Part shown: piece after piece, positions 1 to 35,873 of the stretch
How the letters are laid out: each line of letters begins with the position of its first letter
Numbering within the stretch: position 1 is the first letter of the stretch
Assembly (NCBI RefSeq): GCF_900167415.1
Contig: NZ_FUWU01000033.1
Coordinates: forward strand, 1-35,873
Direction of reading: 5' to 3'
DNA from: Fibrobacter intestinalis
GTDB taxonomy: Bacteria; Fibrobacterota; Fibrobacteria; Fibrobacterales; Fibrobacteraceae
Length of the DNA: 35,873 bases
Translations under genes and position numbers: made by a program
The notes under the pieces: generated by a model
What the model saw: the letters and a program-made list of their open reading frames with translations, nothing else
Told to the model about the DNA's origin: nothing
The model's database searches: none

Positions 1-246
1 TTTTGCAAGAGGGCTGGCATCGAGCCTATCAACGGCCACCTGAAAAGCGACCACCGTATGGGCAGAAATTTCTACAAGGGAATCTTTGGCGACATACTCA
101 ACGCAAAGCTTGCAGCAGCAGCGTTCAACTTCAAGAGGGCCATGAGGCGCTTTTTTGCCCTGTTGGAATGGCTATACTGTTTTTGCCTTCTGTGGAACGG
201 AATGAACAAAAAATGCGAACGTCCTTATCTTGCATTCGCAAAGTGA
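1..246 (+). CDS. IS5-like DDE transposase, C-terminal part only
   Basis: Reading from base 1 gives an open frame ending at TGA 244-246. The residues include AGIEPINGHLKSDHRMGRN and GDILNAKLAAAAFNF, the well-known C-terminal signature of IS4/IS5-superfamily DDE transposases, in which the Glu of the IEP motif is the last catalytic acid. The start codon, the two catalytic Asp residues and the left IS end are outside the window. An internal ATG at 58 is not a real start, because the homologous right copy continues upstream without a break. The gene points into the window. Confidence 0.85.
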   Translation, partial: FCKRAGIEPINGHLKSDHRMGRNFYKGIFGDILNAKLAAAAFNFKRAMRRFFALLEWLYCFCLLWNGMNKKCERPYLAFAK

Positions 247-264
247 CTTTTTAAGGGCTGACTA
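1..264 (+). mobile_element. 3' end of an IS5-like insertion sequence, left copy
   Basis: The last part of a transposase gene plus 18 bases after its stop codon matches, in reverse complement, the right window edge at 35531-35873. The match stops at 264 (sequence ending GGGCTGACTA); beyond it the two flanks differ, so 264 is the likely IS boundary or lies within a few bases of it. The rest of the element lies outside the window. The two copies differ by several substitutions, so they are separate insertions and not one sequence read twice. Confidence 0.8.
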
Positions 265-285
265 TTTAGAATGAAATTTTTTTAG

Positions 286-345
286 AGTTCGCTCTTATTC
301 TGGACCTGAAAAACGACCAAACTTTCAACCATCCGAGAATAAGAC
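286..345 (+). repeat. Structured intergenic repeat, copy 1
   Basis: CTCTTATTCT (292-301) can pair with AGAATAAGAC (336-345) with one mismatch, enclosing a segment with GAAA and TTTCAACC. The same layout, with recognisable sequence identity (CTCTTATTCT, CGAC, TTTCAACC, AGAATAAGACAGAC, CTCAC), recurs on the minus strand at 34842-34890 and 34572-34622. A second hairpin follows (CACACC/GGTGTG, about 353-368), just as a hairpin follows in copy 3. It may be a structured RNA, a transcription signal or a recombination boundary; the sequence does not decide. Confidence 0.6.
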
Positions 346-420
346 AGACACTCACACCCTATGGTGTGGGTCGTTTGTACTTATCGGATGGAAGGCTTCT
401 TGGTCGTTGCCGCAGGTCAA

Positions 421-477
421 TAAGTGCTGACGATTCCGCACTTTTTCTTTTTTTTAAGCGCGAAACGCAAGCACTTA
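421..477 (+). other. Long-loop inverted repeat upstream of the FISUMP operon
   Basis: TAAGTGCT (421-428) and AGCACTTA (470-477) are perfect 8-base inverted repeats. The interior has a T-rich run and a small GCG/CGC hairpin (458-468). A related phrase (ATAAGTGATGCGGACTCC) occurs after the last gene of this cassette at about 2598-2615, suggesting boundary sequences on both sides of the gene group. An attC-like role was considered but no integrase is present. Confidence 0.45.
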
Positions 478-489
478 AGGGGAAGACGG

Positions 490-515
490 ACTCCGCATTT
501 TTCAACAAACGGAGT
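490..515 (+). promoter_or_regulatory. Hairpin overlapping the FISUMP gene ribosome-binding site
   Basis: ACTCCG (490-495) pairs with CGGAGT (510-515), leaving a 14-base loop. The 3' arm contains the Shine-Dalgarno GGAG (511-514), six bases before the ATG at 521. Folding would hide the ribosome-binding site. The methyltransferase gene at the other end of the window has the same arrangement with unrelated stem sequence. Confidence 0.5.
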
Positions 516-520
516 AACCG

Positions 521-1423
521 ATGAAAACAAACACCCTTCTGATGACGGCGACCTTTGCCATTTTAACGACCACTTTTACCGCTTGCAGCGGAGGTTCTTT
601 TACAGACCCTCGGGACGGGCAAGAATACAAGACCATCAAAATTGGGGAGCAGGTATGGATGGCGGAACCATTGCGATATGCGGAAAAAGCGTGTGGTGTG
701 ATGTTCGGTGGTGGATCTGTATATAAATGGAATTCCGCAATTGAGGCTTGTCCCGATGGTTGGCATTTGCCTAATTTAGAAGAATTAAAAAAACTCCAAG
801 CCGCAAGCAACGATTCCGTATTTAAAGAGACTTGGACTTCTACAGAACAGTCCGATTTTATGTTAGCCGCCTATGTAGGAAACGGAAAGGAGCACTCCAA
901 ACAATCCAAATATGACGCCTTCCTCGTTCATTGCATACAGGGGAAGCCCGAACGTTCCCCTAAACTTACCGTCAAGGGCTACGAAGCAGTTCGCATAGGA
1001 AAACAACTTTGGATGGCGAAAAACTTGGCCATTGAGTCCCCCAATAGCGTCTGTTATTTAGACGATGAAAGCGAATGTTCTAAAGGACGTTACTATCCTT
1101 ATTTTGAAGCCAAAAAGATTTGCCCAGAAGGATGGCATCTACCATCAAAATCGGAAGCTGCCCAATTACTCAATCAATTAAAAAAAGAAAAAGTACCAGA
1201 ACTTAAGACGGAGGATAGTAGCGCATTTCTTTTCACACGAGGATATTTTGATGTACAAAGCACAAACTATAAAGATCTTTATGGAAATCTGCTGTGGACA
1301 GCAGATTGGGAATACGCTATTCGCAACAGCAGAAAGCGTGAGCTTTGGACCGATACTCAGCTTCGGAAAGGCGTTTATAAACTCGCCGTCCGCTGCATCG
1401 CCGATTCCGAGGAGAACAACTAA
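521..1423 (+). CDS. FISUMP-domain lipoprotein
   Basis: This 300-aa protein has a signal peptide ending in a lipobox with Cys22 (FTAC), so it should be lipid-anchored, probably on the outer membrane. Two copies of the Fibrobacter succinogenes major paralogous domain follow: about residues 30-140 (IGEQVWMAEPL, then CPDGWHLP at 77-84) and about 152-293 (IGKQLWMAKNL, then CPEGWHLP at 202-209). The family is expanded in Fibrobacter and related in fold to formylglycine-generating/C-type-lectin-like proteins; its biochemical function is unknown. GGAG lies six bases upstream of ATG. The stop overlaps the next start (TAATG), so translation is probably coupled. Family assignment is firm, function is not. 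Confidence 0.85.
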   Translation: MKTNTLLMTATFAILTTTFTACSGGSFTDPRDGQEYKTIKIGEQVWMAEPLRYAEKACGVMFGGGSVYKWNSAIEACPDGWHLPNLEELKKLQAASNDSVFKETWTSTEQSDFMLAAYVGNGKEHSKQSKYDAFLVHCIQGKPERSPKLTVKGYEAVRIGKQLWMAKNLAIESPNSVCYLDDESECSKGRYYPYFEAKKICPEGWHLPSKSEAAQLLNQLKKEKVPELKTEDSSAFLFTRGYFDVQSTNYKDLYGNLLWTADWEYAIRNSRKRELWTDTQLRKGVYKLAVRCIADSEENN

Positions 1424-1656
1424 TGTCAAAAACTTATTCCCTTTTACTGAATGTTAAAGTTGATACAAACACAACTTCTGACGGCAAAAAACAGCGAAGC
1501 TATTTCTTCAAAGCATGGAAAGACGGAAAAATTACCAAAAATGCTTTAGCGTTCGATTGGGACGAACCCATAGTCAGAAATCAATCTGGCAAAATGCAAG
1601 AATTAGGCGAAAAAATCTTCGCTTTTATTCAAGATCAGGCCACAAAGCAAGGCTAA
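1423..1656 (+). CDS. Small hypothetical protein (77 aa)
   Basis: The product is soluble, 77 aa, mixed charge, with no signal peptide or membrane segment. I recognise no family. It starts inside the stop codon of the FISUMP gene (TAATG), and the GIY-YIG gene begins 12 bases after its stop, so it is an integral member of this operon. Its position directly before a nuclease-like gene is compatible with a partner or immunity role, but that is only inference. The DNA is clearly AT-richer than the chromosomal genes in the rest of the window. Confidence 0.75.
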   Translation: MSKTYSLLLNVKVDTNTTSDGKKQRSYFFKAWKDGKITKNALAFDWDEPIVRNQSGKMQELGEKIFAFIQDQATKQG

Positions 1657-1668
1657 AGGAAAATTCTT

Positions 1669-2184
1669 ATGTCAGTAAATTTTACTATCCATGGTCCATT
1701 TGATGTTCCAACAGAACCCACGAAAATTAAGGGAGGAAAAATTACCATCCAACAACTTGGCGATGTCGGAGCGAATCTTTGGAGGGATAAAAATTTTTCA
1801 AAATACGCCGATAAAAAAGGGTGTTATGTTTTTGTCAATGCAGTAACTCGCGGTTCAAAACCCATCTATGTGGGCAGAACAAATAGAAAATTCAAATCTG
1901 AATGTTTTGCAACAGCCAAAAAAGCCATGCTCAATGAATTCTTAGCTGGGGCATCCAAAACAGGACTAAAAGTCTATTTTGTTTCCATAGAACACCGAAA
2001 AGATTGTTCTGACGAAATCGATCTTTGCGAAACCTTGCTGATCTCGCAATGCAAAAAAGCCAACCGAAATCTTTTAAACGTCAAGAAACTCACAGAAAAA
2101 TTTACCATTAAAAGTTTCCATGGCGATACAAACAGACCCACGAAAGATGTGGCTGAATTCAAAAAATGTCTCAATTTAAAATAA
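1669..2184 (+). CDS. GIY-YIG nuclease-like protein
   Basis: This 171-aa protein carries the elements of a GIY-YIG domain: GCYVF at 51-55 (the GIY strand), IYVGRT at 66-71 (the YIG strand with the following Arg), Glu121 in CETLLI as candidate metal-binding Glu, and Asn residues in NRNLLN (132-137). The first 45 residues are an extra N-terminal region I do not recognise. The family includes homing, repair and restriction nucleases; a target cannot be named here. An AAAGGA stretch sits about 10 bases before the ATG. It lies in an AT-rich accessory operon next to an IS element, which suggests transferred cargo. Confidence 0.7.
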   Translation: MSVNFTIHGPFDVPTEPTKIKGGKITIQQLGDVGANLWRDKNFSKYADKKGCYVFVNAVTRGSKPIYVGRTNRKFKSECFATAKKAMLNEFLAGASKTGLKVYFVSIEHRKDCSDEIDLCETLLISQCKKANRNLLNVKKLTEKFTIKSFHGDTNRPTKDVAEFKKCLNLK

Positions 2185-2195
2185 GGAGAATAGTT

Positions 2196-2513
2196 ATGTT
2201 TATTCGTATATCAAAATACTTTTTGTTTATTTGTCTTGCCTGCTTTTTCTGTTCCTGTTCATATAACGAAAAAGCCGCCTGTAATTTGGTGACAGACCTT
2301 TTGAAGGAAAATTTTGGTGAATTCTTCAAAGCGATGGATATGGAAACAGCAGAATGCAAAGCGGTTGAATTAGGAAAGCCCGTTCGTAGTGGTTTTTATC
2401 CTAATGCAAAGGCCTACCTAGATAATGGAAAAGTTCTTAAAATCACAGTTGAAACAAAATGGGATTCAGTTTACGTTCATATTTCTAATGAATCCCTTTT
2501 TGATGATGATTAA
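2196..2513 (+). CDS. Small lipoprotein, unknown function
   Basis: ATG at 2196 is preceded by AAGGAG (2183-2188) with good spacing. The 105-aa product begins with a hydrophobic signal peptide and a Cys-rich lipobox around residues 18-21 (FCSC), so it is probably an anchored lipoprotein. The mature part is short and mildly acidic, ending in a run of Asp. No family is recognised. An in-frame ATG at 2166 lies inside the preceding gene and has no ribosome-binding site, so I reject it. Its last bases overlap the start of a further tiny open frame. Confidence 0.75.
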   Translation: MFIRISKYFLFICLACFFCSCSYNEKAACNLVTDLLKENFGEFFKAMDMETAECKAVELGKPVRSGFYPNAKAYLDNGKVLKITVETKWDSVYVHISNESLFDDD

Positions 2514-2601
2514 GTTTTTCCATTGCTCTTTACTAATCCTATTCATAATGATTTTCAACTCTTGCATAGTTCCAATAACTAAACAGAAGGTGACGCCATA
2601 A
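2503..2601 (+). CDS. Possible 32-aa mini-lipoprotein
   Basis: An open frame overlaps the end of the preceding lipoprotein gene by 11 bases. It encodes a basic start (MMIKFF), a hydrophobic stretch (LLILFIMIF) and a lipobox-like NSC with Cys21, then only 11 residues after the Cys, ending at TAA 2599-2601. This is the architecture of colicin-lysis-type or entericidin-like peptides. There is no clear ribosome-binding site; expression would rely on coupling across the overlap. It is short enough to be chance, but the signal-lipobox layout in an operon already containing two lipoproteins makes it worth recording. Confidence 0.4.
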   Translation: MMIKFFHCSLLILFIMIFNSCIVPITKQKVTP

Positions 2602-2623
2602 GTGATGCGGACTCCCATTTTTG

Positions 2624-2662
2624 AACTTTGCCTTTTTCTTCATCGAAGCGAAAGGCAAAGTT
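2624..2662 (+). terminator. Bidirectional terminator hairpin between convergent genes
   Basis: AACTTTGCCTTT (2624-2635) and AAAGGCAAAGTT (2651-2662) form a perfect 12-bp stem, with a further CTTC/GAAG pairing inside the loop. T-runs follow on the plus strand (TTTTT at about 2661-2665) and on the minus strand. It lies between the accessory operon and the convergent PL11 gene, so it can stop both. The rest of 2602-2782 shows nothing else I can call. Confidence 0.75.
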
Positions 2663-2782
2663 TTTCGCCCTACATCCATCGTCGAACAAGATCTAGGATT
2701 TCAAAGTTTGCAAAAACGAAAAGAGGTTAGGAATGAAGGCAAAGCAACCTCTAAAAATTCATTTTTAAAAACGTCCGGAATT

Positions 2783-5575
2783 TTATCTCTTCACCGCCAT
2801 TTTAGAAATCAGAACCCCATTCTTTCGCAAAGTCACGACGTAACGTCCCGCCGGGAGCACATTCCACTTGTCAGAAATCATTCCGCATCCTTGAACTTTT
2901 TGAACGAATCTTATTTTCCCGTGAATATCAAAAACAGAAAGAGAAGCTTCTTGTGCATCCGAAAGAGTGTAAGCGATGCCATTTCTGGACACAGAAAGCG
3001 AAACAGGAATCATTTTATCGGCAATTCTATTGAAGGATTCGGGAATTAGAGAGGAATCCGCCGCATTCCACTGCCGAATTCCCGCCACATCAAAGCCGAA
3101 TTCATCCACATTGGGGCCGCCATCCTCCGTCATCGATGCCAGCCTCATCGTGTTCGCACCTTGACGAATCGGAACCGAAATGGCCACGGAATCATAAGCC
3201 GTCCAACCCGTAGCAGGGAATGCCACTTTCCCCATGACAGAATCGTTCCACGTTAAAAGCATTGGTCGTTCTACCGTTCCACCATTTGCAAAACGAATCG
3301 TTAAAACAGCCTCTTTTTCTTCGGGAGAAAATATCTTCCACACGCCAAAATTTTCTTTGCTGTTTGTGAAATTGAAATAGCCGCTGTCTATCCAGCCCGC
3401 ATTCGTTTCTTCATATTCTCCTGAGCCTTCTTCGGGAAACGCCGCATTCACATAAGAAAGGATTTTTCCCGACTTCACCCATTCCAGCTGCGGAAGAACT
3501 GTCAGCACGCCAGACAACGTCGCCGCTTCGCCTTCACCGCCAAGAGTTTTAACCGTAAAAGGGAATGTTCCAACTTCTTGCGGAGTTCCCGAAATATGAA
3601 TTTTCCCACCTTCCAATTGCGTAACGATCCCTTTGGGAAATCCCGCGGCTTCCGCTCCAGAGCAATGCGAATAGGCATAAGCAAATGGGACAATCAAATC
3701 GCCCAAAACAATTGTCTGGCGAGAGGAACCCGCTCCATTCTTGGCAATGGATGGCGGAAGGATTTCCCCGACAAGTTCTATATCCGGCTTGGGGATGCTC
3801 CCCGAACCCAGCCAAAATCCCAAATGCGGCGGCTGGTTGTATGCGGTATTCTGCCACGAAATTCCTAAACGATAAATCGGATCGTGCATAAGCGTGTAAA
3901 CCCGGTGATCCGTCAATATCGTCGTCGTGTACAGGAACAAATGCGAATCATCATGCGTAATGATTTCTTCTCGCCAGTCGCCCAAAATATCCGCAGAAAG
4001 ATTCGGCGTCGCTTTGGTCGAATTGCAAGAGCTGCCGTCCAGCTTCATCAGAGTTTCGCTTTTTGAAGTGCTGCTATTCCATTTGCTGATCGTCACCCCA
4101 TCCAAAAGTTCATCCAGCAAATCGCCATCCCAATACACGCGGAAATTGTAAGCCGGTCTGGACGATGCCAAAATTTTTCCTTTCGCCGAATAGGTGTTCC
4201 AATTCGCAGCACTCCACATTTCATATCCTCTCGAAGTCGAATCCACATCGGCGGCAACACCGCGACCGTTATCTCCGGAACTCGTTTCGCGCCAGAGCAA
4301 TTTTCCCGTGCGCGCATCGTGCAGTTCATAGCCATACGGTTTATCTTCGTGAACCTGCCAGACTTCAAGGCCTTCGTTGTCGGGATCCAAATCGCCCAAG
4401 TGGATGGCATCTCCATGGCCAAGCCCCGTACGATACATGAATTTTCCATCGTGATCGACTGCACAGCTGCCTTCAATAATTTCATCAAAGCCGTCTCCAT
4501 CCACATCGCCCGCAGAGATGTTGTGATTTCCCTGGCCATAGCATTCTTGCCCGGACGTCGCCGCATTGTAATACCAACGTTGCGAAAGGGTTGTACCGTC
4601 CCAATCATAAGCCGTAATCGCCATTCGCGTATAATAGCCGCGCTGAAAAACCATACTGGGCTTTACGCCGTCCAAATAAGCGTTCGTCGCCAAAAATCGA
4701 TCCACTCGATTTCCGTAACTATCGCCCCAGCTTTTCACCGTGCCACGCGCCGGATTGTAAAGGACAGTCGCCATTTCGACTCCGGTTTTGCCATTGAAAA
4801 CCGTCAGATATTCATTTCCGCTCAAAACATAACCGCTGCTGTTTCGATAATCCGCGCCATCGTCGTCATTTGCCGCCGGACCTTTAGAAAGATATTTTCC
4901 GGAACCGTCCTTTGTCCCGGGAGCCGTTTTCATCGCGACTTCGGCAAATCCATCCAAGTCATAATCGCCGACAAGAATTTGCGTATAATGCGCTCCCGCC
5001 CGGATATTTTTGCCCAAATCGATTCTCCAAAGTTTTGTTCCGTCCAATTTATAGGCATCGACAATCACATTTCCCATATATCCTTTTTGCGAATTGTCCT
5101 TGGAATTGCTCGGATCCCATTTGAGAACCAGCTCGTATTCCCCGTCTCCGTCCAAATCGCCGACCGCAATGTCATTTGGCGAATAGGTATAACTTCCGCT
5201 CGCATTGCTCCCGCCCGCAGGCCTATCCAAAGGAATCGTCCATTTTTGACTTTCCCATACATTCACCGATTTGTCCGCTTCTTTTTCAACGCCGCCTTCC
5301 ACCGCTCGAACTTCATACCGAGAAGTTAACGCTCCGGCAGCATCCACAAAATTTGTCGAATTTGTAATAGGCTGCGCATTGACCTTTTTTCCATCCCTAT
5401 ACAAGTTAAAGGCGATTGATTCCGCATCCGTGCCAAACATTCTCCAGCTCAAAAAGACGCCATCATTCGTCTTGACGGCGATAAGCCCGCGATCCAAGCG
5501 CTCCATTTGCCGAGCCGCATTCGCCAAGGAAAAAAGGGAAAATAATACAACAACCAAGCAAGAAAGTTTTTGCAT
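2783..5575 (-). CDS. Rhamnogalacturonan lyase (PL11), secreted, multidomain
   Basis: The 930-aa product should cleave rhamnogalacturonan-I of pectin by beta-elimination. Residues 1-21 are a signal peptide. About 24-610 match the PL11 beta-propeller lyase family (YesW/YesX-like): MERLDRGLIAV near the start, repeated calcium-type loops such as GDLDGDGEYELVLKWDPS from 139, GDYDLDGFAEV and GDVDGDGFDEIIEGSC, and YNQPPHLGFWLG at the end. An Ig-like region (about 640-720), a CBM35-like beta-sandwich (about 725-850) and a C-terminal type-A sorting domain (about 860-930, SVFDIHGK, LPAGRYVV) follow. The last domain implies export by a type IX-like system. TAGGAG lies before the ATG. It is transcribed away from cstA and shows no operon partner. 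Confidence 0.9.
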   Translation of the reverse strand: MQKLSCLVVVLFSLFSLANAARQMERLDRGLIAVKTNDGVFLSWRMFGTDAESIAFNLYRDGKKVNAQPITNSTNFVDAAGALTSRYEVRAVEGGVEKEADKSVNVWESQKWTIPLDRPAGGSNASGSYTYSPNDIAVGDLDGDGEYELVLKWDPSNSKDNSQKGYMGNVIVDAYKLDGTKLWRIDLGKNIRAGAHYTQILVGDYDLDGFAEVAMKTAPGTKDGSGKYLSKGPAANDDDGADYRNSSGYVLSGNEYLTVFNGKTGVEMATVLYNPARGTVKSWGDSYGNRVDRFLATNAYLDGVKPSMVFQRGYYTRMAITAYDWDGTTLSQRWYYNAATSGQECYGQGNHNISAGDVDGDGFDEIIEGSCAVDHDGKFMYRTGLGHGDAIHLGDLDPDNEGLEVWQVHEDKPYGYELHDARTGKLLWRETSSGDNGRGVAADVDSTSRGYEMWSAANWNTYSAKGKILASSRPAYNFRVYWDGDLLDELLDGVTISKWNSSTSKSETLMKLDGSSCNSTKATPNLSADILGDWREEIITHDDSHLFLYTTTILTDHRVYTLMHDPIYRLGISWQNTAYNQPPHLGFWLGSGSIPKPDIELVGEILPPSIAKNGAGSSRQTIVLGDLIVPFAYAYSHCSGAEAAGFPKGIVTQLEGGKIHISGTPQEVGTFPFTVKTLGGEGEAATLSGVLTVLPQLEWVKSGKILSYVNAAFPEEGSGEYEETNAGWIDSGYFNFTNSKENFGVWKIFSPEEKEAVLTIRFANGGTVERPMLLTWNDSVMGKVAFPATGWTAYDSVAISVPIRQGANTMRLASMTEDGGPNVDEFGFDVAGIRQWNAADSSLIPESFNRIADKMIPVSLSVSRNGIAYTLSDAQEASLSVFDIHGKIRFVQKVQGCGMISDKWNVLPAGRYVVTLRKNGVLISKMAVKR

Positions 5576-5852
5576 AAGACACTCCTAAAACACCTTGAAA
5601 AAAAATAAGCCCAGCGGAAAACAAATTGCCGATTTTTTGATTTATACATTGTCCACAGACAACGTCACAAATAATGCTCGTTTTAGCAGTAATTTTAAAA
5701 GGAAAGCGTTATCATCACGAAGTTTTATCCATGAAAATCTTTTCTATCGCCAGACTCGATTCCATTTTTCAAGCTTCGCTCCAAATTTTCTAGATTTTGC
5801 GCGCTTCTCGGAAAACTTTTTCCCAAGCGTTAAAATTTTCAAGGCAAATAAA
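5576..5852. promoter_or_regulatory. Divergent intergenic region between PL11 lyase and cstA
   Basis: These 277 bases separate two divergent starts, so both promoters must lie here. An open frame runs in phase from 5595 into cstA, but its translation is not membrane- or signal-like and family alignment begins at 5853. A near match to the TAnnTTTG element (TAGATTTT) is at 5791-5798. I see no clear operator. Confidence 0.4.
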
Positions 5853-7397
5853 ATGATTACATTCCTTATCGGCATCGCCATCTTGATCGGGGGCTATTTT
5901 ACTTACGGGAAATTCGTAGAACGCGTATTCCGGCCAGACGACAGACAGACTCCCGCCACAAAACATCCCGACGGCGTTGACCGCATGGTTCTTCCCCACT
6001 GGAAAAATATGCTGATTCAGCTATTGAACATCGCCGGAATCGGTCCTGTCATCGGCGTTATCCTTGGCATTAAATTCGGGGCGATTGTTTTTATTCTACT
6101 CCCCATTGGAAACGTCTTTGGCGGTGCCGTACACGATTATTTTTCGGGAATGATCAGTATGAGAAACGACGGCGTGAACGTTCCTTCTCTTGCCCGGAAA
6201 TTTTTGCGAAAGGGACCTTCCAAACTGGTAATGATTCTGATTTCCGTGGCACTGATTTTTGTCGGAGCCGTTTTTACCAATACGCCAGCAGGCCTTATCA
6301 ACACCCCGATTATTGTCGGAGAGGGCAATCCGTCGCCGGTCATTTTCTGGATTGCGGTAGGAATTATTTTTGCTTATTATTTTGCAAGTACGTTTTTCCC
6401 CATCGGCAAAATTATCGGGCGCATTTATCCGATTTTCGGAGGGCTGCTCATTTTGGCGAGCATCGGAATCCTTATCGGCATCGCTCCGGAAATCAATACT
6501 CTGGAAGAATTCAACTTAAGCGATTTGGCGAGCAACTTCCACAAACATCCCGCGAACCAGCCAATTATTCCCATGCTTTTTGTCACTATCGCCTGCGGCA
6601 TTATCAGCGGATTTCACAGCACCCAAAGCCCCATTGTCGCCAGAACCGAAAAATCCGAACGCACGGGACGCCAGACTTTTTACGGGATGATGATTATCGA
6701 AGGCCTTATCGGCATGATTTGGGCTGCCGGCGGAATGTTCATCTACAATAAAATGCCCGAACTTTTAACGGGGGCTTCCGGTGTCCGTATCTTGAGCGAG
6801 CTAGTTTCCACCGTCATTCCTGTTGCACCCATTTCGATTCTGGTTGTCGTGGGCGTCGTCATCCTCGCCATTACCAGCGGAGACACCAGTCTGCGCAGCC
6901 TTCGCCTGATTATCGCCGAACTTTGCAACATCGATCAAACCAGCATGAAAAAACGGTTGTTTCTCACCGTGCCGCTCTTTGCCATTTGCGCCATTCTTAT
7001 TTTCTGGAGCAACCTGAACAAGGACGGCTTCAACATCCTGTGGAATTACTTCAGCTGGTCGAATCAAGTCATGGCGGTTTGCAGCTTGTGCGTAACAGTC
7101 GTTTACCTGCGGGCGAAAAAGCGGAATTTTTGGATAGCCCTCATTCCCTGTATGTTCATGACGTTTATCGTCTGCGCTTACATTTTCTGGGTCAGCCCCG
7201 AAAACCTGAAAGGAGCTCCAGTCGGCTTTGGATTGCCTTATTCGTTAGCCCTTGGACTTGCGGTATTGGCGTCGCTGGTTCTCGGTTATTTGCTCTGTCT
7301 TCGTGGAAAGTTTCTGGAGAAAAGGATCGACAAAAAAGAGTTTGAACCCGACCTCTGGACAGCCGCTTCAAAAGACAGCGACAAATCTTTGCAATAA
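5853..7397 (+). CDS. cstA: CstA-family transporter
   Basis: The 514-aa protein is almost entirely transmembrane helices (around 14-16) and shows the CstA signatures GPVIGVILGIKFGAIVFI, GGAVHDYFSGMISMRNDG, HSTQSPIVARTEKSERTGR and TSGDTSLRSLRLIIAE. CstA/BtsT proteins import pyruvate or peptides during carbon limitation. It is shorter than E. coli CstA (about 700 aa), like many CstA homologues outside Enterobacteria. I chose ATG 5853 (MITFLIGIAILIGGYF) because it puts the first transmembrane helix at the N-terminus; the frame is open upstream to 5595 but that part looks like non-coding DNA. A terminator hairpin follows directly. Gene symbol reflects family only; substrate is unproven. Confidence 0.85.
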   Translation: MITFLIGIAILIGGYFTYGKFVERVFRPDDRQTPATKHPDGVDRMVLPHWKNMLIQLLNIAGIGPVIGVILGIKFGAIVFILLPIGNVFGGAVHDYFSGMISMRNDGVNVPSLARKFLRKGPSKLVMILISVALIFVGAVFTNTPAGLINTPIIVGEGNPSPVIFWIAVGIIFAYYFASTFFPIGKIIGRIYPIFGGLLILASIGILIGIAPEINTLEEFNLSDLASNFHKHPANQPIIPMLFVTIACGIISGFHSTQSPIVARTEKSERTGRQTFYGMMIIEGLIGMIWAAGGMFIYNKMPELLTGASGVRILSELVSTVIPVAPISILVVVGVVILAITSGDTSLRSLRLIIAELCNIDQTSMKKRLFLTVPLFAICAILIFWSNLNKDGFNILWNYFSWSNQVMAVCSLCVTVVYLRAKKRNFWIALIPCMFMTFIVCAYIFWVSPENLKGAPVGFGLPYSLALGLAVLASLVLGYLLCLRGKFLEKRIDKKEFEPDLWTAASKDSDKSLQ

Positions 7398-7403
7398 AAA
7401 CAC

Positions 7404-7448
7404 GACTCTTCCTTTCTTTGCAAAAGAAACACGCAGGAAGAGTCCTTT
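7404..7448 (+). terminator. Terminator-like hairpin after cstA
   Basis: GACTCTTCCT (7404-7413) pairs perfectly with AGGAAGAGTC (7435-7444), with an inner TTTCTTT/AAAGAAA-type pairing, followed by CTTTC rather than a clean T-run. It separates cstA from the efflux operon. The remaining bases to 7614 presumably hold the efflux promoter: TAATTTAA at 7569-7576 resembles the FCB -7 element imperfectly. Confidence 0.6.
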
Positions 7449-7614
7449 CAATCATTTACTAAAAATAAATTCAACAATAACATTTTCCATTCATCTTTAT
7501 TTTGTGCGCCTCATCATTCCGTGCGGTAAATAGGGAAATTTCGCCCTTTTTTGTAACTAAAGTTTTTCTAATTTAACACCGCCTTAATAAAACCTCAAAA
7601 GCAAAGAAAAACGA

Positions 7615-9003
7615 ATGAATCGAACCGTAAAATTACTAATCCTTTCAAGCGCGGTCATAGCCATGCCCGTGTTTGCAAAGTCGGCTTATACGCGTGACGA
7701 TGCTGTCCGGATTGCTTTGGAAAATTCTCCCGACATTAAAACCGCCGTGCAGAATTTAGAATCAGCAGAATCCCAAGTAACGGCGGCATACGGCAACGCC
7801 CTTCCCACAGTCGATTTGAGCGCCACTTATGCGCGCACATTCGGCCTAGACGATGTGGAAAAAAATTCCGCCATCAGCAATATGCTTGACGATGCCGCTA
7901 CAAAAAATGAAAAATTGCTAGCCGGCATTCTCGATAATTACTCCTATGCGCTTGCGGCTATGGGTGGATACCGTTGGGGAACCCAAATCGGCATTACAGC
8001 GACGCAAGTCCTCTATGCACAGGGAAAAGTTTCGGCAGGAACCCGAATCGCTAAAGCTTACAAGCGAGTAAACGAGCTTAACTTGGAAACTGCGAAACAA
8101 GACGTGCGCTACAATGTCGAAGTCGCTTTTGACGAACTCATCTATCTGGATTCGGCCATCGTCATTTTGCAATCGACCATCGATCAGCTCCAAGAAAACT
8201 TGGATTACGTCACGCAAGCCGTCCAAAGCGGACTCGCCACCGAACTGGATCTGATCCGGGTCCAGATTTCCATGGACGAACTTCGTACGAACCTGCAAAA
8301 AACGCAAAAGAACCGCGTCGTCGCTCGCAACGCCCTGCTGAACACGATGGGACTTCCTTGGGATGCCGAAGCGGAATTTCAGGGTGATTTGCGCGACCCG
8401 AAAAACGGATTTGCCGCACCGGACACCGTGATGAGCAATGTGCGGCAACGGCGCCGGGAATTGGCGCAGTTGGACGAAAGTGCCAAAATGTACGAAGAAA
8501 ATATCGATATTGAACAAGGCGGATACAAGCCGACCCTTGTTCTCGGGGGGTCTATCACCTATCAGGATGGGCAGAACGACTTTTTCAAATGGTCCGCACC
8601 CGACTGGGATAAAAACATTTCAAAAAAGATTTATTTGAATTTTTCGATGAACCTCTTTAACGGCATGCAAACCCGAGAAGCCGTCGTCCAAGCGAAAACG
8701 GATCTGCGCAAAACGCAAATTCAAAAGGAATCCGCGGAACGCGGGATTCAGCTGGAAATGGAATCGGCAAAGAATACGCTGGAAGACGCCCAAAACCAGA
8801 TTGAAATCCAGCAGCGTCGCGTCGATCTCGCACAAAAAAATCTGGATATGACCGAAGCGGCATACAAAGCTGGCCGCGAAACTCAGCTAAACTTTTTGGA
8901 CGCAAACATGAGTCTCAAAAACGCTCGTTTGGATTATCTTTCCGCGATCGTTGATTGGAACAAGGCTTACAACGCCATGCTCAAAGCCACCGGAGAATAT
9001 TAG
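7615..9003 (+). CDS. TolC-family outer-membrane efflux protein
   Basis: The 462-aa protein has a signal peptide (cleavage near FAKSA, about residue 22) and two tandem outer-membrane efflux protein repeats of long coiled-coil helices with Gln/Glu/Ala-rich heptads, the second ending near residue 460. It includes typical phrases such as SGLATELDLIRVQ and AYKAGRETQLNFLDAN. It should form the trimeric exit duct of the tripartite pump whose other parts follow: the adaptor starts 12 bases after its stop and the RND pump comes next. No regulator gene is adjacent. Confidence 0.92.
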   Translation: MNRTVKLLILSSAVIAMPVFAKSAYTRDDAVRIALENSPDIKTAVQNLESAESQVTAAYGNALPTVDLSATYARTFGLDDVEKNSAISNMLDDAATKNEKLLAGILDNYSYALAAMGGYRWGTQIGITATQVLYAQGKVSAGTRIAKAYKRVNELNLETAKQDVRYNVEVAFDELIYLDSAIVILQSTIDQLQENLDYVTQAVQSGLATELDLIRVQISMDELRTNLQKTQKNRVVARNALLNTMGLPWDAEAEFQGDLRDPKNGFAAPDTVMSNVRQRRRELAQLDESAKMYEENIDIEQGGYKPTLVLGGSITYQDGQNDFFKWSAPDWDKNISKKIYLNFSMNLFNGMQTREAVVQAKTDLRKTQIQKESAERGIQLEMESAKNTLEDAQNQIEIQQRRVDLAQKNLDMTEAAYKAGRETQLNFLDANMSLKNARLDYLSAIVDWNKAYNAMLKATGEY

Positions 9004-9014
9004 GAGAGTATTCT

Positions 9015-10058
9015 ATGAAGCAGATTGTCAATAAAAAATGGATTGCCACAACCGCACTCGCCATGCTCCTCGCCGCCTGCGGAGAAAAGGAAGAAGCCAA
9101 GCAGGCAGCACCGACCATTGAAGAAATCCAGGCGCAAAAAGGCAAACCGGTTCGCATTGTCACAGCAGCAAATGAAACCCTCGCCGATTTTAGAGAGTTC
9201 AACGGCACTGTCGAAGGCTCCAACCAGACCGACGCCATTGCCAAAATGTCGGACCCGATTGCCAAAATCAACGTGCAAGTAGGATCTAGCGTTCAAAAAG
9301 ATCAGGTTCTTGCCGAATACGTCTTTACGGGCGACAACTCCAGCTATCAACAGGCCGAAGCCCAAGTAAAACTGATGGAAAAATCCCTGGAACGCATGAA
9401 AGAAGTGCAAGCCAAAGGTGGAATTTCCCAACAGGATATCGACAACACGGAAACGCAACTGAGCATTGCCAAGATGCAGCTGGAACAAGCTCGCCGCGCC
9501 ACTCTCGTTTTGGCTCCGGCAGCAGGAACTGTGACAGATGTACGCTTCAAAGTCGGTGAGGTTCCCAGCGTTGGATCGGCACTGTTCACCATTGCCAAGC
9601 TGGATCAAGTGATTTTGAAACTCAACGTCACCACTCAGGACATCGGACTTTTCAAGAAAGGGGCCGAAGCAACCATCAACTTAAACGGAGAAACGCTGAA
9701 GGGTCGCGTCAGCATGATTCCGCTCGCCGCCGACACCAAGACGCGATTCTTCCCGGTGGAAATCACATTCCCGAACAAAGGCCGCAAGCTCTTGCCCGGC
9801 ATGTATCTCAAAGCCAAAATCCATGCACGCGACGTGAAGGGTGTCAGCATTCCGAACGATGCTGTAGTCTATAAAGACGGCGTAAACTTCGCCTGGATTG
9901 TAGATGAAAACGGAAAAGCCAAGCGGAAAATTGTCCGTTTAGGAATTGTCGGCAATGATTTTACGCAGATACTTTCGGGCATTGAACTGAACGATAAGGT
10001 GATTACCGAAGGCGTTTCCAAAATGAACGACGGCGATAAAGTGCTTATTCTGGAATAA
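9015..10058 (+). CDS. RND efflux periplasmic adaptor (membrane fusion protein), lipoprotein
   Basis: ATG 9015 has AGGAG at 9002-9006 and opens a lipoprotein signal peptide with lipobox LLAAC (Cys22), so the adaptor is anchored in the inner membrane facing the periplasm. The 347-aa protein shows the HlyD/AcrA order: lipoyl half (about 65-105), a short alpha-hairpin (about 110-150), second lipoyl half (LAPAAGTVTDVRFKVGE), beta-barrel and membrane-proximal domain (DKVITEGVSKMNDGDKVLIL). A start at 8955, inside tolC, is rejected because it would bury the signal peptide. It links the duct gene upstream with the pump gene 21 bases downstream. Confidence 0.92.
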   Translation: MKQIVNKKWIATTALAMLLAACGEKEEAKQAAPTIEEIQAQKGKPVRIVTAANETLADFREFNGTVEGSNQTDAIAKMSDPIAKINVQVGSSVQKDQVLAEYVFTGDNSSYQQAEAQVKLMEKSLERMKEVQAKGGISQQDIDNTETQLSIAKMQLEQARRATLVLAPAAGTVTDVRFKVGEVPSVGSALFTIAKLDQVILKLNVTTQDIGLFKKGAEATINLNGETLKGRVSMIPLAADTKTRFFPVEITFPNKGRKLLPGMYLKAKIHARDVKGVSIPNDAVVYKDGVNFAWIVDENGKAKRKIVRLGIVGNDFTQILSGIELNDKVITEGVSKMNDGDKVLILE

Positions 10059-10079
10059 GCGGCGATTGGAGAATTTTGC

Positions 10080-13000
10080 ATGATTAAGGCAAGTATCTAT
10101 AAACCTATTACCATGTTGATGGTCATTTTGACCGTCGTTGTGTTCGGTATTTATACCTATTCAATGATGCCTGTCAACATGTTGCCGGACTTTGAAGTGC
10201 CGGTAGTAACGGCAATGGTCCGATATACAGGAGCCAGCCCAGAAGAATTGGAATCCACCGTCATCAAACCGATTGAAGACGAAGTGGAACTCATCGACGG
10301 TATCGACTACGTCAAAGCCTATGGCCGAGAACATTATGCCATTTTCGTCATTATGTTCGAAATGGGCGTGGACGTGGACGTAGCGGCTGCCGACGTGCGC
10401 GATAAAATCAGCCAGGCTTCGGCGGATTTCCCGGATGCCGTGGAAGAGCCGATTATTTCCAAAGTGGACATTAACGCCAGTGCCATTATGAACTTCGCTT
10501 TTACAGGTCCGGTTTCTTCAACGGAACTGCGACAAAAAGCAGAAGACGAAATCAAACCGCTCCTGACGGCGACTTCGGGCGTGGCTAGCGTGGATCTTTT
10601 CGGAGGAACAATCCGGCAAATCGCTGTAGAACTCCGCAAAGACGACATGCTTTCCCGCAATGTGGATCCGACAACCGTCATGGGCATCTTGCAAGCGGCA
10701 AACTTGAATTATCCGGCAGGCGATATTCGTGGCGTCCGAAAGAACACCGGTTCTAGAACCACAGGTAAATTCACCAGCCTAGAAGAAATCCGCCAGATGG
10801 ACATTCCCACCTCGACGGGTGTCATCAAATTGGGAGATATTGCAACGGTCAAAGACACCATCGAAGATATCACCTCTTACTCCCGCTATAACGGCGAAAA
10901 CTCCATCGGATTCGATGTTAAAAAGAGAAGCGACGCAAGCGTCGTGGCTGTAGCGAACAACGTGCTGCGCAAAGTAGATCAAATCAACGCCTCTCTTCCC
11001 GATGGTTATAAGCTGACACTCGTGTACAACCAAGCGGAAAAAGTACAGGAATCGCTTGACAACGTGATTAACAATATCATGATTGCTATTGTCCTCACAG
11101 CCGTGATTTTGCTACTCTTCCTCGGCAAGTTCTCCACGATGTTCATTGCTGCTGTGACCATGCCGATTTCGGTTGTCGGTGCGTTTACGCTGATGTATTT
11201 CGCGGGCTTCTCGATCAACTTGATGACGTTGATGGCACTTTCGAGTGCGGTGGGTCTGCTTGTGACCAACTCCATCGTCGTTCTGGAAAATATCGCTACA
11301 AAACTTGAACAAGGGCTTGATCCCAAAGAAGCTGCCTATAAGGGCACCAGCGAAATCATGGTCGCTATCATGGCTTCGACTCTGACCAATGTTTGCGTGT
11401 TTGTGCCGATTGCCTTTATGAAATCCATTGCCGGTTCGTTCTTTAGGAACTACGGTTTAACGATGGTTTTTGCGACGGTCGTTTCGCTCCTCTTGACCTT
11501 TACCCTGACGCCTTTGATGGCCGCTTATCTCTTTAAAGGAAAGAAGAAAAACGCCGACGGCACAATTGTGGAAGAAAAGCCTTCGATTATCACCCGGGCT
11601 TTCAGCATCTTCCCGCTCATCATCGACAAATTGCGCAAAATCTATCTGAAAACCCTATCCTTCGCCCTTTCCATTCCCGGCGTGATATTCCAGACCTTTG
11701 TTCTGATCGGTTTAATTTACGGAACATTCCTGCTGGTCACAAAGTTCATGTCAGTAGAACTTATGCCCAAAAGCGATGAAGGCGTCATCAAAATCACCTT
11801 GGAAATGCCCTCTGGCACCAATGTGGAAACGATGGACAGCATTACTCGAGTTATCGAAAGCCGCATTCAGGGTATTCCCGAACTCGAACGCTATTCCGCG
11901 ACCGTCGGCGGCGAATCCGGCATGACCAGCGTGAACCAGGCGACAATGCGTCTTACCCTCATCGACAAGGAAGAAGGCCGTATTCGAAATACGGACGACA
12001 TCATTGACTCCCTGCGCGGAGTTCTTGCGGACATTCCCGATTTGTATATCGCCATCAAGAGTTCTTCGGCAACGGAAATGGGCGGTAACCAATCCGGTGA
12101 CGTAACATTCCAGGTTCGCGGACTGAATGGCGATTCCGTAGTGAAAGCGTCCGAAATTGCGACGGAATATGTTAAATCCATCAAAGGCGTTACGGAAGTA
12201 AAATCTTCCTATGAAGCGGGAAAATCCGAAATCGCCTTTATCCCGAATCGCTCGGCACTGGCGGATTATGGAATGGCAATGCAATCAGCTTCTTTGGCCG
12301 CATACATTTATGTGAGCGGTTTGGAAGTCAGCCAATATACGGAAGACGGCGAAGAATACGACATCTATCTGCGTCTGCAAGAAAGCGACCGCGATTCCCG
12401 TCAAAAACTTTTGGACTTGCCGATTCTCACCTCCAAAGGCTACGTGCCGATGACGACGCTCTTCGATACGGAAAACTCGCAAGCTCCAACACAAATTATG
12501 CGCCAATATAAAAAGCGTCAAGTGGAAATCAGCATGAACCTGTTGCCAGGATATACATCCGGACAAATTATGAGCGAGGTGATGAAAGCGTCTAAAGATT
12601 GGGAAGGTATTCCGCAAGACATCGAATTCTCATTCGGCGGCAACGCGGATATGCAAAATGACATGGTGCAGGAATTTACCGTCGCCATCATCATGGCTAT
12701 CCTCTTGACCTACATCCTTCTGGTCGCACTGCTAGAATCCTTCGCACAGCCGTTTGTCATTCTGACCACAATCCCGATGGGTGCTATCGGTGTCGTTCTC
12801 GCTCTGGTTTTGACGGGATTCCCGCTTTCTATGATTGCATTTATGGCCATCGTTATGCTGATCGGCGTGGTGGTGAACAACGCCATTCTATTGCTGGACT
12901 CCGCAAACGCCAACCTACGCTCTGGAAAAATGGGACGTCGCTCCGCAATTATCACCGCAGGAAAAGAAAAATTCCAAGCGATTATGTTGGCTTCAGCGGC

Positions 13001-13217
13001 TTCCGTTATTGCCCAAATGCCGCTTGCTTTGGCCATCGGCGGCGATATTGCGACATCCACTCAACCGATGGGCGTGGCAAGTGTCGGCGGTTTGATTATT
13101 TCGGCAATTCTTACGATGTATCTAGTGCCCACATTCTTCTGGCTGCCGAATGCCATTTTCAGTAAGGCAAAAGGAAAGGTCGCACAAATCAAAGCGAAAC
13201 GCTCTCAAAAAGCTTAA
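10080..13217 (+). CDS. RND-family efflux pump (HAE1/AcrB-like) without canonical proton-relay residues
   Basis: The 1045-aa protein has the AcrB plan: TM1, periplasmic domain (YTGASPEELE), TM2-6, a second TM7, second periplasmic domain, TM8-12. It should be the inner-membrane pump of this operon. Oddly, the relay residues known from E. coli AcrB are changed: the TM4 Asp407-Asp408 position reads T396-N397 (GLLVTNSIVVLENI), Lys940 reads N933 (GVVVNNAILLLD), and Arg971 aligns with Q966. It is otherwise full length and intact, so it is probably functional with different coupling, not a pseudogene. The alignment is by eye. A strong terminator follows. Confidence 0.92.
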   Translation: MIKASIYKPITMLMVILTVVVFGIYTYSMMPVNMLPDFEVPVVTAMVRYTGASPEELESTVIKPIEDEVELIDGIDYVKAYGREHYAIFVIMFEMGVDVDVAAADVRDKISQASADFPDAVEEPIISKVDINASAIMNFAFTGPVSSTELRQKAEDEIKPLLTATSGVASVDLFGGTIRQIAVELRKDDMLSRNVDPTTVMGILQAANLNYPAGDIRGVRKNTGSRTTGKFTSLEEIRQMDIPTSTGVIKLGDIATVKDTIEDITSYSRYNGENSIGFDVKKRSDASVVAVANNVLRKVDQINASLPDGYKLTLVYNQAEKVQESLDNVINNIMIAIVLTAVILLLFLGKFSTMFIAAVTMPISVVGAFTLMYFAGFSINLMTLMALSSAVGLLVTNSIVVLENIATKLEQGLDPKEAAYKGTSEIMVAIMASTLTNVCVFVPIAFMKSIAGSFFRNYGLTMVFATVVSLLLTFTLTPLMAAYLFKGKKKNADGTIVEEKPSIITRAFSIFPLIIDKLRKIYLKTLSFALSIPGVIFQTFVLIGLIYGTFLLVTKFMSVELMPKSDEGVIKITLEMPSGTNVETMDSITRVIESRIQGIPELERYSATVGGESGMTSVNQATMRLTLIDKEEGRIRNTDDIIDSLRGVLADIPDLYIAIKSSSATEMGGNQSGDVTFQVRGLNGDSVVKASEIATEYVKSIKGVTEVKSSYEAGKSEIAFIPNRSALADYGMAMQSASLAAYIYVSGLEVSQYTEDGEEYDIYLRLQESDRDSRQKLLDLPILTSKGYVPMTTLFDTENSQAPTQIMRQYKKRQVEISMNLLPGYTSGQIMSEVMKASKDWEGIPQDIEFSFGGNADMQNDMVQEFTVAIIMAILLTYILLVALLESFAQPFVILTTIPMGAIGVVLALVLTGFPLSMIAFMAIVMLIGVVVNNAILLLDSANANLRSGKMGRRSAIITAGKEKFQAIMLASAASVIAQMPLALAIGGDIATSTQPMGVASVGGLIISAILTMYLVPTFFWLPNAIFSKAKGKVAQIKAKRSQKA

Positions 13218-13231
13218 CATAGATTCAAGCG

Positions 13232-13265
13232 AAAACGGCGGTTCAAAAAGAACCGCCGTTTTTTA
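13232..13265 (+). terminator. Strong Rho-independent terminator, usable in both directions
   Basis: AAAACGGCGGTTC (13232-13244) and GAACCGCCGTTTT (13250-13262) form a 13-bp stem with an AAAAA loop and a T-run continuing to 13264. It ends the efflux operon and, read on the minus strand, the convergent deacetylase-like gene. Confidence 0.92.
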
Positions 13266-13279
13266 TTTGCAAAAAAATT

Positions 13280-13987
13280 TCAAAGCTGCGAACGATAATA
13301 AACCTGCTCACGCTTAACGCCAGCAAAACGGATTAAATTCAAAATGCGTTTTTCCCCTAGCGTTTCAAAATCTACAGGATGAAAAACCAGCCGGGGGACA
13401 CCGGAAAAATTTTGCAAAACAAAACAAGAACCTCTTTGCGCCACTTGAAGCGAAAGACGAGGCAAACCCGCAAAACTAAGCGCAGGCGAAAAAAATTTTC
13501 GTCCTTTTGCATAAATGAAGAAGCGGTCTTCAAAAAAATCAAATTGCGCCAGAACCTGCTTTCGCAAATAAGCATTGCCATACCATGTTGGAGGCACAAA
13601 TCCCCGTGGGCATTGAAACCCCAGCGAATTCCAAAAATCTATCGCACGCGACAAAAGCTGTAAGGAATCTTCTTCGCCCAAGCCGGCAAATTCCGCTTCG
13701 CCTTGCGTCAGCTGCATTGCCCGACGCCCCCAAAACGTTCTTTCCCCATCATCCTTTGCCAAATGACTGGCCCCGTGCAAAAGCAATTCAAAATTTTCCG
13801 CAGAAAGTTTTTCTATTTCCCGCTTAAAAAAATCCACTTCCGCAGCGGACGCTCCATCCACATCGGGAATTACCGCCACCGTTATCGGATTCTTTGCCAT
13901 TTGAGCAATCCATCGGATTTGTTGCGCGGCCTGGCCCGCATTTTTTACCGAGAAGTCATGGTAGCAAAGAATAAATTGTCGTTCCAT
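13280..13987 (-). CDS. DUF2334/NodB-like polysaccharide deacetylase-family protein
   Basis: The 235-aa product opens with FILCYHDFS (Asp11) and has LLLHGASH with His71 and His75, the Asp and HxxxH metal-binding pattern of the NodB/DUF2334 deacetylase fold. VAVIPD at 37-42 and PPTWYGN further on also fit. No signal peptide is seen, so a cytoplasmic role on a sugar or cell-envelope precursor is likely, with substrate unknown. I chose ATG 13987 (MERQF); the frame stays open to 14086, but that would overlap the divergent gph start. Upstream Shine-Dalgarno is weak. Confidence 0.75.
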   Translation of the reverse strand: MERQFILCYHDFSVKNAGQAAQQIRWIAQMAKNPITVAVIPDVDGASAAEVDFFKREIEKLSAENFELLLHGASHLAKDDGERTFWGRRAMQLTQGEAEFAGLGEEDSLQLLSRAIDFWNSLGFQCPRGFVPPTWYGNAYLRKQVLAQFDFFEDRFFIYAKGRKFFSPALSFAGLPRLSLQVAQRGSCFVLQNFSGVPRLVFHPVDFETLGEKRILNLIRFAGVKREQVYYRSQL

Positions 13988-14023
13988 AAAAATCAAGATA
14001 AAAAATGTTCTCCGGGGAATTGC

Positions 14024-14031
14024 TAAATTTG
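14024..14031 (+). promoter_or_regulatory. FCB-type -7 promoter element before gph
   Basis: TAAATTTG fits TAnnTTTG, the -7 element of Bacteroidetes-type promoters. It ends six bases before the gph ATG, which would put the transcription start at or next to that ATG and give a leaderless or nearly leaderless mRNA. There is no Shine-Dalgarno before this ATG, which agrees. Confidence 0.4.
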
Positions 14032-14036
14032 CAACG

Positions 14037-14675
14037 ATGAAAAAGAAATTGCTGTACATTTTTGATATGGACGGAACTCTGTTCAATACTCTCGGCGATT
14101 TAAGCGCTGCGGTGAATTACGCGCTCTCTGCATTCGGACTGAAAAAACTTTCCACCGAAAAAATCAAAAGCTACATCGGCAACGGCTCTTTAAAACTGAT
14201 CGAGCGTTCTTTGGAAGGCGCGCAAGTTCCCCTTGACGCTGTGCACAAGTGCTATTCCGAATTTTACGCCCAGCATTGCCGAGAACACACGGAACCCTAT
14301 CCCGGAGTTATCGATTTTCTAAAGAACTTTCCCGCGAAAAAAGCGCTGGTGACAAACAAGCCTCACATTCCCGGAAAAGAACTGCTCAAATTATTCGACA
14401 TCGATTCCTGCTTTGAAGCCTGTGCATTTGGCGACGAAGAAACCGCGCGAAAACCTTCTGCAGAGCCGTTTTTAAAAATTTTACAGCTTACCCGCACCGC
14501 TCCCCAAGACGCCGTAATGGTCGGCGACGACGCCCCCGATATTCTTGGTGCCCGAAACGCCGGCATTGACAGCGTATTCATCGAAAACGGTTTTGGCAAG
14601 CGCGAAAGTTTCGCCCCCGTAGAACCGACGTATTCCATTCCTCATTTTGCCGACCTCAAAAATTTAAAATTCTGA
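14037..14675 (+). CDS. gph: HAD phosphatase, phosphoglycolate phosphatase-like
   Basis: The 212-aa protein begins with the HAD motif I, FDMDGTL (nucleophile Asp10, acid Asp12), has a helical cap (about 16-85), motif II/III region VTNKPH with Lys, and motif IV GDDAPDILGARNAG. This is the Gph/PGP class that removes phosphate from 2-phosphoglycolate or related small phosphates. It is the first gene of the long rightward series, three bases from miaB. Family is certain; the exact substrate is not. Confidence 0.85.
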   Translation: MKKKLLYIFDMDGTLFNTLGDLSAAVNYALSAFGLKKLSTEKIKSYIGNGSLKLIERSLEGAQVPLDAVHKCYSEFYAQHCREHTEPYPGVIDFLKNFPAKKALVTNKPHIPGKELLKLFDIDSCFEACAFGDEETARKPSAEPFLKILQLTRTAPQDAVMVGDDAPDILGARNAGIDSVFIENGFGKRESFAPVEPTYSIPHFADLKNLKF

Positions 14676-14678
14676 AAT

Positions 14679-15998
14679 ATGCCGACCCACTACCTAATAG
14701 ATACTTACGGTTGTCAAATGAACGAGTACGACTCGGCCCTCATCGCGTCTTTGCTCGAAAAAAACGGATGCGTTCCGACCGAAGATCCCGAAGAAGCCGA
14801 ATTGTTCTTTTTCAATACCTGTTCCGTTCGCGAAAAAGCGGAAGAGAGCGCCAAAGCCCGAATTTCAAAAATGAAATTCTATAAAAAACGCCGTCCCTGG
14901 ATAAAATTCATCGTGACCGGCTGTATGGCGGAACATTTGGGAGTCCGGCTAATGGAACAAGTGGATTGCGTCGATTATGTAATTGGCCCGGACAAGTACA
15001 ATCAAATTCCGGCTCTCCTGTTTCCGCGTCCTCTGGCGGTGAATAAAAAGACACTCCTTCGGCGGGTCGTTACCGGTTTTGAATATTCCGAAAACTATCT
15101 GGGCGAATACGCCAAATTGTCCCACCCATTTTCTTCTTATGTGACCATCCAGCGCGGATGCAATTTCCGGTGCAGCTACTGCATAGTCCCCTTCGTCCGC
15201 GGGCGAGAAAAATACCGTGCAGCAAGCGATGTCATTCGCGAGGTGGAAGCCGCCCGGGATAACGGCATTTCCGAAATCTGCTTGCTAGGGCAAACCGTAA
15301 ACGCCTACCGGGAAAACGGAATGGATTTTGCCGATTTGCTTATCAAAATTTCCGAAATCCAAGGAATTCGCCGCATCCGCTTTATGAGTCCGCATCCACG
15401 CTTTTACACCGAAAAGCTCATCGACGTTCTGCAAAGCGTTCCGCAAATCTGCCCGCACGCCCACATTCCCATCCAAAGCGGCAGCGACACAATGCTCCAA
15501 AAAATGCGACGCCGTTACACCGTTGATGAATTTATGCGAATCCTTGAAAAATTCCGAGGGAACAATCCCTTGTACGGACTGACAACGGATGTCATTGCAG
15601 GATTTGTCGGAGAAACCGAAGAAGATTTTAAAGCGACTCTCGACGCATTTCAAGAGGCCCAGTTCGACGCCGCATTCATGTTCATCTACAGTCCCCGCGA
15701 AGGAACCGACAGTGCCAAAGAAGCGGAAAGCTTAACCGAAGAGCAAAAACAGGAACGGCTCGCGCGACTCGTGGAGCTGCAGAACGCAATTACATTGAAA
15801 CGCAATCAGCAAATGATCGGACGGACCGAAGAAATCCTTGTCGAAGGGCCGTCTTCCAAGAATCCCAACGAATGGGTTGGCAAAACGGGCAGTTTCAAAA
15901 AAGTGGTTTTCGCCTCGGAAAATGTCAAGCCCGGCGATTACGTCCAATGCCACATCGACGACATCCGCGGTTGGACTTTGCGAGGAACCGTCGTCTAG
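14679..15998 (+). CDS. miaB: tRNA-2-methylthio-N6-dimethylallyladenosine synthase
   Basis: MiaB methylthiolates i6A37 in tRNAs reading UNN codons, using two [4Fe-4S] clusters and SAM. The N-terminal UPF0004 domain has its three cysteines (TYGCQMNEYD Cys12, NTCSVREKAE, TGCMAEH), the radical-SAM motif is C161-x3-C165-x2-C168 in RGCNFRCSYCIVPF, and a C-terminal TRAM domain (about 372-435) is present. Length 439 aa is normal. It follows gph with three bases between them. Confidence 0.95.
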   Translation: MPTHYLIDTYGCQMNEYDSALIASLLEKNGCVPTEDPEEAELFFFNTCSVREKAEESAKARISKMKFYKKRRPWIKFIVTGCMAEHLGVRLMEQVDCVDYVIGPDKYNQIPALLFPRPLAVNKKTLLRRVVTGFEYSENYLGEYAKLSHPFSSYVTIQRGCNFRCSYCIVPFVRGREKYRAASDVIREVEAARDNGISEICLLGQTVNAYRENGMDFADLLIKISEIQGIRRIRFMSPHPRFYTEKLIDVLQSVPQICPHAHIPIQSGSDTMLQKMRRRYTVDEFMRILEKFRGNNPLYGLTTDVIAGFVGETEEDFKATLDAFQEAQFDAAFMFIYSPREGTDSAKEAESLTEEQKQERLARLVELQNAITLKRNQQMIGRTEEILVEGPSSKNPNEWVGKTGSFKKVVFASENVKPGDYVQCHIDDIRGWTLRGTVV

Positions 15999-16012
15999 AA
16001 ACAGGAAGCACC

Positions 16013-16930
16013 ATGAAATCTTTTCGTACTCTCATTCTTTTTTTTCTTGCCACCGAAACGATTTTAGCGGCAACATTGGAAAACGCCCAAAAAGCCTACG
16101 TTTCTGGAAACTGGAAAAGCGCCGCCGAATCGTTTGAATCCGTATGTCCTGCCCTCGACGCCTCCAAGCGTTCCGAATGCGCTTTATGGGGAGTGCTCGC
16201 CCGTTCGCAAATCGGCAACTCCAAAGATTTTTCCATTGCGAAAAAACGCCTGGACAGCCTGATTTTCGCGACTCCCGACACCCTTCCGGTCATCTCGGAT
16301 TTATACATGACGCGCGCCCAGTTTGAATTGTATTTAAAACGCAGCGACCTTTCCCAGAAAAGCCTCAAAACCGCTTTCGCTAAAGCGCAGCCCCATCAGA
16401 TTCCCGTCATTTACCAAGTTTGCCAAAGCCTTTACAAAGCGGCTCCAAACGATTCTGTTCTGAATTTGTGCGCAGAAATTGAAAAAAGAAAAACGAATCC
16501 CGCCGAAACATCTAGTTCCAGCGGTGCCGGTTCAAGCTCTTCCATTCTGCCGATTGCCGAATCTTCTAGTTCCGAAACGATCGGAGCGGCATCATCATCC
16601 AGTTTCTCTCCCGATTCCAGCGTTTTGTCCTCGGCAAGCGCTTTTGCGCTTTCATCTTCAGAAAGCGTTCCTTTGCCCACCAACGAAAAGTCCAGCAAGT
16701 TTTGGTCGCTTCAACTGGGCGCATTCGGCATCCGCTCCAATGCGGAAATGCTCGTCAATTCGCTACAGTCCAAAAAAATCGAAGCACGCATCGAAGAATC
16801 CCATTTTGACGACCGGACGCTCTTTCTGGTGCAGACCGGAAAATTTGAAACCCGAGAACAGGCCGTCGAATACGGCGAAAAGGTTCTTTTGCCCCAACAT
16901 TTGGAATATCAACCCGTAAAAAAACCATAA
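16013..16930 (+). CDS. Secreted SPOR-domain protein with serine-rich linker
   Basis: ATG 16013 (AGGAAG upstream) opens a signal peptide cleaved near residue 20. The 305-aa protein then has a helical TPR-like region (about 22-160), a serine-rich low-complexity linker (about 164-228, repeated SSSS) and a C-terminal SPOR domain (about 229-300, WSLQLGAFG and FLVQTGKF). SPOR domains bind denuded glycan strands of septal peptidoglycan, so a cell-wall or division role is likely. Serine-rich linkers are common in Fibrobacter surface proteins. An in-frame start at 15872 lies within miaB and is rejected. Confidence 0.85.
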   Translation: MKSFRTLILFFLATETILAATLENAQKAYVSGNWKSAAESFESVCPALDASKRSECALWGVLARSQIGNSKDFSIAKKRLDSLIFATPDTLPVISDLYMTRAQFELYLKRSDLSQKSLKTAFAKAQPHQIPVIYQVCQSLYKAAPNDSVLNLCAEIEKRKTNPAETSSSSGAGSSSSILPIAESSSSETIGAASSSSFSPDSSVLSSASAFALSSSESVPLPTNEKSSKFWSLQLGAFGIRSNAEMLVNSLQSKKIEARIEESHFDDRTLFLVQTGKFETREQAVEYGEKVLLPQHLEYQPVKKP

Positions 16931-16967
16931 TCTTTATTTTTCCTATTCAAAATTTGAAAAAGAGTTC

Positions 16968-16975
16968 TATATTTG
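16968..16975 (+). promoter_or_regulatory. FCB-type -7 promoter element before tRNA-Leu
   Basis: TATATTTG is a full match to the Bacteroidetes-type TAnnTTTG element, 12 bases before the mature tRNA 5' end, which is a sensible distance for a tRNA promoter. No clear -33 TTTG partner at 19-21 bases is seen. Confidence 0.45.
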
Positions 16976-16987
16976 TCTTTGCCCCTA

Positions 16988-17071
16988 GCCGGGGTGGTGA
17001 AATTGGTAGACGCGCTGGACTCAAAATCCAGTAGAGGCAACTCTGTGAGGGTTCGATTCCCTCCCCCGGCA
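16988..17071 (+). tRNA. tRNA-Leu(CAA)
   Basis: The cloverleaf is complete: acceptor GCCGGGG pairs with CCCCGGC (17064-17070), the anticodon loop CTCAAAA gives anticodon CAA (reads UUG), the long variable arm marks a class II tRNA, and the T arm is GAGGG-TTCGATT-CCCTC. The discriminator base is A at 17071. CCA is not encoded, so it must be added by a CCA-adding enzyme. Confidence 0.96.
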
Positions 17072-17094
17072 CTATATCGAACTGCTGAGGTTCA

Positions 17095-17808
17095 ATGAAA
17101 ACGACATTCAAAATCTTCTGTGCTTTTCTTTTCGCGGTTTCCGTTTCGTTTGCGCAAGACGATTTTGACAACTATGCAGCCGATGACACGACAGAAGAAG
17201 CTGTAGAGGATTCCTATTCCGCGGGTTCCGCAAATTCCTCGGACAGCGAATGGGCGGGCTTTGACTACGAAAGCGCCGGACTGACCCAGTGGGAATTCCA
17301 GCAGGCCAAAGAAAACGGCGTCAGCCGCGACAAACTGACTCAATTGACCGAACTGGGCATTCGCCCGTCAGAATATCTGCAAGAGCCTTGGAAACGCCTC
17401 GGCGTATCCGAAGAAGATTGGCTGAGTTCCCGCGCCAAAGGTTTGGAAGATTCCGACATTGACCGTACTTATCGCAATCATTCGGGAGAACAAAACATCG
17501 CCTACCTTTCCGCTCTCGTTCCTTCCCTTTACCAGTGGAAACACGACGAAACGGTAAAAGCAATCTGGATGGATGCTCTTTGGGTGGTCGGCGTAGCAGG
17601 TCTGACTTATTTTGCGGTCAATAGCGACGAATATGACAATACCTGGGTTTACTGGTTGATTCCCGTCCTTGGAGCTCATATTTGGTCCTTTGCCGATGCC
17701 TTCTTCAATACCCAGTGGGCAAACAACCCCGACGCCGACCGCTTTAGCATGGGAGTCGGTCCTAGTTTGAATCGCGGAGTCGCGGGCGTTCTTCAAATAC
17801 GCTTCTAA
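17095..17808 (+). CDS. Secreted or membrane hypothetical protein
   Basis: The 237-aa protein has a clear signal peptide (cleavage after SFAQ, about residue 20), an acidic Ser/Asp/Glu-rich stretch (21-55), a charged helical middle, and two hydrophobic segments (about 155-175 and 182-203). It ends in [11 protein letters not shown]; the terminal Phe and alternating pattern could be a beta-strand end, but no barrel is evident. I recognise no family. It starts 23 bases after the tRNA (TGAGG upstream) and panD begins immediately after its stop. Confidence 0.75.
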
Positions 17809-17809
17809 A

Positions 17810-18157
17810 ATGCAAACCGATTTTCTGAAATGTAAAATCCATCGCGCAACTGTAACCGATGCGAATTTAAATTATGAAGGTTCCATCACTATCGATAAAG
17901 CTTTGCTGGACGCTGCAGGAATTCTTCCCTTTGAAAAAGTCGGCGTTCTGGACATCAATAACGGTGCTCGTTTTGATACCTATGTCATCGAAGGGGAAGC
18001 CGAGTCCGGCACAATCTGTTTAAATGGCGCTGCCGCCAGAATGGTGCAAAAGGGCGATCTGGTCATTATCGTTTCGTATGTTTCTTTGACTCCGGAAGAA
18101 GCAAAGACATGGAAACCGACCATTGTAAAAGTAAACGCCCAAAACAAGCCGCTCTAA
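17810..18157 (+). CDS. panD: Aspartate 1-decarboxylase precursor
   Basis: PanD makes beta-alanine from L-aspartate for pantothenate and CoA. The 115-aa chain has the conserved start [11 protein letters not shown] (Lys9, His11), the self-cleavage site YEGSITID (Gly24-Ser25, where Ser25 becomes the pyruvoyl group), the [10 protein letters not shown] stretch and the terminal GDLVIIVSY. Length is typical. The neighbours are not other pan genes. Confidence 0.96.
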
Positions 18158-18174
18158 ATCGCTATATTTACAGC

Positions 18175-18567
18175 GTGCGCATTTTCAAAGCAATCATCCC
18201 CGTTTTTTATTTGACCTTTCTTCTTTGTTCTTGCAAGGAAGAGGTTCAAATCGTACCTGAAATCCGTGAAACGCCGGGAGACATACAAGTCCTGAACTCC
18301 AGCGGCATCCCGGGTGCTGCGGTCAAAATGCGCGACTATTTGCGTTCACAAGGTTTCGACGTCATCGAAATGAGCAACGACAACCTCTGGAATTACGAAG
18401 AAACCATCATCGCCATCCGAAATCCTCACTGGGCAGGGGCCGAAGCCCTTGCCAAAGCCCTCCATACGACAAATGTCATCCCTTTAAAAAACAAGCAGAA
18501 ACTTGTGGATGCAACCGTATTCGTGGGAAAAGATTTTGAAAAAATCACACAAACAGGAACACCATGA
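18175..18567 (+). CDS. LytR_C-domain lipoprotein
   Basis: I start this at GTG 18175, because it gives a compact signal peptide (VRIFKAIIPVFYLTFLLCSC) with lipobox Cys20; the ATG at 18109 lies inside panD. The 130-aa product has one LytR/CpsA/Psr C-terminal domain (about 36-125: IQVLNSSGIPGAAVKM, RSQGFDVIEM), a small domain found in cell-wall and polysaccharide-related proteins. The stop overlaps the rsfS start (ATGA). The domain is often placed next to rsfS (ybeB) in other bacteria as part of LytR genes, so the linkage is meaningful. Confidence 0.75.
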   Translation: MRIFKAIIPVFYLTFLLCSCKEEVQIVPEIRETPGDIQVLNSSGIPGAAVKMRDYLRSQGFDVIEMSNDNLWNYEETIIAIRNPHWAGAEALAKALHTTNVIPLKNKQKLVDATVFVGKDFEKITQTGTP

Positions 18568-19154
18568 CAACAGCAAAAAAAACGGCAACCAAAACCGTTA
18601 CCAAAAAAACAACTGTAAAAAAAACGGCTACCAAAACTGCGGCTAAAGCGACTGAAAAAAAGACGACGGCAAAAGCCTCTGTAAAGAAAGCCGAAAAGAA
18701 AACAGTCGTCAAGAAGACGGCAAAGACAACGAAAAAAGTTTCATCCCAAAAAACATATTCAGAAGCCGTACAAGCGGCGGCGAAAATTTTATTTGAATTG
18801 CGCGCGCAAAAGTTGCAACTCATCGATCTGCGCGGCATTTCGGAAACCTCGGACTTCATGCTGCTCGCGACTTGCGAAAGCGAAGCCCAAATGCAAGCCA
18901 TCCTGACCGAACTCGATAAAAATTTCAAACACCAAAAGTTACAGCACCGCACCGAGTACAAGCCCGGCATCAATATGCGCTGGGCGGTTTTCGACGCCGG
19001 GTTCGATTTAATCGTCCAACTTTTTGAAGAAGGAAAACGAGACGAACTCGCCTTGGACAAACTCTACAGCGATGCTCCTATCACTGAACTCGAAGAAAAA
19101 AACTTTATCCAGAAGACAACCAAAAAGGCCAAAGCTAAAGATGACCTCATTTAA
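18564..19154 (+). CDS. rsfS: Ribosome silencing factor with lysine-rich N-terminal extension
   Basis: Residues 63-175 are an RsfS/YbeB/iojap domain (LIDLRGISETSDFMLLAT, INMRWAVFDAGFDLIVQLF), which binds ribosomal protein uL14 and blocks joining of the subunits during starvation. Unusually, residues 1-62 are a low-complexity Lys/Thr/Ala tail resembling bacterial histone-H1-like tails; normal RsfS is about 105-120 aa, this one is 196. A short Lys-rich C-tail is also present. The tail reads cleanly in frame and starts at an ATGA overlap. Its end overlaps argS by 14 bases. Confidence 0.88.
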   Translation: MTTAKKTATKTVTKKTTVKKTATKTAAKATEKKTTAKASVKKAEKKTVVKKTAKTTKKVSSQKTYSEAVQAAAKILFELRAQKLQLIDLRGISETSDFMLLATCESEAQMQAILTELDKNFKHQKLQHRTEYKPGINMRWAVFDAGFDLIVQLFEEGKRDELALDKLYSDAPITELEEKNFIQKTTKKAKAKDDLI

Positions 19155-20853
19155 CGAAGAAATCGCCAAAGCCGTCGCCGCAACGGGTGCGTTTGAACAG
19201 GATCAAGCCAAAAAACTCATCACGATTCCGAACGACACGGAACACGGCAACTTTTCCCTTCCCTGCTTTGCTCTGGCAAAGACCCTGCACAAAGCACCCA
19301 AGCAAATCGCCGAAGACCTGGCCGCCAAAATCCAGCTGCCCGCCGGAATTTCCAAAGTAGAAGCCATCGCCGGCTACTTGAACTTTTTCATCGACAGAAA
19401 ATTCCTCGCCGAGTCCATTTTGGAAAGCATTGCCCAAGGCGGACTGGAATACGGCCACGCAGCCCCGAATGGAAAAGTCGTCTGCATCGACTACAGCTCG
19501 CCGAATATCGGTAAGGAACTCGCCTTTCACCATCTGCGTTCCACGATGATAGGAAACAGCCTTGCTCGCATTTACAAGGCATTTGGCTACAAGGTAGAAC
19601 GCATCAACCACCTGGGGGACTGGGGAACCGCTTTTGGCAAACTCATCGTGATGTATCTGCGGGAAAAACTTCCAACCGACCAAGCCACGCTGGATTCCCT
19701 GACGGTTAAAGAACTCAACGTTCTGTACGCCAGTTTTTCCAAAGCCGCTAAAACGGAACCCGAGTTGGAAAACGCCGCCCGGGACGCCTTTTCCAAATTG
19801 GAAAAAGGCGACGAATTTTACCGGAAATTATGGTTGGCCTTCCGCGCGGCGACCCTCAAAGAATTGATGCGCATCTACAAAATGATGGGCGTGGACTTTG
19901 ACCACTATACGGGAGAATCGTTCTACGAAGACAAAATGCCCGCCGTCATTGACGCCCTCCGCGAAAAGAACCTGCTGGAACGCAGCGAGGAAAGGGACGT
20001 CGTAAAACTCGACGAGTACAAGCTGAACCCTTGCCTCATCCGCAAAAGCGACGGCAGTACGTTGTATGCCACCCGCGATCTCGCCGCCGCGATTTACCGC
20101 AAAAAAGAATACAACTTCGACAAATGCCTTTATGTGGTGGATCTCGGGCAATCCCTGCACTTCAAGCAGATCAAGCTCGTTCTCAAAAAGATGGGTTACG
20201 ACTGGTCTGACGCCCTCGTCCACATTCCGTTCGGCGTCATTCTAAACCTGATCGACGGCAAGTGGGAAAAAGGAAAGACCCGCACAGGAACAGCCAGCCT
20301 TCTCCGGGATGTCATCGAAGCGGCACAAAAGAAAATCTTGGAATTTATCGATCAAAAAAATCCGGATTTGGAAAACAAGGAATTGATTGCCCAGCAAATT
20401 GGCATTAGCGCGCTGACTTTCAACGATTTGAAAAATCACCGGATGATGGATGTCAAATTCGATTGGGATTCCGCTTTGAGTTTTGACGGAGCGACCGGAC
20501 CTTATGTCCAAAATGCGCACGTTCGCCTTTGCAGCATTATGCGGAAAGCGGGCTACGACGTTCAGCAACAAGACGTGAATTTTGAACAATTAACAGACGA
20601 TGCCGCCTACGAACTGATCAAGCTGCTCGCCCAAAAAGCGGACCGCATTCGCAAAGCCTGCGAAACCGACGAGCCGAGCGAGCTTGCGCAATACTCCTTG
20701 GACATCGCGGGCGCAGCACACAAATTCATTCACGACGACCGCGTCCTCGGAAGCCCGGAAGAAAAATCCAGGCTCTTCCTCGTCAAATGTACGCAAATCG
20801 TTCTGGAAGACGTTCTGAACCTGCTAGGGCTTTTCCCCGTGCGGAATATGTAA
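19141..20853 (+). CDS. argS: Arginyl-tRNA synthetase
   Basis: The 570-aa class I synthetase has the N-terminal Add1 domain (about 1-85), the catalytic Rossmann fold with SPNIGKELAFHHLRS, GDWGTAFGK, the KMSKS-region equivalent KGKTRTG, and the C-terminal DALR anticodon-binding domain (about 455-570, ending GLFPVRNM). The HIGH motif is unusual: the place of HxGH reads A128-F-H-H131. Start is ATG 19141, overlapping rsfS; the upstream ATG at 19024 is inside rsfS. Confidence 0.95.
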   Translation: MTSFNEEIAKAVAATGAFEQDQAKKLITIPNDTEHGNFSLPCFALAKTLHKAPKQIAEDLAAKIQLPAGISKVEAIAGYLNFFIDRKFLAESILESIAQGGLEYGHAAPNGKVVCIDYSSPNIGKELAFHHLRSTMIGNSLARIYKAFGYKVERINHLGDWGTAFGKLIVMYLREKLPTDQATLDSLTVKELNVLYASFSKAAKTEPELENAARDAFSKLEKGDEFYRKLWLAFRAATLKELMRIYKMMGVDFDHYTGESFYEDKMPAVIDALREKNLLERSEERDVVKLDEYKLNPCLIRKSDGSTLYATRDLAAAIYRKKEYNFDKCLYVVDLGQSLHFKQIKLVLKKMGYDWSDALVHIPFGVILNLIDGKWEKGKTRTGTASLLRDVIEAAQKKILEFIDQKNPDLENKELIAQQIGISALTFNDLKNHRMMDVKFDWDSALSFDGATGPYVQNAHVRLCSIMRKAGYDVQQQDVNFEQLTDDAAYELIKLLAQKADRIRKACETDEPSELAQYSLDIAGAAHKFIHDDRVLGSPEEKSRLFLVKCTQIVLEDVLNLLGLFPVRNM

Positions 20854-20856
20854 AAG

Positions 20857-21915
20857 ATGAACAGGCAAAATTCCATTTCCGCTCTGCTGGATAAAGCGAC
20901 GACATCGAGACTCGCTCCCGACGAAGCGCTTTTCCTTTTGCAGAATGCGGATTGGACGGAAATCGTCCACGCCGCCAATGCCGTTCGGAATGCCAGACTC
21001 CCCGGAAAACGTGTCGGCTATACGGTTTATCGGATCATCAACTATACCAATATCTGCTCCATCCTTTGCGACTTTTGCGCTTTTTCCCGAAAAGCGGGCG
21101 AAGCAGGTGCCTATACGCTTTCCCTTGAAAAAATTCGGGAGAAAGCACTGGAAGCCAAAACCCTAGGCGCAGACCAAATTTTTTTGCAAGGCGGAGTCCA
21201 TGAAGATCTGCCGCTGGAGTACTACACCGATATTCTTTCCCTGCTTTCAAAAGATCTCGGCATGAGCGTTCGCGGTTTTTCTCCCGTTGAACTGGTACAC
21301 ATTGCCAAAGCGCACCAATTAACCCTAGAAGAACTTCTTCGGCTTTTTAAAAATGCCGGACTTTCGTCCGTTCCCGGAGCCGGAGCCGAAATCCTTTCCG
21401 ACAGAATCCGAAAGGAACTCAGCCCGAAAAAACTGACAGCAAAAGAATGGCGAGACACGCTGGCGGTCTGTCAAAAAAATGGACTTCCCGGCAGTGCCAA
21501 TATCGTCATCGGATCCAAGGAATCGCCGCAAGATATTATTGAACATCTGGAACTGGTACGCAACCTTCAAGACGAAACTTCCGGAATCAAAAGCTTTGTC
21601 GCATGGACATTTCAACCGCAAACGGACAAATTCCCCATCCGCCATGTATCTCCAGCGGAATACCTAAAAGTCCTTGGACTTTGCCGACTTTACTTTGACA
21701 ACATCCGTCACATTGAAGTTTCCGTTCTAGGAATGGGAAAAGCTATTGGTGAACTAGGACTCCTTTCTGGAGCCGACGATATCAACAGTATCGTTCTAGA
21801 AGAAAACGTTTTGGTTTCCCAAGGAATCCGCAGCATTGCCGAAGCCGAGGACTTTATCCGAAATGCGGGATTTATTCCCTACCGACGGGACTTGAATTTC
21901 AGCGGCGACGATTAA
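20857..21915 (+). CDS. mqnC: Cyclic dehypoxanthinyl futalosine synthase
   Basis: MqnC is the radical-SAM enzyme that cyclises dehypoxanthine futalosine in the futalosine route to menaquinone. The 352-aa chain has NYTNICSILCDFCAF with the [4Fe-4S] cysteines C67, C71 and C74, QGGVHEDLPLEYY, PGAGAEILSDRIRKELSP and WTFQP, all MqnC-type signatures. MqnE is related, but GAEILSDR and the substrate-side pattern favour MqnC. It begins three bases after argS; a UbiD decarboxylase for the same pathway lies two genes downstream. Confidence 0.9.
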   Translation: MNRQNSISALLDKATTSRLAPDEALFLLQNADWTEIVHAANAVRNARLPGKRVGYTVYRIINYTNICSILCDFCAFSRKAGEAGAYTLSLEKIREKALEAKTLGADQIFLQGGVHEDLPLEYYTDILSLLSKDLGMSVRGFSPVELVHIAKAHQLTLEELLRLFKNAGLSSVPGAGAEILSDRIRKELSPKKLTAKEWRDTLAVCQKNGLPGSANIVIGSKESPQDIIEHLELVRNLQDETSGIKSFVAWTFQPQTDKFPIRHVSPAEYLKVLGLCRLYFDNIRHIEVSVLGMGKAIGELGLLSGADDINSIVLEENVLVSQGIRSIAEAEDFIRNAGFIPYRRDLNFSGDD

Positions 21916-21918
21916 GCT

Positions 21919-22851
21919 ATGCGAACGCGAACTCGATTCAGGCGCCTACAGATCGACGAGATTCTGCACGTCGTCCCAGCGGAGAGTTCTATAGCCATCG
22001 GCAACCTAAAACAAATCCGGATATACAGTCTGGTCCTAGCAAGCCAGAGGATTCCCCATCAAATTTTGCGGGATAAGCGGGGACCTTACAAACTTTCCGT
22101 ATGGGGTAAATACCAAGAGTCCGCATCCCAGCAAATCGCCCTTTACATTCAAGAAAATCCTCCCCAACCGGAAAATCCCCCTTTAGCGCTCCGCTTTAAA
22201 ATTTCACCGCTCCTCATTCTTTCCCTTCCTGCGGTTCTGACCCTTCTTCAATTTTCCCGCTATGGCAGCCGCTGGTATCACACCGGAATCGCCGATGCAG
22301 AAAAAATTCTGTCTGGAGATTGGTGGCGTCCCATTACCGCTCTCACTTTGCACGGGAATGCACACCATCTGGCTTCCAACCTGATTTCCGGCTATATTGT
22401 TTTGAACCTGCTGGCATTCCGCTTGCCTCTCGCCCGCATCGCTCTCCCCATCGCCGTAGCATCCGCAGTGGCCAATTTTTTTGTCGCCCTCACCGTGCAA
22501 GAGGATTTTCGTTCTCTCGGTTTTTCCACTTTTGTCTTTTGTGCAATCGGTACTCTCGGCACCATTGAATTTCGCCTGCTGCCTTTGAAAACGGGCAATG
22601 TCCTGCGACGTTTCACTCCGCTTTTCGCCAGCGCGCTCTTAGCCATTTTTCTGGGCATCGGCGAAAACGCCGATATTCTTTCCCATTTTTATGGTTTTGC
22701 ATTAGGACTCATCGTCGGCTTTTTACCGTCGAAAAAAAGTCTCCTCTGGGGAGAAAAAAGAACAACCTTGGACTTTCTCTTCTGGATTCTCTATTTTGCG
22801 ATCTTTGCCTTCGCCTGGCGGCGGGCAATTTTATTATCTTTATCGGTATAA
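21919..22851 (+). CDS. Rhomboid-like intramembrane serine protease
   Basis: The 310-aa protein has a cytosolic N-terminal part (about 1-95) followed by about six or seven helices. Rhomboid marks are GDWWRPITALTLHGNAHHLASN, LGFST with candidate nucleophile Ser203 (the usual GxSG here ends in Thr) and SHFYG with candidate His256. The dyad is therefore present, so activity is plausible. Rhomboids cleave substrates within the membrane. Only three bases separate it from mqnC and its stop overlaps the next ATG (TAATG), so it is in the operon, perhaps by chance of gene order. Confidence 0.78.
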   Translation: MRTRTRFRRLQIDEILHVVPAESSIAIGNLKQIRIYSLVLASQRIPHQILRDKRGPYKLSVWGKYQESASQQIALYIQENPPQPENPPLALRFKISPLLILSLPAVLTLLQFSRYGSRWYHTGIADAEKILSGDWWRPITALTLHGNAHHLASNLISGYIVLNLLAFRLPLARIALPIAVASAVANFFVALTVQEDFRSLGFSTFVFCAIGTLGTIEFRLLPLKTGNVLRRFTPLFASALLAIFLGIGENADILSHFYGFALGLIVGFLPSKKSLLWGEKRTTLDFLFWILYFAIFAFAWRRAILLSLSV

Positions 22852-23333
22852 TGGGAAACATTATTCAAACTTCCGGTTTTTCAATTCAGGACAATGAAGC
22901 GAACAAACTCCTTCACGTATTTCCATTGATTCTGAATGTCGGCGATTCGCCTGCGCTTTTGTTCCGTCTGGATGCGCCACTTGCCGTTGGCACGAGCGTT
23001 TCTTATCGGCTTGTCGCTGGTTTCCGGATTTTGAACTGGAAAGGGAAAATCACTTCTGTCCAAAAAAACGACTGGACTGCGGAATTGCAGGAAGGCCCGT
23101 TTTCCTTTTTTCAAGTGAAGCACTCCGTACAAAAAACAGGTGACTTGTTGGAATTGACAGACGAAATTTATTTTGGCGGAGAAGCTCCCGAATTGGCGGT
23201 CGCCATGCGGAATGCCAGACTGCTTTACGCGTTTAAAGATCGAGCCGATTTGCTCCAAGCCCAAGACTCTTACGAATCCCACCGCAAGACCGAAAGCTTC
23301 AAAGCATTCAATGCCGGATTGTCTGCGGGCTGA
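22851..23333 (+). CDS. SRPBCC-family ligand-binding protein
   Basis: The 160-aa protein has the order of a START/SRPBCC fold: a hydrophobic pocket half (SYRLVAGFRILNWKGKITSV), a GPFSFFQVKHSVQK strand and a late acidic strand (LLELTDEIYFGG), then an end helix. This fold binds hydrophobic ligands such as polyketides, lipids or quinone-like molecules. It overlaps the rhomboid stop (TAATG) and precedes the UbiD gene by nine bases, so a link to menaquinone intermediates is possible but only inferred from place. Confidence 0.65.
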   Translation: MGNIIQTSGFSIQDNEANKLLHVFPLILNVGDSPALLFRLDAPLAVGTSVSYRLVAGFRILNWKGKITSVQKNDWTAELQEGPFSFFQVKHSVQKTGDLLELTDEIYFGGEAPELAVAMRNARLLYAFKDRADLLQAQDSYESHRKTESFKAFNAGLSAG

Positions 23334-23342
23334 CGGAGAGCC

Positions 23343-25154
23343 ATGCCCTACAAATCCTTAGAAAGCGCGCTTTTAGATTTAGAAAAGCACGGGATGCTCT
23401 TGCGCATTTCCGAAGAGGTTTCTCCCGATTTAATCATGCCCAAAATGGCAGAAATCGCCACTCAAGAAAACCTGCCCGCTCTCCTTTTTGAACGCGTTCA
23501 GAATTCCCCATTCCGTGCTGCGGCAAATATCTTTGGCAGTCGTGAACGCATCCATTTTCTATTTCGCAAAACCCTCCAACGTACAAAAACGGCTATTGAT
23601 TTTCACGCCAATCCCGTCGAAGTTTTAAAACGGCCCCAAAACTGGTTTTCGCTTCCCTCTATAGGATGCTTCGTTCTTCCCGTCAAAAGTTTTGCTTCTC
23701 CGGTTCTGCAAGAAACAACCCGTCTCAGCGACTTGCCGCAAATTCGTCTGCACGCCAAAGACGGCGGCACTTTTTTAACTCTCCCGCAAGTCTTTTCGCA
23801 ACAGCCCGAAGAACGGCAGCTGCTAAAATCCAATCTCGGAATGTATCGCATTCAAACATCCGGCAACCAGTATGTGCAAAATCAAGAATGCGGTCTCCAT
23901 TACCAAATCGAACGGGGCATTGCCAGGCACCATGAAGCGGCAATTCAAAAAGGCGAACCGCTGAAAGTCAGCATTTGGCTAGGAGGACCTCCCGCCCAGA
24001 CGTTGGCCGCCATTATGCCAATGCCTGCGAATCTTTCCGAACTGATTTTTGCCGGTCTTTTAAACGGTCGCGGTTTTCGCTATACGCATCTGGACGGTTA
24101 TACGATTTCTTCCGATGCGGATTTTTGCATTTTAGGCGAGCTAGCTCCTACGCTAAAACCCGAAGGCCCTTTTGGCGACCATCTGGGCTACTATTCCGAC
24201 AGGCACGATTTTCCCTACCTGAACGTCAAAAAAGTTTTTTGCAAAAAAAATGCCATCTATCCGTTTACAACCGTCGGCAGGCCGCCTCAGGAAGATTCCA
24301 TTTTTGGAGAGTTCATCGCAGAAATAGTGAAACCGATGGTGCCGCAATCCGTTCCGGGAGTAGATGAAATAAACGCCGTGGATGCCGCTGGAGTGCATCC
24401 TCTGCTGCTTGCCATCGGAAAAGAACGCTACCGCCCCTATGTCAAAGACCGAGAACCGATGGAGCTTTTAAAAGAAGCCAACGCCCTTCTCGGATTCAAT
24501 CAAGTTTCTCTTTCCAAATATGTTTTCATCACCGCCCGAGAAGACGCTCCGGATTTACGCACGACAAAATACGTCGATTATTTCACGCACGTTTTAGAAC
24601 AAATTCACTTTGATCGGGATATTCATTTTCAAACAGAAACAACGATAGACACGCTGGATTACTCCGGACGCTCTCTGAATCATGGATCCAAAGTCATCTT
24701 TGCTACCGCCGGGCAAAAAATTCGTCAGCTCGGCCATTCGGAATCGGATTTGTCCTTATTGCATTTGCCCTTTGGATTTTCCAACCCCAAGTTGGTCTTT
24801 CCCGGAGTTCTCGCCATACAAGCGACGACCGCAGCAAAAATTTCCGAATTCGTACAAACGCTGGAAAATTTTCCATACCGAAACAATTATCCGCTGATAA
24901 CTATCGCCGACGACTCCCATTTTACCGCAAAAAATTTGGAAAACTGGATGTGGGTGACATTTACCCGCAGCAACCCGGCCTCTGACATCTATGGTTTTCA
25001 GGAGCAATTTCGCCATAAGCACTGGACTTGTCAAAGTCCTCTGATTATTGACTCTCGCCTAAAATCGCAAATGCAAAGCCCCATTGAAGACGACCCCAAA
25101 ATCGAAAAACTTGCCCGTGAAATTCTGCATCAAGCGCAAAAGAGAAAGCCATGA
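23343..25154 (+). CDS. UbiD-family decarboxylase, probably menaquinone biosynthesis
   Basis: The 603-aa protein belongs to the prenylated-FMN-dependent UbiD family: LEKHGMLLRISEEVSPDL start, LGGPPAQTLAA in the middle, APTLKPEGPFGDHLGYYS and the late VTFTRSNPASDIYGF. In futalosine-pathway bacteria a UbiD-like enzyme (menaquinone decarboxylase of the SCO4490 type) removes the carboxylate of dihydroxynaphthoate, and mqnC is two genes upstream, so that role is likely. GGAG precedes the ATG. It needs a UbiX-type prenylated FMN maker, which is not in the window. The stop overlaps the next start (ATGA). Confidence 0.85.
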   Translation: MPYKSLESALLDLEKHGMLLRISEEVSPDLIMPKMAEIATQENLPALLFERVQNSPFRAAANIFGSRERIHFLFRKTLQRTKTAIDFHANPVEVLKRPQNWFSLPSIGCFVLPVKSFASPVLQETTRLSDLPQIRLHAKDGGTFLTLPQVFSQQPEERQLLKSNLGMYRIQTSGNQYVQNQECGLHYQIERGIARHHEAAIQKGEPLKVSIWLGGPPAQTLAAIMPMPANLSELIFAGLLNGRGFRYTHLDGYTISSDADFCILGELAPTLKPEGPFGDHLGYYSDRHDFPYLNVKKVFCKKNAIYPFTTVGRPPQEDSIFGEFIAEIVKPMVPQSVPGVDEINAVDAAGVHPLLLAIGKERYRPYVKDREPMELLKEANALLGFNQVSLSKYVFITAREDAPDLRTTKYVDYFTHVLEQIHFDRDIHFQTETTIDTLDYSGRSLNHGSKVIFATAGQKIRQLGHSESDLSLLHLPFGFSNPKLVFPGVLAIQATTAAKISEFVQTLENFPYRNNYPLITIADDSHFTAKNLENWMWVTFTRSNPASDIYGFQEQFRHKHWTCQSPLIIDSRLKSQMQSPIEDDPKIEKLAREILHQAQKRKP

Positions 25155-26794
25155 CGAAAAAATCGGCTATCGCCTTTGCCATTTTGTGTCTATTCATCGC
25201 CAGCATTTCGGCCAGTCCCATCTGCGGACGTGAACGCCTTTGGCAAAATCGTACTCAACAAATTCATTCCACCGGAACGCCTTCCGCCAAATGGATAACC
25301 TCATCCACAACAAACTGCGATGCGGAATTTTATTACGATACAAGCGATGTCCAAGAACGCATTACCCAACATTTTCACATTTATTATGTCATTGAAGGCA
25401 TCCACGCCACGAAAAAAGCTTTTGTAGATTCCCTGGCGACGGCACTGGAAAAAGCCTGGAATTTTTACATACAAGAACTCGGCTATAAAAAACCGAAAGC
25501 CGCCCCCATCACTTGGCATTACCGCAAAGAACCCGCTCCCAATCGCTTCCCCATTGAAATCGCCGACATCAATTCCATTCGCGATAACGCCAGCCTATTC
25601 GGCGGTTTTTGCGGAGAATGTATCGCCGTCACCTTTTCGCCTTCCAGCGAACCGGACGAATCGGAAATTATCATTGAAAATGATTTTTTCTTTGCCGGAA
25701 TCAACAGCCCGCAAAAAAACGAAACCGATTCTTACTGTACCTTTTACAAAGCGGACAACCCGATGCAAAACGAAGTCACCGGAATTGACTATACCGTTCA
25801 TTTCGGCAAACTCATTCGGGCGACAGCCTTTCACGAATTTTACCACACGCTTCAATTTATCTACTTACCACCTACGGACAAGCGCGACACTTACTGGTAC
25901 GAAGCTTCCGCAACCGCCCAAGAAGAAATCGGAGCTCCCGATGTCAATGATTACTGGTCACAGCTGCCGCTATTTTTCAATGCAACAGGAAAACCGTTTC
26001 ATGAACTCAGCAGCGACTACGGCCTCGCCGTGTGGGAACTTTATAACGAAAGTATCTACGGCAATCCTATAGGAAAGCATTTTTGGGAACGCTTTGCCAA
26101 AAATCCAGACGCATCCTTTGAAGAAATTTTCGCCGAAGAAATGCAATATCGGGAAATCGATCCGGATTCCTCTTTCAACGATTTTGCCGAACGGCTTCTT
26201 TTTTCTGGACCTCGGGCATTATTTTCCGATTCCACAAAGCTCATTACGGACGACGCTTTCCGTTGGCCCTTTCAACCGAAAATTCTTTCGCCATCCACGG
26301 AAAGCGTTTCACTGACTCCGCCAGCCATCGCTTACTATCGCATCACCACGGATTCCATTCCACATTTAGACGCATTCCAAGGAAAAGCCAGCATCGCTTT
26401 ATACGGCAAGACACAAACGCCCATCTTTTATTCTCTAGATACAATAACGCTGGCCAATATCCTGCCCCAAATAGAAAAATCGGAAAATGCCGTTTTAATT
26501 CTTTCCAGACTTCGTGAACAGACAAGCCAAAAACCCATCGTCGATTCCCTGCCAATGCGAAATTACCCGAATCCGTGGCGTGGCGAAACGCCCCTCTGCT
26601 TTGCCCATCTTCCCCAAGATAAGACGTTTATAGAAATTCGGACAAGAACCGGAAAGCTCGTCGGCCAATTCAGATATTCGGGAGAACAGCTTTGCCTGGA
26701 AGCGGAAACGCTGCGAGAAAAACTCGCCCCCGGATTATACTACTTCCGAGCGGGAAACAAAAACAAGGCGAAGCCCTTTCTTGTCGTCTATTGA
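25151..26794 (+). CDS. Secreted gluzincin-like metalloprotease with C-terminal sorting domain
   Basis: The 547-aa product has a signal peptide (cleavage near SISAS, about 21), a catalytic-like region with HEFYH at 228-232 and Glu251 in WYEASA, giving HExxH followed after 18 residues by Glu, the spacing known in gluzincins. The final about 75 residues (NYPNPWRGET ... LAPGLYYFRAG) match a type-A type IX-secretion sorting domain. It resembles the MXAN_6640-like putative metalloproteases, but the exact family is uncertain. The ATG overlaps the UbiD stop, so it shares the operon though its role looks unrelated. Its 3' end overlaps that of ribD by seven bases on the opposite strand. Confidence 0.78.
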   Translation: MTKKSAIAFAILCLFIASISASPICGRERLWQNRTQQIHSTGTPSAKWITSSTTNCDAEFYYDTSDVQERITQHFHIYYVIEGIHATKKAFVDSLATALEKAWNFYIQELGYKKPKAAPITWHYRKEPAPNRFPIEIADINSIRDNASLFGGFCGECIAVTFSPSSEPDESEIIIENDFFFAGINSPQKNETDSYCTFYKADNPMQNEVTGIDYTVHFGKLIRATAFHEFYHTLQFIYLPPTDKRDTYWYEASATAQEEIGAPDVNDYWSQLPLFFNATGKPFHELSSDYGLAVWELYNESIYGNPIGKHFWERFAKNPDASFEEIFAEEMQYREIDPDSSFNDFAERLLFSGPRALFSDSTKLITDDAFRWPFQPKILSPSTESVSLTPPAIAYYRITTDSIPHLDAFQGKASIALYGKTQTPIFYSLDTITLANILPQIEKSENAVLILSRLREQTSQKPIVDSLPMRNYPNPWRGETPLCFAHLPQDKTFIEIRTRTGKLVGQFRYSGEQLCLEAETLREKLAPGLYYFRAGNKNKAKPFLVVY

Positions 26795-27825
26795 TTTTCG
26801 TCGCGGTCAGCGGCCAGCAAAAAATCGGTTCCCAGTTTTGCGATTTGTCGCAATTCCGGCTCTACTCCGCTTCGCCAAGAAAGGCCATTGAACATTTCCT
26901 TTGTAGAGCGTAACACAAACAAGCGATTCCACATTTTATTCGCCAAAATCTGACGGCACAAAGTCGCCCCGGGTTCCACAGCTAGCCGATGAATGCCCAT
27001 TTGACTCAAGTCGTCCATCATTTTCGACCAATTTTCAGCAAAAGTTTTTCCCTCTAAAAGGCGAACTTCTGCAAGTCCGTCCAATTCTGTTTGGGGAATC
27101 CGGCTGTAAACCATCGGCAATCGTGCAAAAGGAGTTTCCCAAAGATGCAGATGCCGCGAAAGTAAACGAGAACCGGCAAAAACAATTCGAATGGGATGAT
27201 TTCCGCCGACTCCGCGAACGGTCAATTTCGGGTTATCCGCAAGAACCGTTCCTCCGCCCACGCAAATACATTCCGCAGTTCTTCGCCATTTCGCCGTCCA
27301 GACATTCGCTTCCATTCCCGAAATGCGAACCGGCGAACGATCCGCCGCGGCAATAAATCCGTCAGCCGACTCGGCGATTTTCAATTCGACAAACGGACGG
27401 CGGTTCCGGACAAAAAAATCATAAGCATCATAAAAATGCAAAAAATCGTCAGGTGGAGAAACAAAAACCGATTCGATGCCCGCTGAAGCCAAAATTTTTT
27501 CGCTTTTTCCAAAGACCTGCGGATTCGGATCTCGATGGGCAAAGAAAACTTTCCGAATTCCTGCGGCGATAATCGCCTGCGTGCAGGGCGGCGTTCTGCC
27601 AAAATGACAGCAGGGTTCCAACGTTACATACAAAGTCGCTTGATTCGCTCGTTCGGTCGCATCACGCAAGGCCATCACTTCGGCATGGGGGCCGTGAATC
27701 CTTTGCGTGTGCCCCACTCCAACAATTTTTCCATCTTTTACAACAACCGCGCCCACTGCCGGATTCGGAAACGAAACGCCAACCGCCAACAATGCCTGTT
27801 CAAAAGCCTTTTCCAGATAATTCAT
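26788..27825 (-). CDS. ribD: Bifunctional riboflavin biosynthesis deaminase/reductase
   Basis: RibD deaminates then reduces the pyrimidine intermediate in riboflavin synthesis. The 345-aa chain has the N-terminal cytidine-deaminase-type zinc site, HGPHAEV (His47, Glu49) and PCCHFGRTPPC (Cys72, Cys81), then the C-terminal reductase (about 150-345: VELKIAESADGFIA, GGGTVLADNPKLTVR). I chose ATG 27825 (MNYLEKAFEQAL), which overlaps the upstream PAS gene stop (ATGA); a start at 27897 would lie inside that gene. Confidence 0.93.
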   Translation of the reverse strand: MNYLEKAFEQALLAVGVSFPNPAVGAVVVKDGKIVGVGHTQRIHGPHAEVMALRDATERANQATLYVTLEPCCHFGRTPPCTQAIIAAGIRKVFFAHRDPNPQVFGKSEKILASAGIESVFVSPPDDFLHFYDAYDFFVRNRRPFVELKIAESADGFIAAADRSPVRISGMEANVWTAKWRRTAECICVGGGTVLADNPKLTVRGVGGNHPIRIVFAGSRLLSRHLHLWETPFARLPMVYSRIPQTELDGLAEVRLLEGKTFAENWSKMMDDLSQMGIHRLAVEPGATLCRQILANKMWNRLFVLRSTKEMFNGLSWRSGVEPELRQIAKLGTDFLLAADRDENQ

Positions 27826-28682
27826 TTTTTCGATAGCAACTGGCTTACGCCATACAAAGTGTAAAATCCGATATCGTTCTTTTCCAACGTACTGCAAATT
27901 TCCAAATCGACCCTGGAGCCGTCTTTATTTTGCACCGTAATCACAGACCTCTGCGGAGAATCGCATTCCTTTCCACTATCGGCAAGACTCGCAATCCGTT
28001 CATTCAATTCCTGCCGGATTTTAGAAAGGGATTCCGGCGTAAACACATCTACATTAGAAATAATCGGACCAGCGGGAAAATCGTCAATGCCAAAGCGTTC
28101 TTTGGAAACAGGCGTCAAGAGAGTCAGTCGCCGAGACAGACAATCCATTTTCCAGACGATTGCCCTTGAATTATTCAGCAAGATATTCATCAACCTTTTG
28201 TGTTCAATCAATTCTTCATGGATTCGAATTTGTTCATTTATCGGAAAGAACGAACAACAAAAAATCGCTTTAGCCCGAAACGAAGTGAAAAATCCAAAAA
28301 GTTCATACCATTGCCATCCATATCGCGCATCGCGCAAACGAATCCGTAAATTTTCAAGACTTTTGCCCGCATACTTTTTCTCGTCGCCAAGAGAATTGGT
28401 TATCACTGTATTTAATAGTTTCGCATCGTCCGGGTGAATAAATTCCTTGAAGTTATGTTTTTTGAGTTCTTCATCGGAAATGCCGAAAATCTGCAATAAC
28501 GCTGCCGATGCCGATAACGATTGCAAGTCTTTTAAGGAAAGAATGGCAAGAAGGCTTTTGGTCTTCTGATCTATCTGGCGAACCAGCTGCAAGCGGTCTT
28601 TTAAAGAAACGATTTGCAACAGCAAAAAGATAACCGCCACAAAAAACAATAGAGCGAGAATCAGAGGGTAATTGTCAAACAT
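27822..28682 (-). CDS. Membrane-anchored PAS-domain protein without output domain
   Basis: The 286-aa protein begins with one transmembrane helix (about 5-25), followed by two PAS-like units: about 42-150 (LLQIFGISDEELKK, FIHPDDAKLL, YGWQWYELFG) and about 165-283 (AIVWKMDC, VITVQNKDGSRVDLEI). The pattern is that of a sensor N-terminus, but no histidine kinase, GGDEF or cyclase domain follows; the gene stops at the ribD start with an ATGA overlap. It may act through a partner, or be a shortened sensor. The function is not predictable from sequence. Confidence 0.7.
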   Translation of the reverse strand: MFDNYPLILALLFFVAVIFLLLQIVSLKDRLQLVRQIDQKTKSLLAILSLKDLQSLSASAALLQIFGISDEELKKHNFKEFIHPDDAKLLNTVITNSLGDEKKYAGKSLENLRIRLRDARYGWQWYELFGFFTSFRAKAIFCCSFFPINEQIRIHEELIEHKRLMNILLNNSRAIVWKMDCLSRRLTLLTPVSKERFGIDDFPAGPIISNVDVFTPESLSKIRQELNERIASLADSGKECDSPQRSVITVQNKDGSRVDLEICSTLEKNDIGFYTLYGVSQLLSKK

Positions 28683-29049
28683 AAGATTCTTCTAAAATGG
28701 TTTTGGGGGATACTTCGACAAGCTCACCAACCGTTTGTCGAACTAATCGAAGGGAAACAGAAATGAAAAGCGGTCAATACATTCGGTATTGAACACTTTA
28801 AGAAATGAAGCCATGCGACGCAGCACAACTGATTTTTGGAAAATGGATTTTTAACTACAGCCATAATGCCAATTTATAAAAAACTCGGCAAATGAAAATC
28901 CATTTTTCGCAAAGCTTTATCCGTCAAAGAATAAAGAATTACATACAATCCTTCACAAAACATTCGCAATCCATTTTTTCAAAGAGAGAACTTGTTCTCG
29001 CAAGGGGAATTCTTTTTCAAAATGGGAACGATGTCCAGACGCATTCCTT
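28683..29049. other. Gene-free spacer before the restriction operon
   Basis: No supported gene lies in these 367 bases. They hold one short repeat at 28713-28751, AT-rich sequence and a small inverted repeat GAGAAC-TT-GTTCTC at 28986-28999. The spacer is the boundary between the chromosomal block and the right accessory block. Confidence 0.6.
28713..28751. repeat. Short dispersed repeat (TTCGACAAGCTCA type)
   Basis: CTTCGACAAGCTCA with nearby CCAACCG and GTCGAAC phrases is a known dispersed motif type in many bacterial genomes. A longer cluster occurs at 35063-35170. It is intergenic here. Confidence 0.55.
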
Positions 29050-32000
29050 CTAAAACGCTTTTTCAACCCATTCGGCAAGCTTGCCTTCCTTGGCGAGTTC
29101 GGCGGTATCTTTCATCTTGAAATTCGGGTAAAGCGCCTGGATTTCCGATGCGGTCTTGCCTTCGATTTCTCTGTTGAATCCTAGAATGTAGTGCATGGCA
29201 ATCATGTAAATGATTTCGGTGGGAGCTGCCCCGTAAACTTGATTCTTGACGATATACTCTAGCCTTTTCTTGTCGTCGGGGAAGAGTTCCTTCATCTTTT
29301 GGGAGCGATAAATCCGTTTGATGATTTCGGTGATATAAAGTCCCGATTTCATATACAGGTCGGCAAAGGTGTGCGTCGGGTCGTCGAAGCACCCCGGCGT
29401 TTCCTTTTCCAGCATATCCACCATCTCCTTGACGACTTTTTTCGGGGTGAATATCTGGTTTGTCTTTTGCGGCGGAATGTAATCGAAAATATCGCCTTTG
29501 AAATTTTCCTTGAAGTAATCCGCGAGCTCCGAACGTTTACGCATAAATTCTTGGACGGAATCGTTGAAGACGACGGATTCAAAGAGATGGCCAGCGTAAT
29601 GCTTTTTCTTGCCGTCATTTTCGTCGGTGTAATCGCCGCCGTCGCGAAGGAACTTGAATTCGTCAACGGTGATGCTTGTGACTTCAAGGAATACGTTGCC
29701 CGGAATGTCTCGTTCGAAATTTTCGAGAGTGGTTTCGGCATTTCCGTAAGCCATTAGGAATGAAGGAATCGTGCGGGCAAAGCCACGCAGATGATCGCGG
29801 ACGCGTTCTTCGATGGCGTTTTTCTTCTTTTCGATTTTACTTTCTTCGACCGCCTTGACGGTTTCCTCTGTCGCCTTTTTCCAAATGTCCGATGTATCCG
29901 AAACGGTTTCTTTGAATTTTTTCTCAGCAGCATCCATTTCCTTTTTGAATAACTGCTGAATTTGCTTTTCTTCGGCCTTGGAATTGCAGTTTTTCAACGC
30001 CTCGTCGCGCTTATGTTCCGCTGTACCGGCTTCTATCTTGAAATCGGCGGCGGCAGAACTGATTTTCTTTTGTCCGTAATTTTGCAGATTGCGTTCAAAT
30101 TCCTTGGACTGAGATTTGGTCATGTCTTGGCCAAACTTGACCTTGGCTTCTTCGGCTACTTTCTTTACAGATACATCGTAAACAGTGGTCAATTCCTTAA
30201 CGACATTTTCTATTTCCGAAGGCTTGTGGTCTCGCAGTAACCTATTCACGTCTTTTTCGTAATCATTAGATTGCTGGGCAAAAACCGGATCACCAAACTT
30301 ATCTGCGGCTGTCCCGACCACCTGTTCCGAGGGAACATCGACATTTCCATTTTCATCAAGAGGAAGTTCATTCGCCTGTTCCGGGGTGACAATATTCTTG
30401 TCCGCTTCTGCCTTGGTGACAGGATTTACCTTTTTGAGGATGTCGTTTACAATCGAAGGTGCAGCAAAAATTCCGCTGATATTCTGGAAAAGGAAATTGC
30501 TCATGAATCCATGATTCACGACTTCCTTAGCGTGGATATGCCTCGGGATGGTCAACACCTTTTCGGCATCCAGCTCTATCATTTCGCCATTGTCGTCTTC
30601 GCCTACCACAGGGAAGAAGTTCAAGAGTTCCAGAACATGCTTCTTGCGCTTTTCGCTATCACCTGCACCACCGGCAGTATCCTTGTACTGGTCATTGGCA
30701 ATGGTTTCCACGATAGTCAGCGTGCGTGCCGGATCAAAATCGAACACATACGCATTATCTTTGCGATATGTTTTGCCATCCTTATCCAAGAAAAGGCACG
30801 GATTCTGAGCACGGAATGCAGCCTGCATATACAGCGCCGGAGAACGCATGGAGCAAAGCATCAGAACAGCGGTCCATTCGGGAATGGTGACGCCCGTCGT
30901 AAGCTGCCCCACCGAAAGGGTAATAGTCTTTTCGTTTTTCTTGATTGCTTCGCGGACAGCGGTAATCGCCTTCTGGTTTTCCAGTTCCTCGTCGCCATTA
31001 CCTACAGCAAGGACCACCGTATATTCCTTGAATACAGGGTGCTGTGTCAAAAGCTTTTTCAAGGCGATGGCAGAATCTACACGATTCAACAACCAGAACG
31101 TATGCTTGAGCTGGTTCCTGAGTTCTTCCGTAGAGAACGGATACTTTTTCTGCTCCGTAAGAGCACGCAGGAACTTCTTTACATCTTCGAGATGTTCAAA
31201 ATACCCTGAAGCATTCGTCTTGAAGAACTCGTTCAAGTCAAAGTAATATTGCGTTTCTTCGTCATCAATGAGAGTTCCAGCATCGGCCTTCGCTCCCATC
31301 ATATCGGACATCTGGTAAGTGAACAGATTGAGCTTCGGCAAGTCTTCGTAAGGATTTTCTATCCCCTTTTCCGCAAATTCTTTTTTACGCTCCTGTTCGT
31401 CTGCGTATGTCCAGTTGAATATAGCCTCTTCGGGGAACTTGTCGGAAGCAAGCATCTTGAACGGAGTGCCCGAAAGGTTCAGCGTAAAACGGCGTTTGAT
31501 GCGTTCCAAGGCAACATCCGTTTTATCGGTTTCTACGCCCTCGTGCGCCTCGTCAAGAATCAGCACATCCCAATCAAGTTCAGAAACTTCGCGGAGTTTT
31601 TCGTAATCGCCGCCAAAAGCCTTTGCACCTTTAAGGTCTTGCAAGGAGATAAATTCAATGCAGCCAAGCCTGTTCTTGCTAATGGCACGAGTGAATTCAT
31701 CCCTTGTCAAAACATGCTTGTATTTTTGTGGATTCTTCTTGAAAACATCCACTTGGCTTACAAAATAGTAGCCGCCTTCCGTCCCGACGAAACGGGCATA
31801 ATCGCTATACCAGCTATCGGCAATGGCGGGGCGATTTGTCAGGATAAGCACATTTTTTGCGCCGACGCGCCTGCAAAAATCGTATGCCGTGAGCGTCTTT
31901 CCAAAACGGGGCTTCGCGTTCCATAGGAATTCGGGGGCCTTGTCCTTTTTCAGGATTTTTATCAACTTGTGGTTGTCGAAATAATTGGCAGTCTTTCTGG

Positions 32001-32436
32001 CGGCTTCTTCTTGCTCGTCACGGAGTTCATAGATTTCGACTCCATCCATCTCGGTGAGGATTCCGTGATTTTCCTTAAAGTCGCGGAAGTGATTTTTTGA
32101 TGTTGCTGCGTCGGTCCTGAACCATTCGGTTTTGGGCTTGCGCTCGATATTTTGCTTGTTGGTCAAGTATTTGTGGAAGTCGTGATCGCGAAAGGGCGTG
32201 GAGTCGTCTTCGAATTCCGCTTTGCCAGACCACTCGATGTTTGCTTTTGTGTTGGAGGTGTGGGTTTGCTGCTTGACGCGTTCATCAACGGCGGTTTTCA
32301 GGTTCTCGCCGAAATTGACTTCGGTATCGCCGATTTTTATCCAGCCGTTGTGGGTTACGTCGTTTGGAGTGGTGTAGGCGTAGATGGCGCGGTTCACGGG
32401 CCGTATGGTTTTGATTTGGGTGACGTTAGTGGGCAT
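29050..32436 (-). CDS. Restriction-like SF2 helicase with GIY-YIG-like N-terminus and truncated methyltransferase C-terminus
   Basis: The 1128-aa protein combines three parts. N-terminus (about 15-95): RAIYAYTT and GWIKIGDT resemble a T5orf172/GIY-YIG nuclease core with Arg53 but a doubtful catalytic Glu (HDFHKYL). Centre: SF2 DNA translocase with Walker A variant PRFGKT (176-181), DEAH (295-298), SGTPF (322-326) and the late motif QAAFRAQNP. Charged coiled coil follows (about 760-860). C-terminus (993-1090): NQIFTPKKVV, FADLYMKSGLYITEI and VYGAAPTEI recall methyltransferase motifs X, I and II, but no motif IV follows. The methyltransferase gene ends with TAATG over this start. Likely it is the restriction subunit of a two-gene system; anti-phage activity is inferred. 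Confidence 0.75.
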   Translation of the reverse strand: MPTNVTQIKTIRPVNRAIYAYTTPNDVTHNGWIKIGDTEVNFGENLKTAVDERVKQQTHTSNTKANIEWSGKAEFEDDSTPFRDHDFHKYLTNKQNIERKPKTEWFRTDAATSKNHFRDFKENHGILTEMDGVEIYELRDEQEEAARKTANYFDNHKLIKILKKDKAPEFLWNAKPRFGKTLTAYDFCRRVGAKNVLILTNRPAIADSWYSDYARFVGTEGGYYFVSQVDVFKKNPQKYKHVLTRDEFTRAISKNRLGCIEFISLQDLKGAKAFGGDYEKLREVSELDWDVLILDEAHEGVETDKTDVALERIKRRFTLNLSGTPFKMLASDKFPEEAIFNWTYADEQERKKEFAEKGIENPYEDLPKLNLFTYQMSDMMGAKADAGTLIDDEETQYYFDLNEFFKTNASGYFEHLEDVKKFLRALTEQKKYPFSTEELRNQLKHTFWLLNRVDSAIALKKLLTQHPVFKEYTVVLAVGNGDEELENQKAITAVREAIKKNEKTITLSVGQLTTGVTIPEWTAVLMLCSMRSPALYMQAAFRAQNPCLFLDKDGKTYRKDNAYVFDFDPARTLTIVETIANDQYKDTAGGAGDSEKRKKHVLELLNFFPVVGEDDNGEMIELDAEKVLTIPRHIHAKEVVNHGFMSNFLFQNISGIFAAPSIVNDILKKVNPVTKAEADKNIVTPEQANELPLDENGNVDVPSEQVVGTAADKFGDPVFAQQSNDYEKDVNRLLRDHKPSEIENVVKELTTVYDVSVKKVAEEAKVKFGQDMTKSQSKEFERNLQNYGQKKISSAAADFKIEAGTAEHKRDEALKNCNSKAEEKQIQQLFKKEMDAAEKKFKETVSDTSDIWKKATEETVKAVEESKIEKKKNAIEERVRDHLRGFARTIPSFLMAYGNAETTLENFERDIPGNVFLEVTSITVDEFKFLRDGGDYTDENDGKKKHYAGHLFESVVFNDSVQEFMRKRSELADYFKENFKGDIFDYIPPQKTNQIFTPKKVVKEMVDMLEKETPGCFDDPTHTFADLYMKSGLYITEIIKRIYRSQKMKELFPDDKKRLEYIVKNQVYGAAPTEIIYMIAMHYILGFNREIEGKTASEIQALYPNFKMKDTAELAKEGKLAEWVEKAF

Positions 32437-34424
32437 TAGACCATCTCCTTGACATGCGATTCAATAAAGTCGCGTTCTTCTTTAGATAGACCGTATTTTT
32501 TGTAAAGTTGCAAGTCGATTTCGTGAACGGATTTGGACCAGTCGATGTCGGATTTGGAAGTGAAGTCTTGAAGAGGGACGTATTTCCAAACCTCTTTACG
32601 AGCGTTATCTGGAGTAACTTTACAAATTCCAAGTAATGCCCGTACAAATTTTGTCTTTAAATACTTTATTAAAGATTCACATTCTGCTTTTGAATTAAAT
32701 CTTCCAAAACTTATAAATGTTTGAGTACTTACGCTATTTGGAGAAGCTATTTCTAATTCACTAAGTATTTCTCCAAATTTTCCTTCACCATTTGATTTGG
32801 CAACAAAAATTTTCCATTTATCCAAATTTTCATGATTCGCTATATATTCTTTTTTTACAAATTTATAGCATCTTTTTGTTTCGTCCAATCCAAAGATTCT
32901 TCTATATGAATTTGATTTGTTTTTAAATTCTTCATCGAAAAAGATTTCAGGGAATTTTTTAAAAATATTTGAGCCAATAGATAATTTTTCCGAGGCCTTC
33001 ACTCTTCTATTAAATTCGGGATGTTTTTGATAGAGTATTTTAGTCAGTCGATAACTAGAACGGTTAAAATGAATTTCATCAAGATAGTGGTTACATAAAG
33101 GATTTATTTTGTCAACTATGATTTGCATAATATCTGAAGTAACAAATTTCCCAATTTTCCCAAATATTTTTTCTTGATTCCTTAGTGTTATGGCAACACC
33201 TCCCTTTATATCAGTGTTTGGAAATATTTTTGAGGCTTCGGGTTCGTAATGAAGAACTTTAAAATGCTCATCATTTAAAATTTTTTCATTCCATGCTTTA
33301 GGAGTCTGTCCAGCGTTAAAGAGGAATCGGGCTGGTGTAATTAACTCTACACAATCTGCAATCTTGAATACTGCATCCATAAAATGATTATAAATAGGCG
33401 GCTGCCTTCCATTCTTTTCGGATTCTTCCTGATACGGTGGATTCCCTATCACGGCAAAGAATTTTTTCATGATACACTCTCCCTTATTTTGAAAAAGTTG
33501 AAATTCCGGCGGAGATTGAAAAACACATTTGTGCTTTCTTCGCCAGTCGTAAATCCGGCATATTTCGGTGGTGACTTCGCTTGTTTCACCTTCTGTCTCG
33601 AATCCGAGGAAATTCATTTGTCCGCAATCCTTTTCTTGAATTTGCGGAATCCTGCCTGTAAGGCCGTCCATCTGCCAAAAGTTCCACGCAATCACGTTGG
33701 CGGCGGTCATGGCCGTTTTCTTGTCGGGCTTTTCGCCTAACTTCTTTTCCCAATGTTCCACCCATGTCAAAAACACATTGATGCGGGCAATCAAAAGGTT
33801 GTCGCCTTGAAACTCGTAACCGTAAGAACTTTCCAACGAACGCATAGACCATTTCCGATATTCGTCGCCGTCGGCATTTTCGGCTGCCACGCGGAGTTTG
33901 CGATCCAAGAATCCAATGCGGTCTTCCACTTCGATAAAATTCCCGTCTGTGGGATTGTAACGGCTGGTGACAAAAGGAGCTTCGCCGCAAGTGATTTCGA
34001 GCTTGGTGAGTTCGATATAGTTCTCCCAAGACGTTCCTTCGTTAAACCGAATTTTTGGACGAGAAGTTGTCCAGGCTCTTTCCCCTTCCACATTGAATGC
34101 GCCTGCGTAACCCAAGTAATCGTCATCTAGGGCGTTGTTCATCTGGTTGCAAACCCAAGAGGGCGTAAAGACTTCGGCGCGCTTTTTGGTGCGATTCTTT
34201 TGGGTGTCGAGTGCCTTAGTGATTCTCGGGCGCACAAGCATCAGGCTTCCGCCGGTAATTTCCTTGAATTCGATTTCGCTTTTTGGGGAAATGGCGTCGT
34301 ATTCGTCTGTCGCCCACAAGATGTTCTTGCCGGTGGTCTTGTCTTTCAAGAGTCTAGGGAGCACGGCTCCTTGATACACGTCAAAGATTTGCCGGACTGG
34401 CGTGTCTGCCGCAATGTTTTTCAT
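32436..34424 (-). CDS. N6-adenine DNA methyltransferase, restriction-modification type
   Basis: The 662-aa protein is an Eco57I-like methyltransferase: motif X region AEVFTPSWV (84-92), motif I variant EITCGEAPF (143-151), motif II region GYEFQGDNLL, and catalytic motif IV NPPY (328-331). The part after about 340 likely includes the target-recognition region. It overlaps the helicase gene by one base. GGGAG lies six bases before the ATG and is partly held in a hairpin. Two oddities: an internal Met319 has its own strong Shine-Dalgarno (AAGGGAG), and the DNA from about 33470 to 32590 is visibly AT-richer than the 5' half, suggesting exchange of the recognition part. Confidence 0.8.
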   Translation of the reverse strand: MKNIAADTPVRQIFDVYQGAVLPRLLKDKTTGKNILWATDEYDAISPKSEIEFKEITGGSLMLVRPRITKALDTQKNRTKKRAEVFTPSWVCNQMNNALDDDYLGYAGAFNVEGERAWTTSRPKIRFNEGTSWENYIELTKLEITCGEAPFVTSRYNPTDGNFIEVEDRIGFLDRKLRVAAENADGDEYRKWSMRSLESSYGYEFQGDNLLIARINVFLTWVEHWEKKLGEKPDKKTAMTAANVIAWNFWQMDGLTGRIPQIQEKDCGQMNFLGFETEGETSEVTTEICRIYDWRRKHKCVFQSPPEFQLFQNKGECIMKKFFAVIGNPPYQEESEKNGRQPPIYNHFMDAVFKIADCVELITPARFLFNAGQTPKAWNEKILNDEHFKVLHYEPEASKIFPNTDIKGGVAITLRNQEKIFGKIGKFVTSDIMQIIVDKINPLCNHYLDEIHFNRSSYRLTKILYQKHPEFNRRVKASEKLSIGSNIFKKFPEIFFDEEFKNKSNSYRRIFGLDETKRCYKFVKKEYIANHENLDKWKIFVAKSNGEGKFGEILSELEIASPNSVSTQTFISFGRFNSKAECESLIKYLKTKFVRALLGICKVTPDNARKEVWKYVPLQDFTSKSDIDWSKSVHEIDLQLYKKYGLSKEERDFIESHVKEMV

Positions 34425-34432
34425 TCCATTCT

Positions 34433-34469
34433 CCCGAACGTCAAGCGCAACATTTCGCTCCCGTTCGGG
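34433..34469 (-). promoter_or_regulatory. Hairpin overlapping the methyltransferase ribosome-binding site
   Basis: On the coding strand CCCGAACG and CGTTCGGG form an 8-bp stem with an additional AGCG/CGCT pairing inside. The 3' arm ends in GGG of the Shine-Dalgarno GGGAG (34435-34431), six bases before the ATG at 34424. Folding would limit translation of the methyltransferase, and coupling would extend this to the helicase. It could equally be a protein-binding palindrome. Confidence 0.5.
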
Positions 34470-34571
34470 GACTGGATTACGGCGATTTCACAAAAAGAGA
34501 ATACACGACGCCCTAGGCATACAATACGCCCACGCCAAAACGGGGCGCGCATGCGTCCGGACGGAAGTACC

Positions 34572-34622
34572 CTCTTATTCTTTTGGGTTGAAATGGTCGA
34601 GATTCCATGCCAAGAACAAGAG
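34572..34622 (-). repeat. Structured intergenic repeat, copy 2
   Basis: CTCTTATTCTT (34572-34582) pairs with AAGAACAAGAG (34612-34622) with one mismatch. The inside holds TTGGGTTGAAATGGTCGAGATTCCAT, read on the minus strand as the same block as copy 3 (CTCGAC then ATTTCAACCCAA). The inner small stem keeps its pairing with a changed base (GGAAT with ATTTC), so sequence drift preserved the structure. Confidence 0.6.
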
Positions 34623-34823
34623 CAACTCGTGGGAATTTCTCTTGCTCCGGCATTTCTCGCGCACCAAATTAAAAAGGCGGTGAGTTGAATGACCTTACGA
34701 CATGTGGCTCTCGACTGCCAACCCAAATAAGGCCAAACAACCCACGCCCCATAAAGGCCGATATGCCAAAACGGACTGCACAACGGCAGCCTGCATAGCG
34801 AATCGTTGCCGGCTTTGCACGCC

Positions 34824-34890
34824 GACAGACGTGAGCGTCTGTCTTATTCTCTTGGGTTGAAATTGTCGAGATTTCATATCGAGAATAAGA
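34824..34890 (-). repeat. Structured intergenic repeat, copy 3, with adjoining hairpin
   Basis: TCTTATTCTC (34842-34851) and GAGAATAAGA (34881-34890) are perfect inverted repeats, enclosing a second one, GAAAT/ATTTC (34859-34863 and 34871-34875). Next to it GACAGACG-TGAG-CGTCTGTC (34824-34843) is a perfect 8-bp hairpin. Read on the minus strand, the order (outer stem, inner stem, hairpin) matches copy 1 on the plus strand at the other end of the window. Confidence 0.65.
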
Positions 34891-35062
34891 GAAACTCTCT
34901 ATTTTCAGCGGATAATATAAAATATTCCGCCAGCAAAAGGTGTTGTTGACGACTAAAATGCTCTATCCTAAAAAGCCAAGGGTTCTACCGAAAATCCGTT
35001 AAAGTAAAACGGTAAACAGCCCTTTTTCCTAGCTCCCTACTTTCAACCAATCACAAATCACG

Positions 35063-35170
35063 CTTCGACAAGCTCAGCGACCGGTCCCAGCCCTTCGACT
35101 AGTTCGACAGGCGGTTGCTGAGCCCGTCGAAACACACTAACCGGCGGTTCCTGAATTTATCGAAAGGCAG
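35063..35170. repeat. Cluster of TTCGACAAGCTCA-type dispersed repeats
   Basis: The phrases CTTCGACAAGCTCAGCGACCG, TTCGACAGGCGGTTGCTGAG and CCCGTCGAAAC occur in alternating orientation, so the block can fold on itself. The same motif type is at 28713-28751. Similar repeats are scattered in many bacteria, and they are not specific to this system. The bases from about 34891 to 35062 carry no gene I can support; GCGGA/TCCGC at 34908-34930 is a small AT-centred inverted repeat. Confidence 0.6.
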
Positions 35171-35270
35171 GGACCGCTTGCCGAAGAGCATGGCAAGGAG
35201 AAAATCGGCGAAGCCATCTTCAAGCACGCAAAAATTGCCGTGCCACAATCCATTTTTCGTGCGGGGAGGC

Positions 35271-35440
35271 AATCGTTACCATTACACGGCTCCTTTCACG
35301 GGTGAAACAACGAATGTTATCATTACACAGCCCGTTTCACGAGTGAAACGACGAATGTTATCATTACACAGCCCGTTTCACGAGTAAAACGACAAATGCA
35401 ATCATTACACAGCCCATTTCACGGGTGAAACGACAAATGT
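35271..35440. repeat. Tandem repeat, about four 41-bp units
   Basis: Units start at 35271, 35313, 35354 and 35395, with a partial fifth from 35436. The first is 42 bases and the next three are 41. The common core is ATCATTACACAGCCCGTTTC, then ACGRGTGAAACGACR and AATG. Each unit has TTTCAC facing GTGAAA, a small palindrome (one unit has GTAAAA). No spacers separate units, so it is not a CRISPR array. The array has no coding potential I trust. Confidence 0.85.
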
Positions 35441-35530
35441 AACGGAGCCAAACCGGGCTTTGGGGGCAGTCCAATGCGCATCAACAAGTTAGCAGGGTCC
35501 CTTCGGAGTTGTTTGTTGTCAGTTATTAGT

Positions 35531-35873
35531 TAGTCAGCCCTTAAAAAGTCACTTTGCGAACGCAAGATAAGGACGTTCGCATTTTTTGTTCATTCCGTTC
35601 CACAGAAGGCAAAAACAGTATAGCCATTCCAACAGGGCAAAAAAGCGCCTCATGGCCCTCTTGAAGTTGAACGCCGCCGCAGCAAGCTTTGCATTGAGCA
35701 TGTCGCCAAAGATTCCCTTGTAGAAATTTCTGCCCATACGGTGGTCGCTTTTCAGGTGGCCGTTGATAGGCTCGATGCCAGCCCTCTTGCAAAAAAGCTT
35801 GTGAGCCTTTTTCTTCTGGTAGTAAGTCGCGTTTTTCTTCGGGACGTCCGGTATCACGATCTTTGTCGTTCCG
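35531..35873 (-). mobile_element. 3' end of an IS5-like insertion sequence, right copy
   Basis: The inverted counterpart of the left edge. Homology with 1-264 begins at 35531 (reverse complement TAGTCAGCCC ...), which marks the likely IS end. The 5' part continues past the window. Both IS copies point with their 3' ends towards the interior. Confidence 0.8.
35549..35873 (-). CDS. IS5-like DDE transposase, C-terminal part only
   Basis: The frame runs from the window edge to TGA at 35551-35549. Residues before the part shared with the left copy (TKIVIPDVPKKNATYYQKKK) extend the match to IS5-type transposases. It differs from the left copy by a few substitutions (for example DMLNAK instead of DILNAK), most of them silent, which suggests that both copies were kept under selection or transposed recently. 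A GTG inside the frame at 35857 is not the true start; the gene begins outside the window. Confidence 0.85.
   Translation of the reverse strand, partial: GTTKIVIPDVPKKNATYYQKKKAHKLFCKRAGIEPINGHLKSDHRMGRNFYKGIFGDMLNAKLAAAAFNFKRAMRRFFALLEWLYCFCLLWNGMNKKCERPYLAFAK

Follow-up and report, generated by a model that had tools for sequence, protein, structure and literature searches.

The window, by which we mean the whole 35,873-nt stretch analysed here (Fibrobacter intestinalis, contig NZ_FUWU01000033.1), carries a FISUMP lipoprotein-like ORF near its left end and a restriction operon near its right end, each with a structured leader in front of it (Table 1). The same IS transposase 3′ end lies at both contig ends (1-262, plus strand; ~35541-35873, minus strand), so that the contig evidently ends at assembly breaks in a repeat. 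A tandem array of four 41-bp units with a short inverted repeat (GTTTCACTCGTGAAAC) occupies 35275-35440, between the IS and the leader of the restriction operon.

The initial annotation had placed three copies of a structured repeat at 286-345 (plus strand), 34572-34622 and 34842-34890 (both minus strand), upstream and in coding sense of the FISUMP gene and of the operon of an Eco57I-type methylase and a ResIII helicase. Direct sequence comparison confirmed the copies at these sites, their placement relative to the genes, and the listed sequence blocks as common to all three. The pattern TTTCAACC-N(2-8)-AGAATAAGA occurred 3 times in the window and 0 times in 100 dinucleotide shuffles. The outer stem claimed for the repeat folded in 3 of 3 copies (z-scores -2.2, -3.2 and -1.8), and GACAGAC with another hairpin does follow copies 1 and 3. 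The inner-stem change cited there, from GAAAT to GGAAT, just turns A-U into G-U and says little by itself. The strong covariation was located instead in segment pairs a/a′, b/b′ and c/c′, which span the element. The three copies belong to one family, but copies 2 and 3 are not separate elements; they form a tandem pair at one locus. What had been described is the 5′ part alone of the full element, and the hairpin after GACAGAC is the start of a far longer element with a 3′ domain and a terminator, extending to ~448 on the left and to ~34671 on the right.

Table 1. Features of the FISUMP (left) and restriction-operon (right) loci; positions are those of the window.
Feature	Position	Strand	Details and basis
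Left: whole leader module, single-copy short form	265..533	+	kept across genera as a unit
Left: 5′ domain, copy 1	286..344	+	P1 stem 292-301/336-344; a 303-308, b 312-320, c 329-336
Left: P3 stem, proposed antiterminator	338..384	+	338-358 with 363-384; MFE fold and alifold/pair counts of 17 short forms
Left: c′ 384-391, b′ 400-408, a′ 413-418	384..418	+	complementary to c, b and a by duplex prediction
Left: terminator-like hairpin	365..448	+	arms ~365-373 and ~431-441, T-run from 442; direct sequence
Left: hairpin ACTCCG/CGGAGT	490..515	+	predicted; would sequester the GGAG Shine-Dalgarno sequence of the ORF at 521
Left: FISUMP (Fib_succ_major) lipoprotein-like ORF	521..1423	+	PF09603, E 3.9e-23
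Right: tandem copy 1 (copy 3 of the initial annotation), full element	34671..34896	-	P1, P3, variable arms, c′-b′-a′, terminator-like hairpin and T-run
Right: tandem copy 2, a lone 5′ half located in the mRNA leader	34567..34627	-	a-b-c complementary to the 3′ half of copy 1
Right: Shine-Dalgarno hairpin CCCGAACG/CGTTCGGG	34433..34469	-	directly before the methylase start codon (34424); sequence
Right: Eco57I-type DNA methylase, operon gene 1	32436..34424	-	PF07669, E 4.7e-14; PADLOC MTase_II, E 8.9e-87
Right: ResIII helicase/type IIG-like restriction subunit, operon gene 2	29050..32436	-	PF04851, E 7.7e-14; PADLOC REase_MTase_IIG, E 9.6e-12

Anatomy was defined by reading ~90 copies with their flanks. 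The full element is ~160-330 nt long. Its 5′ hairpin, P1 (CTCTTRTTCTC/GAGAAYAAGR around a - GAAAT b ATTTC - c), carries segments a-b-c, and its 3′ terminator-like hairpin carries c′-b′-a′. P1 is followed by CGAACGCTCACG and a middle region consisting of a short loop (short forms) or extra arms (long forms). The order in the 3′ domain is GGGGCGTGRGTYGTTTG-YRYTTAT; c′ - GGC b′ GCCTC - a′; RTAARYGCA..CRACTYCACGCC; and a U-run. Since the regular expression that recognised full copies included the terminator, its presence in all of them does not count as independent evidence. The same-strand gene lies within ~100-400 nt past the U-run. A promoter-like TATATT was found ~15-25 nt before many tandem first copies and farther upstream in some single-copy restriction-modification (R-M) forms, and hairpins covering the Shine-Dalgarno sequence (CTCCRY/RYGGAG and others) were found at several loci, both window loci included. 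One decayed element, at L084:7044-7104, has an internal deletion that joins the 5′ half straight to a′ and the terminator.

At the left locus, positions 265-533 matched a leader from another genus (L095:1515-1781) at 86.7% identity over 270 columns; the lipoprotein gene downstream of that leader is unrelated. The homology begins at 265, just past the IS end near 262, and ends 12 nt inside the ORF. The IS has replaced the stretch that holds the promoter region in the related leader. The predicted left-locus duplexes are CCATCCGA/TCGGATGG, AACGACCAA/TTGGTCGTT and GACCTG/CAGGTC. At the right locus, copy 2 paired with the 3′ domain of copy 1 at -34.2 kcal/mol, the best of 59 candidates, and a related locus (L009) has CCAGAAC/GTTCTGG at the place equivalent to the Shine-Dalgarno hairpin.

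A covariance model from the three window copies gave 30 matches in the same genome at E<1, many of them paired at a spacing of 265-290 nt. Of 41 relatives, 14 had matches, and all 14 belong to Fibrobacteraceae. A refined model of the 5′ domain, built from 41 diverse copies, gave 28 own-genome copies at E<1e-6 (the next match had E 0.002). This model matched 89 of 111 Fibrobacteraceae genomes, restricted to 4 of 11 genera, and 0 of the 57 remaining genomes of the phylum; searches over more than 40 genomes used stricter filters, and weak relatives may have escaped them. Two named records, a Fibrobacter succinogenes MAG and a Fibrobacteraceae MAG, were found by pattern. The check proposed at the outset, a covariance model built from the three copies, thus yielded, with its refinement, many matches in the family and compensatory changes among them; the two outcomes set in advance against the proposal, no further matches or no compensatory changes, were both examined, and neither occurred.

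The segments a-b-c are complementary to c′-b′-a′ of their own copy, in nested order, by duplex prediction. Since the variable segments come out misaligned with MAFFT alone, cognate duplexes were also compared with non-cognate ones, a permutation test of pairing that is independent of alignment. Among 59 copies, the mean duplex energy was -34.9 kcal/mol for cognate and -16.0 kcal/mol for non-cognate partners, and the lowest of 10,000 permuted means was -18.8 kcal/mol. In an alifold analysis of 17 short forms, 19 of the 36 pairs of the long-range fold (fold A) had changes on both sides, with 82 double-change cells vs 28.6 after shuffling. The covariation score was 0.471, compared with at most 0.126 for slid structures, a control that favours fold A since the structure came from the same alignment. 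P1 covaries independently (29 double-change cells vs 8.3 shuffled). These data strongly support the structure.

Two strands of the element have alternative partners. For the 3′ strand of P1 (AATAAG) these are the 5′ strand of P1 and YRYTTATT in the 3′ domain; for CGTGRGTYG they are CGAACGCTCACG (in P3) and CRACTYCACGCC (in the terminator). Two mutually exclusive folds are therefore predicted. Fold A is a long hairpin in which a-b-c and the P1 3′ strand pair with c′-b′-a′ and the 5′ side of the terminator, so that the terminator cannot form; fold B consists of P1 plus the terminator-like hairpin. Overall the two folds differ little in energy: B minus A averaged +3.5 kcal/mol (sd 6.8; 60 copies) in a calculation that ignores co-transcriptional folding, and the minimum free energy of the element was ~-60 to -125 kcal/mol. 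Short single copies favoured fold A by ~3 to 20 kcal/mol. At the left window locus the long-range fold was favoured by 19.0 kcal/mol, and in right tandem copy 1 the two folds were equal (-83.5 vs -83.6 kcal/mol).

In 25 tandem loci, copy 2 consists of the 5′ half only and finds its complement in copy 1, within the 3′ half; the mean duplex value was -30.8 with this 3′ half vs -17.2 with other 3′ halves. Pairing codes were locus-specific and turned over as sets. Loci L086 and L103 have first genes that are 99% identical, and a, a′ and the a segment of copy 2 had all changed together between them; own pairings were -30.3 to -33.4 and crossed pairings -15.8 to -22.1. Loci L085 and L100 (genes 95% identical) behaved in the same way. 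The code turnover between L086 and L103 could reflect recombination of whole leaders rather than stepwise change, with the match of copy 1 and copy 2 still kept. Duplication could account for part of the complementarity of copy 2, but is probably not the whole explanation, because the c segments differ and the changes are concerted. Within the F. intestinalis genome, cognate pairings were -29.6 to -40.2 and the best wrong partner was mostly at -19 to -27. The exception was two neighbouring C107 loci, with possible cross-talk at about -32. At the level of the sequences compared here, complementarity, covariation and locus-specific codes are evident.

The 28 own-genome copies represent 22 loci, of which C11 and C78 are identical to each other and lie close to contig ends. 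At 12 of the 22, the element precedes a DNA methylase or restriction gene: EcoRI_methylase or its blastp cluster (C47, C24, C25), C5 methylases (C34, C46, C107), N6_N4 (C80, C15), Eco57I (C20), Tsp45I (C36), an N6/S fusion (C74) and type II/IIG (C83). In other genomes, the methylase/restriction and FISUMP/surface classes recurred; a SNF2/HKD candidate defence protein and a PDC-S31 occurred once each. The element precedes type I, II, IIG and III R-M genes as well as non-R-M genes. The element is upstream of a same-strand ORF at nearly all loci, mainly in the methylase/restriction or FISUMP/surface classes. At the remaining own-genome loci the downstream genes are those for FISUMP or further envelope proteins, for DUF4417, for a glycosyltransferase at a distance of 300 nt, and unknowns. 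The element is not obligatory for methylases. Just 3 of ~18 own-genome C5-methylase genes (C34, C46, C107) have it; most own-genome methylases lack it, and it marks a subset. This genome (3.3 Mb) is unusually methylase-rich, with 21 PF00145, 15 PF02384 and 7 PF01555 matches, several of the genes being broken by stops.

DUF4417 proteins recur after the element (L070:5614-6342, L077:5118-5861 and L107:1653-2516; two assigned by Pfam and the third by blastp cluster) and possibly represent an unrecognised defence or mobile-element gene; PADLOC gave no match for the two DUF4417 proteins tested. Another family of ~815-850 aa occurs with the element at L118:5267-7711, L119:4777-7332 and L120:1677-4115. 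The L118 protein, the sole member examined, had no Pfam match and a weak PADLOC match to a type II methylase, and the family is possibly a new restriction-methylase type.

Many leaders share 80% identity or more, and the first genes behind them do not group with each other. Similar leaders before unrelated genes indicate that the leader is a portable regulatory unit. The alternative first offered, of a mobile or cassette-associated element, therefore stands insofar as the leader acts as an exchangeable module, but we found no sign of a transposable element or an integron attC site with the integrase model, exact patterns and similarity searches used. The reading as a conserved leader RNA without a name is well supported by further matches, covariation, constant orientation, the terminator, the Shine-Dalgarno hairpin and the lack of an Rfam match. 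When the whole window was scanned against Rfam release 15 at the gathering threshold, a tRNA alone passed and the element had no match; permissive scans of 1-600 and 34400-34960 gave chance-level matches only. We found no description of the element in the open-access literature (Weinberg 2010 names Fibrobacteres in a reference title only), and the leader RNA is apparently undescribed, although an earlier account in subscription papers or preprints is possible.

We favour the interpretation, with a probability of roughly 60%, that the element is a family of cis-regulatory leaders, each an attenuator with locus-specific self-antisense control of an accessory operon. The element is a same-strand leader before a gene, its predicted hairpin and U-run compete with an alternative fold, and an RNA complementary to the leader hairpin is encoded at the same locus, as in pT181/pIP501-type systems. 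From the modelled folds, fold B would lead to termination and a short RNA, and fold A to read-through into the operon; transcription attenuation, regulated termination and its direction are suggested by these models. The short terminated RNA would expose c′-b′-a′ and could pair with a-b-c of new transcripts from the same locus and, at tandem loci, also with the second a-b-c in the mRNA leader, an action in trans that the complementarity suggests. The result would be locus-specific negative feedback, as in antisense-controlled attenuators such as pT181, and the Shine-Dalgarno hairpin at several loci may provide a second, translational control. Regulated termination, trans action, feedback and translational control are all proposed by analogy with pT181-type systems. 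Diverging codes would keep the many copies in a genome from cross-regulating. A purely cis fold, or pairing of copy 1 with copy 2 inside one transcript, would explain most of the complementarity. More tentatively, and with the odds somewhat against it, the copies may form a chromosome-wide set of orthogonal self-recognising switches, in which each RNA is its own antisense, the tandem mRNA copy is a target mimic, feedback acts on the own operon only, and codes diversify under selection such that R-M and surface operons are regulated independently.

Two exclusive folds, the leader position and a conserved P3-strand core (CGAACGCTCACG/CGTGRGTYGTTTG) would also suit a riboswitch-like leader, in which the choice of terminator or read-through falls to a metabolite, ion, tRNA or RNA-binding protein, the long-range fold is one state of an aptamer and the codes are drifting helices. 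We consider this unlikely, since the targets (DNA methylases, restriction enzymes, surface lipoproteins, DUF4417) are functionally unrelated and do not suggest one metabolite, the downstream gene changes more slowly than the helices, which shift in concert (different codes before a 99% identical gene), and a second 5′ half without a 3′ half is unexpected for an aptamer. A SAM or other metabolite riboswitch, which the methylases had brought to mind, is itself unlikely given the FISUMP/surface genes downstream. Less probable still is a leader acting in cis only, as an RNA stabiliser or a processive antitermination element (put-RNA- or EAR-like) that aids long, horizontally acquired operons. The very stable fold and the constant coding-sense position before operons fit such a role; however, stabilisers or antiterminators with a protein or RNA polymerase as binding partner usually retain sequence-specific loops, whereas here the loops are the least conserved part yet stay complementary, and a terminator-like hairpin from the same strand would be needless.

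That leaders are common to different genes and genera, are palindromic and have accessory genes downstream could point to DNA rather than RNA, namely an attC-like recombination site or a MITE-type repeat spread with cassettes, its palindrome reflecting the folding of single-stranded DNA. This is very improbable: the element always precedes its gene, singly and in coding sense, and comes with promoter-like and Shine-Dalgarno features; sequences diverge between copies with pairing kept; the long-range helices are rich in G-U type pairs (155 of 1576), which favours RNA; and no copies were found in viral contigs searched with two exact patterns or in plasmids and phages given one similarity search each. 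Integron attC sites were rejected, because the best of 24 own-genome matches to the integrase model TIGR02249 reached 79 bits against a cut-off of 265 bits, and because the elements sit on the 5′ side of genes at sites dispersed across contigs, not 3′ in arrays. The defence genes downstream would also agree with an antitoxin or guide RNA directed at the encoded protein, in the manner of type III toxin-antitoxin systems or AbiF/RCd22, and for AbiF there is a two-motif RNA active in cis and trans (PMC12373285). This idea was dropped as the least probable of these explanations, since the downstream proteins share no family and one fold could hardly bind all of them.

How R-M and defence operons are switched on without harm to the host is an open question, and the known examples we found are mainly proteins (C regulators, RptR) and a few reverse-promoter RNAs. 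In the element, one RNA architecture lies before unrelated methylase/restriction types and surface proteins across much of Fibrobacteraceae. Its locus-specific codes are natural material on the evolution of orthogonal RNA regulators and possible parts for synthetic attenuators.

The antisense RNA of pT181 and pIP501 comes from the opposite plasmid strand; the complement of the Fibrobacteraceae element, in contrast, is in the same RNA, on the same strand. The element also differs from these systems in its tandem target half-copy, its many chromosomal loci and the restriction and surface genes downstream. As in pT181 and pIP501, the leader would choose terminator or read-through, the outcome could be set by an RNA that complements the first hairpin, and specificity would lie in a swappable hairpin code (PMC3753616); in pT181-type attenuators, swapping the code of the first hairpin creates orthogonal pairs (PMC3753616). 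R-M expression is controlled by antisense RNA from reverse promoters in EcoRI (Rna0) and Eco29kI (PMC3874152). The element would share such RNA-level control; however, those are reverse-promoter transcripts of one system each, and the element is one structured family before many R-M types and non-R-M genes. The abiF motif/RCd22 of Clostridioides difficile is likewise a structured RNA with two motif copies tied to a phage-defence gene; unlike the element, it binds AbiF, a single protein family, and its abstract describes no long-range covarying code (PMC12373285). Terminator/antiterminator riboswitches resemble the element in its predicted two exclusive folds and intrinsic terminator-like hairpin, but the element shows no sign of a conserved binding pocket or a metabolic regulon. 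By these analogies, the element would work like an antisense-controlled attenuator, and what is new would be its own same-strand complement, the half-copy in mRNA leaders and the many chromosomal loci.
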